Below, in pieces: positions 1 to 64,000 of a stretch of DNA of 64,000 nt. The notes below the pieces were generated by a model. It was not told where the DNA came from. It ran no database searches and was given only the letters and a program-made list of their open reading frames with translations. This stretch comes from Pseudomonadota bacterium (GTDB taxonomy: Bacteria > Pseudomonadota > Gammaproteobacteria > Steroidobacterales > JBCBZW01): positions 186,001 to 250,000 of the forward strand of contig JBCCWS010000002.1 of assembly GCA_039193195.1 (NCBI GenBank). The letters run 5' to 3'. The position numbers were made by a program, and so were the translations under genes. Every line of letters starts with the position of its first letter. The first letter of the stretch is position 1.

Positions 1-1
1 G

Positions 2-916
2 AATCTGCGCGGGGGCTATGGCACGGACACGGGCCCCCGCATCGGCGCAGGATTTGAGAGTCGCCGCCTGAACAGTCGCGGCCACCGCCTGCTCGCCAAC
101 CTCGAACTGTCTCTACCACAGCAAGAGCTCGGTGCGGAGTACATCCTGCCCCTCAAGCGCCCCGCCAGTGATCAGCGCAGCTATCAACTGGGCATAGCTA
201 ATCAAGAGCTTGGCGACACGGACAGCCGACGCGTCGAGACCGGGGTGCGCGAAACGCGACGGGACGGACCCTGGCAACGTATCCGCTACTTGCGCTACCG
301 CGCCGAGCGCAACATCACAGGCGGTGACGAGAGTACTGCGCAGCTGCTGGTGCCGGGATACACGCTCGTACGCACCAGGAGCGACAACGTAACCTACCCC
401 ACCCGAGGTACCTACCTAGAAGCGGATGTACACGGCGGTCTGGGCGATCTCCTCTCCGATACTAGCTTCCTGCAGCTGCGCACGGACTTGCGTTTCATCC
501 ATCCTATAGGTAAACGCAATCGCCTGCTTTTGCGCGGCGAACTGGGCGCGATCATCGCCGAAGACTTCGACCAGCTACCCGCCTCGGAGCGGTTCTTCGC
601 CGGCGGCGACCGAAGCGTCAGGGGGTTTGCCTTGAACGCACTCGGCCCACGCGATGAGGAAGACCAGGTGGTGGGAGGGCGCTATCTGCTGGTGGCGAGC
701 GCGGAGTACGAGCAACGCATCGTCGGGCAGTGGGGCATCGGTGCATTCGTCGATGCGGGCAATGCCTTCAACGGCAGCGTCAACCTCGAAGCAGCTGCCG
801 GGGTTGGCCTGCGTTGGCTGTCGCCGATCGGCATGGTGCGTTTCGACCTCGCTCACCCAATCACCGATGGCGGCGACGATTGGCGAATCCACTTCACTTT
901 CGGTCCTGAGCTATGA
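2..916 (+). CDS. tamA: TamA, outer-membrane translocation and assembly module (3' part)
   Basis: The gene is open from the window edge, so the N-terminal POTRA part is missing and about 304 codons of the C-terminal beta-barrel remain. The reading frame starts at base 2. The product resembles Omp85/BamA-family barrels: alternating strands, the loop region FFAGGDRSVRGF near residue 200 (the conserved RGF of the family), and a final strand ending HFTFGPEL. TamA sits in the outer membrane and works with the inner-membrane-anchored TamB to insert or deliver outer-membrane components. Its stop overlaps the tamB start (ATGA at 913-916), so the two are translationally coupled, which is the usual order. 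The identity rests on the barrel motif plus the tamB neighbour. Confidence 0.9.
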   Translation, partial: NLRGGYGTDTGPRIGAGFESRRLNSRGHRLLANLELSLPQQELGAEYILPLKRPASDQRSYQLGIANQELGDTDSRRVETGVRETRRDGPWQRIRYLRYRAERNITGGDESTAQLLVPGYTLVRTRSDNVTYPTRGTYLEADVHGGLGDLLSDTSFLQLRTDLRFIHPIGKRNRLLLRGELGAIIAEDFDQLPASERFFAGGDRSVRGFALNALGPRDEEDQVVGGRYLLVASAEYEQRIVGQWGIGAFVDAGNAFNGSVNLEAAAGVGLRWLSPIGMVRFDLAHPITDGGDDWRIHFTFGPEL

Positions 917-3900
917 GGCGAACTGCTCGCTGGTTGGCACTGGGCAGCGCCGCCACTGTGGCGATCGTTGCGCTCGCAGGCATCCTGCTGCTGGCCACAC
1001 CCCTGGGGACCTGGGCGGTGAGCCGTCTGCTGTTGCCGAACGCGCTGCCGAGCGGCGTGACGGTAAATGGCTTATCGGGTCGGCTCGGCAGCGAGCTGCA
1101 CTTCGCACAGGTGCAGGTAGTGGCGGATGGTCTGGTGGTGGACGTCTCCGATGCCACCGTCAAGTTCAATGCCTGGGGACTGCTGCTGGCGCCTCGGTCA
1201 CTAATCGTCGAGCGGCTAGCGATTGCTCGCGTGCAGGTTGAACAAGCGCCCACACAGGCCATCCAGAGCGCTCCGGTACCGGGTAACCCGCTACCGCTCG
1301 GTGCTCCCGAACTTCCGATCCACATCCGCGTTGAGGCCGTCGTCCTCGACGCGGTGGACGTAGAGAGCCTGAGCGGCGGGCATGCCACGATTACAGGGCT
1401 TCAAGCAGCTGCGCAGTGGAACGCCGATGGCGCCACCGTCGAAGACTTTCGCCTAACGGCAGAGCTAGCTTCGTCGCAGGCTACCCTTGCCAAGCTGCAG
1501 GCGCGCGGGCAAGCGAGATGGCCGAGCGATCCGCAGCAATCCACCCGGGTGCAACTGACTTTGGAAGGCAGTGCGGAGGGCTTGCCGCCGCTGGCGATCT
1601 CTACGAGCGTCGAGGGTGCTCTCGCCAAGCGCCCAGCATTTTCGATACGCAGCGCCGCACCACTCGCGGGCGTGCTCGAAGGCTGGGTGGAAGGGCTAGA
1701 GAGCCCGGCAACCCTTGAAGGAGAGGCGCGCCTGGTGGTAGCAGAGCCGATCGACCTTGCCACTATGGACGCTCGCCTGCCCCCGATCACGATGCGCGGC
1801 GAGCTTTCTACCCGACTGCAGGAGCGAACCTTAACGTCACAGCCTGAGTTGGAATTCGGCCTCGAGGCCTTCCACACCATCCCTTCCGACCAGCGCACAG
1901 CCACCTTGGAAGGCTCGCTAGCCTTACGCGGGGACATAGCGACACCCGATGGCCTTATCATTGAATCCCTGACGCTTCTTCTCGGTGCGAAGGAAGCACC
2001 TGCAGGCCGGATCAGCCTGCAAGGTACGGCAAGCACAACGCCCTCCGTCGAGGCCCGGCTGCGCATCGACGGACTGAACCCGGCCTGGATGGCGCCGCCC
2101 TGGGACGGGCGTTTGGACGGGCGTATCGCCGTCACGGCCTCGCTTGAAGACGGCGACTCACTGCCGACCATCGACCTGACCGAATTAAGCGTCGAAGGAT
2201 TGCTGCGCGAGCAGCCGGTCGCCGTACAAGGCCGCGCTAGGCTCAACAGTGTAGGTCGCCTTGCGATAGACGGGCTCAGCGCCCGCAGCGGCGAGGCCAC
2301 CCTCGAGGTCGATGGCACGCTTACCACACGTCCGAGCGCGGGTTGGCTACCGACGGCTGCGGACCTCGATGCGAGCTTGACGATTCCGGCACTGGAGCAA
2401 GTGCTACCCGCGGGAGCCGGCCGCGTGTCGGGCCATGCGCTGCTACGAGGCGACTTGCAGCACCCCACGGTCGTGGCCACCCTGGGCGCCCAGGAACTGC
2501 AGCTAGACGGCACTGTCGCCCTGGACAGCGCCGAAGCGAGTATCAAGATCGACGGGCGTCAAGCGCTCAGCGTCGACGCGCGCGCGGAACGACTGCAAAT
2601 CGCTGGCGCCACCCTGGCGCAGGTCACAGCGAACGCCGCGGGTAGCCTCGAGCAACACGCACTCACCCTCTCGATCACCAACCCAGAAGGTACCTTGCGT
2701 ACGGCCGTGGACGGCGCGGCGGATCTCGACGACTCGCGTTGGATCGGCACCATGCGCGACTTCTCGCTGAAGGCCCTCGATCGGGAATGGCGACTAGCCG
2801 CGGATGAAGATAACCCAGGCGTCGGGGAGCCGCCCAAGTTGATCGTGTCGCAGCAGGAGCAACGGCTCTCGCCCCTCTGCGTGGCTGCGCCACCGCACCC
2901 TGATCGCATTTGCATCAGCGGCGCGAACGCGGGCGGGAATCTCGATACGCAGGTGTCTTTGGATGCCGTCGCCCTTCAACCATGGACAAGCCTGCTCGGA
3001 CTGCCCATTCGCCTCGATGCGAGCTTAGCGGGGCATGTTCGGGCCCAACGGGCGGCTGGCGAGATTCCGGTCATTACCGGCGGCGTGCGCCTGTCGTCAG
3101 GCGCGCTGAACCTGCGTGCGGTCGATCCCGAGCAGTCCGATCTGAGCGCTCTGCGGTGGGACGAGCTGGCGGCGGAGCTTGCCACGATTGAGAGCACACT
3201 CATCGCCACCGCCACAGCGGACCTCACCGATACGGGCCGACTGGACGCGAAGGTGCGCTTGCCGCAAACCATCCTCGGCACTACGACCGATCTCTCCGCT
3301 CAGTTGATCGACGCGCAACTCCAGGGAGTCCTAGAGATCCCCGAGCGCCTTGCCGACGCCCTACCCGGCGTAAGCGACCTGCGCGGTCGTGCCACCGTCG
3401 ACCTATCGGCGAGCGGCGCCCTGAACGCGCCGCGCCTGCTGGGCCGTGTTGAATTGCGCGGCGTGGAGGGGGATATCGCCCAAGCAGGACTCCACGTTCA
3501 GGAGGGCGAGCTCACGCTGATCGCGGACGGCAACACCCTCACGCTCAACGCTAGCGCTGCGACCGGCGAAGGGGATTTGCAGACCCAAGCAAACTTCGAG
3601 CAGGGCGATGCAGGGTGGCGCGGCGACTTATCCCTCGAGGGCGAGCGGGTGCTGGTCATGGACACGCCACAGGTGCGCGCACTGATCTCACCCTCCCTGC
3701 GTGCACAAGTGGATACGGCTCAGCTGACCATTGAACTGGATGGGTCGGTCCTAGTGCCCGAAGCGCAGCTACGCCCCATCGATCTGTCCAACGCAGTGCG
3801 TACCTCGAACGATGAGGTGATCGTCGGTCAAGCGGCAGCAGAGTCGACCGAGGGTTGGCGCACCAAAGCTGACCTAATGTTTACACTAGGCGACAAGGTA

Positions 3901-4566
3901 AGCTATCGAGGCGGTGGCTTCAAGGGGCTCCTGCGAGGTGAGCTCGCCGTGCGGGAGCGACCGGGCGAAATCCCAACGGGCAATGGCGAGCTAAGCGTTG
4001 CCGACGCTCGCTTCTCGGTGTTCGGTCAGACCTTAGAGGTCAACCGTGGGCGCGTGGTGTTCATCCGCTCGCCCCTGACCAATCCCGGCTTGGACGTGCA
4101 AGCCACTCGTACGGTGGAAGACATCACCGTTCGAGTGGACGTACGCGGGACCTTGCGCGATCAAGTGATCACCGTGTCCTCGACACCGGCACTGCCCCAG
4201 GCCGACGCCCTGTCGTACCTAGTGGTCGGCAAACCCGTCAGTGAGCTGCAAGGCGGTGGCGACTCGGAGCTACTGGCGAACGCGGCGCGCCAGGGCGGGC
4301 TGGCGGGCGCTGACCTGCTGGCCCGTCGAGTCGGACGGCGCATCGGCCTCGATGATTTCGCCGTAGAACAAGACCAAGCTGGCGAGAACGCCCAGCTAGT
4401 GGTCGGTAAGTACCTGTCGCCACGGCTTTACGTGCGCTACGGGCTCGGTCTCTTCGAGACCCTGAATACGTGGCTGCTGAGGTACGATCTATCGCGGCGC
4501 TGGGCCGTGGAGACGCAGACCGGCGCGCAGAATTCCGTCGACGTGCTGTACTCCATCGAGAACTGA
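913..4566 (+). CDS. tamB: TamB, translocation and assembly module, inner-membrane-anchored periplasmic protein
   Basis: The 1217-residue product has one N-terminal hydrophobic anchor (about residues 7-29), then a very long stretch of repetitive beta-rich sequence. It ends in a conserved C-terminal DUF490 domain (about residues 900-1217) that includes DALSYLVVGKP and GLDDFAVEQD. Length and layout fit TamB/AsmA-like bridge proteins, which span the periplasm as a hydrophobic groove and are implicated in phospholipid transport and outer-membrane protein biogenesis with TamA. The start codon lies inside the tamA stop (ATGA), so the operon is certain. No terminator is visible in the 64 bases before the next gene. 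Confidence 0.93.
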   Translation: MRRTARWLALGSAATVAIVALAGILLLATPLGTWAVSRLLLPNALPSGVTVNGLSGRLGSELHFAQVQVVADGLVVDVSDATVKFNAWGLLLAPRSLIVERLAIARVQVEQAPTQAIQSAPVPGNPLPLGAPELPIHIRVEAVVLDAVDVESLSGGHATITGLQAAAQWNADGATVEDFRLTAELASSQATLAKLQARGQARWPSDPQQSTRVQLTLEGSAEGLPPLAISTSVEGALAKRPAFSIRSAAPLAGVLEGWVEGLESPATLEGEARLVVAEPIDLATMDARLPPITMRGELSTRLQERTLTSQPELEFGLEAFHTIPSDQRTATLEGSLALRGDIATPDGLIIESLTLLLGAKEAPAGRISLQGTASTTPSVEARLRIDGLNPAWMAPPWDGRLDGRIAVTASLEDGDSLPTIDLTELSVEGLLREQPVAVQGRARLNSVGRLAIDGLSARSGEATLEVDGTLTTRPSAGWLPTAADLDASLTIPALEQVLPAGAGRVSGHALLRGDLQHPTVVATLGAQELQLDGTVALDSAEASIKIDGRQALSVDARAERLQIAGATLAQVTANAAGSLEQHALTLSITNPEGTLRTAVDGAADLDDSRWIGTMRDFSLKALDREWRLAADEDNPGVGEPPKLIVSQQEQRLSPLCVAAPPHPDRICISGANAGGNLDTQVSLDAVALQPWTSLLGLPIRLDASLAGHVRAQRAAGEIPVITGGVRLSSGALNLRAVDPEQSDLSALRWDELAAELATIESTLIATATADLTDTGRLDAKVRLPQTILGTTTDLSAQLIDAQLQGVLEIPERLADALPGVSDLRGRATVDLSASGALNAPRLLGRVELRGVEGDIAQAGLHVQEGELTLIADGNTLTLNASAATGEGDLQTQANFEQGDAGWRGDLSLEGERVLVMDTPQVRALISPSLRAQVDTAQLTIELDGSVLVPEAQLRPIDLSNAVRTSNDEVIVGQAAAESTEGWRTKADLMFTLGDKVSYRGGGFKGLLRGELAVRERPGEIPTGNGELSVADARFSVFGQTLEVNRGRVVFIRSPLTNPGLDVQATRTVEDITVRVDVRGTLRDQVITVSSTPALPQADALSYLVVGKPVSELQGGGDSELLANAARQGGLAGADLLARRVGRRIGLDDFAVEQDQAGENAQLVVGKYLSPRLYVRYGLGLFETLNTWLLRYDLSRRWAVETQTGAQNSVDVLYSIEN

Positions 4567-4630
4567 TCCCGGCGTCACAGGGCCCCCGGGTATCGGCGCA
4601 CCTCGCTCCGGGGCCCAGGGAGAGTTTGCC

Positions 4631-6694
4631 ATGACCCGCCACATCAACGCCGGATGGTCCACGATCGCTGTGGCCGCGCTGATTTGCAGCACGGCCCTCG
4701 CCGAGCCTCACAAGAGCCCACCGATCTTCGATCGCATGGACGTGTTCGACCTCGAGTACGCCGACGATCCGCAGGTCTCCCCCTTCGGCGACAAGGTGAT
4801 CTACGTCCGCCGGGCCAACGATGTCATGCAGGACCGCACTGCGGGCAGCCTCTGGGTGATCGACGTGGAGTCAGGTGCCCATCGCCCACTGGTCACGGGT
4901 GAGGGCAGCGTGGGCTCCCCGCGCTGGTCGCCCGACGGCGAGCGCCTTGCCTACGTGGCCGGCAGTGACGCCGGCCCGGTCATTCGCGTGCGCTGGCTCG
5001 ACAGCGGTGAGACCGCCGCCGTTGCCACCCTCGACAGCAGCCCCGAAGGCCTCATCTGGTCGCCGGACGGCCGCCATTTGGCCTTCGCCATGGACGTGGA
5101 CGCCTCTACGAAACCGCTTGCGGCGCCACCCGCGGCTCCCGAGGGCGCTGAATGGGCGCCCGGGGCGAAGTACATCGATCACACGTACTATCGCGCCGAC
5201 GGTGCTGGAATGTTGCAACCGAGATTCACTCACGTATTCGTCGTTCCCGCGGACGGCGGGACGCCGCACCAGCTCACCGACGGCGACTTCAATCATGGCG
5301 CGCCCGTGTTTACCCCAGACGGCAGCGCCGTGCTGTTCTCCGCCGATCGCAGTGCGGACTGGGACCAAGATCCACAGGAGAGCGAGATCTGGTCTTTGCG
5401 CCTTGAGACCGGCGCGCTCACCCAACTCACCGCTGATCGGGACGGCCCAGACTTCAGCCCCCGCCCGTCACCGGACGGCCGCCAGATCGCCTACCTGGGT
5501 TTCGACGACGAGCGCCTCAGCAGCCAGCAGACGCGCCTTTACCTAATGAATGCTGACGGTAGCGAATCACGTCCCCTCACGGCGGATTTCGATCGCTCCG
5601 TAGGCAATATCCAGTGGGGCGACGACGGCAATCTCTGGTTCCAGTTCGATGACCACGGCCGCACCCAAGTCGCAGCGATCCGTCCCGACGGCAAGGACCG
5701 GCGCGTAGTCGCCGAGGGCCTCGGCGGCACCACCCTCGGCCGTCCCTACACGAGCGGCAGCTTCTCCGTTGCAGGCGGCACGATCGCCTACACGAGCGGC
5801 GGCGGCGCCCAGCGTCCCGCTGATATCTACGTGCGCCGCGGCGAGCGCGAGCTGCGCATGACCGCGCTAAACGAGGACCTCCTCGGCCATCGCACGCTAG
5901 GCCGGGTGGAGCGCCTCGCCTGGAAGTCGAGCGCCGACGAGCTGGAGATCGAGGGCTGGCTGGTCTATCCGCCGCACTATCAGAAGAACGAGACCTACCC
6001 GCTGATCCTCGAGATCCACGGCGGCCCCCACGCGGCCTACGGGCCGGCGTTCTCCTCGGAGGCTCAGCTATATGCGGCGGCCGGGTACGTCGTGCTCTAC
6101 ACCAACCCGCGCGGCAGCACGAGCTACGGCCAGGCCTTCGCCCAGGAGATTCACCACGCCTATCCAAGTAAAGACTACGATGATCTGATGTCCGGCGTGG
6201 ACGCCGTCATCGCCCGCGGCATCGTCGATGAACATCGGCTGTACGTTACCGGTGGCTCTGGAGGCGGAGTACTGACCGCGTGGATAGTGGGCAAGACCGA
6301 CCGCTTCCGAGCCGCCGTGGTGGCCAAGCCCGTGATCAACTGGCTCAGCTTCTCCCTCACCGCGGATGGCTACCCATACTTCACCCGCTACTGGTTCGCC
6401 TCCATGCCCTGGGAGGACCCCGACAGTTATTGGGTGCGCTCACCGCTCTCGCTGGTGGGCAACGTGAAGACACCGACCATGCTACTTACGGGCGAGCAAG
6501 ACTTTCGCACGCCTATCTCGGAGAGCGAACAGTACTATCAGGCACTGAAACTGCGCGGCGTGGACACGGCGATGGTGCGTATCCCGGGCGCTTCCCACGG
6601 CATCGCCCGCCGACCCTCACAGCTGATCGCCAAGGTGGACAACATCCTGGCCTGGTTCGCGCGGTACTCGGGGAAAAGCGAGGCGGCGCGTTAA
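4631..6694 (+). CDS. Secreted S9-family (prolyl oligopeptidase-type) serine peptidase
   Basis: The 687-residue protein has a signal peptide (residues 1-24, cleaved after STALA). It is followed by a beta-propeller made of TolB/PD40-like repeats (PRWSPDGERLAYV, IWSPDGRHLAFAM, VFTPDGSAVLFSA, PRPSPDGRQIAYL). The C-terminal alpha/beta-hydrolase domain carries the catalytic Ser in VTGGSGGG, Asp in TGEQDFRTPISES and His in PGASHGIARR. The family cleaves dipeptides or acylated peptides; the exact subclass (dipeptidyl peptidase-like or acylaminoacyl-peptidase-like) cannot be told by eye. Periplasmic location is inferred from the signal. The stop overlaps that of the convergent esterase gene within TTAA. 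Confidence 0.9.
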   Translation: MTRHINAGWSTIAVAALICSTALAEPHKSPPIFDRMDVFDLEYADDPQVSPFGDKVIYVRRANDVMQDRTAGSLWVIDVESGAHRPLVTGEGSVGSPRWSPDGERLAYVAGSDAGPVIRVRWLDSGETAAVATLDSSPEGLIWSPDGRHLAFAMDVDASTKPLAAPPAAPEGAEWAPGAKYIDHTYYRADGAGMLQPRFTHVFVVPADGGTPHQLTDGDFNHGAPVFTPDGSAVLFSADRSADWDQDPQESEIWSLRLETGALTQLTADRDGPDFSPRPSPDGRQIAYLGFDDERLSSQQTRLYLMNADGSESRPLTADFDRSVGNIQWGDDGNLWFQFDDHGRTQVAAIRPDGKDRRVVAEGLGGTTLGRPYTSGSFSVAGGTIAYTSGGGAQRPADIYVRRGERELRMTALNEDLLGHRTLGRVERLAWKSSADELEIEGWLVYPPHYQKNETYPLILEIHGGPHAAYGPAFSSEAQLYAAAGYVVLYTNPRGSTSYGQAFAQEIHHAYPSKDYDDLMSGVDAVIARGIVDEHRLYVTGGSGGGVLTAWIVGKTDRFRAAVVAKPVINWLSFSLTADGYPYFTRYWFASMPWEDPDSYWVRSPLSLVGNVKTPTMLLTGEQDFRTPISESEQYYQALKLRGVDTAMVRIPGASHGIARRPSQLIAKVDNILAWFARYSGKSEAAR

Positions 6695-7482
6695 GCGGGG
6701 CCGATCACCCCGGCGATGAAGCTCCCCACCGCACGGGCCTCCTCCAGGCACACGGAGTGGCCCATCGCGTAGCGCTTCCAAGTAACGGCGTAGCCGCGTT
6801 TCGCCAAGGCGTCGCGCGCAGCCTCGCCGAGGGCGACAGGAATCGTTGGGTCCTGGGCGCCATGAGCGGCGAAAATCGGCGGTGCATGCGGACCACCCTC
6901 AGGCAGGGCGCAGGCCAAGCCACCCGCAAAGGGCAGATAGCAGGAGAGGGCTACTACGCCGGCCAGCGGCTGGGTTCGGCGCAGGCCCGCGTAATAGGCG
7001 AGAACCCCCCCTTGGGAGAATCCCGCGAGCACGATCTTCGAGGGCGGCACACCCCGTTCGATCTCGGCATCGATCAAAGCGTCGATAGCAGCGGCACTCT
7101 CGCGAATGCCGTCCTCATCCTGCTGGTTGAGGCGGTCGAGGGAGTAGATGTCGTACCACGCGCGCATGACAAAGCCGTTGTTGATGGTCACGGCGCGGTG
7201 GGGCGCGTGAGGGAAGACGAAGCGCAGCAACAGGCCCTGCGGCAGATCGAGCTCAGGCACGATCGGCTCGAAATCGTGACCGTCGGCGCCTAGCCCGTGC
7301 ATCCAGATGACGCTGCCCGCCACTGGCTCGTCGGCTTCGCCGCTCGAACTGCGCGGTGCATCACCACCGCCTCGATACGCCAATTCGATCCGCTCTAACA
7401 AGGCCCGCTCCCCCGGGATCTGCCTTCGCGTGCGAAGTATAGCCGCCAGCGCCGGCAAATCTCCTCCTAATCGCAGCCCCAC
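6691..7482 (-). CDS. Alpha/beta-hydrolase, phospholipase/carboxylesterase family
   Basis: The core shows the family pattern: VIWMHGLGADGHDFEPIVPEL (oxyanion side), the nucleophile elbow LAGFSQGG, the acid in HGAQDPTIPV and the His in YAMGHSVC. These cytosolic esterases (EstB/YpfH type) hydrolyse short acyl esters; the physiological substrate is unknown. The domain begins about 50 residues after the longest possible start, a GTG at 7482 with no clear ribosome-binding site, so the true N-terminus may be shorter. There is no in-frame ATG between it and the conserved core, so a TTG start is possible. The gene is convergent with the S9 peptidase and shares TTAA at the stops. Confidence 0.85.
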   Translation of the reverse strand: MGLRLGGDLPALAAILRTRRQIPGERALLERIELAYRGGGDAPRSSSGEADEPVAGSVIWMHGLGADGHDFEPIVPELDLPQGLLLRFVFPHAPHRAVTINNGFVMRAWYDIYSLDRLNQQDEDGIRESAAAIDALIDAEIERGVPPSKIVLAGFSQGGVLAYYAGLRRTQPLAGVVALSCYLPFAGGLACALPEGGPHAPPIFAAHGAQDPTIPVALGEAARDALAKRGYAVTWKRYAMGHSVCLEEARAVGSFIAGVIGPA

Positions 7483-7533
7483 AGGCCGGTTGTGTATGCT
7501 TCAAACGCTACGGTTCCGCCGGGAGTGCACTGA

Positions 7534-7962
7534 ATGATCTGGAAGTCTGCCCCAAGCCTCGAGCAACTGAACGCAATGTCGCACGACACGCTTCTCGCGC
7601 ACCTTGGAATCACCTTTACCGCCATCGGTGAGGATTACCTGTGCGCCACAATGCCCGTAGATAGGCGCACGCGGCAGCCCTTCGGTCTCCTTCACGGTGG
7701 GGCGTCGGTGGTGCTGGCCGAGAGCCTGGGCAGTACGGCGGCGAGTCTGGTGGTGGGCCCCGATAGTCCCTGCGTGGGTCTGGATATCAACGCCAACCAC
7801 GTGCGCGGCGTCCGAGACGGCATCGTGACCGGCCGGGCATCGCCCAAACACCTCGGCCGCAGCACCCACGTCTGGCAAATCGATATCGCTGACGGGCGGG
7901 AGCGCCTGGTGTGCACCAGTCGTCTCACCATGGCCGTCCTCGGTGCGGTGGCCACTTCGTGA
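7534..7962 (+). CDS. Hotdog-fold acyl-CoA thioesterase (PaaI/YdiI type)
   Basis: The 142-residue protein has the single hotdog domain of the PaaI/YdiI group. The signature FGLLHGGASVVLAESLGS contains the HGG turn and the acidic catalytic residue E. Members hydrolyse acyl-CoA thioesters in the cytosol, for example DHNA-CoA or aromatic-CoA; the substrate here is not predictable. The ATG is preceded by GGGAG at a good distance. The stop codon overlaps the GTG start of the following lptM, linking it to the lptM-lysA unit. Confidence 0.88.
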   Translation: MIWKSAPSLEQLNAMSHDTLLAHLGITFTAIGEDYLCATMPVDRRTRQPFGLLHGGASVVLAESLGSTAASLVVGPDSPCVGLDINANHVRGVRDGIVTGRASPKHLGRSTHVWQIDIADGRERLVCTSRLTMAVLGAVATS

Positions 7963-8123
7963 AGGTGCAACAGGGACTCGTCGTCGCCCTCCTGCTGGCC
8001 TTCACGGTCAGCGCCTGCGGCCAACGTGGTGTCCTTTATCTCCCAGGAACCCCGGATCCGGCAGAACAGACCCAAGGCGGGCCCGCGGAGGATGAGGAGC
8101 GCGACGAGGAGCCGGGCGCCTGA
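7959..8123 (+). CDS. lptM: LptM-like small lipoprotein (YifL family)
   Basis: This is a tiny gene of 54 codons. Its start is a GTG at 7959 that overlaps the preceding stop (GTGA), and its TGA overlaps the lysA ATG (TGATG at 8121-8125). The product has a type II signal peptide with lipobox VSAC, then the family sequence CGQRGVLYLP, followed by an acidic, disordered tail. LptM is an outer-membrane lipoprotein that helps the LPS translocon LptDE mature. Position immediately upstream of lysA is the classical arrangement in gammaproteobacteria, which makes the call firm despite the size. Confidence 0.9.
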   Translation: MKVQQGLVVALLLAFTVSACGQRGVLYLPGTPDPAEQTQGGPAEDEERDEEPGA

Positions 8124-9436
8124 TGGCATCACTTGTGGATGACGCCTTCGTCTCACACGACGGCACCTTGCACTGCGAAGGGGTGAGCCTCGCGCACCTA
8201 GCCGCGCGCTTCGGCACCCCCTGCTGGGTCTACTCCAAACGCATGCTGCTCGACGCCTGGCGCGCCTACGATCGGGCCTTCGGCGTCCATCCGCACCTTG
8301 TCTGCTACGCGGTGAAGGCGAACGGCAACATCGCCCTGCTGCAGCAGCTGGCCAGCGTCGGGGCGGGCTTCGACATCGTCTCAATCGGAGAACTGCAGCG
8401 AGTACTCGCCGCCGGTGCCGACCCTGCACGAGTGGTCTACTCCGGCGTCTGCAAGACCCCCGAAGACCTCACCATCGCCCTCGCCCGCGGCATCCGTTGC
8501 TTCAACGTGGAGTCTGAAGCAGAGCTAGACACGCTCGGCGAACTTGCCGCGCAAGCCAGCGCGCAGGCGCGAGTCGCCATCCGTGTGAATCCCAACATCA
8601 GCGTCGACACGCACCCCTACATTGCCACGGGCCTCAGCGATCACAAGTTCGGCATACCGATCGCCGAGGCCCCCGCGCTCTACCGGCGCGCCGCTCAACA
8701 CCCAGGCCTGCAGGTGAGCGGGATCGCCTGCCATATCGGCTCACAGATTCGCCAGCTCGACGCCTTCTCGAGTGCAGCGGGGGCACTGGTGACGCTCGCT
8801 GACGAGCTCGAAGCAACAGATGACATCATCATTGATCACCTCGATCTTGGGGGCGGCCTCGGCCTGAACGGGGATCAAAACCAGCGCACGCCAGGCATTG
8901 ATGCCTATGTGCAGTGCTTGGTGAAGGCAGCGGGTCAGGGAAGCCGTGGACGCGAGATCGTGATCGAACCGGGGCGCTCCATCGTCGCCGAGGCAGGCAC
9001 CCTGTTGACACGAGTGCACTACGTGAAACGCAATGGCGATCGCACCTTCGCCCTAACCGACGCCGGCATGAACGACTTCTTGCGCCCTGCCCTCTACGGG
9101 GCCGAGGTACCTGTGGCGCCTGTCCATGCGGCGGGCGAGGGTTGCCTGCCTGTGCGCTGCGATGTCGTCGGCCCCGTTTGCGAGAGCGCGGACTTCATCG
9201 CCCGCGACCGCGCCCTGCCCCTGGCGCCGAAGATGCTTCTGGCCGTGGGTGAGGCCGGCGCCTACGGGGCGAGCATGAGTTCACACTACAACGCCCGGCC
9301 AAGGGCGGCGGAGATTCTCGTGGACGGCCTAGATGCGCACCTAGTACGCGAGCGCGAGCCGCTGGAGGCGTTGATGCGCGGTGAACATCTTCTACCGGCA
9401 CGGAACGCTGGCCTTGGCACCGGCAGCGCAGGCTAG
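8123..9436 (+). CDS. lysA: Diaminopimelate decarboxylase
   Basis: The 437-residue enzyme decarboxylates meso-diaminopimelate to L-lysine, the last step of lysine synthesis, in the cytosol. The PLP lysine is in CYAVKANGN (about residue 67). GGGLGLNG and EPGRSIVAEAGTLLT bind the cofactor phosphate and substrate, and VGPVCESAD holds the catalytic Cys of the neighbouring subunit. The start is set by the TGATG overlap with lptM. The stop TAG is formed by the terminal CTAG of a palindromic repeat element beginning at 9433, so the repeat has inserted exactly at, or has replaced, the 3' end of the gene. Confidence 0.97.
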   Translation: MASLVDDAFVSHDGTLHCEGVSLAHLAARFGTPCWVYSKRMLLDAWRAYDRAFGVHPHLVCYAVKANGNIALLQQLASVGAGFDIVSIGELQRVLAAGADPARVVYSGVCKTPEDLTIALARGIRCFNVESEAELDTLGELAAQASAQARVAIRVNPNISVDTHPYIATGLSDHKFGIPIAEAPALYRRAAQHPGLQVSGIACHIGSQIRQLDAFSSAAGALVTLADELEATDDIIIDHLDLGGGLGLNGDQNQRTPGIDAYVQCLVKAAGQGSRGREIVIEPGRSIVAEAGTLLTRVHYVKRNGDRTFALTDAGMNDFLRPALYGAEVPVAPVHAAGEGCLPVRCDVVGPVCESADFIARDRALPLAPKMLLAVGEAGAYGASMSSHYNARPRAAEILVDGLDAHLVREREPLEALMRGEHLLPARNAGLGTGSAG

Positions 9437-9615
9437 TGGGTCGCTTGGTAAACAAGGTAACGCTCAGTCTGCGTAGGGGCAGCGTCGGCAAGGCGCGTCG
9501 CGCAGCCAATGGCATCGCCATTGGCAAGCGATGCAACGCCGCGGACGCTGCCCCTACGCAGACCCGAAGGGCGAGTAGCGCTGAGCGTCACCTTATTTAC
9601 CAACCGGCCCACTAG
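9433..9615. repeat. Palindromic repeat element, copy A (183 bp, CTAG-bounded)
   Basis: The 35-base terminal inverted repeats (9433-9467 and 9581-9615) match at 31 of 35 positions and both end in CTAG. A second perfect 19-base inverted repeat lies inside (9468-9486 with 9544-9562), and a perfect 9-bp hairpin (9505-9513 / 9517-9525) lies at the centre. The same termini recur at 44007-44136 (copy B). There is no coding capacity. The layout fits a MITE or REP-like non-autonomous element; the outer CTAG could be a target duplication, as in some IS5-group elements (inference). It fills the lysA-polA gap and supplies the lysA stop. Confidence 0.85.
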
Positions 9616-9626
9616 GCACCCCAATC

Positions 9627-12404
9627 ATGGCAGCGAGCACGAGCAGCAAGGCCGGTCAAGGCCAACGGAACACCCTCTATCTCATCGATGGGTCCTCTTA
9701 CCTTTACCGCGCCTTTCACGCCTTGCCCCCATTGACCAGCGCCGATGGACGCCCCACGGGAGCTGTCTACGGCGTGGTTAATATGCTCAATAAGTTTCTC
9801 CAGGAGACCGAACCGACGCACATCGCCGTACTGTTTGACGCCCGCGGCAAGACCTTTCGCGACGACATCTACGCCGAGTACAAGGCCCAACGTCCATCCA
9901 TGCCCGACGATCTGAAGGTGCAGATCGAACCTCTGTATGCCACGGTCCGCGCCCTTGGAATGCCCATCGTGCAGGTTCCCGGAGTGGAGGCAGACGACGT
10001 CATTGGCACCCTGTGTACACAGGCCCGCACAGCCGGGTGGAAGACAGTGGTATCTACTATCGATAAGGACATGGCCCAGCTGGTCAACGACGACGTACGC
10101 TTGGTCAACACCATGTTCGATACGCAACTCGACCGTGAGGGTGTGATCGCGAAGTTTGGCGTACAGCCGGAACAAATCGTGGACTACCTGGCCCTCGTTG
10201 GCGACACCTCTGACAACATACCCGGTGTGCCCGGCGTTGGACAGAAGTCCGCCGCGGGTCTGCTCGGTACCTTCGAACACTTAGACGGCATCTATGCCAA
10301 TCTGGATAGGCTTGCCGAGGCCAAGGTGCGCGGCGCCAAGCGAATCGGCGAGAAACTCTCGGAGCATCGCGAGGATGCCTATCTCTCCCGTCAGCTCGCG
10401 ACTATCCGCTGCGATCTCGATCTGGAGGTGAACGCGACGGGCCTTGCCCGCGAAGCGCCCGACGTAGGCGCGCTGCGCACGCTTTACACAGAGCTTGAGT
10501 TCGGTACCCTGCTTCGCCAGCTACCCCACGATGCACCTGGCGCCAGCCACGCCCAGCCCTCCGCGCCCCACGGCGAGCAGACGAGTGAGCGGTCGCTGCA
10601 GCTGGTGAGCGATGAGGCAACCCTCAAAGACCTAACGTCAACACTCACCACGCAAGCTCGCATTGCCCTCGACGTGCACACGCTACGACCGGAGCAGCAG
10701 TCCGCGGCGGATCTCGTCGGCATCTCGGTCGCGTGGGAAGGTGGCGCTCGGGTAGCGTACTTACCGACGGCGCACCGCTACCCAGGCGTGCCCGATCAAC
10801 TGCCCGTGAATGCCCTGATCGAAGCCTTGCGCCCTCTTTTGGAGGGCACACCCTCACTGGTCGCCCACGACGCGAAGCGGGTCCGGCACGTGCTCGCCTA
10901 CTGGAATGTGGCGGCAACCGCTATCGACAGCGATCTCATGCTCGCCTCCTACGTGGTCAATAGCACCACGGGGCGTCATTCACTCGATGAGCTCGGCCTG
11001 AAGTACGGTGGCCTGGCCCTGGATGACTATGTGTCCATCGCCGGCAAGGGAGCTAAGCAACTCGGCTTCGACGAGCTTGAGATCGAGCGTGCGGCCGAGT
11101 GGATCGCGCCGCGAACGGCCGCCATGCTGAGTTTGCACGACACGCTGATCGGACAGCTCGAGGCAACGCCCGCACTCGCCAATCTCTACCGCGACCTCGA
11201 ATTGCCTTTGGCCGAGGTGCTCCGTCGCATGGAAGCACGAGGGGTTCTGGTGGATGCCGAGCAGCTGGCCGAACAGGGCAAGGAGATCGGTGCGCAGCTG
11301 AAGACGCTCGAGACTCGGGCCTTCGAGGAGGCCGGTGAGACCTTCAACCTAGGCTCACCAAAGCAACTGCAGGAGATCCTCTTTGGCAAGCTCGGCTTGC
11401 CAGTGAGTCGCAAGACACCGAGCGGTCAACCGTCTACAGCGGAAGATGTGCTGGAGGAGCTGTCGCAAGACTTCGCTTTACCTCGACTGATCCTTGAGCA
11501 CCGCGCGTTGGCAAAGCTCAAGTCCACCTACATCGACAGCCTGCCGCGAGTCGCATCGGAGCAGGACGGGCGTGTACGCACGACCTACCACCAGGCGGTG
11601 GCGGCCACCGGACGCCTGTCGTCCGCAGACCCCAACATGCAGAACATCCCCATCCGACGACCGGAGGGTCGACGCATTCGTCGCGCCTTCGTGCCTGCCC
11701 CAGGATGGCGGCTGATCTCCGCGGACTACAGCCAGATCGAGCTACGCATCATGGCCCACCTGTCCGACGACGAGAACCTGGTGCGCGCGTTTGCCGAGGA
11801 TCGTGATATTCACCAGGCTACCGCCGCTGAGGTCTTCGGTGCGCTCAGCGTTGAGGAGGTTACCGCCGATCAGCGCCGTTCGGCGAAGGCGATCAACTTC
11901 GGGCTGATCTACGGCATGTCACCTTTCGGGCTGGCGCGTCAGCTGGGCATTCCTCAGTCAGCCGCCCGTGAGTATGTCGATCGCTACTTCGAGCGCTACC
12001 CCGGCGTGCGCAGGTTCATGGACGACACGCGTGCCCAAGCGCGTGAGGACGGGTACGTGGAGACGGTGTTCGGGCGGCGGCTGTATCTGCCGGAGATCAA
12101 TTCGCGTAACTACCAGCGCCGCCAGTACGCGGAGCGCAGCGCGATCAACGCGCCGATGCAGGGCACCGCCGCAGATATCATCAAGCGCGCCATGATCGCC
12201 GTGGAGCAGTGGCTGAGCGACGAACACGCTCGCGATGCCCGCCTCATCATGCAGGTACACGACGAGTTGGTGGTCGAGGTTAGCGAGGACGCCGTCTCGG
12301 ACGTGAGCAGCGGGCTCGTGCGGAGGATGAGCGGCGCCGCTGAGTTGGCGGTACCGCTGAAGGTCGAGGCGGGGGGCGGCAGGAACTGGGAAGAGGCCCA
12401 CTGA
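9627..12404 (+). CDS. polA: DNA polymerase I
   Basis: The 925-residue protein has the full PolA layout: N-terminal 5' nuclease domain (YLIDGSSYLYRAFHAL, VEADDVIGTL, LVGDTSDNIPGVPG), a middle 3'-5' exonuclease-like domain (about 340-510) and a C-terminal polymerase. Polymerase motifs seen are DYSQIELR, RSAKAINFGLIYGM and MQVHDELVVEV. It functions in repair and Okazaki fragment processing. The proofreading domain is degenerate: compared with E. coli, D355 is kept (D349) but E357, D424 and D501 correspond to H351, V419 and A498, so 3'-5' exonuclease activity is probably absent. The gene starts 11 bases after a palindromic repeat. Confidence 0.97.
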   Translation: MAASTSSKAGQGQRNTLYLIDGSSYLYRAFHALPPLTSADGRPTGAVYGVVNMLNKFLQETEPTHIAVLFDARGKTFRDDIYAEYKAQRPSMPDDLKVQIEPLYATVRALGMPIVQVPGVEADDVIGTLCTQARTAGWKTVVSTIDKDMAQLVNDDVRLVNTMFDTQLDREGVIAKFGVQPEQIVDYLALVGDTSDNIPGVPGVGQKSAAGLLGTFEHLDGIYANLDRLAEAKVRGAKRIGEKLSEHREDAYLSRQLATIRCDLDLEVNATGLAREAPDVGALRTLYTELEFGTLLRQLPHDAPGASHAQPSAPHGEQTSERSLQLVSDEATLKDLTSTLTTQARIALDVHTLRPEQQSAADLVGISVAWEGGARVAYLPTAHRYPGVPDQLPVNALIEALRPLLEGTPSLVAHDAKRVRHVLAYWNVAATAIDSDLMLASYVVNSTTGRHSLDELGLKYGGLALDDYVSIAGKGAKQLGFDELEIERAAEWIAPRTAAMLSLHDTLIGQLEATPALANLYRDLELPLAEVLRRMEARGVLVDAEQLAEQGKEIGAQLKTLETRAFEEAGETFNLGSPKQLQEILFGKLGLPVSRKTPSGQPSTAEDVLEELSQDFALPRLILEHRALAKLKSTYIDSLPRVASEQDGRVRTTYHQAVAATGRLSSADPNMQNIPIRRPEGRRIRRAFVPAPGWRLISADYSQIELRIMAHLSDDENLVRAFAEDRDIHQATAAEVFGALSVEEVTADQRRSAKAINFGLIYGMSPFGLARQLGIPQSAAREYVDRYFERYPGVRRFMDDTRAQAREDGYVETVFGRRLYLPEINSRNYQRRQYAERSAINAPMQGTAADIIKRAMIAVEQWLSDEHARDARLIMQVHDELVVEVSEDAVSDVSSGLVRRMSGAAELAVPLKVEAGGGRNWEEAH

Positions 12405-12424
12405 TAATTTTTGCGACGCGGGTG

Positions 12425-12452
12425 GAACTCTTCGGTGCCTACCCGCATCTAT
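12425..12452 (+). promoter_or_regulatory. Candidate sigma-E (AlgU-type) promoter for the small RNA
   Basis: GAACTC at 12425-12430 (within GGAACTC) and TCTAT at 12448-12452 are separated by 17 bases. This is close to the envelope-stress sigma factor consensus (GAACTT, 16-17 bases, TCTGA/TCTRA). It lies directly after polA and predicts a transcript beginning near 12459. In Pseudomonas aeruginosa the small RNA at this locus (ErsA) is driven by the orthologous sigma factor AlgU, which supports the reading. No start-site data are available here. Confidence 0.55.
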
Positions 12453-12458
12453 ATCTGT

Positions 12459-12584
12459 GAGCGTTGTTAGTGCGCTTGCCCGTTGTTCTCCCTAGACGGG
12501 CTCCGCGGCCTGGCTTTCCCCGGCCAGGCGCGACACCGCTGACCCCGGTGGCTGTAATTCCCCTGCAGCCACCGGGGTTTTTTT
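12459..12584 (+). ncRNA. Candidate ErsA/Spot 42-type small RNA between polA and engB
   Basis: The polA-engB (yihA) gap is where Spot 42 lies in enterics and ErsA in pseudomonads. Here it holds a sigma-E-like promoter and, about 126 bases after the predicted start, a strong intrinsic terminator. A 7-bp hairpin in the middle (GCCTGGC / GCCAGGC, about 12510-12531) presents TTTCCCCG in its loop, and the terminator loop presents ATTCCCCT. The result is two C-rich single-stranded seeds that could pair with Shine-Dalgarno regions. ErsA is about 130 nt with a C-rich seed as well. No long open frame is present. Identity is by position and architecture, not sequence alignment. Confidence 0.6.
12543..12584 (+). 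terminator. Strong intrinsic terminator
   Basis: A perfect 12-bp GC-rich stem (12543-12554 with 12566-12577) encloses an 11-base loop and is followed by seven T residues on the plus strand. The T tract lies only on the plus side, so it ends transcription from polA and the small RNA, not from engB. Confidence 0.92.
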
Positions 12585-12604
12585 CCCAGAGTTCATGCGC
12601 CAGG

Positions 12605-13249
12605 TCAAGTCGATCGTCGGGCCTGAATCGAATTGGCTAGATCGGCCGAATCCCCCTCCAACCATCGGCGCGTCACCTGGCGAGCCTCGTCGACACCAAC
12701 CCGACGCAGCCCAGAGAACAGTTGAACGCCTACGCCCTCGCCGAGTTCGCGCCGCACGGACGTCAGGGTGCGCGTGGATTCGTTGCGGTTGAGCTTGTCG
12801 GCCTTTGACAAGAGAACATGAATCTCCGGCTTGTGGGCTTGCGCGAAGGCGAGCATCTGCCGGTCGAAGGGTCCGAGGGGGCGACGCGCGTCCATGATCA
12901 ACATCATGCCAACCAAGGAGCGACGCTGAGCGAAGTAGCTTTCCATGAGCTGTGCCCACTGCGCTTTCACCTTAGGCGGCACCTGAGCGAAACCGTAGCC
13001 CGGCAGGTCGGCGAGGCGACCGAGGTCTTGGAGATCGAAGAAATTGATGAGCTGCGTGCGGCCGGGCGTCTTGCTCGTCCGGGCCAGCCCGCGGCGATTG
13101 GTAATCGCATTGATAGCGGTTGACTTGCCGCAATTCGAGCGTCCCGCGAACACCACTTCACGACCGGAATCGTGAGGGAAACCCCTGACCTCGGCGGCGC
13201 TGGTAAGAAAATTTGCAAGTGGAAGGGATGGGCTCCCGGTCGCGTTCAT
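12605..13249 (-). CDS. engB: EngB/YsxC/YihA ribosome biogenesis GTPase
   Basis: The 214-residue GTPase has G1 GRSNCGKS, G2 in RTSKTPGRTQ, G3 DLPGYG, G4 SKAD (usually TKAD) and G5 near LFSG. EngB is a TrmE-Era-EngA family GTPase needed for maturation of the large ribosomal subunit. A longer frame exists, but the start at 13249 (MNATGSPSL) is chosen because it has an AAAGGGGG ribosome-binding site and matches the family length. It is divergent from the cytochrome c4 gene and convergent with polA and the small RNA, the conserved local order in many gammaproteobacteria. Confidence 0.95.
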   Translation of the reverse strand: MNATGSPSLPLANFLTSAAEVRGFPHDSGREVVFAGRSNCGKSTAINAITNRRGLARTSKTPGRTQLINFFDLQDLGRLADLPGYGFAQVPPKVKAQWAQLMESYFAQRRSLVGMMLIMDARRPLGPFDRQMLAFAQAHKPEIHVLLSKADKLNRNESTRTLTSVRRELGEGVGVQLFSGLRRVGVDEARQVTRRWLEGDSADLANSIQARRST

Positions 13250-13322
13250 GGGCGCCCCCTTTGCTGTACAATTCGCGCCCCGTGGCGCACCGCAACGATA
13301 TCGGAACGGAGCATTAAAGAGT

Positions 13323-13931
13323 ATGCATATAGCAGCAAAGCACTGTGCAGTTGCCTTGGTCACCGCCTCTGCCCTGCTGATGGGAGCCGCCCATGCCGCC
13401 GGCTCGCCAGAAGCCGGTCAGGGTAAATCCGCTGTTTGCGCTGCATGCCACGGCGCCGATGGCAACAGCTTCAACCCAGAGTGGCCCGCGCTCGCCGGTC
13501 AGCATGCGTCCTACATCATTACGCAGCTTGAGTGGTTCCGTTCGGGCAAGCGCCAGAACATGTTGATGTCGTCACAGGCGGCGAATCTTTCTGACGAGGA
13601 CATCAAGGACCTCGCCGCGTACTTCTCCAGCCAGACGTTGAAGGTCCCGGGTGCCGTGGAGGGAACAGTCACGAAGGGTGAAAAGCTCTATCGCGGCGGC
13701 AATGCCACCACGGGACTGGCCGCTTGCATGGGATGCCACGGGCCGTCAGGGCGAGGTAACCCCGGCGCCTTGATGCCAGCCGTAGGCGGTCAGCAGGCGA
13801 CCTACACTGCCAACGCACTCAAAAACTACCGCTCGGGTGAACGCGAACACCCGATCATGAGTGCGATCGCCCAGCGATTGACGGATGCGGAAATCGACGC
13901 CCTCGCCGGGTACCTGCAGGGCCTGTACTAA
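13323..13931 (+). CDS. Diheme cytochrome c4
   Basis: The 202-residue periplasmic protein has a signal peptide (residues 1-24, ending AAHA) and two similar cytochrome domains. Heme sites are CAACH and CMGCH, and Met ligands are likely in MLMSS and in HPIMSA. Cytochrome c4 carries electrons from the bc1 complex to terminal oxidases. The tandem-domain form and the position next to engB and dsbA match the cc4 locus of pseudomonads. TACAAT at 13267-13272 is a possible -10 element but no good -35 is seen. Confidence 0.93.
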   Translation: MHIAAKHCAVALVTASALLMGAAHAAGSPEAGQGKSAVCAACHGADGNSFNPEWPALAGQHASYIITQLEWFRSGKRQNMLMSSQAANLSDEDIKDLAAYFSSQTLKVPGAVEGTVTKGEKLYRGGNATTGLAACMGCHGPSGRGNPGALMPAVGGQQATYTANALKNYRSGEREHPIMSAIAQRLTDAEIDALAGYLQGLY

Positions 13932-13949
13932 GACTCATGCGGGTACCTG

Positions 13950-13984
13950 CGGCGGCCCCCAGGCCTTACGTGGCGGGGCCGCCG
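13950..13984 (+). other. Perfect GC-rich hairpin between cytochrome c4 and dsbA
   Basis: CGGCGGCCCC at 13950-13959 pairs perfectly with GGGGCCGCCG at 13975-13984 over a 15-base loop. No T tract follows, so it may be a 3' end-stabilising or processing structure rather than a true intrinsic terminator. Confidence 0.5.
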
Positions 13985-14064
13985 AACTTCCGCCGGCCGC
14001 CGCCGTCAGAGCTAGCGACGACCCAGGGCGGCACCCGATCGCCCATTGTTCAGGGAGACAGAAT

Positions 14065-14775
14065 ATGAAGTTCCTCGCCGGCCTGACCCTGGCCGCCCTC
14101 ACCGCCTTCTCCGGCGCCGCCTGTGCTGAGCAGGCGCCCACACGGCTCGCCCAGGCACTGTTCCAGGAGGGTGTGCACTTCGAGCGCCTACCCCAGGCCC
14201 AGCCGACCTCCAGCCCCGCAGGCACCGTGGAGGTCACCGAGTTCTTCATGTACAGCTGCCCGCACTGCTTCAGCTTCGAGCCGCACGTAGAGAACTGGCT
14301 AGAGCGCAAGCCGGCGAACGTCAATTTCGTTCGCGTGCCAGCCAGCTTCAATCGCGTCGCCGAGCTGCATGCGAAGGCCTACTACGCGGCCGAGAGCCTA
14401 GGCGTGCTCGAGGACGTGCACGGGGAGTTTTTCCGCGAATTCCACGTGCGCAAGAACCGACTGATGACGCCGAAAGCGCTAGGCGCGTTCTTCGTCGAGC
14501 AGGGAGTGGATAAAGCTGCCTTCGAGAAGGCTATGGCTTCATTCCCCGTGGATGCGAAGCTGAAGAAGAGCAACACGATGGCGGAACGCTACCGCCTGCA
14601 GAGCGTGCCTTCCGTGTACGTCAACGGTAAGTACCGCACAGACGCTAGCATGGCGGGCAGCTACCCTAATCTGCTGCGCGTGATCGACTATCTCGTCGCC
14701 GTGGAAAGTGCGAGCGACACGGAGGATGCGTCCGCTAGCGTCAGCGCCCCAGCAGGCAACGACGGGCGCGGCTAG
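14065..14775 (+). CDS. dsbA: DsbA family thiol:disulfide interchange protein
   Basis: The 236-residue periplasmic oxidase has a signal peptide (1-22, ending CAEQ), the active site CPHC in FFMYSCPHCFSFEPH, the helical insert, and the cis-proline loop QSVPSVYVNGKY. It introduces disulfides into exported proteins and is re-oxidised by DsbB (not in this window). A Ser/Asp-rich tail of about 20 residues (ASDTEDASASVSAP) is longer than usual. The ATG is chosen because the longer upstream frame lacks a signal peptide; GGGAG lies upstream. Confidence 0.95.
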   Translation: MKFLAGLTLAALTAFSGAACAEQAPTRLAQALFQEGVHFERLPQAQPTSSPAGTVEVTEFFMYSCPHCFSFEPHVENWLERKPANVNFVRVPASFNRVAELHAKAYYAAESLGVLEDVHGEFFREFHVRKNRLMTPKALGAFFVEQGVDKAAFEKAMASFPVDAKLKKSNTMAERYRLQSVPSVYVNGKYRTDASMAGSYPNLLRVIDYLVAVESASDTEDASASVSAPAGNDGRG

Positions 14776-14785
14776 GCGCCCGCCC

Positions 14786-16003
14786 TTATTCGCGGCGGGG
14801 TGGCCTCAACCGCTCCGCCGCGATTCGCCACTGCCCAGCGCCGTCCTGACGCCAGTACTGGCGGTACCAACCGCCTGACGTATCGCCGTAGCTAGCCACG
14901 ACCAGATCCGGTGTGGAGGGATCCTGAATCAACGCCAGACGCCGCATCTCGGGGGCGTCGGCCGCCTCCTCAACGATCGGTCGAGCGCGGCCAAGGGCCA
15001 GCGCGGGCGATTCGTAGAATGCTGCCAACGCAGCATCGTCACCGCCCAGAGCCCACACCCTCAACCACTGCTCGATGCGCTCCCCTAACGTGGCGGCATC
15101 CGGTACGGGCGGCCCCGCTACGCTCCAAGGCACGCGCTCGACGATTACCACCGGCGTTCGCCGTGGTGCCAAGCGCTTCGCCATCCATTGGATGTCTGGG
15201 TTCGTCAGGGCCACGCAGCCATCGCTGTCGAGCGGGGGCCGCGAGTAGGTCTGCGCCGGCACGCCGTGAATCCAAATGCCACGCCCCGTACGCTGCGCTC
15301 GCCGGTCCCATGCGTTGGGGTAGTCCAGGGGAAACGCGTGAGCACCGTAGCGCTCTGCCAGGCCCTCCTCATCCATTCGGCTGAGCGTGAAGTAGATGCC
15401 CAAGGGCGTGCGCTCATCGCCCTCCATGTTCTTACCCGGGCCACGGCGCCCAAGAGACGCGTACAGGTCACGCTCCAGCCGCAACCCCTCTGGCTCATTG
15501 CGGAAGAGAAACAATCGCGAGCTTGAGGTCTCCACCACTATCAGGTGACGAATCGATCTGTCGAGGGCGAGCACAAACGGCACCGAGGAGGGTACGGGGT
15601 AGTCTCGATGGCGCCACCGTTGAACAGCCTCATGCGCAAGCAGCGAGGTGTCGTCCGTCGAAGAGCTCCTGTGCGACGGCGCCGCTGACGCCAACCAGCG
15701 CGCCTGCAGCAGCGCCATCGTGGAGGCGTCGTGCGCAGCGCGCAGATCCTCTCGCAGGGCGTCGAGCAGTGCAAAACCGCTCACCGTGGACGCTAACGTA
15801 TTCGAAAGCTCGATGGCTTGCTTGCGATCACCGGCGCTCACCGCGTCAAGAATCCTGAGCAAGCCCTGCTCCGTCGGTGCCAAGCTATCGAACACCGACT
15901 GCTGTGCCGATTGCTCCAGCGCCGCGCCTGCGCTTGGCGCTGCCTCTAGGGCGATGAACAAAAATGCTAGGTTGCAGGTGACGTAAGCGACGGCTCTATG
16001 CAT
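14786..16003 (-). CDS. YkuD-fold L,D-transpeptidase / DpaA-like protein with C-terminal NTF2-like domain
   Basis: The 405-residue exported protein has a signal peptide (1-27), a helical region, then a YkuD catalytic domain (about 145-285): LDRSIRHLIVVETSSSRLFLF, the His in IWIHGVP and the nucleophile Cys in SDGCVALTN. The last 100 residues resemble an SnoaL/NTF2-like domain (WYRQYWRQDGAGQWRIAAERL). Classical L,D-transpeptidases have S-x-G-C-(I/V)-R; here the Arg is Ala, as in the YafK/DpaA group, whose E. coli member cleaves Lpp from peptidoglycan instead of attaching it. Either activity is possible. It is 14 bases downstream of the radical SAM gene. Confidence 0.82.
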   Translation of the reverse strand: MHRAVAYVTCNLAFLFIALEAAPSAGAALEQSAQQSVFDSLAPTEQGLLRILDAVSAGDRKQAIELSNTLASTVSGFALLDALREDLRAAHDASTMALLQARWLASAAPSHRSSSTDDTSLLAHEAVQRWRHRDYPVPSSVPFVLALDRSIRHLIVVETSSSRLFLFRNEPEGLRLERDLYASLGRRGPGKNMEGDERTPLGIYFTLSRMDEEGLAERYGAHAFPLDYPNAWDRRAQRTGRGIWIHGVPAQTYSRPPLDSDGCVALTNPDIQWMAKRLAPRRTPVVIVERVPWSVAGPPVPDAATLGERIEQWLRVWALGGDDAALAAFYESPALALGRARPIVEEAADAPEMRRLALIQDPSTPDLVVASYGDTSGGWYRQYWRQDGAGQWRIAAERLRPPRRE

Positions 16004-16017
16004 AGGGCGAGATGAGC

Positions 16018-17142
16018 TCAGAACAAATCGAGTTGCGGCTCACTCTGCGATGCGCGCGTGAGCCGTGCAAGTAGGGATGGTGGCACGGCGAAGGCCGTGG
16101 CATCCAGGCGCGTGCGATCGGCCGAGTCCGTCAGGCCGAAGCGGACACGGGCGAGGTCGAAGCGCCGCGCAATCAGCTTCGCCAGCACACCCTGTCCCGC
16201 CTGGCGGCGCCCCCATCGAGCATCGTACAGGCGGCCGCCTCGCATGCCCCGCACGGCGTTCAACACGCGCCCCTTGCGGTCGGGGTAGTGTTGCTCCAGC
16301 CAATCCTCGAACAAGGCGGCCACCTCGTGGGGTAAGCGCAGGATCACGTAGCTGGCGCCGATGGCGCCGGCCCGGGCCCCGGCCCGCAGAATGTCCTCGA
16401 GCTCTGCGTCATTCACAAAGGGGATGATCGGCGCGGCCAGTACGCTCACCGGCACCCCCGCGCCAGCCAGGGTCTCGATGATCTGCAACCTCCGCTGGCC
16501 ACTGCTGGCGCGCGGCTCCAGCTTGCGCTTCAGGTCAGCACTCAGGGTCGTGACGCTGATCGCCACGTTGACTAACCGCCGTGCCGCAAGCTCGGTGAGC
16601 AGATCGAGATCGCGCTCGATCAATGCACCCTTGGTGACGATGGAGACGGGATGGCGACAGGCCAGCAGGGTCTCCAGTACCCGGCGCGTCACACCGTAGC
16701 GACGTTCAATGGGCTGGTAAGGATCGGTACTCGCGCCCAGGGCGATGGGCGCGCAGCGGTAGGACGGGCTGGCTAGCTGGCGCAGCAACACCTGATCCGC
16801 GTCCGCCTTCCAGACGAGCTTGGTCTCGAAGTCGAGGCCGGGCGAGAGATCCAGATAAGCGTGGGTAGGGCGCGCGAAGCAGTACACACAGCCGTGTTCA
16901 CACCCGCGGTAAGGATTGACCGTGCGATCGAAGGGCAGGTCTGGCGACCTGTTGAAGGTGACGAGAGTGCGCGGCACCTCCCGGCGCACTTGGGTGTGCG
17001 GAGCGCGCTGCGGCTCGGGCACGGTCCAACCATCGGGAGTTGTCTCATGCTGAATCGCGAGAAAGCGCGGTTTGGGCGAACAGGTCGCCCCACGACCGCT
17101 TACAACGCGAGCGTCCGTCATCTTCGCCACCTCGTGGATCAC
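16018..17142 (-). CDS. PA0069-family radical SAM protein
   Basis: The 374-residue protein carries the radical SAM cluster motif [13 protein letters not shown] (Cys 81, 85, 88). It is followed by the spore-photoproduct-lyase-like barrel found in the PA0069/Rv2578c family ([48 protein letters not shown]). The reaction is unknown for this family. The start could be ATG 17142 or the in-frame ATG seven codons later. It forms a probable two-gene operon with the L,D-transpeptidase-like gene. Confidence 0.9.
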
Positions 17143-17220
17143 TGATTATCTACACAGTACCAAGAAATGAGCGAACGTTGAGGACGCGGCGCGTGACCAC
17201 CGGCTTTCGTGGGTCAGAGA

Positions 17221-17297
17221 TGGCGCGCCTGACAGGATTCGAACCTGTGACCCCCGCCTTCGGAGGGCGGTACTCTATCCAGCTGAGCTACAGGCGC
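17221..17297 (-). tRNA. tRNA-Arg (anticodon CCG)
   Basis: Reading the minus strand, the acceptor stem GCGCCTG pairs with CAGGCGC. The D-loop is TAGCTCAGCTGGATAGAG, the anticodon loop CTCCGAA gives anticodon CCG (reads CGG, Arg), and the T-arm is CAGGTTCGAATCCTG. The discriminator is G, and the CCA end is encoded (17221-17223). It is 77 nt with all cloverleaf pairings intact. Confidence 0.97.
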
Positions 17298-17346
17298 TTT
17301 GGGGGTGGCGTGACCGGCGGGATCGCCCTGTCGAGAACCAGCGCGC

Positions 17347-17376
17347 AATATAACCGCGCCGGTATCACGACGTCCA
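17347..17376 (-). promoter_or_regulatory. Candidate promoter of tRNA-Arg
   Basis: On the minus strand TGGACG (17371-17376) and TATATT (17347-17352) are 18 bases apart. This puts transcription start about 40 bases upstream of the tRNA. It is a reasonable sigma-70 match for a stable RNA gene. Confidence 0.5.
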
Positions 17377-17396
17377 CGACACGTGCGAACGGGCGC

Positions 17397-17425
17397 TTTC
17401 TGCTGCCTTGCCGCACCGTTATACT
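17397..17425 (+). promoter_or_regulatory. Candidate promoter of the cytochrome c5 gene
   Basis: TATACT at 17420-17425 is a good -10 element. TTTCTG at 17397-17402, 17 bases upstream, is a weak -35. It lies 40 bases before the GTG start of the cytochrome gene. Confidence 0.4.
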
Positions 17426-17465
17426 GCGCGATCTCTTCCGGCCCAGATGAGTCAAGGTTGCAAAC

Positions 17466-18236
17466 GTGACTGCACAAGATATCCGGTTTTTTCAGACCTT
17501 TTCCTACGTGCTCGCCTCGCTGGTGGCATTCACGATTTTCATCTACGTGTTAGCGAAAGTGGTCGATGGCAACACTCAAGATCAATGGGTGAGCGCGGAC
17601 CCCGCTCGCCTTGAAGCCATCGAGGCCAGGACGGCACCCGTCGGCACCGTCGCGGCCGCAGGGGACGGCGTAACCGTCAGTCCAACGGGGTCCACCGCTC
17701 TGACCTTTCGCGACCCGCCCCCCGCCCACGGTGACTCAAGTCACGGCGGCGATGGCCACGGTGACGCAACCGAGGAGCACCACGCCGAGGACGCTAGCGA
17801 AAGCCATAGCGAAGGCGATTCCCCCGCTGAGGCCGTCGTCGCAGCCACGGAGTCCGTCGGCGCGCCTGTCGAGGAGGCCGCATCAGGGGCCGCAGAGGCG
17901 GTCGAAAGCGCCGACGACGGTGTCGCAACCGCATTGGACACAGCGGAGGCGGCGGTGGCGCAGGCCAAGGAGGAGGTCACCGCGGCGGTCCCAGCCATCG
18001 ACGGCAGCGCGATCTACAACCAGGGCTGCAACGCCTGCCACGCAGCTGGTATCGCCGGCGCGCCGAAGGTGGGTGACGCCGCAGCGTGGACCGCTCGTAT
18101 CGCACAGGGCAACGAAACCCTCTACGCGCACGCAATCAACGGGTGGAACGCGATGCCAGCGAAAGGCGGCTTCGCGTACCTCTCAGATGATCAGGTGAAG
18201 GCTGCGGTCGACCACATGGTGACCGAAAGCCAGTAG
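17466..18236 (+). CDS. Membrane-anchored cytochrome c5 family protein with His/acid-rich linker
   Basis: The 256-residue protein has an N-terminal membrane anchor (about 10-30: FSYVLASLVAFTIFIYVLA). A long low-complexity linker (about 85-175) is rich in His, Asp, Glu and Ala. The C-terminal c5-type domain has heme site CNACH in NQGCNACHAAGIAGAPK and the Met ligand in NAMPAKGG. Cytochrome c5 is an electron carrier on the periplasmic side. The start is GTG. The His-rich part (eight His in about 35 residues, about 88-120) is unusual and could bind metal. The gene is divergent from the tRNA and convergent with comM. Confidence 0.9.
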   Translation: MTAQDIRFFQTFSYVLASLVAFTIFIYVLAKVVDGNTQDQWVSADPARLEAIEARTAPVGTVAAAGDGVTVSPTGSTALTFRDPPPAHGDSSHGGDGHGDATEEHHAEDASESHSEGDSPAEAVVAATESVGAPVEEAASGAAEAVESADDGVATALDTAEAAVAQAKEEVTAAVPAIDGSAIYNQGCNACHAAGIAGAPKVGDAAAWTARIAQGNETLYAHAINGWNAMPAKGGFAYLSDDQVKAAVDHMVTESQ

Positions 18237-18238
18237 CT

Positions 18239-19819
18239 TCACGGCTCTCCCGACGCTGGCGCCCCGCTCTGCAGGTCGGGGCGCCCTCGAGCGGCCCCTC
18301 TTGCCTCTCCAACACCCGCCGAGTGCACATCTAGCGACACCCGCCAACCTAGTGCTTCTGAAAGGTGACTCGTTGTCACCTCTGATTCTCCCTCTAAGTC
18401 GGCAACCGTCCGCGCCACCCTCAACATCCGATGGAACGCGCGGACGGAGAGTCCAAAGCGCTCAACCGCCGCGCGCATGAGCGCTCGCCCCGGGGCGTCT
18501 GGTGGGCACACCTGCCTCAGCTGCCTCGGCGTCAGCGCGTTGTTCAGGCACCCGCTTCGCGCACGCTGGACCTCGTGCACGGCGGCCACACGTTGGGCGA
18601 CGTTGGCACTCTGCGGCGACGCTGGGCGCACCGGGTCCAGGTCGCTCGGCGCGGGACGCGGCACATGAAGCTGCAGATCGATGCGATCGAGGAGCGGGCC
18701 GGAGATGCGCTGACGATAACGATTGACCATCGCTGGCGTGCAGCGGCAGCGCGCCTCGCCCAGGTAGCCGCACGGGCATGGGTTCATCGCCGCCACTAGC
18801 TGAAAGCGAGCCGGGAAGCACGCTGTGCCGGCCGCACGCGCAAGCTGCACCAGCCCCGCTTCGAGCGGCTCCCGCAACCCCTCCAGCACGTCTCGGCGAA
18901 ACTCGGGAAGCTCGTCGAGAAACAACACACCCCCGTGCGCCAGGGAGATCTCGCCCGGCCGCAAGCTCGAACCACCCCCCAGCATAGCGGCGGCCGTCGC
19001 GCTGTGATGGGGCGCGCGGAAGGGTCGCTCCAGCTGCGGACCCACCGCTGCGCCCGCTAGCGAGTGAACGACGGCCACCTGCAGCTGTTCATCGGATGTT
19101 AGCGCAGGCAATAGGCCTGGCAGACGCGTTGCCAGCATGGACTTCCCGGTGCCAGGGGGCCCGACCATCAGCAAGCTGTGCCCCCCTGCCGCCGCGATTT
19201 CAAGCGCTCGCCTCGCCGTGGCCTGACCCTGTATGTCACACAGGTCGAGAGCGTCGGCGGGTTGGACAGGCGGCGGGCGGCGCGGCGGCGCGCAGGCGCG
19301 CAGGGGACGTCGCCCACACAGATGGGCGCAGACCTGCTCGAGGGTGGCTGCCGCGAAAACCTCGGCCTGCCCATGCAGGGCGGCTTCCTCGCCGTTCGCT
19401 ACGGGCACGATTACGGCGTGCTTGGCCCTCGCTGCTTGAGCGGCCACGCAGATCGCACCTCGGATCGGCCTCAACGTGCCGCCCAGAGAGAGTTCGCCGT
19501 AGCACTCGATGGCCTGCAAGTCGTTGCCGGGCAGTTGGCGCGTCGCTACGAGCACGCCCACCGCGATGGCCAGATCGAAGCGGCCACCCTCTTTGGGTAG
19601 GTCGGCGGGCGCTAAGTTCACCGTGATCGGCCGCGCAGGGAACTCGTAGCCGCTCTGCATGATGGCGGCGCGCACCCGCTCGCGAGCCTCACGGACGGCC
19701 GTCTCCGGGAGCCCGACCATCGTGAAGCGAGGCAGGCCCCGGCCCAGGAACACCTCCACGGTGACCTGCGGCGCCTCAACCCCCAACTGAGCTCTGGTGA
19801 GCACGCGTGCCAGCGTCAT
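18239..19819 (-). CDS. comM: ComM/YifB family AAA+ ATPase (Mg chelatase-like)
   Basis: The 526-residue protein has the N-terminal fold typical of ComM (GVEAPQVTVEVFLGRGLP), Walker A GPPGTGKS, Walker B LFLDELPEF, the Cys-rich MNPCPCGYLGEARCRC loop and the C-terminal Mg-chelatase domain. ComM is a hexameric helicase that promotes branch migration during natural transformation. The start at 19819 (MTLARVL) is chosen because GGGAG precedes it and it matches family N-termini; a longer frame begins 10 codons upstream. The gene is divergent from ubiK. Confidence 0.93.
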   Translation of the reverse strand: MTLARVLTRAQLGVEAPQVTVEVFLGRGLPRFTMVGLPETAVREARERVRAAIMQSGYEFPARPITVNLAPADLPKEGGRFDLAIAVGVLVATRQLPGNDLQAIECYGELSLGGTLRPIRGAICVAAQAARAKHAVIVPVANGEEAALHGQAEVFAAATLEQVCAHLCGRRPLRACAPPRRPPPVQPADALDLCDIQGQATARRALEIAAAGGHSLLMVGPPGTGKSMLATRLPGLLPALTSDEQLQVAVVHSLAGAAVGPQLERPFRAPHHSATAAAMLGGGSSLRPGEISLAHGGVLFLDELPEFRRDVLEGLREPLEAGLVQLARAAGTACFPARFQLVAAMNPCPCGYLGEARCRCTPAMVNRYRQRISGPLLDRIDLQLHVPRPAPSDLDPVRPASPQSANVAQRVAAVHEVQRARSGCLNNALTPRQLRQVCPPDAPGRALMRAAVERFGLSVRAFHRMLRVARTVADLEGESEVTTSHLSEALGWRVSLDVHSAGVGEARGAARGRPDLQSGAPASGEP

Positions 19820-20009
19820 CGTCAGGTCTCCCGCGACCTTTGTTAGCATTGCCTCTCACCAGCTCCCTCGGAGCAGGCGAGACGGCACTCCGAGCCGAGT
19901 GTGCGCGGGATCGCCAGCGCCTTGGGCACGGATTTCTGACGAAGATTCCGAGTTACGCGATGTCCGCTGGGCGCAAGGTTGGTGCGGCGGACGCGACGAG
20001 GACCTCACC

Positions 20010-20273
20010 ATGAGCAACCCAGGGTTCGACCCACGATTCATCGACGATCTCGCACGCCGCCTCGATGCGGCCATGCCGGAGCGACTGCGGGCCCTACGCG
20101 AGGACGTTCACGGCAACTTCAAGGCCGTTCTGCAATCAGCGCTCGGCCGCATGGACTTGGTCACGCGCGAGGAGTTCGATGTGCGCAACGATATGCTCAA
20201 GCGGCTCTACGAGAGCGTCGAGCAGCTCGAGGAGCGCATCGCTGAATTGGAGGGTAAGTCCCCTCAAGACTGA
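20010..20273 (+). CDS. ubiK: UbiK (YqiC), ubiquinone biosynthesis accessory factor
   Basis: This small 87-residue protein is a BMFP/YqiC family member: an N-terminal amphipathic helix (FIDDLARRLDAAMPERLRAL), then FKAVLQSALGRMDLVTREEFDVRNDML and a C-terminal coiled coil ending in IAELEGK. UbiK helps assemble the soluble ubiquinone synthesis complex with UbiJ, and ubiJ lies 16 kb away in this window. A longer upstream frame is possible, but the ATG at 20010 gives the family length. Head-to-head with comM is a common arrangement. Confidence 0.92.
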   Translation: MSNPGFDPRFIDDLARRLDAAMPERLRALREDVHGNFKAVLQSALGRMDLVTREEFDVRNDMLKRLYESVEQLEERIAELEGKSPQD

Positions 20274-20399
20274 CCGTCGCCGCGTCACTACCGTTGATCG
20301 GCGTCACCCTACGGAAACGTGCGGTCGTCGAGAATTCATGTCCAACAGCGGTGATAGACTGAAAATTGTCATTGGGATCTTCTTCGAGACCTGTAAGTG

Positions 20400-20867
20400 A
20401 TGGCTAAGCAACGATCGCACTACGCCGCCGCCGCCCTGCTCACTGTGCTCGCGAGCGCCAGCTTGGCCGAGGAGCAGACCCTGTTCACATGGGTCGACGC
20501 CGACGGCACCGTGCACTACAGCGATAAGCCCGAACACCCGGGCGCCCAGGCGATGGAAATGGCCAGCCGGCGTACGGATGAGGCGCGCGTAGCAAACGAA
20601 GTAGCCACGCGCGAAGCGCAGGAGGCCGCTCGCGAGCAGGCTGCTGAGGACGCACAGCAAGCCAGCGTCGAGCGTGAACGCGAGCGGGAGCAACGACGCT
20701 ATCGGTGCGACCAGGCTCGTTCTCGCCTGCGCACCCTCTCCGTGGCACGACGCCCCTTCCGCGTCGATGAGAACGGTCAGCAGATCTACCTGAACGACGG
20801 GCAGATCGCCGCCGAACAAGCGCAGGCCCAAGCGGCCGTCGACCAATGGTGCAGCGGTAACCCGTGA
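20400..20867 (+). CDS. DUF4124-domain exported protein
   Basis: The 155-residue protein has a signal peptide (1-22, ending ASLAEE) followed by a DUF4124 domain (LFTWVDADGTVHYSDKPEHPG). A charged coiled-coil stretch rich in Ala, Glu and Arg (about 55-105) follows, then a C-terminal part with two Cys (RYRCDQ, VDQWCSGNP). The function of DUF4124 proteins is unknown. ATG 20400 is used; a GTG lies immediately before it. The gene ends 13 bases before the next gene. Confidence 0.82.
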   Translation: MAKQRSHYAAAALLTVLASASLAEEQTLFTWVDADGTVHYSDKPEHPGAQAMEMASRRTDEARVANEVATREAQEAAREQAAEDAQQASVEREREREQRRYRCDQARSRLRTLSVARRPFRVDENGQQIYLNDGQIAAEQAQAQAAVDQWCSGNP

Positions 20868-20880
20868 CGGTTCTCTGCAA

Positions 20881-21768
20881 ATGACTACCCTGCGCGCAGG
20901 CGTTCTGGGCCTTGGCGCGATGGGCGCCCCGATGGCTGCTAACCTCGCTAAAGAGGCGCTGCTGGGCGGGGTCTGGAACCGCACCTCAAGCGTCGCAGCG
21001 GAGCTCTCGGAATCATTAGGTTGCCTGCAGACGAATACGCCCGCTGACCTCGCTTCTGACTGCGATGTACTGATCACCAACGTCAGTGCAGACGCGGACG
21101 TGCTGAACGTGGTCGACCAGCTACTGCCGGGTCTACGCGAGGGCAAGCTCGTTCTCGACTGCTCCACCACCTCGCCACAAACCGCTCGCGATGCGGCGCA
21201 ACGGGTGGCGACGCGCGGCGCTCAATTCTTGGATTGTCCGGTCACCGGCGGCACCGAGGGAGCCGTCAACGCCACCCTCGCCATTCTCGTCGGCGGCGAG
21301 TTCGCAGCCTTTGAGCGTGCCTTGCCCGTACTCAGTGCCCTTGGCCGGCGAATCACGCACATGGGGCCGGTGGGCGCAGGGCAGGTGACGAAGGCGGTCA
21401 ACCAGATCATGGTGGCGGGGATCAACCAAGCGGTGAGCGAAGGGATGGCCTTGGCGCAGGCTGAAGACCTGGACCTTGAGGCGGTCATCGCTACCTTATC
21501 GACGGGCGCAGCCGGCAGCTGGTTCCTGCAGCAGCGGGGCCCGAACATGCGCAACGACACCTACCCACTAGGATTCAAAGTTGCCCTACATGCCAAGGAT
21601 CTGGCCATTTGTCGGGCCATCGCTGACGAGCACGACGTGCGGCTGCCCGTGGTCGAGATGACCTTGCTGCACTACGAACGCCTGCTCGCACGCGATCCCG
21701 ATGCGGAGGAGGACATCTCATCGCTGTTCCGCCTGAAACGGGGAATGTTCGCCGGCGACGACAGCTGA
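20881..21768 (+). CDS. 3-hydroxyisobutyrate dehydrogenase-family NAD(P)-dependent oxidoreductase
   Basis: The 295-residue beta-hydroxyacid dehydrogenase has the Rossmann motif GVLGLGAMGAPMAANLAK, the substrate signature DCPVTGGTEGA, and the catalytic Lys in GAGQVTKAVNQIM (about residue 171). The family reduces or oxidises 3-hydroxyisobutyrate, tartronate semialdehyde, glyoxylate or related acids; the substrate is not predictable. Its stop TGA overlaps the likely CTG start of algZ. Confidence 0.9.
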   Translation: MTTLRAGVLGLGAMGAPMAANLAKEALLGGVWNRTSSVAAELSESLGCLQTNTPADLASDCDVLITNVSADADVLNVVDQLLPGLREGKLVLDCSTTSPQTARDAAQRVATRGAQFLDCPVTGGTEGAVNATLAILVGGEFAAFERALPVLSALGRRITHMGPVGAGQVTKAVNQIMVAGINQAVSEGMALAQAEDLDLEAVIATLSTGAAGSWFLQQRGPNMRNDTYPLGFKVALHAKDLAICRAIADEHDVRLPVVEMTLLHYERLLARDPDAEEDISSLFRLKRGMFAGDDS

Positions 21769-22877
21769 GCGAGGCCCCGACCGGGTCCGACACCTCCCCG
21801 TCGGCGCTCCTCGACGCCTGCTACCTCCCCGACTTCTGCCAACCGCGCATGGCGCTAACGGTGGTGCTGATCGTCGAGCTGGTGGCGATCGTGCTCACCT
21901 TCGCTCGGGTCCCGATCGGCGAGCTCTTCTGGCTCGAACTCGCGCGGATCTCCCTGCTGTTGATCTGGATCGCTCTGACAGGCACCGCGTTGCTGTGCAG
22001 CTTGCGCCCAAGACTCGCGCCGCTCGGGACGTTGGGCCTATCGATCGGCTGCTTTTTGGTGATTCTCGGCGTTACCGCCGTGATTGCCGAGGCGACCTGG
22101 TGGATTGGCGTCCTCACTCTCGGCGGCACAGGAGGAGGCCCTCAACTGTTTTTCCCACAGCGCCACGGCCCCTTCCTGCTCGGCAGCCTGGCAGTAAGCG
22201 CCGTGGTCTGCGCGCTGTTGCTGCGCTACTTCTACGTAGCACACCAGTGGCGACTGAACCTCGAACGGCAGGCGAAGGCGCGCATCGGCGTGCTGCAGGC
22301 ACGGATGCGACCGCACTTTCTCTTCAACAGCATGAACACCATTGCCTCCCTGACCCGCTCCGATCCACCGGCGGCGGAAGCCGCGGTGGAAGACGTGGCG
22401 GAACTGATGCGCGCTAGCCTGTCCGATACCGGTCAGCGCATCCCACTCGCTCAAGAGATCGAAATATGCCGAGTCTACGCGCGGGTCGAACAGCAGCGGC
22501 TTCGCGAACGTTTGGTCGTAGATTGGCAGGTAGAGGATGTTCCGATGAACGTGGCCATTCCCGCGCTAACGCTGCAGCCGCTCCTGGAAAACGCCATCTA
22601 TCATGGCGTCGAGCGCCTGACGGACGGCGGCACCGTCTCCATTCGGGGTCAGGTGATCGAGCAGTGCGTCCAGCTCATCATACATAATCCGGTGCCACGC
22701 CTGAAGCAGACTGCTGCGCCGCCGCACCAAGGAAATCGGATGGCACTTGCGAACATTCACGAACGTTTGGCGCTTATCAGTGAAGGTCGAGCGCGGCTCG
22801 ACACTCACCGTGGGCAGGACGGCTTCCGCGCCACGCTCACGCTGCCCATGGACCAATCCAGGGACGAAAGTCAGTGA
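21765..22877 (+). CDS. algZ: AlgZ/FimS-type LytS-family sensor histidine kinase
   Basis: Four hydrophobic segments (about residues 30-150) precede a LytS-type kinase: the phospho-acceptor His in RPHFLFNSMNTI (His 156 counted from the ATG at 21849) and the N box PLLENAIYHGVE. The first ATG at 21849 truncates a conserved N-terminus: in-frame bases upstream encode YLPDFCQPR, which matches the start region of AlgZ proteins. No ATG, GTG or TTG is in frame there; a CTG at 21765 overlapping the previous stop (CTGA) is my best guess. It works with AlgR, whose start it overlaps. Confidence 0.85.
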   Translation: MSEAPTGSDTSPSALLDACYLPDFCQPRMALTVVLIVELVAIVLTFARVPIGELFWLELARISLLLIWIALTGTALLCSLRPRLAPLGTLGLSIGCFLVILGVTAVIAEATWWIGVLTLGGTGGGPQLFFPQRHGPFLLGSLAVSAVVCALLLRYFYVAHQWRLNLERQAKARIGVLQARMRPHFLFNSMNTIASLTRSDPPAAEAAVEDVAELMRASLSDTGQRIPLAQEIEICRVYARVEQQRLRERLVVDWQVEDVPMNVAIPALTLQPLLENAIYHGVERLTDGGTVSIRGQVIEQCVQLIIHNPVPRLKQTAAPPHQGNRMALANIHERLALISEGRARLDTHRGQDGFRATLTLPMDQSRDESQ

Positions 22878-23620
22878 AGATTCTTATCGTCGACGATGAA
22901 GCTCCGGCGCGCGAACGCCTGCGCCGGCAATTGGTAGACATCGCGCCCAGCAATAAGGTTACCGAAGCCATGTCCGGGGAAGACGCGGTACGTCTGTGCT
23001 CGCAACAGGAACCAGACGTGGTGCTGATGGACATCCGCATGCCCGGCATGGGCGGGTTGGAGGCTGCGGTGAAAATCAGCAGCATGCCGAGCGCACCGGC
23101 GGTGATCTTTACGACGGCTTATGGTGAGCACGCTCTGGAGGCCTACTCGGCGAGCCCCGCAGACTACCTGGTGAAGCCCATTCGCCAGGAAAAACTCGCC
23201 AATGCCTTGGAGAAGGCGAAACGCCCGACGCGTCCCCAGATCCGCGAAATCGAGGCGCCGCCCGCCCCCAGCAAGGAGCAGCGGACTACCATCAGCGCGC
23301 GTTGCGGCGAACGCCTTCAGGTGATCGCCTTGGACACGATCGTCGCCTTCTGTGCAGACAATAAGTACACCAACGTGATCCATCACGCTGGGGAAGTGCT
23401 CATCGACGAGTCCTTGAAATCACTGGAGGCTGAGTTCCCAGAGCGCTTCGTGCGTATCCACCGGGAAACGCTGATCTCGCTCCGACACCTCGACGCCCTG
23501 GAGCGCACCCGGGAGGGTCACTACCAGGTTCGGATGACCGAGGCGAGTGGCGAAGGCCGTTGCTTCCGCGTCAGCCGACGACACGCTGCCTCCGTCAAGC
23601 AACGGCTGCGGGCACTCTGA
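22874..23620 (+). CDS. algR: AlgR-type LytTR response regulator
   Basis: The 248-residue protein has an N-terminal receiver (ILIVDDEAPARERL, phospho-Asp in DVVLMDIRMPGMGG, Lys in DYLVKPIR). The C-terminal LytTR DNA-binding domain (about 140-245) includes ALDTIVAFCADNKYTNV and RFVRIHRETLISL. The start is GTG overlapping the algZ stop (GTGA). In pseudomonads AlgR controls alginate, type IV pili and cyanide genes, and sits directly upstream of hemC, as here. The actual regulon here is unknown. Confidence 0.93.
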   Translation: MKILIVDDEAPARERLRRQLVDIAPSNKVTEAMSGEDAVRLCSQQEPDVVLMDIRMPGMGGLEAAVKISSMPSAPAVIFTTAYGEHALEAYSASPADYLVKPIRQEKLANALEKAKRPTRPQIREIEAPPAPSKEQRTTISARCGERLQVIALDTIVAFCADNKYTNVIHHAGEVLIDESLKSLEAEFPERFVRIHRETLISLRHLDALERTREGHYQVRMTEASGEGRCFRVSRRHAASVKQRLRAL

Positions 23621-23680
23621 CTTAGGCGACCGGCAACTCGCGCGCTTCATGTCGGGAGCACAGTCGGGCACACTTGCGGT

Positions 23681-23708
23681 TTGACCTGAGGGGGTAGCCG
23701 CCTACAGC
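23681..23708 (+). promoter_or_regulatory. Possible promoter upstream of hemC
   Basis: TTGACC (23681-23686) and TACAGC (23703-23708) are 16 bases apart in the 166-base algR-hemC gap. The -35 is good and the -10 is poor. A 7-bp hairpin CCTGCGA / TCGCAGG at 23740-23759 follows in the leader. Confidence 0.35.
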
Positions 23709-23786
23709 CGCTACTCCGTTCGATTGCGATTGCCGTTGCCCTGCGAGAGACATCGCAGGCGCGGCAGCCGAAGGACCGGAGCCCGC

Positions 23787-24707
23787 ATGTCCAGCCTACG
23801 CATCGCCACGCGACGCAGTGAACTCGCCCTCTGGCAGGCGCATTACGTTCAAGACGCCCTCGCCACCGCTCACCCCGATCTCGCCACCGACCTGCTCCCG
23901 ATGACCACGCAGGGCGACGAGATGCTCTCCCAGTCTCTCGCCGAGATCGGTGGAAAGGGGCTGTTCCTGAAAGAGCTCGAAGTGGCTCTCGTGGAAGAGC
24001 GTGCACAGATCGCCGTGCACTCTATGAAGGACGTGCCTGCCGACTTACCCGACGGCATGACTATCTGTGCCGTGCTGGAGCGAGCAGATCCTCGCGACGC
24101 CTTCGTATCCCTCAAGCATGAGCGCTTTGCGGATCTACCCGAAGCCGCGCGCCTTGGCACTTCCAGCCTCCGCCGCCGCGTTCAACTGCTAGCAAAGCGG
24201 CCGGATCTGCAGATCGGCACCCTGCGCGGCAACTTACAGACACGCCTCAGCAAGCTCGAGTCTGAGCAGTGGGATGCCATCGTGCTGGCAGTCGCTGGGC
24301 TGGAGCGACTGGGCTTGGGAGCGCGCATCACCGATGCGTTCGACATCGAGACGTCCCTACCGGCGATCGGTCAGGGCGCGGTCGGCATCGAGTGTCGCGA
24401 GGCTGATGCACGAGTGATCGAGCTCATGGCCACCATCAACCACGTGCCAACAGCCACCTGCGTCGCGGCCGAACGCGCGCTCAATATGGCCCTGGAAGGC
24501 AATTGCCATTCTCCGATCGCGGGCTTCGCCACGCTCGCCGATGATGGAGAGCTCACCCTCAGGGGGCGCGTGGGCGCGCTCGATGGATCGCGTCTGCTCG
24601 AAGCAAGCGCCAGCTCGCGCGGTGATCCGAAGGCCCTGGGGCATGAGGTCGCCGAAGCGTTGCTGGCACAGGGCGCGGCGAAATTGGTCGCCGCCCCCAG
24701 CGCTTGA
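23787..24707 (+). CDS. hemC: Porphobilinogen deaminase (hydroxymethylbilane synthase)
   Basis: The 306-residue cytosolic enzyme polymerises four porphobilinogens to hydroxymethylbilane. Family motifs are LRIATRRSELALWQA, HSMKDVPADLP, GTSSLRRRVQL and LRGNLQTRLSKL. The cofactor-carrying Cys is in EGNCHSPIAGFA (Cys 240). ATG 23787 has AAGGA upstream. Its TGA overlaps the TTG start of hemD. Confidence 0.97.
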   Translation: MSSLRIATRRSELALWQAHYVQDALATAHPDLATDLLPMTTQGDEMLSQSLAEIGGKGLFLKELEVALVEERAQIAVHSMKDVPADLPDGMTICAVLERADPRDAFVSLKHERFADLPEAARLGTSSLRRRVQLLAKRPDLQIGTLRGNLQTRLSKLESEQWDAIVLAVAGLERLGLGARITDAFDIETSLPAIGQGAVGIECREADARVIELMATINHVPTATCVAAERALNMALEGNCHSPIAGFATLADDGELTLRGRVGALDGSRLLEASASSRGDPKALGHEVAEALLAQGAAKLVAAPSA

Positions 24708-25507
24708 GGGACCATGCACAGCCTAGCAGCAGCCTACGGGGCCTACGCGCCCTCATAACGCGTCCGGAGCCCTCCAATCGAGCACTTGCCGATGCCGTAG
24801 AACGGCGCGATGGCGAGGCGGTCTGCTTGCCGGCGATCGAGACCGAGCCTGTCGATCGCCCTGCGCTCGTTGGCCAGCTCGCGCAGACGCGTGACGTGGG
24901 TTTGGTGATTTTCGTCAGCGTGCCCGCCGTCGCCCACGGCAGTTGCTTGCTCACTGAGAACCACGTGCGCGGCCGGCAGGTCGCCGCAATCGGTAGTGCC
25001 ACGGCCAAAGCACTGGCTTCGCGCGGCATCCGCGTAGATATAACGCCGGAGAATGACACCTACACCACCGAGGCCCTGCTGGGGCATCCTGCATTGGCGC
25101 ATCCCGAAGACCAGTCCGAGGTGCTCATCGTGCGCGGCGTGGGCGGCCGCGAGTTGCTCGCCAGCACCTTGGGCGAGCGCGGTTTCGATGTGCGCTACGC
25201 GCAGGCATACGTCAGGCGCCGGCCGGGGCCCGAGCGCGCCGTTGCCGCAAGGGCTGCCATTCGGTCGGCGGGTGCCCCACACATCATTACAGCAACTAGT
25301 TTAGAAATTCTGGATAATACGTTGTTATTGCTCGGTGCTGAGGCCGATTTAGTGCGGAGCTCATCGCACGTGATAGCGCCGAGCCGACGGATCGCCCAGG
25401 CCGCCATGAGCGTGGCTGGGTTCAAGCTACCGCCCCTGACAAGCCGGGGCGCCGACAACGAGGCGCTGCTAAGCGCCATGGAGGCATGGTGGGGATCACG
25501 ACGCTAG
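24704..25507 (+). CDS. hemD: Uroporphyrinogen-III synthase
   Basis: The 267-residue protein has two Rossmann-like halves typical of HemD (RALITRPEPSNRALADAVER, VAAIGSATAKAL, EVLIVRGVGGRELLASTL, ITATSLEILDN). It closes and inverts hydroxymethylbilane to uroporphyrinogen III. The family is weakly conserved; position between hemC and hemX secures the call. The start is TTG in the TTGA overlap with hemC; the nearby ATG at 24714 is out of frame. Confidence 0.93.
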   Translation: MRDHAQPSSSLRGLRALITRPEPSNRALADAVERRDGEAVCLPAIETEPVDRPALVGQLAQTRDVGLVIFVSVPAVAHGSCLLTENHVRGRQVAAIGSATAKALASRGIRVDITPENDTYTTEALLGHPALAHPEDQSEVLIVRGVGGRELLASTLGERGFDVRYAQAYVRRRPGPERAVAARAAIRSAGAPHIITATSLEILDNTLLLLGAEADLVRSSSHVIAPSRRIAQAAMSVAGFKLPPLTSRGADNEALLSAMEAWWGSRR

Positions 25508-25538
25508 CGTTTCGCCGCTCCGTCTGGAGGCGCCGGGC

Positions 25539-26714
25539 ATGAGCAGCACCACACCCGAGCCGGAGAGCGCCTCAGCAGCCGACAGCAGCCGGCAAACCAG
25601 CACCTCGTCCAGCAACCATGAAGATACGTCGGCGGCCACCCAGAACCCGCTTGGGTTCGCGGCGTTGGTGCTGGCGGCCGTGGCCTGCATCGCGGTCTTT
25701 TCCTTCTGGCAGAACCAATCCTCGCTCCTGCAAGACCTAGGCTCCGCAAGGGAAGCAGCCGGCGCCGCCCGCGCAGATGTGGCCAATACGTCGAGCGCCA
25801 TCGAGATGCGCCTCGCTAACCGCATCGACAATCAGGAAAGCACCCTGCGTCAACTCGCGCCTGCCGTTTCGGCCCTCGAGGTACAGAGCGCTCAGGGGGA
25901 TGCAGCGATCGAGGCCCTCGGGCGCACAGTGGAGGGCCTTACCTTACAACTTAGCGAGGTACGACAGAGCATTAGTCGCAACGAGCAAGCACTGGCGGAT
26001 GCGGGCGGTGTGCTCCGTAACGCCCGTGATCGATGGGTGATGGCCGAAGCCGAGTACCTAATGCAAACGGCCAATACGGCGCTTGCCCTGGCCGGCGATC
26101 GGCAGGTCGCCCTCGCGGCACTAGAAGCGGCGGACGACCATCTAGCATCGCTCACCTCACCACGCCTGACGACTGTTCGCGAGGCGCTAGCAGCGGACAT
26201 AGGGGCTGTGCAAGCGATGCCGCGTACCGACGTATCGGGCGTGGCGATTAGCTTGGGGGCCCTAGCTGCCCAGGCGCTGGAACTGCCCTTGCTGGAAGAC
26301 CGTACGCGCAACCTTCTCGTAGAGGGCGGGGATCCACAGGAGCCGGCAGGCTGGGGCCGCGCTCGGGCAGCGTTTCAGGGCGCTCTTTCGAGTCTAGTGT
26401 CTTTTCGCCGCGACGACTCACCGGTGATTCCCTTACTCGAGCCGGACGAGAAGTTTTTCCTCCACCGAAACCTCGAGCTGCAACTGCTAACGGCACGCCT
26501 AGCATGTCTGAAAGGCGATCAAATCAACTATCGCGTGAGCATAGAAGCGGCGCAACGGACGCTGACCGGCGGCGGGTTTGATCTGCGATCAGGCTCGGTG
26601 AACGCAATGCGCGAGCAACTCGGCGCCCTATGGGAAGTGCAGATCGCGCCCGAGCGTCCCGACATCAGCGCATCTCTAGTAGCCCTGCGCGAGGCCTCGG
26701 AGCGTTCGCCATGA
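25539..26714 (+). CDS. hemX: HemX family protein (uroporphyrinogen-III C-methyltransferase-like, membrane anchored)
   Basis: The 391-residue protein has a Ser/Thr-rich cytoplasmic start and one membrane segment (about 35-55, FAALVLAAVACIAVFSFW). A long periplasmic helical domain (DUF513/HemX) follows with coiled coils and the conserved patch AEAEYLMQTANTALAL. No methyltransferase fold is visible; the methyltransferase label of the family is historical. It follows hemD and overlaps hemY (ATGA), the standard order. Confidence 0.9.
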   Translation: MSSTTPEPESASAADSSRQTSTSSSNHEDTSAATQNPLGFAALVLAAVACIAVFSFWQNQSSLLQDLGSAREAAGAARADVANTSSAIEMRLANRIDNQESTLRQLAPAVSALEVQSAQGDAAIEALGRTVEGLTLQLSEVRQSISRNEQALADAGGVLRNARDRWVMAEAEYLMQTANTALALAGDRQVALAALEAADDHLASLTSPRLTTVREALAADIGAVQAMPRTDVSGVAISLGALAAQALELPLLEDRTRNLLVEGGDPQEPAGWGRARAAFQGALSSLVSFRRDDSPVIPLLEPDEKFFLHRNLELQLLTARLACLKGDQINYRVSIEAAQRTLTGGGFDLRSGSVNAMREQLGALWEVQIAPERPDISASLVALREASERSP

Positions 26715-28042
26715 GGCTTGGCATCGTTCTGCTAATCGGGCTGTTCCTCGGCGCGTTCAGTGCCCATTTTCTCCTCGAAGACCGGGGCTACGTGCAGATC
26801 CGATTCCTCGACGCGAGCCTGCAAACATCCGTTCCCGGACTGATCATGATTCTGGTGGCTCTGTACGTGGCCATCCGCATACTCGCCCAGGTACTGGGTG
26901 CACCCAGACGTATCGGCAGCGCCCTAGGCGCACGTGAGAAAGCGATTGCCCAGGGTGCGCTCACACGGGGCCTGAGCGAGATCAGCGCCGGAAACCTAGC
27001 GCGGGGCGAACGCATCCTCACTCGCCAAGCGGTGCGCGGCGATGCGCCGGTGCTCGCCTACCTGGAAGCGGCAAGGGCAGCGCAGCGTCAGGGTGCACGC
27101 GCGCGTCGAGACAGTTGGCTGAAACGCGCCAACGACCACGCGCCGGGCGATGCCCCTGCAGTTCTTATTACTCAGGCCGAGCTCGAGATCGGTGAGGGGG
27201 ATCTCGACCGCGCGCTCAAAACGCTGAGGCGCTTGGAGACGATCCGCCCCCGCCACGCGCGCTGCCTCGCCCTTCAGGCGCAAATCTACCAGCAACGGCA
27301 GGAATGGAGCCTGTTGGACGAGCTCTTGCCGCGCCTCAAGAAGGAGAAGGCGCTCCCGGCCCTCAGCTTGCAAGCACTCGAGAGCGAAGTGACGGGCCAC
27401 GCTATTACGATTGCGGCGAAGCGCCTCGACGGGCCAGGCTTGAAGCGTCGTTGGAAGCAACTCGGCAGGAAGCAGAAAGACCCTCGCCTCACCCACTGCT
27501 ACGTCGGCGCACTTATCCAAGCCGGCGACGAAGCCGAGGCGGCCGAGGTGATCAAACGCAGTATGCGGGACCAGTGGCAGCCGGAGCTGCTGTACACGGT
27601 CGGTCAGCTAAGCGAGGCGCAGCAACGCAGGCTGCAGCCCCAAATCACCGCCTGGCGACGCAAGCGCCAGGAGGACCCGGCGCTGCTCTTCGCTGCCGCA
27701 GCGATCGGCGCAGCCCATGACCCCCTGAAGGCGATTGCGCGCCTAGAGTCCTCCCTCGAGCAAGCCCCTCGACTCGAAAGTCTCGAGCTGTACGGCCGCC
27801 TGTTGGACGAGCAAGGTCGCCACGCGGAAGCCACGATCGCCTTTCGTTCAGCTCTTGCCCACACCACTGAGGGGCGTAGCAGCGGCGTTCCGGCGAGGCT
27901 GGAGCAGCTCGCAGTCAACGATCGCCCGCCGCCGGAACCCGCCATGGTGGGCGTCGGGGACGAGACGTCAGACTCCGCCGGTGCAACACGCGGGCCACGG
28001 AGGCCCGGAAGCCGGGGGCGCAAACGCCGCGCCAAACCTTAG
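26711..28042 (+). CDS. hemY: HemY family protein (TPR, inner membrane)
   Basis: The 443-residue protein has two N-terminal membrane segments (residues 1-21 and about 38-58) followed by TPR-like helical repeats typical of proteobacterial HemY (ARALEYLEAARAAQ-like repeats, VLITQAELEIGEGDLDRALKTL, LELYGRLLDEQGRHAEA). It is not the protoporphyrinogen oxidase of the same name. Its role in heme synthesis is not biochemically defined. A basic, Arg/Gly-rich tail (RGPRRPGSRGRKRRAKP) ends the protein. ATG 26711 overlaps the hemX stop. Confidence 0.9.
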   Translation: MRLGIVLLIGLFLGAFSAHFLLEDRGYVQIRFLDASLQTSVPGLIMILVALYVAIRILAQVLGAPRRIGSALGAREKAIAQGALTRGLSEISAGNLARGERILTRQAVRGDAPVLAYLEAARAAQRQGARARRDSWLKRANDHAPGDAPAVLITQAELEIGEGDLDRALKTLRRLETIRPRHARCLALQAQIYQQRQEWSLLDELLPRLKKEKALPALSLQALESEVTGHAITIAAKRLDGPGLKRRWKQLGRKQKDPRLTHCYVGALIQAGDEAEAAEVIKRSMRDQWQPELLYTVGQLSEAQQRRLQPQITAWRRKRQEDPALLFAAAAIGAAHDPLKAIARLESSLEQAPRLESLELYGRLLDEQGRHAEATIAFRSALAHTTEGRSSGVPARLEQLAVNDRPPPEPAMVGVGDETSDSAGATRGPRRPGSRGRKRRAKP

Positions 28043-28340
28043 CGGTCCTGGATACCCCGTTGCGCCACAGCCCCCCTGAGCCTCTTCCGCCGCTCAAACC
28101 TACCGGCTGCGGAGCGGAACCCGGCGTTTCTTTGGATTCATTGCGGGAAAGCGGAGGAGCCCACGGCAAGAATTGCGTGTAATCCCGTCCTGACACATGC
28201 ATCTGTAATGCAATCTAGACACAAATGTGGTCAGATGGACTTACCGCGACGGGTCCCTAGGGGGCGCGCGCGGGGATTTGCACAAGGCCAGAGATCACAA
28301 CGGCGGGGCACGCCCGCTCGCTCACTGGCCCCAAGATGGG
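28043..28340. other. Intergenic region upstream of the AraC-type gene
   Basis: This is 298 bases with no supported gene. Around 28192-28236 the sequence is AT-richer and has the inverted repeat TGCAT-N5-ATGCA (28197-28211) and a wider CACAT / ATGTG pair. Both are possible regulator sites for the AraC-type gene. CTGACA near 28190 resembles a -35 element, but I see no convincing -10. Confidence 0.35.
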
Positions 28341-28949
28341 ATGACGGCAGTGGCAGAGTTCGATCCTGACAAGATCAAGACGGAGTCGTTTCGCGATAAC
28401 CCGCGACTCGCCCGGGTGAGGCGGTATTGTGAGGACAATCCGACCGCGCGTATCTCCCTCGTCGACGCTGCGCGAGTGGCCAATCTGGAAGCTAGCTACT
28501 TCTCGTCCTTCTTCCACGAGAAGACGGGTGTTTGTTTCCACAGCTGGCTCAACTACACGCGCGTCCTGAGAGCGATGCACCTGCTTGCGGACACGGACCT
28601 GAGCATCACCAATGTCTCGCGTAAGGTTGGCTTCCGTGACTTGCGCACGTTCCAGCGTGCCTTCAAGCGCTTTGCGAGCGTTACGCCCACGGAGTACCGC
28701 AAGCAAGCACGGGCCGAGCAGGCAGAGCGCGATGCCCGGGTACCGGTCAACGCGGGACATCGCCTGGTCGCGGCGCACTCGAACGGCAACGGTCATCTGA
28801 CTCACAGCAACGGCCACTACGGTGTTGTTGGCAACGGAAATGGCAACGGCCACTCCGAGCGTCGGAGCAATGACCAGGGCAGCGGGGGTGGTACGTCCGA
28901 ACGCGCCTCCGACGACGCACGCCTGCAGCAACGCGACGATTCGGCCTAA
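28341..28949 (+). CDS. AraC-family helix-turn-helix regulator with Asn/Gly/His-rich tail
   Basis: The product is about 202 residues from the ATG at 28341; an upstream in-frame start at 28227 would add 38 residues without homology. The AraC/XylS double HTH spans about 25-125: ISLVDAARVANLEASYFSSFFHEKTG, then SITNVSRKVGFRDLRTFQRAFKRF and VTPTEYRKQ. No ligand-binding domain is present. The last 60 residues are low complexity, built from NGNGH and SNGH units. The gene stands alone between hemY and ubiD, so its targets are unknown. Confidence 0.85.
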   Translation: MTAVAEFDPDKIKTESFRDNPRLARVRRYCEDNPTARISLVDAARVANLEASYFSSFFHEKTGVCFHSWLNYTRVLRAMHLLADTDLSITNVSRKVGFRDLRTFQRAFKRFASVTPTEYRKQARAEQAERDARVPVNAGHRLVAAHSNGNGHLTHSNGHYGVVGNGNGNGHSERRSNDQGSGGGTSERASDDARLQQRDDSA

Positions 28950-28993
28950 GCGAATCGTCCGTCGCCGCGCGGGGGTTCGCCAAGCGCGCGCGC

Positions 28994-30460
28994 CTAGTCG
29001 ATACCGAGATCGCTCCACATCGCGTCTACGCGCGCGATAACCGCGGGATCCATCCGAATGGGCGTTCCCCATTCGCGATCGGTCTCGCCTGCCCACTTCG
29101 ATGTAGCGTCGATACCCATCTTCGAGCCCAAGCCCGCAACGGGCGAGGCGAAGTCAAGATAATCGATAGGTGTGTTATCGATCATCGTAACATCGCGCGT
29201 GGGGTCCACGCGCGTAGAGATCGCCCAGATAACGTCCTGCCAATCCCGCGCATCGATGTCGTCATCGAGAACGATCACGAATTTGGTGTACATGAACTGG
29301 CGCAGGAAAGACCAGACTCCCATCATCACGCGCTTCGCGTGGCCCGGATACTCCTTTCTCATCGTGACTACAGCTAGGCGGTAGGAGCAGGCTTCCGGCG
29401 GCAGGTAGAAGTCGACGATCTCTGGGAACTGCTTGCGCAGTATGGGGACGAAAACCTCATTGAGAGCGACCCCTAGGATGGCCGGCTCGTCCGGTGGGCG
29501 CCCCGTATAAGTGCTGTGGTAGATCGCCTGATCACGCCAGCTCATGCGATCCACCGTGAAGACCGGAAAATCGCTGACCTCGTTGTAATAGCCCGTGTGG
29601 TCACCGAAAGGGCCCTCCGGTGCCGTGTCACCGGGCCGGAGGTGGCCTTCGAGCACTATTTCGGCACTGACAGGCACATCCAGTCCCGTCAGGTCACTCC
29701 TCACGGTCACCGTGCGCGAGCCGCGCAGTAGGCCAGCGAACGCATGCTCGGACAGGGTGTCAGGCACTGGTGTCACGGCGCCCAAGATCGTCGCCGGGTC
29801 GGCGCCGAGGGCAACCGCGACGGGAAAGGGCTCCCCTGGATGCGCCTGCTGGAACGCCTGAAAATCCGTAGCACCACCACGATGGGCGAGCCAGCGCATG
29901 ATCAAGCGGTTGCGCCCGATCAGCTGCTGGCGATAGATGCCCAAGTTATGGCGCTTTCGGGCGGGCCCTCGGGTGATCGTCAGGCCCCATGTCAGCAGCG
30001 GCCCAGCATCGCCGGGCCAGCACGTTTGAATCGGCAGGCGCTCCAAATCGACTGCATCACCTTCCAACACGTTGCGCTGCCACGGCGCACTTCCTGTGCT
30101 TTTCGGCGCCATTGACAGCACTTGACCGAAAATCGGCAGCTTCGACCACGCATCACGCATACCCGCCGGAGGCTCCGGAGACTTCAGGAAGGCCAGCAAT
30201 TCGCCCACTTCGCGCAAGGCATCCACCGAGTCCTGTCCCATCGCCAACGCAACCCGCCGCGGGGTACCGAACAGATTGCCGAGCACCGGCATATCGTGCC
30301 CCTTCACCTTCTCGAACAGCAGCGCGGGCCCACCCTTGCGCAGGGTGCGGTCACAAATCTCCGTCATCTCCAACTTAGGATCGACCTCGATCTGCACCCG
30401 TCGCAGCTCACCGATCGCCTCGAGCTGCCCCACGAAGTCCTGTAAGTCGCTGTATTTCAT
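28994..30460 (-). CDS. ubiD: UbiD, 3-octaprenyl-4-hydroxybenzoate decarboxylase
   Basis: The 488-residue prenylated-FMN-dependent decarboxylase of ubiquinone synthesis shows [21 protein letters not shown] at the start. Internal features are [14 protein letters not shown], the active-site region [26 protein letters not shown] (Glu/Asp/Glu triad) and [21 protein letters not shown]. The ATG at 30460 is chosen by family N-termini. The cofactor-making partner ubiX is not in this window. Other ubiquinone genes here are ubiK, ubiE, ubiJ and ubiB. Confidence 0.95.
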
Positions 30461-30578
30461 GAAATGGCTCGGCTCCACTGGCAAGGGCCGAGATGATACC
30501 CCGACCGCTCCTGGGGCCACCATGCGCGGACGAATCACGCACCACTAGCCACGAACGATGCTTGTTCGCGGAGCGCTG

Positions 30579-31442
30579 ATGGGTAAGCTCGAAGCCCCTA
30601 TGGAGCTGAACTTCGACAAGATGGAGGGCTGCGGCAACGATTTCGTGGTGCTGGACCTCCTCGAACGGCCGCACGGGCCACTCCTGCTGTCTCCTTCCCT
30701 CATCCAGGGCCTAGCAGACCGCCGCCTTGGCATCGGATTTGACCAGCTGTTGCTCGTCGAACGCACCGCAAGCGGGGCGGAACCCACGGCGGAGTTCAGG
30801 ATCTACAACGCTGACGGCTCGGCCGCAGGACAATGCGGAAACGGCGCCCGATGCGTCGCCGCCCTATTGCATGAACGCCATGATTTCCCAGGGGAATTCA
30901 CCATTGGAAGCCCAGCTGGCACGATCCGGGCACGAATCGAACAAGGGCGCGTCAGCGTCTCGATGGGCGTGCCAGAGTTCGCCCCCGCGATGGTGCCTAT
31001 CGCGGCGAAGCCGGGGCCGAATGGGGGGTACCGGCTCGATGTGGCCAATGAAACGGTTACACTGGGGGCCGTCTCGATGGGAAACCCTCACGGCGTGCTC
31101 TTCGTCGAGGACGTCGACGACGCTCCCGTCGAACAACTCGGCCCTGCAATCCAGCAGCTAGACGCCTTTCCGAAGGGCGTGAACGTGGGCTTCCTGCAAC
31201 CCCTTACTGACCACCGCGGAAGGCTGCGAGTCTTCGAGCGCGGCGTCGGCGAGACGCTCGCCTGCGGCTCTGGCGCCTGCGCCGCAGCCGTGGTTGGTCT
31301 GCGCGTCGGAAAGTTCGTCGGGGGGGTGGTAAGGCTGGCGCTGCGCGGCGGAGAACTGGTGATAAGCTGGCCCGGCGAGGGCCACCCCGTGTGGCTCGAA
31401 GGGGCCACCCGATGGGTGTTCAGGGGACAAGTAACAGTATGA
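30579..31442 (+). CDS. dapF: Diaminopimelate epimerase
   Basis: The enzyme interconverts LL- and meso-diaminopimelate for lysine and peptidoglycan. The two catalytic Cys are in NADGSAAGQCGNGARC and LACGSGACAAAV, and the N-terminus shows FDKMEGCGNDFVVLDL. ATG 30579 has GGAG at 5 bases; ATG 30600 would give the more usual N-terminus, and either could be used. Its stop overlaps the DUF484 start (ATGA). In many relatives lptM-lysA sit directly upstream, but here they are 21 kb away. Confidence 0.95.
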   Translation: MGKLEAPMELNFDKMEGCGNDFVVLDLLERPHGPLLLSPSLIQGLADRRLGIGFDQLLLVERTASGAEPTAEFRIYNADGSAAGQCGNGARCVAALLHERHDFPGEFTIGSPAGTIRARIEQGRVSVSMGVPEFAPAMVPIAAKPGPNGGYRLDVANETVTLGAVSMGNPHGVLFVEDVDDAPVEQLGPAIQQLDAFPKGVNVGFLQPLTDHRGRLRVFERGVGETLACGSGACAAAVVGLRVGKFVGGVVRLALRGGELVISWPGEGHPVWLEGATRWVFRGQVTV

Positions 31443-32149
31443 GCTCACAACAAAAAACTGGAATCTCGGGTCAGGATCTCTCCGAAGAGGCGATCGCTCA
31501 TTACCTGCAGATGCACCCCGACTTCTTCGAGCGCCACGGCCCCTTGCTCAGCGCCCTGCGCCTGAGCGATCCGAGCAGCGGGCCCGCCGTGTCGCTGATA
31601 GAGCGCCAGGTGGCCATCCTGCGTGCTCGTAACGTGAAGCTCGAGCGCAAGCTGCAAGAACTTGTCTCGATCGTCGGCAGCAATACTGCGCTGGCGGAGA
31701 AGATCCATGGCTTGGCGGAGAAGTTGCTGGCGACTCGCTCTGCCGACGAGGCCGTGGCCGAGCTCGAACGGTCCCTGAACGAGGACTTCAGCGCCGAGTT
31801 CTCGGTGCTGCTGATGTTCGAAGACGCCCTGGAGGCAGGCACGCCAGCCGAAAGCGCATGGGTTCGGCATATCGATCGACGTGATGAGAACGGTGATTTC
31901 GTCTCCTTGCTGAACTCCGAAACACCACGCTGTGGGCGTCTCACCGAAGCGCAGCGCACATTCATCTTCGGCGAGGAGGACGGGAAGCGCGTGGCCTCCG
32001 CCACCCTCACCCCACTCGGCGATCCCGCCATTGGCATGCTCGCGATCGGCAGTATCAACCCCGATCGCTTCCTGCCGACCATGAGCGTTGATTTCCTAAA
32101 CCGCGTCGGCGGCCTGGTCGCCCAGGCGATCCGCCAACGGGAACGGTGA
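31439..32149 (+). CDS. DUF484 family protein
   Basis: The 236-residue cytosolic protein has the DUF484 signature at its start (IAHYLQMHPDFFERHGPLLSAL), a coiled-coil (IERQVAILRARNVKLERKLQELV) and a GAF-like C-terminal domain (about 100-230). The function is unknown; it is almost always between dapF and xerC, as here, with overlaps on both sides (ATGA and GTGA). Confidence 0.92.
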   Translation: MSSQQKTGISGQDLSEEAIAHYLQMHPDFFERHGPLLSALRLSDPSSGPAVSLIERQVAILRARNVKLERKLQELVSIVGSNTALAEKIHGLAEKLLATRSADEAVAELERSLNEDFSAEFSVLLMFEDALEAGTPAESAWVRHIDRRDENGDFVSLLNSETPRCGRLTEAQRTFIFGEEDGKRVASATLTPLGDPAIGMLAIGSINPDRFLPTMSVDFLNRVGGLVAQAIRQRER

Positions 32150-33126
32150 ACCGCGAGCAAGTGAGCCAGCAGGCGGACAACGGACAGGCACCGGCAGCCG
32201 ATCCCCTGGACGCCTTCTCGCCCGCCTTGCGCCGCGGCGCCCAACGTTTCTTGCATGGACTCGCGGTGGAGCGGCGGGCCTCCGCGCACACCATCAGCAA
32301 CTACACCCGCGACATCGCAAGCGTGCTCGCGTTTTGTCGAGACCGCGAACTCGATACCCCTGCTGAACTCGGCGCCTCGGCACTGCGCGATTGGCTCGCC
32401 CGGGAACACCGACGTGGGCTTGCCCCGCGCAGCCTGGCGCGGCGCCTTAGCGCAGTTCGGCAGTGGCTCAACTCCCTCGTGCAATTCGGCGAACTCCCCA
32501 ACAATCCCGCTCAGGACTTACAAGCGCCCAAGGCAGATAAGCGCTTACCCGCGGTGCTGGCGCCGGACACGATGGCGCGTCTCCTACGGGAGGTCGATGA
32601 TGATCCGCTGACACAGCGTGACCTCGCGATCATGGAGTTGTTCTACTCCTCAGGCCTTCGCCTCGCTGAGCTCACCAGTGCCAATCTCAGCGACCTCGAC
32701 CTTCGCGACGGTACGATCCGAGTCACTGGGAAGGGCAACAACATGCGCATCGTGCCAGTGGGCAGCCAGGCCCGCGATGCCTTGACGCGCTGGCTTCGGG
32801 TGCGCTCGGCGCGGGAGGGCGAGCAAGCTCTGTTCACCAGTCAACGGGGCAGGCGACTGAGCAGACGTTCGGTCCAGCAACGGGTGAAGCAGTGGGGGCG
32901 GGCCCAAGGCCTAGATCACACGGTGCATCCGCATTTGTTCCGCCACAGCTTCGCCACCCATGTGCTCGAATCGAGCGGGGACCTGCGCGCAGTACAGGAA
33001 CTCCTCGGCCATGCGGACATCAGCACCACACAGGTGTACACGCACCTGGACTTCCAGCATCTGGCGAACGTCTACGAAAGCGCTCATCCGCGCGCCGGGC
33101 GCCGCCGCTCCACCGATCAAGACTGA
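32146..33126 (+). CDS. xerC: XerC tyrosine recombinase
   Basis: The 326-residue recombinase with XerD resolves chromosome dimers at dif. It has a SAM-like N-terminal domain (VERRASAHTISNYTRDI). The catalytic set is Arg in SSGLRLAEL, Lys in VTGKGNNMR, HxxR in HPHLFRHSFATH, His in LLGHADISTTQ and Tyr in VYTHLDF. The GTG start overlaps DUF484. It is a housekeeping gene by context, not an integrase of an island. Confidence 0.95.
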   Translation: MNREQVSQQADNGQAPAADPLDAFSPALRRGAQRFLHGLAVERRASAHTISNYTRDIASVLAFCRDRELDTPAELGASALRDWLAREHRRGLAPRSLARRLSAVRQWLNSLVQFGELPNNPAQDLQAPKADKRLPAVLAPDTMARLLREVDDDPLTQRDLAIMELFYSSGLRLAELTSANLSDLDLRDGTIRVTGKGNNMRIVPVGSQARDALTRWLRVRSAREGEQALFTSQRGRRLSRRSVQQRVKQWGRAQGLDHTVHPHLFRHSFATHVLESSGDLRAVQELLGHADISTTQVYTHLDFQHLANVYESAHPRAGRRRSTDQD

Positions 33127-33183
33127 TCGCTGACGCCTAGTCGGCGGCCCGCGTGTCCACGCGAGGCGCCGGGAGACAAATTA

Positions 33184-33747
33184 ATGAGTCATCAACCCTT
33201 CTTCGACGCCCACGGCACCACGATAGTCTCCGTGCGCAGGGGCAACCGGGTTGCCCTCGGCGGCGACGGGCAAGTCACCCTCGGCAATACGGTGATGAAG
33301 CACAACGCGCGGAAGATCCGCCGACTTGGCGACGATCGGGTCATCGCGGGCTTCGCCGGCGGCACAGCGGATGCGTTCACGCTCTTCGAGCGTTTCGAGG
33401 GCAAGCTTCAGCAATACGGCAGCCTTACCCGGGCGGCGATCGAGCTGGCCAAAGACTGGCGCGCCGAGCGCTCCCTGCGCCAGCTCGAGGCGTTGCTCTG
33501 CGTGGCGGATCAGGAGCGCTCCTTGATCGTTAGTGGTAACGGCGATGTGATCGAGCCACCCAACGGTCTGATGGCCATTGGCTCCGGGGGTGCCTTCGCT
33601 CAGGCCGCTGCCCGTGCCCTCATCGACCACAGCACCCTTGATGCGCGCAGCATCGTCGAGCAAGCACTGCATATCGCGGCCGACATCTGCATCTACACCA
33701 ATGACCAGCTCACGATTGAAGAGCTGGAGAGCACCACCGCGGAGTGA
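33184..33747 (+). CDS. hslV: HslV peptidase subunit of the HslUV protease
   Basis: The 187-residue threonine peptidase has the core [21 protein letters not shown] and VGSGG-like [17 protein letters not shown]. The nucleophile Thr is residue 12, preceded by [11 protein letters not shown], so an 11-residue propeptide must be removed; in E. coli only Met precedes it. A start codon nearer the Thr is not available. It assembles as a dodecamer with HslU, 48 bases downstream. No sigma-32-like promoter was seen upstream. Confidence 0.95.
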
Positions 33748-33795
33748 ACGCGGCTGAGCCGCGCCCGCGTTGACCACCGAACGGTAGGTTTCACC

Positions 33796-35133
33796 ATGTC
33801 TCAGATGACACCGAGAGAGATCGTCCAGGAACTGGACAAGCACATCATCGGCCAGGAAGACGCCAAACGCGCCGTGGCCATCGCCTTGCGAAATCGCTGG
33901 CGCCGCTCCGCCGTCGACGAACCCCTGCGCCACGAGATAACGCCGAAGAACATCCTGATGATTGGCCCCACGGGCGTGGGTAAGACGGAAATCGCGCGGC
34001 GCCTGGCGCGACTGGAGAACGCCCCGTTCGTAAAGGTGGAGGCCTCGAAGTTCACGGAAGTGGGCTACGTGGGGCGTGAGGTGGACAGCATTGTTCGCGA
34101 CCTCGCCGACGTTTCGATGAAACTGGCCCGCGAACGCGAGGTGGCGCGCCTGCGCCATCGCGCAGAGGATGGGGCGGAGGAACGAGTGCTCGATGCACTG
34201 CTCCCCGGATCTAAGCGCGACAGCTTCGCCGAAGCGGCCGACGCCTCGAGCAGCGATACGCGCCAGAAGTTCCGCAAGATGCTGCGCGAAGGCAAGCTCG
34301 ATGAACGGGAGATCGAAATCGAGGTAAGCACTACGCCCACCTCCTTCAACATCATGACGCCGCCAGGCATGGAAGAGCTCAGTGGGCAGATCCAGAACAT
34401 GTTCCAGGGCCTGAATCAGCAACAGCGCCGAGCGCGGCGCGTGACCGTGCGCGAAGCGATGAAACTCCTTACGGACGATGAAGCCTCACGCATGGTCAAC
34501 GAAGAAGAGCTGCAGGCGAAGGCGCTCGAGGCTGTGGAGCAGTCGGGCATCGTGTTCATCGACGAGATCGACAAGGTGACGCGTCGCGCCGACGCGAGCG
34601 CTAGCGGCGCCGACGTTTCCCGCGAAGGCGTGCAGCGCGATCTGCTGCCCTTGGTCGAAGGCTGCACCGTCAACACCAAGTACGGCATGATCAAAACGGA
34701 CCACGTGCTGTTCATCGCCTCCGGCGCTTTTCACCTTTCCAAGCCTTCGGATCTAATTCCCGAGCTCCAGGGGCGATTCCCGATTCGAGTGGAGATGAAC
34801 GCGCTCACCAGCGAGCACTTCCAGCGCATACTCACGGAGACCGATGGCGCCCTGTGTGAGCAGTATTCCGCGCTCATGGCGACAGAAAACGTTAGCTTGA
34901 CTTTCGCCGATGAGGGCGTGCAGCGCATCGCAGAGGTGGCTTTTCACGTCAACGAGCGGATGGAGAACATCGGCGCCCGTCGCCTGCACACGGTGATGGA
35001 GCGCCTGTTGGAGGAGATCTCCTACCACGCCGCAGACTGGGGCGGGCGCGAGATCGTTATCGACGCGGCATACGTGGATCAGCATCTGGGTGATCTGCTC
35101 ACCGATGATGATCTCACCCGCTACGTGCTGTAG
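33796..35133 (+). CDS. hslU: HslU ATPase subunit of the HslUV protease
   Basis: The 445-residue AAA+ unfoldase has [22 protein letters not shown] at the start, Walker [10 protein letters not shown], pore loop GYVGRE, and Walker [10 protein letters not shown]. It carries the inserted I domain (about 110-240) and the C-terminal sensor II and LTRYVL tail that docks in HslV. It unfolds substrates and feeds HslV. It lies in the hslV operon, followed 14 bases later by the DUF971 gene. Confidence 0.97.
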
Positions 35134-35147
35134 GCGAGCCAGCCGCC

Positions 35148-35546
35148 ATGAGCGAGCATGACCAGCGCAGCGCAGAGCGACGCTTCGGGGAGCCCGTGCC
35201 GAGTGAGCTACGCCTGCGAGCGAGCGGAGGCGAACTGAAGGTCTCCTACGCGAGCGGGGGGTCCTTCTCGCTTAGTGCCGAGTACCTGCGCGTACACTCC
35301 CCCTCAGCCGAGGTGCGTGGGCATGGCGGGCCGGGTCAGGAAAACTGGCCGCTCGATAAGCACGAAGTGGTGATCGAGCGAATCGAACCGGTGGGAAACT
35401 ACGCGGTGCGCCTCGTATTCGACGATGGCCACGACTCGGGGCTGTACTCTTGGCGCGTGCTCTACGAGCTCGGCCGAGATCACGATGACAACTGGGCGAA
35501 GTACCTGGCGCATGTGGATGGATTGCATGGAGCAGATGAGTCATGA
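35148..35546 (+). CDS. DUF971 family protein
   Basis: The 132-residue protein has a single DUF971 domain (gamma-butyrobetaine hydroxylase-like N-terminal fold). Motifs are [33 protein letters not shown] and [19 protein letters not shown]. Its role is unknown; such proteins are sometimes linked to Fe-S handling. It commonly sits between hslU and ubiE in gammaproteobacteria. It overlaps ubiE by ATGA. Confidence 0.9.
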
Positions 35547-36343
35547 GCGACGATAAGACCACGGCCCACGAGGCGCCGCGGCGAGATGACGGCAGCACTC
35601 CCGGAGACACCACCCACTTCGGCTTCTCGAACGTACGCAGCGAGGACAAGGCCGGTCGCGTACGCGAAGTATTCGACTCAGTCGCCGATCGCTACGACCT
35701 GATGAACGATCTCATGTCAGGCGGAATGCACCGCATATGGAAGCGCTTCACGATCGACATCGCTCGCTTGCGCCCGGGCCAGCGCGCCTTAGACGTGGCT
35801 GCCGGCTCCGGTGACCTCTCGCGCTCGATGCTACGCGAGGTCGGACGCGAGGGCCTGGTGGTGATGTCAGATATCAACGCGCGGATGGTCTCACGCGGGC
35901 GGGATCGCCTGCGCGATGCCGGCGCTGGGGCCAACTGCGCCTTCGTCCAGGCCAGCGCTGAGGCCCTGCCCTTTCCGTCGAACTTCTTCAATGTGGTAAC
36001 GATCGCCTTCGGCTTGCGCAATGTCACCGACAAGCCCCGTGCCCTGCGCGAGATGCGACGCGTGCTGCAGCCCGGCGGCCAGCTGCTAGTGCTGGAGTTC
36101 TCCCGCCTCACCCTACCGCCCCTCCAGCCGCTCTACGATCGCTACTCTTTCGATGTACTCCCGGCGATGGGCAAACTGGTAGCGAACGACGCGGACAGCT
36201 ACCGCTACCTCGCTGAGTCCATCCGCATGCACCCCGATCAGGACACGCTGCTGGCCATGATGGAGGACGCGCAATTCGGCCGCTGCCGGTACCATAACCT
36301 CATGGGTGGTATCGTCGCGGTCCACCGGGGTTATCGCCTGTAG
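35543..36343 (+). CDS. ubiE: UbiE demethylmenaquinone/ubiquinone C-methyltransferase
   Basis: The 266-residue class I SAM methyltransferase has the UbiE signatures [21 protein letters not shown], the SAM site [31 protein letters not shown] and the C-terminal [14 protein letters not shown]. It methylates carbon C2 of the quinone ring. It is followed by ubiJ and ubiB in the classical ubiE-ubiJ-ubiB operon. The first 30 residues form a charged, probably disordered extension. Confidence 0.96.
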
Positions 36344-36373
36344 CCCACTGCGTGCGGTCTAAGGAGATCCGAG

Positions 36374-36973
36374 ATGCCTTTGCCTGACTCCCTGTTGATG
36401 CCCTTGGAAGCGCTCCTCAACCGGCGCATCGCGGCCGCCTCGCCTGCCCATGACCTGTGTGCAGACCTCGAGGGTCGAACGCTCGTGATCGATCCGACGG
36501 AGGCGCCTGCGATCGCCTTCACGGTGGTCGAGGGTGCCCTGCGCTTGAGCTTCGAAGTGGTCGAACAGCCGAATGCGATCGTCTCTGGGCCCCTGCTTGA
36601 GCTCACTCGCTTCGCTCAAGCGGGCAGCCTCGAAGCGGCCCGCGATGTGGAGGTAAACGTGCAGGGCGACGTACGGACTGCCGGTGGCTACGCTAGCCTA
36701 TTCGCAATCGCTCGACCGGACTTTGAAGCGGAGCTGTCACGGTTAGTCGGTGACCTGCCAGCCCACCAGTTGGGCTCGGCCATGCGTGGCCTTGGAGACT
36801 TCTTCGTACGCGCCGGTAGCACCTTGCAGCGAGACCTCAGCGACTTTCTGAAGGAGGAGAGTCGGGACGTGCCGCCGCGAGATGAGGTGCAGCGTTTCGA
36901 GGATCGACTGACCGCCTTGAGCGAGCGCATCGACAGCTTGCGCGAGCGCGTCGAGGCGATGGGCCGTCGTTAG
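36374..36973 (+). CDS. ubiJ: UbiJ, ubiquinone biosynthesis accessory factor (SCP2 domain)
   Basis: The 199-residue protein has an SCP2 lipid-binding fold (about 15-110, LEGRTLVIDPTEAPAIAFTVVEG) and a C-terminal coiled coil (EVQRFEDRLTALSERIDSLR). UbiJ scaffolds the soluble Ubi complex together with UbiK and probably holds the lipid intermediate. The gene lies between ubiE and ubiB. Confidence 0.93.
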   Translation: MPLPDSLLMPLEALLNRRIAAASPAHDLCADLEGRTLVIDPTEAPAIAFTVVEGALRLSFEVVEQPNAIVSGPLLELTRFAQAGSLEAARDVEVNVQGDVRTAGGYASLFAIARPDFEAELSRLVGDLPAHQLGSAMRGLGDFFVRAGSTLQRDLSDFLKEESRDVPPRDEVQRFEDRLTALSERIDSLRERVEAMGRR

Positions 36974-37003
36974 GTGATTCGATAGGTAGAAAGCACACTC
37001 CAC

Positions 37004-38647
37004 GTGTCCGTAATTCGTCAGCTCCTACGCCTGGTTGCCATCGCCCAGGTCCTCGCCCGTCACGGCTTCGAGCACATCGTCGTCAACCTGCGGCTCCTGG
37101 GGCCCTACCGCTTTGTGCTGCTCCTGCGTCCCGGTCGCAGGCGTCGGCGTGAGAGCGCACCGGCGGGTGCACGCCTGCGGGCTGCGCTGGAGGATCTCGG
37201 CCCGATCTTCGTCAAATTCGGCCAAACACTGTCCACACGACCAGATCTACTGCCAGACGATATCGCCACCGAGCTAACGCGCCTCCAAGACCGAGTACCC
37301 CCGTTTCCGGGCGCTCAAGCGCGCGCCATCTTGGAGAAAGCGTATCGCAAGCCACTAACGGAGGTTTTCGCTGAGTTCGATGAGAAACCACTGGCAGCGG
37401 CGTCGATCTCCCAAGTTCACGCCGCCACCCTCCCCGGCGGCCAACGGGTGATCGTCAAGGTGCTGCGCCCGGGAATCGAGAAGACTATCCACAGTGATGT
37501 GCAGGTGCTGCAGACGCTCGCTGGACTCGCAAAGAAGTACTGGCCTGAAGCACGACGACTGCGCCCCGTGGAAGTGGTGAGCGAGTACCGCAAGACCATT
37601 CTCAACGAACTCGACCTCATGCGAGAGGCAGGCAACGCGGCGCAGCTGAGGCGCAACTTCGAGGAGAGCGATCAACTCTACGTACCGGAGGTACACTTCG
37701 AGTTCTGCCGTCCCAACGTGATGGTCATGGAGCGAATTCACGGCATTCCCGTGAACGACGTTCCAGCGCTCAACGCGGTGAATGCGAATCTGGAACAGCT
37801 AGCGCGCTACGGCGTCGAGATCTTCTTCACGCAGGTGTTCCGCCACAACTTCTTTCACGCGGACATGCACCCGGGAAACATCTTCGTCAACGCTAGTGAG
37901 CCAAACAACCCGAGCTACATAGCCGTCGACTTCGGCATCGTCGGCACCCTGACCGCGGAAGACCAGCATTACCTCGCCGCCAACCTCCTCGCCTTCTTCA
38001 AGCGCGACTACAAGCGTGTAGCCCAGCTACACGTGGAGTCCGGCTGGGTGCCGGCCGGGACCCGCGTAGATGAGTTGGAAACGGCCGTTCGCACCGTGTG
38101 CGAACCGGTCTTCAACAAACCTCTGAAGGAAATCTCCTTCGGCATGTTCCTACTGCGCCTGTTCCAAACCGCTCGCCAGTTCGACATGGAGATTCAGCCG
38201 CAGCTGGTCCTGCTACAGAAAACCCTGCTCAACATCGAAGGTCTGGGCCGCCAGCTCTACCCGGACCTGGATCTTTGGGTCACGGCAAAACCGTTCCTCG
38301 AGGAGTGGATGACCGAGCGCCTGAGCGGTCGGGAGACGCTCGAGAAGCTGCGCGCTCACCTGCCGCAGCTGCGCGAGGATGTGCAGTCTCTGCCGTCCCT
38401 TGCACTCGAGGCGTTGCACCACCTTTCACGGGGTGATTTCCGCCTGCGCTTGGACAGCGCACCGATGGAGCAGCTGCAAGGCGCCATGCGCGAGAACGCG
38501 CGCTGGCGCCACGGTGTCTACGTCGGTGCCGCCCTGCTGGTGGCTGGCGCGATTTTGATCGGCCTCAACGGCGGTCAGCCGCCTTGGCTCGGGTGGGGAA
38601 TGGCGGGCCTAGGCCTGGCCTTAATGCTCGTGTCCAGACCCAACTAG
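37004..38647 (+). CDS. ubiB: UbiB atypical kinase/ATPase for ubiquinone biosynthesis
   Basis: The 547-residue ADCK/ABC1 family protein has the KxGQ motif in FVKFGQTLSTRPDLL, the Ala-rich loop AAASISQVH, VIVKVLRPGIE, the catalytic HADMHPGN and metal-binding DFGIVG. Two C-terminal membrane helices follow (about 500-545). UbiB ATPase activity is thought to extract lipid intermediates from the membrane. The start is GTG at 37004. It is the last gene of the ubiEJB set; an MFS gene begins 5 bases after it. Confidence 0.96.
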   Translation: MSVIRQLLRLVAIAQVLARHGFEHIVVNLRLLGPYRFVLLLRPGRRRRRESAPAGARLRAALEDLGPIFVKFGQTLSTRPDLLPDDIATELTRLQDRVPPFPGAQARAILEKAYRKPLTEVFAEFDEKPLAAASISQVHAATLPGGQRVIVKVLRPGIEKTIHSDVQVLQTLAGLAKKYWPEARRLRPVEVVSEYRKTILNELDLMREAGNAAQLRRNFEESDQLYVPEVHFEFCRPNVMVMERIHGIPVNDVPALNAVNANLEQLARYGVEIFFTQVFRHNFFHADMHPGNIFVNASEPNNPSYIAVDFGIVGTLTAEDQHYLAANLLAFFKRDYKRVAQLHVESGWVPAGTRVDELETAVRTVCEPVFNKPLKEISFGMFLLRLFQTARQFDMEIQPQLVLLQKTLLNIEGLGRQLYPDLDLWVTAKPFLEEWMTERLSGRETLEKLRAHLPQLREDVQSLPSLALEALHHLSRGDFRLRLDSAPMEQLQGAMRENARWRHGVYVGAALLVAGAILIGLNGGQPPWLGWGMAGLGLALMLVSRPN

Positions 38648-38652
38648 CGCCG

Positions 38653-39858
38653 ATGGCTGAGGCGGCCGTCACCCCACAACGCTTCCTACCGCGGGCCGCC
38701 GTGGTGCTCGGCATCATCTCATTATGCAATGATCTTGCCGGGGAGATGCTCGCGCCAGTCATCCCCCTATTCCTAACGACAACGCTCGGTGCGGGCCCTG
38801 CGATCGTCGGGCTCGTGGAGGGGTTCGCGCAATCCTGCGCGAGTGTACTCAAGCTGCTTGCCGGACTGCTCGTTGACAACGGTGTTCGACCCAAACGCCT
38901 CATGCTCGCCGGTTATGGACTCGCCAGTAGCGTACGGCCACTGATCGGCATCGCCAGCAGCTGGGGCCTCGTCCTGGCCCTACGCGCCCTGGACCGTATC
39001 GGCAAGGGGTTGCGTGGCGCTCCGCGCGACGCCCTTCTCGCGGCCTCCGTGGACGATGCTCGCCTGGGCCGCGCCTTCGGTTTCCATCGCGCGATGGACT
39101 ACGTGGGCTCCGGCCTAGGGCCCGCGATCGGTGCCGGCGCCCTCACCCTAGGGATGTCGCTCAAGGGCCTTTTCGCCCTAGCGGTGATCCCGGGATTGGC
39201 GGTGATGGTGTTGATTCTCTTCGGTGTGAGTAGCGAGCGCCTAGGGTCGCGCTCGGCAGACAAGCCTCGAGCGCTACCTGCATGGGCCAGCTTGCCCGGG
39301 CGTCTTCGTGGACTGCTTCTAGCGGCCACCTTGCTCGCCGTCAGCGCCGTGCACGACGCCTTTCTCGTGCTCTGGCTGGCGAAGCAGCTGGACCACATCG
39401 CCTCCGTACTCCTGGTGTTCGCCCTGATCAACGGTGTACGCGCCGTCGTCGCTATGTTTGGCGGCGAACTCAGCGACCGCCTTGGCACCTTGCCGACGAT
39501 CCTAGTCGGCTGGACCCTGCGCATTGGCCTACTGCTGTGGATCGCGAGCGCTTCGTCCGCGCAGGCGACGACGCCCGCAGCGATCTTGTGGGTCGTGTCA
39601 CTTGCGGCGGCGATGGCCTGGAGCGCCCCCGCTGAGTTGGCCCTGCTCACACGAGCGGCGCCCGATGGCCAGCGTGGCACGCTCCTCGGTACGTACCACA
39701 TGCTCACGGGCCTAGCGATGCTGCCAGGCACCGCCCTATTCGGGCTGCTTTGGCAGCAGTTCGGCGTGTCAGTGGCCTTCCTGAGTGCCGCGCTCGGCTC
39801 TGCCTTGGCAGCCCTCACTTTGCTCATTCTCTCTCGCGAAAAGAGGCCCAACCCATGA
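38653..39858 (+). CDS. Major facilitator superfamily transporter
   Basis: The 401-residue membrane protein has about 12 hydrophobic helices. The loop between helices 2 and 3 carries a partial MFS motif (LLVDNGVRPKRLMLAGY), and DRIGKGLRGAPRDALLA follows. The substrate cannot be inferred. The ATG lies 5 bases after the ubiB stop, and its own stop overlaps the thioesterase start (ATGA), so it is in the same transcription unit. Confidence 0.88.
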   Translation: MAEAAVTPQRFLPRAAVVLGIISLCNDLAGEMLAPVIPLFLTTTLGAGPAIVGLVEGFAQSCASVLKLLAGLLVDNGVRPKRLMLAGYGLASSVRPLIGIASSWGLVLALRALDRIGKGLRGAPRDALLAASVDDARLGRAFGFHRAMDYVGSGLGPAIGAGALTLGMSLKGLFALAVIPGLAVMVLILFGVSSERLGSRSADKPRALPAWASLPGRLRGLLLAATLLAVSAVHDAFLVLWLAKQLDHIASVLLVFALINGVRAVVAMFGGELSDRLGTLPTILVGWTLRIGLLLWIASASSAQATTPAAILWVVSLAAAMAWSAPAELALLTRAAPDGQRGTLLGTYHMLTGLAMLPGTALFGLLWQQFGVSVAFLSAALGSALAALTLLILSREKRPNP

Positions 39859-40295
39859 CCCGTGCAGACTCCCGAGCCGCCCTCGCACGGGTGCGCGCCC
39901 TTGCCGCTGACGCCCCCTTCGTCCGTTGGCTAGGCGTGGAAGTGGTGAACGCCGGGCAGGGTTGGGTCGAGACCGAACTGCTGCTAACTCCGAACCATCT
40001 GCAACAAACGGGTGTTGTGCACGCAGGGGTTCAGGCCACCCTGGCCGACAACACGGCCGGCGCCGCAGCGACCACGGTGATCGACGACGCGCAAACAGTC
40101 GTTTCCGTCGAGTTCAAATTGAACCTGCTGCGGGGGGCGCGCGGCAACAAGTTGCGCTGTCGCAGCGAAGTGCTGAAGTCCGGCAGGCGGATCGTGGTCG
40201 CCGAGTCAGCGGTGATGGTGGAGGCAGAGCAGGGTCCGCGCTTGGTGAGCAAGGCGACGGTCACGCTGATGCCGGTGCGAGCTGCCCGCGAATAG
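39855..40295 (+). CDS. PaaI-family hotdog thioesterase
   Basis: The 146-residue hotdog protein has the motif QTGVVHAGVQATLADNTAGAAA, where the HAG(V) turn and Asp are the usual active-site region, and VVSVEFKLNLLRGARG. It is probably an acyl-CoA thioesterase of unknown substrate. It belongs to a different branch from the thioesterase at 7.5 kb, which has HGG and Glu. It is coupled to the MFS gene by ATGA. Confidence 0.88.
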   Translation: MTRADSRAALARVRALAADAPFVRWLGVEVVNAGQGWVETELLLTPNHLQQTGVVHAGVQATLADNTAGAAATTVIDDAQTVVSVEFKLNLLRGARGNKLRCRSEVLKSGRRIVVAESAVMVEAEQGPRLVSKATVTLMPVRAARE

Positions 40296-40315
40296 CATGG
40301 TGAGCCTGGGACGCG

Positions 40316-42145
40316 CTATAGCCCGTAGAAAAGCGTCAGCACCACCGACAGGGTCAACCAGATGATTAAGGTCAGCGGCACACCCACGCGCAGGAAGTCA
40401 CTGAACTTGTATCCCCCGGCACTCAGTACTAGCAGATTGGTCTGGTAGCCGATAGGGGTGGCATAGCTCATATTGGCACCGAAGAGAACCGCTAGTACGA
40501 AGGGCTGAATCGGGGCACCTAGGCTTTGCGCAATGCCAATCGCAATCGGGGTACCAATAACCGCAGCGGCGTTGTTCGAGACCACGTTTGTGATCACAGC
40601 CATTAGCAGCATCAAGCCACTCATCACGATGGGAATGGGCAGATTCTGCGTCAGCCCCACGTAGGAGTCTGCGAGGAAGGCAGCTCCCCCCGTTGCCATC
40701 AGGGCCGAGCCTAAGGCGAGGCTCACTACGATCACCAGGATGACGGGCGCACTCAGGGCGGAACTCAGGTCGCGCCAAGTCAAGCATCCTGTCAGGATCA
40801 TCAACGCCACACCGCTGATTGAGCTAATGGAGATCGGCATGATGTCGAGAGCCGCGGAGCCGATAACCGCAAGCATGATGCCCAACGCCCAGCGGGCGCG
40901 TTCGGTGTACGGCAGGTCCGTGGTCCCGTCCAAGACGAGCATGTCGTTTGAACGTTTCAGCTCATTGATTGCATCACGCGTGCCTTGCACGAGGATGACA
41001 TCGCCCGCGCGCAGGCGTACGTCGCGCAATTCGCTGTTGCCCGTAGGATCGCCTTTGGCTCGGTGGATCGCCAGCGGCATCAAGCGGTACCGTGTGGAGA
41101 AGCGCGTCCGCCGCAAGGTGCGATGGTGCAGGGGCGAGCCGCGGGTCACCACCACCTCGGCTAGCTGCTGACCAACCGCAGCGAGTTGCTCGTCGCCCGT
41201 GATGGGCTGCTCGGGGTCGTCTGCGCTATGCAGCCGTGTACCCAGGACACGCTCAAACTCCTTCAGTCGCTCCGGCGTATCGTTCACCACCAGACGATCA
41301 CCCGCCGTGATCTGCACGGAGGGCAGACGGGTGAGGTAGAGATTCTCACCGCGCTGGATGCGCTCGATCTTGATGTTATCTTCCGTACGCTTACGCACCT
41401 CAGCGAGCGTGCGCCCGTTGGCGAAGCTGTCCTCGCTAACGTGGAGCAGAGCGGTGAACACTCGCGGCGACGTATCGCTCAGCAGGGCCTGACGCTCGGG
41501 GAGGAGGCGCGGTGCCACCTGCCAAAGGTAGATAACTCCTACGGTTCCAGCGATGAGCGCTGGCAGCGTGAAGTCGAACATGCCCATGCGCGGCTGCCCC
41601 AGATCCTGCGCGATGGAGACCACCAAAAGGTTAGTGGAGGTGCCGATGGTGGTCGCCATGCCACCGAGGAGCGTCGCCAAGCCCATCGGCATCAAGACGC
41701 CGGACGCAGGCTTTCGAGTCTGGATCGATACGCTGACGAGAATCGGCAGCAACATCACGACGATCGGCGTGTTGTTGACGAAGGCACTGAGTAGGGCACC
41801 TAGCGTGAGCGTTAGGAGAAGGGACATGACCGGATTGCGCTGCCACCCCTGGGACAGGGCGACGGCAAGCGGTTTGAGCGCCCCGGTGGTCTCCAAGCCC
41901 TTGCCCACGATCATCAGGGCGCAGATCGTGATGAGTGCCTCGTGTCCGAAACCCGTAAGAAAGTCCGCAGGCGCGAGGGGTACACCCTGAGGCGCGTAGG
42001 GGAAGAACTGAAACAGCAGCACCAGCAAAACCAGGATGGTCAGGCAGGAGGTTTCCAGGGGCAGGCGATCGCGGGAGAAAAGCACTAGCGCACCCAGCGT
42101 GAGCAGCATGACGATGAGGCCGTGCAGATCGGGCAGGGAAGCCAT
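40316..42145 (-). CDS. SLC13/DASS-family permease with two TrkA-C (RCK_C) domains
   Basis: The 609-residue membrane protein has N-terminal and C-terminal transmembrane halves (AFVNNTPIVVMLLPI and VVSNNAAAVIGTPIA carry the repeated family signature). Two cytosolic RCK_C domains, about residues 215-305 and 320-400 (LTRLPSVQITAGDRLVV; VRLRAGDVILVQGTRD), lie between the halves. This layout is that of the sodium/sulfate or dicarboxylate-type transporters with regulatory TrkA-C domains. The substrate is not known. Confidence 0.9.
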   Translation of the reverse strand: MASLPDLHGLIVMLLTLGALVLFSRDRLPLETSCLTILVLLVLLFQFFPYAPQGVPLAPADFLTGFGHEALITICALMIVGKGLETTGALKPLAVALSQGWQRNPVMSLLLTLTLGALLSAFVNNTPIVVMLLPILVSVSIQTRKPASGVLMPMGLATLLGGMATTIGTSTNLLVVSIAQDLGQPRMGMFDFTLPALIAGTVGVIYLWQVAPRLLPERQALLSDTSPRVFTALLHVSEDSFANGRTLAEVRKRTEDNIKIERIQRGENLYLTRLPSVQITAGDRLVVNDTPERLKEFERVLGTRLHSADDPEQPITGDEQLAAVGQQLAEVVVTRGSPLHHRTLRRTRFSTRYRLMPLAIHRAKGDPTGNSELRDVRLRAGDVILVQGTRDAINELKRSNDMLVLDGTTDLPYTERARWALGIMLAVIGSAALDIMPISISSISGVALMILTGCLTWRDLSSALSAPVILVIVVSLALGSALMATGGAAFLADSYVGLTQNLPIPIVMSGLMLLMAVITNVVSNNAAAVIGTPIAIGIAQSLGAPIQPFVLAVLFGANMSYATPIGYQTNLLVLSAGGYKFSDFLRVGVPLTLIIWLTLSVVLTLFYGL

Positions 42146-42399
42146 GGACGCTGGGGAGCTCGGCCGAAGCTAGAGTGCGGTTCGGTGAGGGAGAAGCTCA
42201 GCGGCAGCGAAGCCGCAGCACCCACACCGAAGCGAAACGCGGCGCCGAAGCAATCGCAGACGACGCTGCTGCGGCAGCGCAGACGGATGCCGACATGATT
42301 CCCCCGGAGCTCGATTGAGAAGTGGCGAACGCGAAGCGTTCGTGTTTGGCCTGCTCAGCGCGGGGAATGCTAGCCCGTCGCTCAGCGAACGCCCAGGCA

Positions 42400-42443
42400 G
42401 GGTAATCGGCCCCGGGCAGGCGGGCAAGGGCGGGCGATTACCC
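42400..42443 (-). other. Hairpin at the 3' end of the flhC-like gene
   Basis: GGGTAATCG (42400-42408) and CGATTACCC (42435-42443) are perfect 9-bp arms that include the flhC-like stop codon (TTA at 42438-42440). There is no T tract, so it is a possible weak terminator or mRNA 3' stabiliser. The rest of the 292-base gap 42146-42437 shows small hairpins (for example CGAACGC-GAA-GCGTTCG near 42325) and no supported gene. Confidence 0.45.
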
Positions 42444-43064
42444 CGCCTGAGCGCGGCTCGCCGCGTAGCGCCGGCGGGTGGCTAGGTCTTGCACTGATTT
42501 TGCTGAGCGCCGCCGCTGCACGCCCTTGAGGCGGCAGCAGGGGCAGTGCCCCTCATCCATCTCCATGACGTGATGGACGTACACGCCCGCGCAGGCGGCA
42601 CAAGCCATCAGCACCAGCTCATCACCGCGCTCGAGGGCGCGGTAGAGGCCCCACGCGCGCTCGAAACAGAAATGCGGAGTACGGTGAAGGGAGCGGTAAG
42701 TCTCGTAGGCAAGGCAGAAACTAAAGCCGAGTTTCAGAGGATTCTCGCGCTCGGCATCCTCGAAGCGGCCGTCTGACGCCAACGACAGCACATCGCTCGC
42801 CAGCAGCAACATCGCTAGGGACGTGGCTTCGCACTGAAAGGTGGCATTGCGCACGTAGATCGCCGTGCGCGAAGGCGACTTGCCGCGCTGGCGCTTGACC
42901 GCCTGAGCATCGTCCTTGAAGTAGCGAGCGTAGAGCCGGCGAATTCGATCGTCCGACAGCCCCGTACAGAATTTGATCGTGCACGTGCGCGCCTCGTGGC
43001 CGATCATGCGCAAGGCTAATTCGGTGCGTTGGCACTCATCCATGTAGCCGGCAATCTGCTCCAT
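42438..43064 (-). CDS. FlhC-like transcriptional regulator
   Basis: The 208-residue protein resembles FlhC along its length. The N-terminal helical region TELALRMIGHEARTCTIK followed by LSDDRIRRLYARYFKD matches the FlhC HTH region, and AFERAW-like FCFERAWGLYRALERGDEL is present. The C-terminal zinc site has CAAC (Cys 155, 158) and CPCC (Cys 174, 177). The start at 43064 has AAGGAGA at 7 bases; a longer frame to 43172 would run through the palindromic operator. FlhC normally acts as FlhD4C2 to switch on flagella, but no flagellar gene is in the window. Its partner is probably the divergent FlhD-like gene. Confidence 0.8.
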   Translation of the reverse strand: MEQIAGYMDECQRTELALRMIGHEARTCTIKFCTGLSDDRIRRLYARYFKDDAQAVKRQRGKSPSRTAIYVRNATFQCEATSLAMLLLASDVLSLASDGRFEDAERENPLKLGFSFCLAYETYRSLHRTPHFCFERAWGLYRALERGDELVLMACAACAGVYVHHVMEMDEGHCPCCRLKGVQRRRSAKSVQDLATRRRYAASRAQAG

Positions 43065-43131
43065 CCTCGTCTCCTTATCGGTGGCCTGCCATGCAGGTGT
43101 ACCGCAAGAATCATGGTGCATTGCACACGGA

Positions 43132-43194
43132 AATTGCGCCATTTGGATCAGAAATGGCGCCTCCGCTTTCATAATTGATCCATTTGGCGCAATT
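43132..43194. promoter_or_regulatory. Nested palindromic operator between the flhC-like and flhD-like genes
   Basis: Two 19-base arms (43132-43150 and 43176-43194) form an imperfect inverted repeat with core GCGCCATTTGGATC / GATCCATTTGGCGC. Inside, GCGCCATTT (43136-43144) and AAATGGCGC (43152-43160) form a perfect inverted repeat over 7 bases. So the half-site GCGCCATTT or a close variant occurs three times. The sites lie in the 246-base divergent promoter region, suited to joint control of both genes. Confidence 0.65.
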
Positions 43195-43310
43195 ATGGCG
43201 GTGCAGGCCGCCTGCGGACAATGCCTAGAATCGAGTCAGAGCAGGCAAGACGCGGCAAACCCCAGGCGTCTGCGCGATCGGGTGGGAACGCTGCGAAGGG
43301 AGAACTGGAG

Positions 43311-43997
43311 ATGGAAGTCCTCAACAGCTCAGCGCCGCCAGGCCCTTGGCGATACAGCCCACCGGACGCCCGAGCGCGGCGTGAACTCGCGGCCCTGAAC
43401 GGCCGGTTTTTGGAAGTCATTCGGCTGTTGGCACTGGCGCCCGCACACGCAGCCGATAGCGTCGAGCACAACGCCCACGTGTTGGGGCTCGAGGCCACAG
43501 TCGCGGAACGCGTCGCGCATCTCCCGGTGGCTCGCCGTGATGAGTTGGCGGCATGCCCGTACGCGCTGGTAGGCGTGAGCTTGGGGGATCTCGAATTCTG
43601 GCGCCAAGTGTCGAGCCCGAACGCCCGCCCAACGAGCTATCGGCGCGCCCTCGGGGGTAGCAGCTTCTCCCCAGCTCACGCCTCGGCACTGCGCGATGCC
43701 CTGTTTCTCACGCTTGCCTACGCTTGGCACCTGGCCCAAACGTCTCCCACGAGCGCGCGCTGGATGCTGGGCGCCTGCCCGGAGTCACTCGCTCTGCTAC
43801 GCGCCCTGCCCTTCAGCACCCTCGGACAGATCGCCGATGAGTGTCCGGGCCTGCTCCGAGCCCGCCTAGCCGACCAGAAGCGCTTTTGGCACGATCTGGT
43901 AAGCGCCGTCGCTAGCGGTACGCACCAACGCCGCTTCGCAGCGGTTTCCCTCGGTTTGCAGCTATCAGCGGCAGCAGGCGCACCGCGCACACGGTGA
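43311..43997 (+). CDS. Tandem-duplicated FlhD-like protein (putative partner of the FlhC-like regulator)
   Basis: The 228-residue product is made of two related helical halves (about 24-102 and 126-198). The landmarks LG, LP, CP and FW occur at 58/71/82/96 in the first half and 153/166/178/192 in the second. Each half aligns by eye with the FlhD core: LG at the start of the helix, Ala/Leu spacing, L/I-A eight residues after LP, and a closing LV/LL. FlhD itself is a single such unit. ATG 43311 is chosen for its AAGGGAGA site; a longer frame to 43221 exists. It is divergent from the flhC-like gene. The FlhD assignment is my inference. Confidence 0.62.
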   Translation: MEVLNSSAPPGPWRYSPPDARARRELAALNGRFLEVIRLLALAPAHAADSVEHNAHVLGLEATVAERVAHLPVARRDELAACPYALVGVSLGDLEFWRQVSSPNARPTSYRRALGGSSFSPAHASALRDALFLTLAYAWHLAQTSPTSARWMLGACPESLALLRALPFSTLGQIADECPGLLRARLADQKRFWHDLVSAVASGTHQRRFAAVSLGLQLSAAAGAPRTR

Positions 43998-44006
43998 TTC
44001 GCCACC

Positions 44007-44136
44007 CTAGGGGGCCGCTTGGTAAACAAGGTGACGCTCAGCGAGTAGCACGGGCGCCATCGCGGCGTTGCATCGCCTTGCTGACGCTGCCCCTACGCAG
44101 ACTGAGCGCTACCTCATTTACCAAGCGGCCCACTAG
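44007..44136. repeat. Palindromic repeat element, copy B (130 bp, CTAG-bounded)
   Basis: Terminal 35-base inverted repeats (44007-44041 and 44102-44136; 30 of 35 positions pair) are the same as those of the element at 9433-9615 and again end in CTAG. The inside shares GCGGCGTTGCATCGC and GACGCTGCCCCTACGCAGA with copy A read in the opposite orientation. It lacks about 54 bases, including one inner arm and the central hairpin. The right CTAG supplies the stop codon of the dehydratase gene on the minus strand. Confidence 0.85.
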
Positions 44137-45200
44137 GCCGAAGGCTCACGCCCCTCGAGCGTAGCGGCGTAGAGCGCCGGGTCCACGTTACCGCCGCTGA
44201 TCACCGAGACGGTAACGCCGTTGTCGGTGGCCAGGGGCGGCACGGCCCCTTCTATCAGAGCTGCCGTGGCGAGCGCGCCAGAGGGCTCCACCACCAACTT
44301 GCCGTCGCGGAACAGAAGACGCATGGCCTGCAATATCGCCTGCTCCGACACGGTGACCATGTCGTGTACGAGGTTCATAACGATCGGAAAGGTGTAGCGG
44401 CCAAGGCAAGGCGTGCGAGTGCCATCGGCGATAGTCGGCGGGTTGTCGACCCAGCACAGACGCTTGCTGCGAAAGGAGCGGGTAGCGTCGTCCGCTAGGG
44501 CGGGTTCCACGCCGATTACCTGACACTCTGATTCGGTCATCGCCACGGCGATGGCTATACCCGAAAGCAAGCCACCGCCCCCAGTGCAGACGAGTATTCG
44601 CGCCACATCCAAGGGCTGCCGCAAGATCTCGAGACCCACGGTCGCCTGACCGGCAATCACATCGGGGTGGTCGTAGGGAGGAATGATCGGCAGACCTAGC
44701 TCAGCGGCAAGCTGGGTGCCGAGCGCTTCGCGACGCGTGGTGGTCGGATCGTACAGCACGATCTTCGCCCCGCGTGCCTGCGTCGCCTCGCGCTTCACCG
44801 CCGGCACGGTGGTCGGCATCACCACGGTGACCTCGACGCCGAGCATCCTCCCGGCCATGGCCAGGGCTTGGCCATGGTTGCCGGAAGAGTAGGTGAGCAC
44901 ACCGCGTGCGGCATCGCCCGCCTCCTGAAGGGCGGCGAGCGCGTTGTAGGCACCGCGAAACTTGAAGGCACCGGTGTGCTGTAGATTTTCGCACTTCAGC
45001 ACGACGCTGCCGCCGGTGTTCTCTGCGAGGCACTCGAGCGGCAACACCGGCGTCAAAAGAGCATGGCCCGCCAAGCGCTGTTCTGCTCGCCGCACGCGCT
45101 CAAACATCTCCTCTCGCTGGGCGCTGGAAAAGACCGACGAGACCTCCGGTAGCGCGGGCGGCGGACGGCTCAACCTCCGTGCACCAGCTGGCGAGCGCAT
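44133..45200 (-). CDS. Threonine/serine ammonia-lyase-like PLP enzyme
   Basis: The 355-residue fold-type II PLP enzyme has the Schiff-base Lys in TGAFKFRGAYNAL, SSGNHGQALA, the phosphate-binding loop CTGGGGLLSGIA and a C-terminal VSVISGGNVDP. There is no ACT regulatory domain, so it resembles catabolic threonine dehydratases or serine racemase-like enzymes rather than biosynthetic IlvA. The start is unclear: ATG 45200, or ATG 45107 with GAGAGGAG just before it. The stop TAG lies in the terminal CTAG of the palindromic repeat. Confidence 0.88.
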   Translation of the reverse strand: MRSPAGARRLSRPPPALPEVSSVFSSAQREEMFERVRRAEQRLAGHALLTPVLPLECLAENTGGSVVLKCENLQHTGAFKFRGAYNALAALQEAGDAARGVLTYSSGNHGQALAMAGRMLGVEVTVVMPTTVPAVKREATQARGAKIVLYDPTTTRREALGTQLAAELGLPIIPPYDHPDVIAGQATVGLEILRQPLDVARILVCTGGGGLLSGIAIAVAMTESECQVIGVEPALADDATRSFRSKRLCWVDNPPTIADGTRTPCLGRYTFPIVMNLVHDMVTVSEQAILQAMRLLFRDGKLVVEPSGALATAALIEGAVPPLATDNGVTVSVISGGNVDPALYAATLEGREPSA

Positions 45201-45236
45201 CTGCGGGGAGGGAGAGTACGGCAGGGTCGAGCGACG

Positions 45237-46115
45237 TTAAGGACGCTCATCAGTTGCCTCCGTGGGCAGCACGAGCCCCTCGCGCACGCCCCGCGCCAGC
45301 GCCACTTCGTCGGACCCACGCTCCAGCTGCTGCGGGCTCTGCAGCGCGATGAGCTCACGAACCGAAAGCACCCGATAGCCTTCCTCGCGCAGGGCCGGGA
45401 TAGCGGTGCGCAGCAAACGCAAAGTCGGCGTTCCCGGGTGGCCGATGGCAAGAGCGCTACCGCGCTCGCGAGCCAAACGTCGCAGGCGATCGAGCTGTTC
45501 CCTGACTGCCGCCTCTCGGGGGTCGTGATCCAGAAACACATCGCGTCGCGTCGCGAGTAAACCGTGGCGACGAGCCTGTCGCAGGCCGACGCTCTGCGGG
45601 TGCGTAAAGCTGTCGACGAAGAACAGGTCGCCGCGACGCCGGAGCAGGCGCATCACCTCACGCATCACATCCGCATGGGTAGTAAGCAGGCTGCCCATGT
45701 GTCCGTTCATACCCACCGCTCCTGGCACCCGCGCCAGATTCTCCGTGAGCATGGCGTCCAACTCATACGCCGACATCTCAAGCGTGAGCACCCGCGGCCC
45801 AGGATTTCGCTCTCCGTTACGCGGCGCCATCGGTTGGTGTAGAAGCACCTCCCGGCCCGCAGCTCCTACTCGCGTGGCTACGGGCGCCGCGTAGGGCGTA
45901 TCGGGCAAGACGGCAACTGCGACCGGGCCTTCGAGGGCCAGCACTTGCTCTACTTCCTCCAGGGAGTAACCCATGTCGTCGATGACGAAGGCGACGGCGG
46001 GCTGCGCCTGAGCGCGTGCGTCGGCGCCGGCTGCTAGCAGCACGAGGAGCGAGAGCACGCCGAGGGCATACGCCAGCAGCGGTGCGAATTTGAGGTGAGG
46101 GGCGGGGTGGCCCAC
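45237..46115 (-). CDS. YibQ-type divergent polysaccharide deacetylase
   Basis: The 292-residue exported protein has a signal peptide (about 1-36) and the DUF610/divergent polysaccharide deacetylase domain (VAFVIDDMGYSLEEVEQVL, VAVAVLPDTPY, EVLLHQPMAP, GMNGHMGSLLT, FFVDSFTHPQSVG). Some metal-binding His and Asp are kept. The substrate is unknown; linkage to envC and ctpA suggests a cell-wall role. The start is GTG, 14 bases after the ctpA stop. It is the third gene of the envC-ctpA-yibQ run. Confidence 0.88.
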   Translation of the reverse strand: MGHPAPHLKFAPLLAYALGVLSLLVLLAAGADARAQAQPAVAFVIDDMGYSLEEVEQVLALEGPVAVAVLPDTPYAAPVATRVGAAGREVLLHQPMAPRNGERNPGPRVLTLEMSAYELDAMLTENLARVPGAVGMNGHMGSLLTTHADVMREVMRLLRRRGDLFFVDSFTHPQSVGLRQARRHGLLATRRDVFLDHDPREAAVREQLDRLRRLARERGSALAIGHPGTPTLRLLRTAIPALREEGYRVLSVRELIALQSPQQLERGSDEVALARGVREGLVLPTEATDERP

Positions 46116-46129
46116 AGAACGCGAAGACT

Positions 46130-47395
46130 TCAGGAGGTTTCAGTTCGCGTGGCAACCACCGACGCCCGTTGCCGACTCAGCCCTTTCAGGTGAATTAGCC
46201 CCTTTTGCAGGACTTGGTCACCGTCACGGACGGTGTCGTCGAGCACATCGCTGGTAGGCGTTAGGGGGCGCGAGCCCTGCGCAGAGACGACGATGTCAGG
46301 CTCGATACCGCGTTCGTGAATCGACGCGCCTGACGGCGTGTAGTAGAGGGATGTGGTCAGCTTGATCGCCCGCCCTGCGGAGAGCGGCATGACCGTCTGC
46401 ACCGACCCCTTACCGTAGGTTTGCTTGCCGATGACCACGCCGCGCTCGTGGTCCTTGAGAGCGCCGGCCACAATCTCAGATGCAGATGCCGTGCCGCCAT
46501 TGACGAGCACAACGATGGGGGCGCCGTCGAGCTGATCACCTGGGTGCGCGTTCATGCTGAACCGCGCTTCCGGCACGCGCCCATCGGCAGAGACGATGAG
46601 GCCAGACTCCAGAAACGCATCGGCAACGTCCGCAGCGGCCTCCAGGACACCGCCGGGATTGTTTCGAAGATCCAGCACTAGGCCGTTCAGCGGGCCCTCG
46701 TTGGTTTGGGACAGCTTGGCGAGTGCGCGATTCGTGTCGCGCGCCGTGGTGGCGCTGAACTGGGAGATACGCAGATAGCCAAAGCCGGGCTCTAGAAGCT
46801 GGGAGCGCACGCTGGCGACAGCGATATTGGTCCGGCGCAGGGCTCGCGTCAGGTGCTCGCGCTCTCCCTCGCCCTCGCCGCGCTCGAAGTCGAGCACGAC
46901 TTCGCTGCCAGGGTTGCCCCGCATGAGCATGACGGTATCGCTGAGTCCGACACCGACGACCGACTCGCCATCGATCGCGGTTAGCTCATCACCGGGTTGG
47001 ATACCGGCGGCTTCCGCCGGCGTGCCTTCCATGGGGGTCACGACGACGATGTGCCCATCAACTTCGTTGACCTCGAGGCCGACGCCAGAATAGCTGCCCG
47101 TAGTGCTGATGCGTATCTCGCGATACTGCTCCGCGTCGAGAAAGGCCGAATGGGGATCGAGCTCGGACACGAGCCCGCGGATCGCCCCTTCGATGAGTTG
47201 GGCCTCATCGACATCGTCGACGAAATCCCGCTGCACGCGCTCCAACACCTCCGCCAGCAGGCGGGCCTGCTCCCAGGGCAGGGCGCGCTGAGCCTGGGTG
47301 CCGTCGCCGCGCTCGGCGAAGCCGGCGGGTGCGAGGGCGACGCTGCCGCCGAGCAGAGCACCGACGAGCAGCAGCAGAGTGGCGCGGGTCTTCAT
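46130..47395 (-). CDS. S41-family C-terminal processing peptidase
   Basis: The 421-residue periplasmic serine protease has a signal peptide (1-27, ending AGFAE) and a PDZ domain (about 85-170, GVGLEVNEVDGHIVVVTPMEG). The catalytic Ser is in NGGTASASEIVAGAL and Lys in VIGKQTYGKGSVQ. CtpA-type proteases control peptidoglycan hydrolases in related bacteria. ATG 47395 is chosen because the signal peptide begins there; an upstream in-frame ATG adds 20 residues. Neighbours are envC upstream and yibQ downstream. Confidence 0.93.
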   Translation of the reverse strand: MKTRATLLLLVGALLGGSVALAPAGFAERGDGTQAQRALPWEQARLLAEVLERVQRDFVDDVDEAQLIEGAIRGLVSELDPHSAFLDAEQYREIRISTTGSYSGVGLEVNEVDGHIVVVTPMEGTPAEAAGIQPGDELTAIDGESVVGVGLSDTVMLMRGNPGSEVVLDFERGEGEGEREHLTRALRRTNIAVASVRSQLLEPGFGYLRISQFSATTARDTNRALAKLSQTNEGPLNGLVLDLRNNPGGVLEAAADVADAFLESGLIVSADGRVPEARFSMNAHPGDQLDGAPIVVLVNGGTASASEIVAGALKDHERGVVIGKQTYGKGSVQTVMPLSAGRAIKLTTSLYYTPSGASIHERGIEPDIVVSAQGSRPLTPTSDVLDDTVRDGDQVLQKGLIHLKGLSRQRASVVATRTETS

Positions 47396-47513
47396 GTTTG
47401 GGAGGGGCTCCCGAGGGCACTGGGCCGGTAGTCGAACATACCACAGCTGTTTCAACGCCCGCAGGGCGCCTGCACCTAAGCGGCGCTCTGAGCGGGCGAG
47501 ACGGCAGGGCGGC

Positions 47514-48641
47514 CTAGCGCCCTATGCGGCGAGTGAACCAGCGCTGGGGATTCTGCTGCTTACGCCCTTTGCGAATCTCGAAATACAGGCCAGGCTCCTG
47601 GAGAGCCCCGGAGTCACCGACCGTGGCCACCTCCTCGCCCGGGGTCACCCAGTCGCCGACCTCCCGGAGCAGGGTCTCGTTATGCCCGTAGAGGCTTAGG
47701 TAGCCCTCACCATGTTCCAAGATCAGGAGCAGACCGAGACCGGGCAGCCAATCGGCATAGGCCACCCGCCCGTGGGCCACCGCGCGCACAGGAGCACCGC
47801 GATCGGCAGCGATCATCAGGCCATTCCAACGCAGGCTTCGGCCCGCCCGCGAGTCGCCGTAGTCAGCTGCCAGGCGGCCCTCGACGGGCCAGTCGAGACG
47901 GCCCTTGCGCGACGCGAAGGGCTCCTCCAACTCCGCCGCGGGCGAGTCCGAGAACAGGCGAGCCAAATCCTCGATGAGTTTCAGCAGCTCCTGCTCGCGC
48001 TGGGCGATCGTGCCGATCTGAGCCTCCGTCTCGCGAAGGGTCTCTTCGAGGGATTGGACGAGCGCGGTGCGTTCGGCGCGGACTTGCTCCAGCGCGCTTT
48101 GGCGCTCCCGGCGCTCACGCGCGAGGGCGGCTAAGCGCGCGTCCTCTCGGTCGCGAGCTGAGCGCAAAACGCGCAGTTCGCGCAGGGCGGCTGCAAGCGC
48201 CCCCACGAGCTCCCCCTGGTGCTGGGCCAGGTACTCTTGATAGGTGAGCATGCGACGTAGGGCAGCCGGGTCTTCCTGGCTGAACAAGACTCGTACAGGT
48301 TGCGCGGGGCCCACCCGATAGCGGGCGGCGAGGGCCTGGGCGAGGCGGGCTCGTTCTGCTGCGAGGGCGGCGGCTCGCTCGCCCAGGGCGCGGTTAGCAT
48401 CCGCCCGTCGGGCCCTCGCCTCGGCCACCTGTTGCTCGAGCTGGGCGAGCTCGCCATTAAGCCCCGTGAGCGCCCGCTCGGTCTCGCGCAGTTCGCCGAG
48501 AGCGAAGTCTCGCTGCTCGAGATCCTGGCGCTTGGCTTCGCGCAGGGCCTCGAGGCGGGCTCGCACGCTCTGCAGCTCTTCCTCCGGTGCCGGCGCGTCG
48601 CCGATCGCCGGTGCGGCGGTGATGAGAACGGCGAGTAGCAT
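47514..48641 (-). CDS. envC: EnvC, murein hydrolase activator (LytM-domain coiled-coil protein)
   Basis: The 375-residue periplasmic protein has a signal peptide (1-14), two long coiled coils (about 20-240) and a C-terminal LytM domain (about 265-370). The zinc ligands of active LytM enzymes are lost: the first His is replaced in RWNGLMIAAD and the HxH is altered in LYFEIRKG. That is the expected state for EnvC, which activates amidases at the division site. The start at 48641 has GGGGAG upstream; a much longer frame reaching 48932 overlaps the rhodanese gene and lacks a signal. Confidence 0.92.
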   Translation of the reverse strand: MLLAVLITAAPAIGDAPAPEEELQSVRARLEALREAKRQDLEQRDFALGELRETERALTGLNGELAQLEQQVAEARARRADANRALGERAAALAAERARLAQALAARYRVGPAQPVRVLFSQEDPAALRRMLTYQEYLAQHQGELVGALAAALRELRVLRSARDREDARLAALARERRERQSALEQVRAERTALVQSLEETLRETEAQIGTIAQREQELLKLIEDLARLFSDSPAAELEEPFASRKGRLDWPVEGRLAADYGDSRAGRSLRWNGLMIAADRGAPVRAVAHGRVAYADWLPGLGLLLILEHGEGYLSLYGHNETLLREVGDWVTPGEEVATVGDSGALQEPGLYFEIRKGRKQQNPQRWFTRRIGR

Positions 48642-48728
48642 GGCGCGAACTCCCCGCCTGCGCACCGGTCTGTCCAACGCAGACTGATATACTTGGCGGC
48701 TCGCCCTTTGCGCCTCGGAGTCGGCTTC

Positions 48729-49148
48729 GTGCAGCAGTTGTTTGAATTCGCCGGAAATCATCCGTTGTTGATCGCCGCCGCCTTCGGCCTCATCGCTACG
48801 ATCGTAGTCAGTGAGGTCAGGCTGCGCAATCGGGGCTTCGCTGAGGTCACCCCCGCGCAGGCTGTGCAGATGATCAACGCCGGTGCGCTCGTGCTGGACG
48901 TGCGCGCTGCCGATGCGTATCGAAAGGGTCACATCATCGACGCCCGCAACGTGCCCCTAGACGAACTCGAAGGCGGCACGAAGCAGCTCGCCAAACATCG
49001 CGATCAGCAGGTGATCACCTACTGCGACACGGGAGTCACCAGTCAGCGGGCCGCCACCGCCCTGCGGAAGGCCGAGTTTGCGCAGGTGGCCTCCCTGCGT
49101 GGGGGCTTGCAAGCGTGGCGCGCCGAGAATTACCCCCTCGCGTCGTAA
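48729..49148 (+). CDS. Membrane-anchored rhodanese-like protein (YibN type)
   Basis: The 139-residue protein has one N-terminal membrane helix (about 9-28, HPLLIAAAFGLIATIVV) and a rhodanese domain. The domain has LVLDVRAADAYRKGHIIDARNVP and the active-site Cys in YCDTGVTSQRAA. The start is GTG 48729 with CGGAG upstream. YibN next to secB and gpsA is a conserved arrangement; rhodaneses transfer sulfane sulfur, but YibN may also aid membrane protein insertion. It is divergent from envC. Confidence 0.9.
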   Translation: MQQLFEFAGNHPLLIAAAFGLIATIVVSEVRLRNRGFAEVTPAQAVQMINAGALVLDVRAADAYRKGHIIDARNVPLDELEGGTKQLAKHRDQQVITYCDTGVTSQRAATALRKAEFAQVASLRGGLQAWRAENYPLAS

Positions 49149-49185
49149 GCCAGACGCGTTCACCGATTAACGAGAGCAATACCCA

Positions 49186-49695
49186 ATGGCAGAAGAGCAA
49201 GTCCCGAGCAACGGCCAACCGGGAGGGGCCGCCGCCCAGGCCACTGGCCCACAGCTGGTCGTTCAACGCATCTACATGAAGGACTCTTCCTTCGAGTCGC
49301 CGTCAGCGCCAGAGGTTTTCTCCGGCGAGTGGGATCCGCGCATGGATCTGAATATTGGGGCGAGCAGCCGCAGCCTCGGCGATGATCATTACGAAGTCAC
49401 CCTCTCGGTGACCGTCGAAGCAAAGAAGGAAGACAAGGTCGCTTTCCTGTGCGAGGTGCACCAGGCGGGCGTGTTTCTCATCCGCGGGTTCAGCGAAGAG
49501 GATTCGAGGCGCGTGCTCAATGCGAGCTGCCCGAACGTGATCTTCCCGTACGCCCGCGAAGCCGTCTGCGACCTGGTCACGCGCGGCGGGTTCCCCCAAC
49601 TGCTGCTGCAACCGGTGAACTTCGACTCCCTCTATCAGCGCCACACCGCTGAAATGCAGCAACAGCAAACAGGCGCGTCGGGACAGCCGTCCTGA
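49186..49695 (+). CDS. secB: SecB protein-export chaperone
   Basis: The 169-residue chaperone has the SecB core (LVVQRIYMKDSSFESPSAPEVF, VTLSVTVEAKKEDKVAFLCEVHQAG, CPNVIFPYAREAVCDLVTRGGFPQLLLQPVNF). It keeps preproteins unfolded and hands them to SecA. It is followed 4 bases later by gpsA. Confidence 0.97.
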   Translation: MAEEQVPSNGQPGGAAAQATGPQLVVQRIYMKDSSFESPSAPEVFSGEWDPRMDLNIGASSRSLGDDHYEVTLSVTVEAKKEDKVAFLCEVHQAGVFLIRGFSEEDSRRVLNASCPNVIFPYAREAVCDLVTRGGFPQLLLQPVNFDSLYQRHTAEMQQQQTGASGQPS

Positions 49696-49699
49696 CCTC

Positions 49700-50731
49700 G
49701 TGACGATGACGCGGGAGACCGCCGCCGACGCCCTGAAGAGCACCGTCGCCGTCCTCGGCGCCGGCTCCTGGGGCACGGCGCTCGCGATCCAATTCGCACG
49801 CGCCGGCACGCCTACCGTGCTTTGGTCCCGGCGCTCGGAGCAAGCGCAGTCGATGCAAGCGCAGCGGAAGAACGACGAGTACCTTCCCGGCGCGAAGTTT
49901 CCCGAAGCGCTTTCGGTCAGCGCCGATTTGCGCGAGGCGGTGCGCGGCGCCTGGGCCGTTGTGGTGGCGGTACCCAGCCAGGCCTTTCGACCGTTGCTCG
50001 ACGAGTTACGCGCGCAGTTAGGCACCGACACGATCGTCGGCTGGGCCACCAAGGGCTTCGAACACCCGAGTGGGAAGTTGCTCGATGAGGTCGCGCGCGA
50101 GGCGCTCGGCGAGCAACACCCACGGGCCGTCCTGTCCGGCCCAACCTTCGCCCGCGAGGTGGGCGCAGGTCTGCCCACGGCGATGACCATCGCGGCAACC
50201 GATGCAAGGGCCGCGGAGGCGCTCGCCAACGCTATCTCCAACAGTGTTTTCCGCGCCTACACCTCGGACGACATGACCGGCGTCGAGGTCGGAGGTGCCG
50301 TGAAGAATGTACTTGCCATCGGCGCTGGCCTGTCCGACGGGCTCGGCTACGGCGCGAACACGCGGGTTGCCGTGATCACGCGCGGCTTGGTCGAGATGAC
50401 TCGCCTGGGCGTGGCGCTCGGTGCCCGGCAGGAGACGTTCATGGGCTTAGCTGGTATGGGAGACCTGATACTCACCTGCACCGACGATCAATCCCGTAAC
50501 CGACGCATGGGCCTCGCGCTGGCCCGCGGCGCTAGCGTCGAGCGAGCAGAGTCAGAGATACGCCAAGTGGTGGAAGGCGTGCGCGCAGCACGGGCCGTGC
50601 ACGCCGTAGCTCAGGCAGCAAAGGTAGATATGCCGATCTGCGAGAGCCTGTACCGCGTTCTATACGAGGGCCTTTCGCCGCGCGATGCAGTGCGCATGCT
50701 CATGTCGCGATCCCTAAAGCGAGAGCACTAG
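49700..50731 (+). CDS. gpsA: NAD(P)H-dependent glycerol-3-phosphate dehydrogenase
   Basis: The 343-residue enzyme makes sn-glycerol 3-phosphate for phospholipids. The Rossmann motif is [13 protein letters not shown]. Others are [31 protein letters not shown] and the catalytic Lys in [17 protein letters not shown]. The start is GTG 49700 or the in-frame ATG 49706. Its TAG stop lies in CTAG shared with the stop of trmL on the other strand. Confidence 0.96.
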
Positions 50732-51219
50732 ACAGCCCCTTCCGGCAGTTCGCTGCCCGGGAATCCCAGCTGGCGCCACGCCTCGTAAACCGCCACCGCT
50801 ACCGCGTTGGAGAGGTTGAGAGATCGGCTATTAGCTTGCATAGGAATCCGCATGCGACGCTCCGGCACCAGCCCGTCGAGAACCTCATCGGGCAGACCGC
50901 GCGTCTCTGGGCCAAACAGCAGTACGTCCCCTAGCGCATACCGCGGCGAATCGTAAGGCTCAAGCCCGCGCGTGGAGAAGGCGAAGACGCGCGGCGAACG
51001 CCCGGGCCGAATCGCTTCCAAGCACGCCTTCAAGCCGGTGTGGGTATGCACGCGCGCCCACTCCCGGTAGTCCAAACCGGCACGCCGCAAAGCGCGTTGA
51101 TTTAGAGAGAAACCTAAGGGTTCTACAAGGTGAAGGGCTGCTCCCGTATTCGCGCATAGGCGCATGACGTTGCCCGTGTTGGGCGGTATCTCCGGTTCGT
51201 ACAGCACAACGTGGAGCAT
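50728..51219 (-). CDS. trmL: TrmL, tRNA (cytidine/uridine-34 2'-O)-methyltransferase
   Basis: The 163-residue SPOUT methyltransferase has [20 protein letters not shown] at the N-terminus, FGPETRGLP in the knotted SAM site and the C-terminal [17 protein letters not shown]. It modifies the wobble base of tRNA-Leu isoacceptors. The start at 51219 is chosen by family N-terminus and a GGGGA site; two further in-frame ATGs lie upstream. It is convergent with gpsA. Confidence 0.95.
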
Positions 51220-51241
51220 GCGAAGCATCCCCATTGAAGTA

Positions 51242-51281
51242 TTAAAGAAAAAGGGCGGTGAGCCAAAGCCCACCGCCCTTT
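51242..51281 (-). terminator. Intrinsic terminator after the TonB-dependent receptor
   Basis: AAAGGGCGGTG (51250-51260) and CACCGCCCTTT (51271-51281) form a perfect 11-bp stem over a 10-base loop. Read on the minus strand it is followed by a T-rich run (TTTTTCTTTAAT), so it terminates the receptor transcript just before trmL. A second hairpin (CCTACCC / GGGTAGG, about 51282-51302) lies between it and the receptor stop. Confidence 0.9.
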
Positions 51282-51324
51282 CCTACCCCGCAGGCGGGTA
51301 GGCAGTCCTAGCTAGTCCCGTCGA

Positions 51325-54210
51325 TTAACGGAACGCGTAGGAGGCACTCACGAACACTCGACGGCCGATGACGTCGTAGAGCTCAGGGAAGGTGTTAGCC
51401 TGCTGCTGAGCGTCGCCCACGAAGGTCGGCAGTTCGTCGAAGATGTTCCGGAAACCGAGGTTTACGCGGAACGCTTCCGTGAAGTCGTAGGAAGCCGTGA
51501 AGTCGACGTAGTTGATCGAATCGATCGACGGCACGGACAACGTCGCGGGATCGACGCCGGCGTTGTCAATCGAGTCGTCATCCGCTTCGTTCAGGTAGCG
51601 CCACAGCACGGACAGAGCCAGCGGGCCCGTGCTCCACGTAGCACGCGTGAAGACCTGCAGGTCGTTACGCGGCGTGCCACAGGTGTTGCCGAAGTTGCCG
51701 GCACACTCATCGACATCAGGCAGCTCTTGCACCGCCTGGATGTCAAAGGCATCCAGCCAGGTAGCACGAGTGTTGAGGGCGAAGGTGGAGGCGTTGCCGA
51801 ACAGGCCGAAGCCAAGGTCGGTTGCCCAGTTCACGACGAAGTCGACACCAGAGGTCTCGAAGCCACCGATGTTGGCGTTCTGCACGCTGACAAGACCAAC
51901 GTTGCCGTCCCCGCGGCGTTGAATGGCCTGACAGAAGGGTGAGGACGCGTCCTGGATCTCTAGGTAGCAGAGGCTCAGGACGTTATCCACAGAGCCGCCA
52001 AGGACCGAAATGGCGTCGTCGATGCTAATGTCGAAGTAGTCGATCTGGATGTCCAGACCGTCAGTCGGCTGCAGCACCAAGCCCACGGTGAAGGTGTCAG
52101 AGGTTTCCTCAAACAGGTTGGGGTTACCGCCGAAGAGACCTTCGATCTGCGTGTTGGCCTGGTTGAAGGCTCCCACCTGACCAGCCGGAACACCGCCACC
52201 AACGCTCTCACACAGAGCCACGGCAGTCGCGTCCAGGTCACCGTCGAAGTCGGCGGAACACGGGTCGGTTGCACCCGGGAAGCCATTCGACTGGCCGCCG
52301 AACAGCTCGGCGACGTTCGGTGCACGCACTGCGCGCTGGTAACCGACACGGAGCCCGACGGCATCGACCGGCGAGTAGTTGATTGCACCAGCGTAAGAGG
52401 TGACCGTGCCGATGTTGGAGTAGTCAGACACACGACCTGCGCCGTAGAGGCTCAGGTTCTCGATGCCGGACAGGCCAGACAGCAGCGGAATCTGGATTTC
52501 CGCGAACACTTCGTTCACGTCGAATCCACCCACGGTAGCGTCACCAGCGTTGAAGCCGAGCACATCACCGGCGGACAGGAAGGTGTCCGGACGGAACTGA
52601 GACTCGTCTTCGCGGTGCTCGACACCAATAGCGATACCGACAGGCTCGGCGCTCGAGGTGATGGAGCCCAGGGTGCCGGTGATGGTGGCCTGCAAGACTT
52701 GCTGCTCGATGCTCGTGATGTTGGTTGCGCCAACGTTCACGAAGTCGATAGCGGCCTGCGAGATGTTGCCAGCGCCGAAGATGTTCAGCGGAGCACAGCC
52801 ACCGGAGGTGTCCTGACACGCGCTACCATCGTCGGTGACCAGCACGGCCTGACGGAAGCGGCTGTCGGAGACGTCGTTGTTCAGCAGCTCGGTAGCCTGC
52901 AGACGCGAGTAGCTGTAGTACGCGTTGTAGCCCCAGTTGCTGTTGATGTCGCCTTCTGCACCGATCAGCACGCGAAGCGCGTCGCGGTTGTTCAGGGACT
53001 CTCGGGACCCGTTCTCAACCATACGACGACCGATGAAGCCGAGGAAGGCGTTATCGGTGTCGTCGACGACGCCGTCACCGTTGGTGTCGCTACGAATTCC
53101 ATCGAGGGCGGCCTGCACCCCGTCACCGAAGAACTCGCTGTCCGGGTTGACTTCCAGCGTACCCAGGAACGCAGGCGTCGGCGCCAGCTCCTGGTCAACG
53201 CGGTTGTTGGCGAAGGCCAACTCGGAGAACACGCGCAGACGATCATTCACATCGTAGTGAGCGAACGATGCCAACAAGAAGCGCTCTTGGGGCAACTGGA
53301 GGTAGTTGTCCGGCGCGTAGTTGAAGCGATCGTCCGGATCGACGAAGGGCGCGCCGGTGCCATCGGGGTTGAAGCGGCCGAGAACGAACTCTTCGTCGGT
53401 GCCCGGGAAGATCGTCAGGCCGGAGAAGTCGCGGGTGCCGGGAATACCGGAGGAACCACCAGCGGCCAGCGGGCCACCGATACCGGTGTCGCTATCCTGA
53501 CCTTCCGTGCCAGCGGGCGCGGAGTCGGTCAGCGCGAAGCTGGAGAAGTCACGGTCACCCTGGAACAGCGGCTTCCGGTTGATGAAGCCAGCGTACAGAA
53601 CGGCGTTACCCTTGCCGTCGGCGAAGTTGCCGCCCACGGTCAAGTCGACGTTGAAGCGCTCGGCGTCACCTTCCGTGCTGACGTCGTACAACGAGGTGAT
53701 CGTGGCACCTTCGAAGTCGTCACGCAGCTGGAAGTTGACCACACCAGCGAGGGCGTCGGAACCGTACACAGCGGAGGCACCGCCGGTCAGCACGTCCACA
53801 CGCTCGATTAGCGTGCCGGGAACAGTGTTGAGGTCAACCACACCCGTCTGGGTAGAGGGGATGTAGCGGCGGCCGTTCACGAGAACCAGGGTACGGGCGG
53901 TGCCCAGACCACGCAGGTTCACGCGGGCGGTACCGTCACCCGGGTTGTTCGAGCTCGGGCCGAAGGACGGCAGCGTCAGCGGCAGCTCGGCGAGCTTTTG
54001 CTCGATGTTGATGTTTCCGGAGAGGGTGAACTCCTCGGCGTTGACGACGGTAACCGGGCTCACTGCGTCGAGATCGACGCGTTCGATGCGTGAGCCGATG
54101 GTGACCACTTCCTCATCGACTTCCTGAGCGACAGCGGGCATGGACACGGCCACGGCGCTGGCGGACAGGAGCGCGAGCTTCACGGCCCGCTCTAGATTGA
54201 TGTTGTTCAT
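51325..54210 (-). CDS. TonB-dependent outer-membrane receptor
   Basis: The 961-residue receptor has a signal peptide (1-29, ending PAVAQ), a TonB-box-like stretch (EEVVTIGSRI) and a plug domain (RTLVLVNGRRYIPST, GGASAVYGSDALAGVVNF). A long 22-strand-type barrel ends in RRVFVSASYAFR; the last residue is Arg where Phe is common. Size and plug motifs fit the large receptors of the Xanthomonas/Caulobacter/Shewanella type that import carbohydrates, peptides or other nutrients and are often next to SapC and oxygenase genes. A GGGAGGAG site precedes the ATG. The ligand is unknown. Confidence 0.95.
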   Translation of the reverse strand: MNNINLERAVKLALLSASAVAVSMPAVAQEVDEEVVTIGSRIERVDLDAVSPVTVVNAEEFTLSGNINIEQKLAELPLTLPSFGPSSNNPGDGTARVNLRGLGTARTLVLVNGRRYIPSTQTGVVDLNTVPGTLIERVDVLTGGASAVYGSDALAGVVNFQLRDDFEGATITSLYDVSTEGDAERFNVDLTVGGNFADGKGNAVLYAGFINRKPLFQGDRDFSSFALTDSAPAGTEGQDSDTGIGGPLAAGGSSGIPGTRDFSGLTIFPGTDEEFVLGRFNPDGTGAPFVDPDDRFNYAPDNYLQLPQERFLLASFAHYDVNDRLRVFSELAFANNRVDQELAPTPAFLGTLEVNPDSEFFGDGVQAALDGIRSDTNGDGVVDDTDNAFLGFIGRRMVENGSRESLNNRDALRVLIGAEGDINSNWGYNAYYSYSRLQATELLNNDVSDSRFRQAVLVTDDGSACQDTSGGCAPLNIFGAGNISQAAIDFVNVGATNITSIEQQVLQATITGTLGSITSSAEPVGIAIGVEHREDESQFRPDTFLSAGDVLGFNAGDATVGGFDVNEVFAEIQIPLLSGLSGIENLSLYGAGRVSDYSNIGTVTSYAGAINYSPVDAVGLRVGYQRAVRAPNVAELFGGQSNGFPGATDPCSADFDGDLDATAVALCESVGGGVPAGQVGAFNQANTQIEGLFGGNPNLFEETSDTFTVGLVLQPTDGLDIQIDYFDISIDDAISVLGGSVDNVLSLCYLEIQDASSPFCQAIQRRGDGNVGLVSVQNANIGGFETSGVDFVVNWATDLGFGLFGNASTFALNTRATWLDAFDIQAVQELPDVDECAGNFGNTCGTPRNDLQVFTRATWSTGPLALSVLWRYLNEADDDSIDNAGVDPATLSVPSIDSINYVDFTASYDFTEAFRVNLGFRNIFDELPTFVGDAQQQANTFPELYDVIGRRVFVSASYAFR

Positions 54211-54879
54211 TGCTCCTCCCTAGAGAGCAGTAACGCGTAGCGGACCCGAAACCCAGGTCCCCCAATTCAGCCGCAGTCGCGGATGTGCGGGGGGTGATAG
54301 CAAAGGCCCTCGACTCAGTCAACGAACTGCTGTGGCTTCGCCCCGACAGCGCGGGCACAGGTCGGCGAAGAAAACGACAAGACGGTGTGGTCGGGGCCCA
54401 GCGCCAGCGCCCCGAGGGGCTCAACCCGAGAACCAAGTCACAGAACTGGGCGTCGGGCGCGGCGCTACAAATCGTCGCCTGGGGGGTTCCAAGAACGCCC
54501 ATAGGCATCTGACTTTAATAAATTTATTTGTTTCTAGGGTAGTGGATCGAAGGGCTTTGAAGCGTCGCAAAGAACTGCCGTGGCAGATTCGCAACGACGT
54601 CTCACCACCCCAAATGCAAGGCCGCCGAGGCGTCGAAATCGGCACCCCAAGTTACGCTGAGTCGTTCGACCGCAACCAACCGTTGTGATGAAACATCTTA
54701 CGTTGTTTGCGCACAACAATTTGCTGAATATGTTGTATAGGCAGCCTGCGTAAGGCACTCACAAACGAGGCGCGAGGTTTCCCTGGCGAGCGCGACGACG
54801 CGTAATCGGGCGTACGGGTATGCTTCGCACCGTGCCCAAAATCGGGTCTCTTGCAACACTAGCCTGAAGTGCCCGCCCC
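54211..54879. other. 669-base divergent region between the TonB receptor and the first oxygenase
   Basis: No gene is supported here. The receptor leader has a CGGGGC-N-GCCCCG hairpin near 54388-54416. An AT-rich patch around 54511-54540 contains the perfect palindrome AATAAATTTATT (54517-54528). A second AT-richer patch (about 54680-54745) has TTGTT-N7-AACAA (54703-54719), which resembles an operator, overlapping a weak TTGTTT-N17-GAATAT promoter pointing to the oxygenase. I see no cobalamin or other known riboswitch. Confidence 0.45.
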
Positions 54880-55602
54880 ATGACCGAATTCGCTCTCAAC
54901 CCGTCCCTCGATGCCCGGGCACTGGCCGACCACTACGCCACTCGGCGGCGCATTCACATCCCGGAATTGCTGGTCGATGCCCACGCTGAGCAACTTGCGC
55001 GGTGCTTGGAGGCGGAGGTTCCATGGGGGTTCGCTTGGTTTGATGGGACGGAGCCACGCTACCACCGTGCCGAAGCCCTCCGAGCACTGACCCGTGAGGC
55101 CCAGCAATCACTTCACAAGGAGATCTTCCAGGTGGCCGGCAGCGGGTTTCAGTACGCCTACCGCACCTACCCGATGCTCGACGCCTACCTTCAAGGGTGG
55201 GGACAGGTGCCGCTGTTGGATCGGCTACTCGACTTCATCAACTCGCCCACCATGCTGGAATTCGTTGGCCAGGTGACGGGTCACGCCGACATCGCGCGAG
55301 GCGACGCCCAGGCCACGTGCTTCGGCCCTGGGCACTTCCTGAAATTCCACGACGATGCTCAAGAAGATGATCGCATCGCCGCCTTCGTGATGAATTTCAC
55401 CCGCCGCTGGCACCCGGACTGGGGCGGGTACCTGCAGTTCTACGACGAGCGAATGGACATCGAGGAGGCGTTTCTCCCGCGCTTCAACGCCCTCAACATG
55501 TTCTCGGTACCGCAGCACCACTCGGTGAGCTACGTCGCCAACTACGCCGCCGGCCAGCGCTACAGCGTCACCGGATGGTTCCGGCGGGCGCGCCAGGGCT
55601 AG
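54880..55602 (+). CDS. 2-oxoglutarate/Fe(II)-dependent oxygenase
   Basis: The 240-residue protein has the facial triad HxD in FLKFHDDAQ (His about 163), the distal His in VPQHHSVSYV, and the 2-oxoglutarate Arg in GQRYSVTGWFRR near the C-terminus. It has the layout of prolyl-hydroxylase-like (PF13640-type) enzymes with an N-terminal helical part. The substrate is unknown. It shares CTAG at the stop with the convergent SapC gene and is separated from the TonB receptor by a long divergent regulatory region. Confidence 0.86.
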   Translation: MTEFALNPSLDARALADHYATRRRIHIPELLVDAHAEQLARCLEAEVPWGFAWFDGTEPRYHRAEALRALTREAQQSLHKEIFQVAGSGFQYAYRTYPMLDAYLQGWGQVPLLDRLLDFINSPTMLEFVGQVTGHADIARGDAQATCFGPGHFLKFHDDAQEDDRIAAFVMNFTRRWHPDWGGYLQFYDERMDIEEAFLPRFNALNMFSVPQHHSVSYVANYAAGQRYSVTGWFRRARQG

Positions 55603-56381
55603 TGGCTGGTCACCGCCGTGGTGACGCGTTGGTGGCGCTCTAGGAGACGCAGCCAGTTCTCCAGGGAGAATAGGTGCGCGTAGGTCACCGCGAGCATGCC
55701 GCGATCGTTCAGCTCCTTCACCGTCTCGGCTGGGAGGTCGCCGAGCTTCTCTGGCACCACGGCGATGTAGCTTGCGATGGTCTGCTCCTCGTCGCTGCCG
55801 GGCACCTTGTGCGTGGCACGACGAGGACCGAGCAGCTCTAAGGCTTTCAGGCGCTCCACGTACTCGATGGTTTTGCGTCGCTCACCCTCGTACTTACCGC
55901 AAAAGTCGACCATCGCCTTCGTGTTCGACGCCATCTCCTGGCCATCGAAGAACGGGTACTCGGCGTTCTCCCCCACCGAAGGCGCCGCCCGGTCCACCAC
56001 CACGGCGAACTTCTCATCGCCGGTGACCGCGAGGGCGAAGGGATGACAGCGCAGGTAGGCGGGGACGTAGGCATCCTGATCCCAGCGCCCCTGCGCGTCG
56101 ACGAATAGGTTGCTGTTCTCGCTCAAGCCCACTACGGCTAGGGGCACAGGATTCTCCATGTCGGAGAAGATAATCGGATAGTTGCGCTGAGCGGAGGCAA
56201 TCTCCGACACAACTAGCGGGATCGCGCGCACCTTGGCAGCGAAATCGAAGGGCCGGGGCGGCGGCGTCACACCTAAGGCGCCGTGGTCGTCTACGGTCAG
56301 TAGCTCCGGCTGCTCGTACAGGAACATCTTGCCCTCGACAGGTGCGACGGGGATGCCCTGGTCTTTCTCTTCTTCACTCAT
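55599..56381 (-). CDS. SapC family protein
   Basis: The 260-residue cytosolic-looking protein has the SapC domain: AKVRAIPLVVSEIASAQRNYPIIFSD, LAVVGLSENSNLFVD, AYVPAYLRCHPFAL and DFCGKYEGERRKTIEYVE. SapC was named from the Campylobacter S-layer locus, but in gammaproteobacteria these genes accompany TonB receptors, oxygenases and tryptophan halogenases; their function is unknown. The stop overlaps the oxygenase stop in CTAG. The start has no strong Shine-Dalgarno. Confidence 0.88.
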   Translation of the reverse strand: MSEEEKDQGIPVAPVEGKMFLYEQPELLTVDDHGALGVTPPPRPFDFAAKVRAIPLVVSEIASAQRNYPIIFSDMENPVPLAVVGLSENSNLFVDAQGRWDQDAYVPAYLRCHPFALAVTGDEKFAVVVDRAAPSVGENAEYPFFDGQEMASNTKAMVDFCGKYEGERRKTIEYVERLKALELLGPRRATHKVPGSDEEQTIASYIAVVPEKLGDLPAETVKELNDRGMLAVTYAHLFSLENWLRLLERHQRVTTAVTSH

Positions 56382-56479
56382 GTGCTTCGCGACTCCACGC
56401 AGGGGCTCCAGTGAACGGAGCGATGTTCAAAAGGGTGCGCATGATAACGACTTGCTGGGCAGCGGCGCAGCATCGGGGG

Positions 56480-57673
56480 CTACAGCGTATGAGCCAACTC
56501 CCGACCGTAGGGCGTCGCCGTCTGCCGCACCCACTTGCTCATTATTACTTTCTCACCCCCAGCCACGGGGGCGCCGCCATGGCGCGAGGCTGCCAAGGGG
56601 TGCCCTTCGCCATTCGCATTATTGAACGTCAGCAAGTCGCCAGGCGCCAAGGTCACCTGCACCCCAAGATGCTCGAAGTAGGTTTCGCCTCCCGCGTACG
56701 GTGCCAGCACACCAACCAACTGAGTCAGCAGGCGTTGGCCACCCTGAACTTGGCCTTCGGCCGTATCGAGCGCCTTCCGTGGCAGGCAGTCGAGATGCGG
56801 CCGGTACGCCTGGCCGCCCACATAGCGGAGCAAGTTGGTCACCTCGCCGCACTCCCGCGGATAGCCCCCCGCCAACGCCAGCCGTTGCTCCAACAGCTTG
56901 CCGTGCCAGCCGAGCAACTCGGGCAACCACTGCGCGAAGCTTGCGTCCCGAACGGGATGGGCCACGCGACGTCCACTGCGCGGATCGACCACAAGGGTTG
57001 GCGCTAGGTGCGGCGTCAGCTGGCGCAAGGGGAAGTCCAGGGCCGCCGGCGGGGCGAAGCTACGGGCCAAGGTCACCCGGACTCCCTCACCCTCGGCGAT
57101 GACGCTCGCGGCAGGCGGCGACCATTGCTTCTCGCAGCGACCCAGCCACAGTGCCAACGCCTCCGGTGAGGCGGATGCTTCCGCGGGGGGCGCCCTGCGG
57201 GATTGCCACTGTGCGTAGAGCGAGACTAGCGCCCGCGCGTCGGGGAGGGCGGCGAAATAGGCATTCGAAAGGTATTCGGCCCAGCGGATAGAATCATCCG
57301 GGGTGGAGTGGAAGCGATGCCATTCCGCCCCCAGAAGCCAGGCGTAGGGCTTGCTTGCGGCCGACGCCAACAGCTGCTCGAGGAACGAGCGAACATAATC
57401 ACCGTCATTTGCCTTGCGTAGTGCCAGGGAGAAGAAGGCACGCGCCGCTTGGTGGTGCCCGGCAAGTGCTGCCTGGCGCAGATCAGGCTCGGCAGCATGC
57501 AGCCCCGTCGTGCGAGCGCGGTCAATCGCTCGTCTGTATAGCGCTTCGGCCTGGGATCCGGGGGCTGACTCGTGCACTTGGCCAATCTGCAAGATCCCGG
57601 GCGCTAGCGCAATCCGTTGCGCCGCAGGGGCCCTTTGCACGAGCAGACCCCTGTGGTTTACTCGACTGGGCAT
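56480..57673 (-). CDS. Prolyl-4-hydroxylase-like 2-oxoglutarate/Fe(II) oxygenase with helical repeat N-terminus
   Basis: Up to 397 residues. Residues about 38-180 look like Sel1/TPR-type helical repeats (AEALYRRAIDRARTTGL, DLRQAALAGHHQAARAFF). The C-terminal 190 residues are a P4H fold: HxD in YRPHLDCL, distal His in SRHGGAPVAGGEK and the 2-oxoglutarate Lys in the same stretch, then SKWVR. P4H enzymes hydroxylate prolines in proteins or peptides. The ATG at 57673 is only 23 bases from the divergent secreted-protein gene; GTG 57640 with CAGGGG upstream is an alternative start that would leave room for promoters. Confidence 0.84.
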   Translation of the reverse strand: MPSRVNHRGLLVQRAPAAQRIALAPGILQIGQVHESAPGSQAEALYRRAIDRARTTGLHAAEPDLRQAALAGHHQAARAFFSLALRKANDGDYVRSFLEQLLASAASKPYAWLLGAEWHRFHSTPDDSIRWAEYLSNAYFAALPDARALVSLYAQWQSRRAPPAEASASPEALALWLGRCEKQWSPPAASVIAEGEGVRVTLARSFAPPAALDFPLRQLTPHLAPTLVVDPRSGRRVAHPVRDASFAQWLPELLGWHGKLLEQRLALAGGYPRECGEVTNLLRYVGGQAYRPHLDCLPRKALDTAEGQVQGGQRLLTQLVGVLAPYAGGETYFEHLGVQVTLAPGDLLTFNNANGEGHPLAASRHGGAPVAGGEKVIMSKWVRQTATPYGRELAHTL

Positions 57674-57696
57674 GGTCTCAAAAGGGGAGTAAGACG

Positions 57697-58104
57697 ATGA
57701 CCGGCAGACTGATCCCCCTAGCGGCCGCCGCCCTACTCACGGCCCCACTGGTGTGCCCGACCGCCCTCGCGGGCGATCTCTCGCACCAGAACGAAGAGCA
57801 GGCTGCAGCCACCGCGAAGGGTACGAAATCCTATACCTGGGACGAGCTAATCGAGCTTATTCCCGAGTTAGACGGCATGACTGTCGAGCGCCCGCGGCGT
57901 AAGCCCGGTGTCCCTGCTGATCAAGCGGTGGCGCGAGAGACTCGACTCTGCCGTAAGGAAACTACCATCGGTTCACGGATTCCAAAACGCCGCTGCTACA
58001 CACTGGACCAGCTGGTAGCAGAAATTACTGAATCGAGGGCGTTGTACAAGCAGATCATCGGCGGGCAAATGACGTTTGGGATGATCGGCGACGGAGGCGA
58101 GTAG
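57697..58104 (+). CDS. Small secreted protein, two-Cys tandem family, member 1
   Basis: The 135-residue protein has a signal peptide (1-25, ending TALA) and no recognised domain. Motif 1 is YTWDELIELIPEL (46-58). Motif 2 is Cys 85 to Cys 100 (LCRKETTIGSRI, then KRRCYTLDQL). The end is Gly-rich (MTFGMIGDGGE). The distance from the P of motif 1 to the first Cys is 29. Three related genes follow on the same strand. The two Cys could form a disulfide in the periplasm. ATG 57697 has AAAAGGGGAG upstream. The function is unknown. Confidence 0.8.
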   Translation: MTGRLIPLAAAALLTAPLVCPTALAGDLSHQNEEQAAATAKGTKSYTWDELIELIPELDGMTVERPRRKPGVPADQAVARETRLCRKETTIGSRIPKRRCYTLDQLVAEITESRALYKQIIGGQMTFGMIGDGGE

Positions 58105-58147
58105 GCACTCCTACCACCGCCGCGCAGGGAAGGGCGAGTAAACGACG

Positions 58148-58209
58148 TTATCAGTAGGTCATCGAAGTCGTAAGGCTTCGATGCATCGGCCGCTCGCGGC
58201 CGCTGATAA
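58148..58209 (+). other. Candidate three-way-junction RNA structure in the leader of secreted protein 2
   Basis: Three perfect helices nest in 62 bases. TTATCAG (58148-58154) with CTGATAA (58203-58209) closes the structure. CATCGAAG (58160-58167) with CTTCGATG (58176-58183) and CGGCCG (58187-58192) with CGGCCG (58197-58202) lie inside. It ends 15 bases before the ATG of the next gene. It may control translation or mRNA stability, or be a DNA-level operator or a terminator of the preceding gene (no T tract). Confidence 0.5.
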
Positions 58210-58224
58210 GTCGAGGTCACCGCC

Positions 58225-58629
58225 ATGCCCCACGACGCGAAGGCCAGACGCCGGCAGCACTCGCTCGCCGTCGTCACCGCCATCTGCCTATCCCTGAGCA
58301 CCGCCACCGCTCGCGCAGCTGCGCCGCACGAACTGATCAAAGCCACCATCCCACACTCCCTGAGCGAAGCACGCCAATCGTTGGTATCCCTCGTGCCGGA
58401 TGCCAAGCCCCTCGCCCCGCGCCGAGGTGGCGACCGGCGGCGCATTCCCCTCGCGGCAGAGGTGCCCGGGCCGCCCATGATCTGCCTCCGCTCCGCCACC
58501 AGTGCCTACGCCAACCTATTCAAGCGCCGTCGCTGCATGACCGTCGCCGAGTTCGAGCGGGAGCGGCGTCTCGCCATCCTGCGCGGTCGCACGGTCATCA
58601 GCATGAGTTCGGTCGTCGGCGTGAGGTAA
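58225..58629 (+). CDS. Small secreted protein, two-Cys tandem family, member 2
   Basis: The 134-residue protein has a basic start (KARRRQH), then a signal peptide (to about residue 32, ending ARAAA). It has a diverged motif 1 (EARQSLVSLVPDA, 48-60) and motif 2 with Cys 87 and Cys 104 (MICLRSATSA, then KRRRCMTVAEFE). The P-to-Cys spacing of 29 equals that in the sister proteins, which supports common origin despite low identity. Function unknown. The leader carries a three-way-junction-like structure. Confidence 0.72.
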   Translation: MPHDAKARRRQHSLAVVTAICLSLSTATARAAAPHELIKATIPHSLSEARQSLVSLVPDAKPLAPRRGGDRRRIPLAAEVPGPPMICLRSATSAYANLFKRRRCMTVAEFERERRLAILRGRTVISMSSVVGVR

Positions 58630-58738
58630 CTGCATTTCTTGGGGCCTGCGGGTGAGCGCCATCCGTGGGCTTTAGGGGTTTCCAGCCCCCAAGGGTTGTG
58701 CTTCACTCGAGGCGGTAGCCGTGCTTGGGAGCGTAGCC

Positions 58739-59143
58739 ATGGGACCGACGTGCAGCCGATCAGCAGTCAGCTTTGTAGTGGGCATCGTGCTGTTGTTGTT
58801 GCTGTGCACACGCTTAGCAGGCGCCACGGAACCGCTAGCCAGCGCCACCGTCGCTCGCGACCCAAGCGGGCAGGCTCTGTCTGCTGCCGAGCTTACGTGG
58901 CGCGCCCTCGCGGCACGTGTGCCTGATCTAACGGACGATGGGCTGCGCGCGAGACGCACACCCCCGACACGAGTTCCTCGAGCTTCTGAGCTGCCGAGCC
59001 CTCAGCGTTTCTGTCGGTACGAGCGAGACACCCAGACAAGCGTCATGCGCCGGCGTTGCTACTCGGCCTTCGAGCTCTCACGCCTTCAGCGTCAGTCCCA
59101 AATCACGTCCACCATGGTGGTAGGCGGCGTACGCCAGCAGTAG
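58739..59143 (+). CDS. Small secreted protein, two-Cys tandem family, member 3
   Basis: The 134-residue protein has a signal peptide (to about residue 29, with the hydrophobic run VGIVLLLLL). Motif 1 is ELTWRALAARVPDLTDD (51-67) and motif 2 has Cys 92 and Cys 107 (FCRYERDTQTSV, then RRRCYSAFELS). The P-to-Cys spacing is 30. ATG 58739 has GGGAG at 9 bases; an in-frame GTG lies six codons upstream. Function unknown. Confidence 0.75.
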   Translation: MGPTCSRSAVSFVVGIVLLLLLCTRLAGATEPLASATVARDPSGQALSAAELTWRALAARVPDLTDDGLRARRTPPTRVPRASELPSPQRFCRYERDTQTSVMRRRCYSAFELSRLQRQSQITSTMVVGGVRQQ

Positions 59144-59230
59144 CCCCCCGTTCGGCGAAAGTACCTTCCCCGTCTCCACCTGTTGTGTTTCACTGACATT
59201 ACCGAGTAGCTACCGGATAGGGGACTCCCG

Positions 59231-59662
59231 ATGAGGACGACCACCCGCGTTGTGCTCTGCGCAACACTGTTGATTGCCGCCACCGGCGCCGCCGCTGAGG
59301 ATGAGCCTGCAGGGGCTGTAGAGGCAGACGCGCAGGCGAGTAGGGGCACCACCTACAACTACACCTGGGACGAACTCGTCGAGCTGATCCCGGATATCAA
59401 GGACATGCACGTGGTGACCGATCGAAAGCGCCGACGCCAGGTCGCAGACACCGGCGAAGTGGCTGGCACCACCAAGCTGTGCAGGCGCGAGCGTACCCAG
59501 TCCATGATCAAGCGGCGGGTCTGCTTCACGCTTGACGAATACGTTGAGCAATACGTGCAAGCGCGCAAGTACTACGCCGAGATCACCTCCGGGGCGATGA
59601 CGCGGGGCTTTCTCGGTGAGGGTGGTGGAGCGACCGCGACCGACCGCACCTCCTACCCCTAG
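59231..59662 (+). CDS. Small secreted protein, two-Cys tandem family, member 4
   Basis: The 143-residue protein has a signal peptide (1-22, ending GAAAE) and an acidic spacer. Motif 1 is YTWDELVELIPDIKDM (44-59) and motif 2 has Cys 84 and Cys 98 (LCRRERTQSMI, then KRRVCFTLDEY). A Gly-rich end (GFLGEGGG) follows. It is the closest sister of member 1: both share TWDEL-x-ELIP and the MT-x-G-x-x-G-x-GG ending. The P-to-Cys spacing is 30. It is convergent with the methyltransferase gene. Function unknown. Confidence 0.8.
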   Translation: MRTTTRVVLCATLLIAATGAAAEDEPAGAVEADAQASRGTTYNYTWDELVELIPDIKDMHVVTDRKRRRQVADTGEVAGTTKLCRRERTQSMIKRRVCFTLDEYVEQYVQARKYYAEITSGAMTRGFLGEGGGATATDRTSYP

Positions 59663-59681
59663 TGCTAGCTTGCCGGCGGCG

Positions 59682-60614
59682 TCAGTTAGCCGCCGTATGA
59701 GCGATCAGGTGCCAGCCGACCAGGGCGGGCTTGCCTTGCTCGTCGCCGACAGTCACTTCGAGCGGTTCCAGCCGATCGACCACGCCACCCTGGGCCTGCA
59801 ACACGCCACGTAGGGTTTGCACCCGCCGGGCGTCAAGGGCCGCTTCCTGCAGTTGTCCCAGGCGCTCATGCTCCGCCTCTAGGCGAGCAGCGAGCACGCC
59901 GCTCATGACGCGTGCCTGCTCTGCCGACTCTGCAAGGCGCTCAACGATGGCGTTGACCATCTTGTAGACTTGGCCGGTAATGCGGGCTGTTCGCCGCACG
60001 TTCGCCTTAAGATGGCGCTCCCCCGCCGCTTCAAGCTTGTCCACAGGGATTTGGCCCGCAACGTATTTGATCAGCAAGGGCAGGGGGCCTTTGGGATCCA
60101 ACAGAGACGCAATCTCCTCTCGCAGAGGCGTCGCCGGCGCCACCACCTCGCTATCGACGTGGTGCATGAGGAACATCAGTTGCCCCCCCGCACGCAACAC
60201 GCTTAGCGCCTCACCCACGGCCTCCTCCAGCGCTCCGTACTCCACGCCGTACTGGCTAGTCACGACGTCGAAGCTGGCCGCTGGGAAGGGGAGATCCGCC
60301 ACATCGACGCGACCCTGGAAGCTCACCTGCTTGAGCTCCGGCACATCACTAACCGCCCCCAAGGGGTCAATTTCCGCCTGATCTACCCCGGTGACCTCCA
60401 AGGCCGGATTCGCCCGCAGTAAGGTCACGGGAACCGTGCCGTTGCCAGTGGCCAGATCAAGTACGCGGGAACCCGGCGCAAGGGAGCTGGCCAGATCGCT
60501 CCAAAGCTGTCGAACCGGATTGGCATCACCGTCGTTGGTGCCAGCAGGCAAGCAACTGTCGAGGCTGCCGCCAGCCCAGTAGAGCGACCATGCATCCTGT
60601 GGATTCGCGGTCAT
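59682..60614 (-). CDS. Class I SAM-dependent methyltransferase
   Basis: The 310-residue protein has an N-terminal Rossmann methyltransferase domain with SAM motif VLDLATGNGTVPVTLL, acidic VTGVDQAE, motif IV FDVVTSQYGVEY and LRAGGQLMFLMHH. The C-terminal half (about 170-310) is helical and not recognised. The substrate is unknown. Its ATG overlaps the stop of the upstream TPR-oxygenase (ATGA on the minus strand), so the two are one operon and may act in one pathway. Confidence 0.86.
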   Translation of the reverse strand: MTANPQDAWSLYWAGGSLDSCLPAGTNDGDANPVRQLWSDLASSLAPGSRVLDLATGNGTVPVTLLRANPALEVTGVDQAEIDPLGAVSDVPELKQVSFQGRVDVADLPFPAASFDVVTSQYGVEYGALEEAVGEALSVLRAGGQLMFLMHHVDSEVVAPATPLREEIASLLDPKGPLPLLIKYVAGQIPVDKLEAAGERHLKANVRRTARITGQVYKMVNAIVERLAESAEQARVMSGVLAARLEAEHERLGQLQEAALDARRVQTLRGVLQAQGGVVDRLEPLEVTVGDEQGKPALVGWHLIAHTAAN

Positions 60615-62485
60615 CAGGCCGGCACCGCGTCGAAGGGAGCTGTCATTCGGAAATCCTTAGGAGAACCATGGAAGGGCACCGTACCGTGCCAAGTGAAAGA
60701 TGGAAACAGCACGAGCAGCCCAGGCTCGGGTTGCACGTACCGCTCCGCGCCGTCGCGCTCCGGAAGGGCCAGACTGCTGCGACCGAAGCGGATCCACCCT
60801 GCGCGGTCCGGGGCTTCGATTTGTTCGGTCTGTGCTCGATCCGCGCCCAGGTTCGGTGGCAGTGAAATGTAACAAGCCGAGCTTACCCAGCCCGCGGGGT
60901 GAACATGGTCGACATGGAAGCCATTCGGCTGCAGTCGCACCGACCAGGATCCGGACAAGCGCCAGCGCCCCGTGCAACGCCGCAGCAGAGGATGCCGGTC
61001 GTCACGTGGCAATTCCGCGACGTACTCATCCAGCACGCTCGCGATTGCCCCGCGCAGCGCTTGGATGACGGGATCAGGCTTGTGCAAGAGGCGACCAGGC
61101 GTCTGCGTGCCGTTCTCTAGGGTTTGCGCCAAAGGCCGTACAACCATTTGGTGCATTGATTGCAGCGTCTGCGTCACGGCAGAGAGAAAGCTGCTTAAGC
61201 TGTCGTAGCCCTCGGGCGTCGGCAGTTGCCAGGCACGCACGAAGCGAAGATCCTGCTGCAGGTCGTGGTACCGCTGATCATCGAGCTGACGCCAAACGGT
61301 ACCGCGCCACGCCCAACTGAGCTGATCGTCCGGCGCCAGGGCGAGTAGCTCATCGACGATGGCGTCCGCGCGCTGGGGTTCGCCCTCGCGCAGCAACCCC
61401 TCCACCAGATCCTGACGCAAGGTGATCGCCTGGCGACGATCAGCACCACCGCGCGGCATCACGCGTACGGCCTCTTCGAGTGCCTTCAGCATATCGCTAG
61501 AGCGACCTACGGCTCGGTGGGCCTGCGCTTCCCAGCGCAAGGTTGCGACCTGAGGCCCGAAAGTCTCGCGTGCCTCCCGGCCAACTCTCAGCGCATCCTC
61601 GATGCGGTTGGCAAGCACCAGGCACCGCATCCAGGCAGCGCTTAAGGCAGGGCTGAGCCAGCCGTGCTCACGGTGCACCTCGGCGTAGCTCTCGCCATAG
61701 CGTTCGAGCTGACCTCGCTGCCAATACAGCTCGTTGAGCGTTTCGTGAGCATCCACGTAGTCAGGGCGCAGGGCGATCGCACGCTGGTACGCGCGCTCTG
61801 CGTCTTCATGCTCACCGCGATCGAACGCCAGCGTGGCGGCCGCGTGCACGATCTCCGGCCGCTGGGGTGCTGCCGTTTGCGCGTCTTGCAGCACTTGCAC
61901 GGCCTCGTCTAAGCGCTCCTGCAGGCGCAGGCTGACGCCCAAGTGATGCAACGCTATCGCATGATCAGGCACCCGTTGCAGTAGTTCGCGCAACACGCGC
62001 TCAGCTTCTTCAGGGCGCTCCAGCGCATTCAGCGTGGCACCAAGCGCGGACAAGGTGCGCGCATCGTTCGGGGCGAGCCGCTTGGCCTCGCCTAGAGAGG
62101 TAAGTGCGCGCTCGTGCTCGCCGAGGGCACCTAAGACAATACCGAGGTTACGGTGGCCATCGAGGAAGTCCGGTTGGGCCGCGGTCGCTTTAGCGTAGGT
62201 CTCAGCCGCCTCTTCGCGCTCGCCAAGATCATTCAGCACGTTAGCGAAATTATTCAGCAGCGCGGGGTGGCGCGGGAGCTTGCGCACCGCCTTGCCCAAC
62301 AGCTCTCGTGCACGGGTGAGATCGCCGCTCGCCTTGTAAGCAAGGCCACGCACGTGGAGAACATTCGCATCCTCTCGAGCCCGAGGGGGAAGAGACTCCA
62401 AGCCTTGCAGCGCGCGCGCCGGCTCGCCGCGCTGAATCAGTGCCAGTGCCTGGCTCAGCACCGCGTTGAGGGTCATCTTGGCCAT
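60614..62485 (-). CDS. TPR-repeat protein with C-terminal 2-oxoglutarate/Fe(II) oxygenase domain
   Basis: The 623-residue protein has about 10 TPR repeats (residues 1-400; for example LHVRGLAYKASGDLTRAREL, HRNLGIVLGALGEHERAL). The C-terminal oxygenase domain (about 420-620) is of the putative 2OG-Fe(II) type: GFHVDHVHPAGW (HxD), distal His in FPSFTWHGTVPF, and Arg in DFRMTAPFD. TPRs may hold the protein substrate. ATG 62485 is chosen; a longer frame would run through the promoter of the divergent hydroxylase. It overlaps the methyltransferase gene. Confidence 0.86.
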   Translation of the reverse strand: MAKMTLNAVLSQALALIQRGEPARALQGLESLPPRAREDANVLHVRGLAYKASGDLTRARELLGKAVRKLPRHPALLNNFANVLNDLGEREEAAETYAKATAAQPDFLDGHRNLGIVLGALGEHERALTSLGEAKRLAPNDARTLSALGATLNALERPEEAERVLRELLQRVPDHAIALHHLGVSLRLQERLDEAVQVLQDAQTAAPQRPEIVHAAATLAFDRGEHEDAERAYQRAIALRPDYVDAHETLNELYWQRGQLERYGESYAEVHREHGWLSPALSAAWMRCLVLANRIEDALRVGREARETFGPQVATLRWEAQAHRAVGRSSDMLKALEEAVRVMPRGGADRRQAITLRQDLVEGLLREGEPQRADAIVDELLALAPDDQLSWAWRGTVWRQLDDQRYHDLQQDLRFVRAWQLPTPEGYDSLSSFLSAVTQTLQSMHQMVVRPLAQTLENGTQTPGRLLHKPDPVIQALRGAIASVLDEYVAELPRDDRHPLLRRCTGRWRLSGSWSVRLQPNGFHVDHVHPAGWVSSACYISLPPNLGADRAQTEQIEAPDRAGWIRFGRSSLALPERDGAERYVQPEPGLLVLFPSFTWHGTVPFHGSPKDFRMTAPFDAVPA

Positions 62486-62506
62486 GGCGGCAGCATAGCG
62501 CAGCCG

Positions 62507-62535
62507 TTGTCCGTGCGCCGACAGCTGGCGATAAT
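62507..62535 (+). promoter_or_regulatory. Candidate promoter giving a leaderless transcript of the AspH-like gene
   Basis: TTGTCC (62507-62512) and GATAAT (62530-62535) are 17 bases apart. The expected start of transcription, 7 bases after the -10, falls at 62542-62543, the ATG of the gene. No Shine-Dalgarno is present between. Confidence 0.55.
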
Positions 62536-62542
62536 TGCTGTC

Positions 62543-63655
62543 ATGAACGATACAAGTACGGGACAAGCGCGGCAGAACGCGCTGTGTGGACAGGCCTTGG
62601 ACGCGGAACTCGCCGGTCAGCTCGAGGGCGCCGTGGTCGACTACGTGCAAGCCGTGAAAATAGACCAGGCTAACCCCGTGCCACTGCTCTTCTTGGGCTA
62701 TGCCTTGGCTGCCCAGGGACTCGAGGAGCGTGCGGCCGCCGCCTGGTCGCTCGCCGCAGACCGCGACCCCCGCGTCGTCAACGCTTGGCGCGGCCAAGTG
62801 CGCGAGGACATTGCAGTTCGTTCGAAGGCCGCTCACAAAGGCGTACGTCAGTGGTTCACCCGCCTACATGAACGGGCCCTACAGGCTTTCGCGGCAGCGC
62901 ATCCCGAGGCTGCAGTGGCGCGTATTGAGGAGGCGGTGTGGGTGCAGACCCACGATGGCGAAGTGAGCTTTCGCGCGCCCGCGCAAAAACCCCATGTGTT
63001 CTACGTGCCAGCACTCGCGTCAACCGCCGTCTTCAGTCGCGAACAGGCACCTTGGTTGAGCCGGCTAGAGGGTGCTTTCGACGCTATCTGCGAGGAGTAC
63101 GTCGCCGCCTGTGAGCTCGTCACCGGCCAGGTGCGCCCGTACCTGGATTGGAAGGTAGCGCGCAGCAATCCCCTCGCCCATCTCGCTCAGAGCCGGGCCT
63201 GGGCTGCCTTGCATCTGTTTAAGCAAAGCGAGCCCAACCAGCGGGTTATCGCTCACTTTCCGCGAACGCTCGCCGCCCTGCGCGAGCTGCCGCTGTTGGA
63301 AGTTGATGGGCAGCCACGGGAGGTGCTGTTCTCCGTGCTCGCTCCAGGCCAACACATCACGCCTCACTACGGGCTAGCCAATACCGATGCTACGGTGCAT
63401 CTGCCGCTCATCGTGCCCGGCGACTCAGCGCTTCGCGTAGCAGACGTCATCTACCCTTGGGAGCGCGGCAAGGCGCTGGCCTTCGATGATTCCTTCATCC
63501 ACGACAGCTGGAACAACGCGGACAGCGAGCGTGTCACGCTGCTCTTCGAGGCATGGCATCCAGATCTTACTGAGCAGGAGCAACGGGCGGTGCAGGCGTG
63601 TTTCGAGGCGCGCGCAGCCTGGAATCTACGCCGCCCCCAGCTCGCACTTTCCTAA
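62543..63655 (+). CDS. Aspartyl/asparaginyl beta-hydroxylase family protein with short TPR-like N-terminus
   Basis: The 370-residue protein has an N-terminal helical repeat part (VPLLFLGYALAAQGLEERAAAAW). The AspH domain (about 170-350) has ITPHYGLANTDATVHLPL (first Fe His, with the Gly that replaces Asp in AspH enzymes), the second His in FDDSFIHDSWN, and Arg in ERVTLLFEAWHP. AspH enzymes hydroxylate Asp or Asn in proteins, or act on lipids in the LpxO branch; TPR-linked forms suggest a protein substrate. It is divergent from the TPR-oxygenase, and its stop overlaps the next minus-strand gene (CTAA). Confidence 0.88.
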   Translation: MNDTSTGQARQNALCGQALDAELAGQLEGAVVDYVQAVKIDQANPVPLLFLGYALAAQGLEERAAAAWSLAADRDPRVVNAWRGQVREDIAVRSKAAHKGVRQWFTRLHERALQAFAAAHPEAAVARIEEAVWVQTHDGEVSFRAPAQKPHVFYVPALASTAVFSREQAPWLSRLEGAFDAICEEYVAACELVTGQVRPYLDWKVARSNPLAHLAQSRAWAALHLFKQSEPNQRVIAHFPRTLAALRELPLLEVDGQPREVLFSVLAPGQHITPHYGLANTDATVHLPLIVPGDSALRVADVIYPWERGKALAFDDSFIHDSWNNADSERVTLLFEAWHPDLTEQEQRAVQACFEARAAWNLRRPQLALS

Positions 63656-64000
63656 GGAAATCGCTCGTCCGCTCGCTCTGTCGCCAAGACGCTGTGTTGG
63701 CGAAGGACTAGTAGGGCATCATCTACGGCTCGCGAAGAACCGCGCAGCTTGCTCGACCACGCCAGCGTGAGGGAGATGGCATCACCGTGTTGAGCTTCGA
63801 TTTCAGCGCGCTCCTCTGCTCGCTGGGCGCTGTCGTATTCCAAATCGGCAAACTTCGAATGGCGCTGGAATGCTTGGCCTTCGGCAGCCGCGATCACCAT
63901 CTCTCGCGGCAATCGCAAACGAGCAAACTCATTGACTGCTGTCAGGGAGGCAAGTGGATTTGCGAGAAAAGCCCCCGCGCTAAGTGTGCCGACGGGCGCA
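63652..64000 (-). CDS. Hypothetical protein (C-terminal part, open at window end)
   Basis: The minus-strand frame stays open from the window edge to a TAG at 63652-63654, giving about 115 codons of the C-terminus. I do not recognise the family. It has a hydrophobic-to-neutral beginning (LSAGAFLANPLASLTAV), a charged helical middle (DLEYDSAQRAEERAEIEAQ) and the end VLATERADERFP. It is convergent with the AspH-like gene, overlapping by two bases at the stops, which favours a real gene. Confidence 0.55.
   Translation of the reverse strand, partial: APVGTLSAGAFLANPLASLTAVNEFARLRLPREMVIAAAEGQAFQRHSKFADLEYDSAQRAEERAEIEAQHGDAISLTLAWSSKLRGSSRAVDDALLVLRQHSVLATERADERFP

Follow-up and report, generated by a model that had tools for sequence, protein, structure and literature searches.

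Two divergently transcribed genes lie head to head in the window (the whole stretch of DNA that was analysed, 64,000 nucleotides): an FlhC-like gene, hereafter C, and a tandem FlhD-like gene, hereafter D. The features of the locus are as follows.

40316..42145, minus strand: SLC13/TrkA-C-like transporter gene, downstream of C (family assigned by reading the sequence)
42438..43064, minus strand: gene C, FlhC-like, 208 aa, start ATG at 43064
42534..42602, minus strand: putative zinc site of C (Cys155, Cys158, Cys174 and Cys177; zinc by analogy with FlhC)
42915..42986, minus strand: putative helix-turn-helix of C (residues 27-34 and 38-50, TGLSDDRIRxLY; helices of the AF2 model)
43134..43151: putative operator copy 1, TTGCGCCATTTGGATCAG, with the imperfect dyad TTGnnCCAnnTGGnnCAA
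43175..43192: putative operator copy 2, TTGATCCATTTGGCGCAA
43192..43221, minus strand: weak promoter-like site for C, TTGTCC-18-CATAAT (1 found, 0.3 expected)
43311..43997, plus strand: gene D, tandem FlhD-like, 228 aa, start ATG at 43311
43356..43655, plus strand: first FlhD-like unit of D (residues 16-115)
43656..43994, plus strand: second FlhD-like unit of D (residues 116-228)
44133..45200, minus strand: threonine dehydratase-like gene, beyond D (family assigned by reading the sequence)

The original prediction had placed both genes correctly, on open reading frames that are indeed present in the window (42438-43172 on the minus strand and 43221-43997 on the plus strand), but it had started them too far upstream, and both genes are shorter. 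In a genome of the same genus (locus L003), the inner ATG is the first one in either frame, and in the window the inner ATGs have good Shine-Dalgarno sequences in front of them (AGGAG ahead of 43064 for C, GGGAG ahead of 43311 for D); we therefore regard the inner ATGs as the real starts. After this correction, the gap between C and D is 246 bp long (43065-43310).

Homology and the predicted fold together show that C is an FlhC-family protein, as had been suggested from its sequence and its zinc site. First, C matches the Pfam FlhC model (PF05280) with 31-32 bits (32.1), above the cut-off of 27; an FlhC match was also obtained in Pfam for 28/28 aligned relatives of C, and a PDB sequence search returned FlhC (8j56, E 4e-6). 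Second, the AF2 model of C (pLDDT 89) superimposes on FlhC at 2.5-2.6 Å over about 150 residues and thus has the FlhC fold, with VIA Z scores of 16.2 for 8j56_C (Cupriavidus necator) and 15.4 for 2avu_E (E. coli), the next unrelated row standing at Z 7.2. Third, the four cysteines of the putative zinc site are invariant in a 12-sequence set (three of them in 28 sequences), and the helix-turn-helix region, which by analogy with FlhC would bind DNA, is the best-conserved block of the alignment. On the NCBIfam equivalog for canonical flagellar FlhC (NF009365), C scored 31.3 bits, below the cut-off of 216, and a single-protein search of the genome contigs with window C as the query gave no match.

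As for D, the landmarks of the first half recur in the second at the spacing of 95-96 residues read earlier: the offset is 95 for L58-G59/L153-G154 and L71-P72/L166-P167, and 96 for C82-P83/C178-P179 and F96-W97/F192-W193 (228-aa numbering). Using an alignment of 29 D sequences and an FlhD comparison profile made from separate genomes, hhalign matched each half on its own to FlhD (unit 1, Prob 95-97, E 3e-8 to 1e-10; unit 2, Prob 95-96, E 2e-8 to 6e-9). An FlhD-only HMM detected 86/107 D proteins at E<0.01, and found two FlhD units more than 60 aa apart in 72/107 of them, as compared with 0/1588 other open reading frames and 1/1070 shuffled sequences. In the AF2 model of D (pLDDT 87.8, pTM 0.86), unit 1 aligns with FlhD 4es4_B over residues 16-89 at 2.1 Å (VIA Z 7.0) and unit 2 with FlhD at Z 7.9-8.1 (2avu_B, Z 7.9 over residues 120-227, 104 aligned, 2.6 Å), values that are moderate and are to be read together with the sequence evidence.

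Could D be an unrelated all-helical repeat protein that resembles FlhD by convergence? Window D alone has no match in Pfam, where it stays under the gathering threshold of the FlhD model PF05247, or in NCBIfam, and only chance matches in a PDB sequence search; its Foldseek E-values are weak, and a Z of about 8 can be coincidental for helical folds. Against these points, both halves match FlhD by profile with clean controls, the Pfam FlhD model is matched by 9/29 D relatives (E<=0.1; 4e-7 for the best of them), FlhD chains fill the first five VIA rows, with the next row at Z 4.1, and the partner gene encodes an FlhC; in Foldseek too, FlhD chains have by far the highest probabilities. Convergence thus seems extremely unlikely, and profile homology with the predicted fold shows D to be a tandem FlhD. 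The duplication put forward in the original prediction is thereby confirmed, and the two outcomes that it had named as counting against it, an unrelated family for D or halves without similarity, did not arise in the profile and fold comparisons.

The model of D also bears on how its two halves are arranged. The FlhD homodimer is linked by a disulfide at Cys65 (PMC3510510). In the profile alignments, Cys65 aligns with V87 and R183 of D, the cysteine itself being not conserved. According to DSSP, strand or bridge structure is confined in the model to residues 87-88 and 183-184, which must pair with each other. From the placement of V87 and R183 at the Cys65 position and their mutual pairing, it follows that the halves of D would face each other as the chains of an FlhD dimer do; on this DSSP output and profile alignment, D very probably forms an internal FlhD dimer.

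The C and D pair is a conserved unit with its own FlhC clade, and it is strongly detected only inside the order of the window's genome. The C profile found an FlhC-like gene in 48/59 genomes of the order, and in 42/47 of the good assemblies, with one copy in most genomes; with the plus-strand protein as the query, 32/59 relatives of the order gave matches. The original prediction had called for a search for divergent pairs of flhC and double flhD in other genomes, and these are abundant. In a first set of loci, an FlhC-like gene adjoins D in 29/29 testable cases and is divergent from it in 28/29, so that the flhD-flhC operon layout is not the rule here; the sole same-strand locus of this set (L008:1465-2844) has D then C, as in flhDC. 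In a second set, comprising 80 loci kept of 260 relatives (many of them labelled Woeseiaceae), C is divergent from D in 77/80, and in 78/78 testable loci once a wrong score at L111, caused by an open frame drawn too long, is put right; at the remaining two loci C lies at a contig end. In a search of 369 genomes of the class, all strong matches fell within the same order; those outside it were weak, with no more than about 45 bits, and ordinary FlhC was among them. Phages searched at E 0.01 yielded no relative.

In the tree, the C proteins of the order group together in a clade (99/99) that is distinct from those of canonical FlhC (99/99) and AcaC (99/97); a 36-aa truncated FlhC fragment (CAN_L041), which was misplaced, was disregarded. 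We noticed small divergent FlhD-FlhC operons from other orders branching outside canonical FlhC (L036, L037, L039 and L040). One genome (G028:C1) carries two C genes (at 957610 and 2903596), of which one, like its D partner (L013), is very divergent and sits on a long branch.

The textbook view of the regulator FlhDC is that of a switch for flagella, taken over by a few conjugative elements. It is worth asking whether the pair is simply a flagellar or motility master regulator, that is an flhDC relocated and made divergent. C is present in 20/22 flagellin-positive genomes, both exceptions being 82%-complete assemblies, and the FleQ-like match of the window's genome is not beside flagellin; these facts, with the homology to FlhC and FlhD, would suit a flagellar role. 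They are outweighed by the following ones. First, 28 C-positive genomes have no flagellin, which means that the pair does not need flagella. Second, flagellin has FleQ-type genes at a distance of about 4-5.5 kb in nine flagellated relatives (G005, G007, G008, G011, G024, G036, G042, G045 and G058). Third, the C clade is separate from canonical FlhC, and none of the conserved neighbours is a flagellar gene at the loci that were read. A flagellar master regulator is thus an unlikely reading of the pair, which may still contribute to flagellar control in flagellated members. The flagellin genes of the window's genome are on another contig (C28), in agreement with the earlier remark that the pair stands away from flagellar genes.

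The gap between C and D contains two 18-bp imperfect dyads exactly 41 bp apart, with the outer and inner half-sites of copy 2 mirroring those of copy 1 around a centre at about 43163. L003 has the same layout and the same 41-bp spacing, with inner half-sites that are changed on both sides as compared with the window, and in three loci of another family (L004, L011 and L139), where the bases are different, both dyads are perfect (TTGGTCCANNTGGACCAA) and the 41-bp spacing is kept. An EM motif search of 88 gaps recovered a dyad of the ATGGTC type order-wide, in a palindrome-constrained run without a shuffled control. With their conserved layout and spacing, the paired dyads are very probably an autoregulatory operator. 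The -10 element of the weak promoter-like site for C abuts copy 2, an arrangement that, tentatively, would suit autorepression.

The genes around the pair, whose names (NudC-like, arginine synthesis and so on) come from reading the sequences, are conserved in two kinds of neighbourhood. In the clade of the window, the SLC13-type gene adjoins C at nine further loci with 54-98% identity (L003, L004, L007, L009, L011, L048, L055, L062 and L069), and the threonine dehydratase-like gene is found at six of them with 48-82% identity (L003, L004, L007, L011, L062 and L069). Downstream of C, L118, L105, L071, L052 and about 70 other loci carry NudC-like, NRDE, ArgR and ArgG genes. An ABC ATPase gene (of an ABC-2 exporter) follows D on the same strand at 61/73 loci, mostly within 100 bp. 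That the pair controls its conserved neighbours is a reasonable guess.

Does the pair act any further than that? In the 6.7-Mb genome, the dyad pattern is matched exactly at only two places, copy 2 and a site inside an open frame; allowing at most one mismatch, the pattern occurs at 13 places, versus 7 for the reversed control. The genome-wide search revealed no convincing perfect or near-perfect operator copies in promoters outside the locus, the places examined being within open frames. Exact twin dyads confined to the C/D locus, together with the ABC ATPase gene after D and the SLC13 gene after C, would be expected of a purely local regulator, one that autoregulates and controls just its neighbours, namely the SLC13-type transporter and the ABC-2 exporter in the operon of D. 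We give this restricted role a little under an even chance. Against it, the pair is present almost throughout the order in two different neighbourhoods, which suggests a role independent of any single neighbour, and degenerate sites of the FlhDC type could escape a strict pattern search.

Another origin to be considered is that the pair is a relic of a conjugative element, similar to AcaCD or BisDC, that was domesticated or is still mobile. Its nearest architecture is indeed that of AcaCD of the IncC plasmids, with a tandem D, and related fusions occur on conjugative plasmids. Such a relic is hard to reconcile with chromosomal housekeeping neighbours that are conserved in about 70/80 loci with no transfer genes seen next door, with the single copy in most genomes, and with an order-wide clade distinct from that of AcaC; we regard it as very unlikely.

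From all these data, we consider it likely that C and D make up a two-gene, chromosomal, non-flagellar regulator of the FlhDC superfamily, a (D-D)2:C2 complex that binds the dyads and controls both genes as well as others. In this proposal, C would supply the DNA-binding part with its helix-turn-helix and zinc site; the two FlhD units of one D chain would pair like both chains of the FlhD homodimer; and two chains each of D and C would together restore a ring similar to FlhD4C2. The complex would then bind the paired dyads between the divergent genes to control C and D, and it would control some further genes, most plausibly including the conserved neighbours. Complex formation, stoichiometry, DNA binding and autoregulation of the pair are inferred here. 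A C/D complex would agree with two findings: AcaD, likewise a tandem FlhD, co-purifies with AcaC as an activator complex (PMC4207636), and there are plasmid proteins in which FlhD-like units and FlhC share a single chain. The regulation of other genes is inferred as well, since no convincing second target was found.

As the pair is present in most examined members of the order, flagellated or not, it looks like an overlooked non-flagellar core regulator. A bolder version, that it is a core transcription regulator of the whole order (including Woeseiaceae), acting through a covalent FlhD dimer and a ring on two dyads separated by about four turns of the helix to run a global non-flagellar programme, is somewhat short of probable. 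In any case, most examined members of the order, including flagellin-less ones, carry a further chromosomal branch of FlhDC, with a D subunit that has no family name. The tandem-FlhD architecture fits the 2:1 ratio of FlhD to FlhC and predicts the build of AcaCD. As a single-chain FlhD dimer, D could also serve structural studies of how FlhDC-type rings bind DNA, which has been described as unclear (PMC3510510). Such an order-wide regulator, taken with AcaCD, would mean that the control of flagella is just one use of the FlhDC superfamily among others.

Several known systems resemble the pair in part. Similarly to flhDC, which forms FlhD4C2, it has the FlhC fold, the four-cysteine site, the FlhD fold (in both halves of D) and a putative inverted-repeat DNA site. 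It differs from the FlhD family, and from the flhDC operon with its single FlhD unit, by two units in one chain, divergent genes, the lack of a tie to flagellin, and V87 and R183 in place of the dimer-linking Cys65.

Non-flagellar activators of the FlhDC type have been described, namely AcaCD (PMC4207636), the FlhDC-like genes of SGI1 (PMC4605294) and BisDC of ICEclc (PMC7423338). Similarly to the pair, BisDC is FlhDC-like and non-flagellar, and it is an autoregulatory activator (PMC7423338); it differs in that BisD is ParB-like. BisC has been reported to contain DUF2857 (PMC7423338). We found that DUF2857 (PF11198; L154-L179) begins with one FlhD-like unit; the segment after it is a different one and, judged by eye, looks like the start of FlhC. 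As its likeness to FlhD covers the first ~85 residues only, DUF2857 was rejected as a tandem FlhD. The PF11198 model also matches a canonical FlhD (G164, 9e-6, below the cut-off).

Plasmid proteins of about 390 aa from Cupriavidus and Burkholderia, called 'FlhC family' (e.g. WP_058698187.1), are FlhD-FlhC fusions, in which a weak FlhD unit (1-106) and a clear one (107-215) precede FlhC. They occur on 48 plasmids, including megaplasmids (e.g. L151:1805-2980), and differ from the pair in being single polypeptides, plasmid-borne and in a separate FlhC clade. Viral contigs searched with the plasmid fusion gave no relative, and the partner of FlhC on a Providencia plasmid has no likeness to FlhD.

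AcaCD, the master activator of the IncA/IncC conjugative plasmids and a co-purifying heteromeric complex with weak homology to FlhC and FlhD and an AcaD of 22.8 kDa (PMC4207636), comes closest. AcaD of an E. coli IncC plasmid (L192:678-1286, annotated as 'hypothetical protein') proved to be a tandem FlhD as well (42 bits), with units at 17-87 and 107-168; an alignment of its family with window D spans 173 columns. Both systems thus combine an FlhC-family subunit with a tandem-FlhD partner and are non-flagellar, the heteromeric complex being that of AcaCD. They differ in that acaD-acaC is a plasmid operon for transfer genes and AcaC forms its own clade, whereas the window pair is chromosomal and divergent, has a twin-dyad operator and stands outside any plasmid transfer context. 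In the open-access literature that was searched, we found no paper on a tandem FlhD, AcaD included, and none joining FlhDC with this order. Since AcaD is tandem and the plasmid fusions also combine FlhD units with FlhC, the order is not alone in having a duplicated FlhD next to FlhC; with non-flagellar FlhDC activators already known, the 'new type of master regulator' of the original prediction goes too far. What is new is the chromosomal, divergent, order-core form of a duplicated FlhD beside FlhC.
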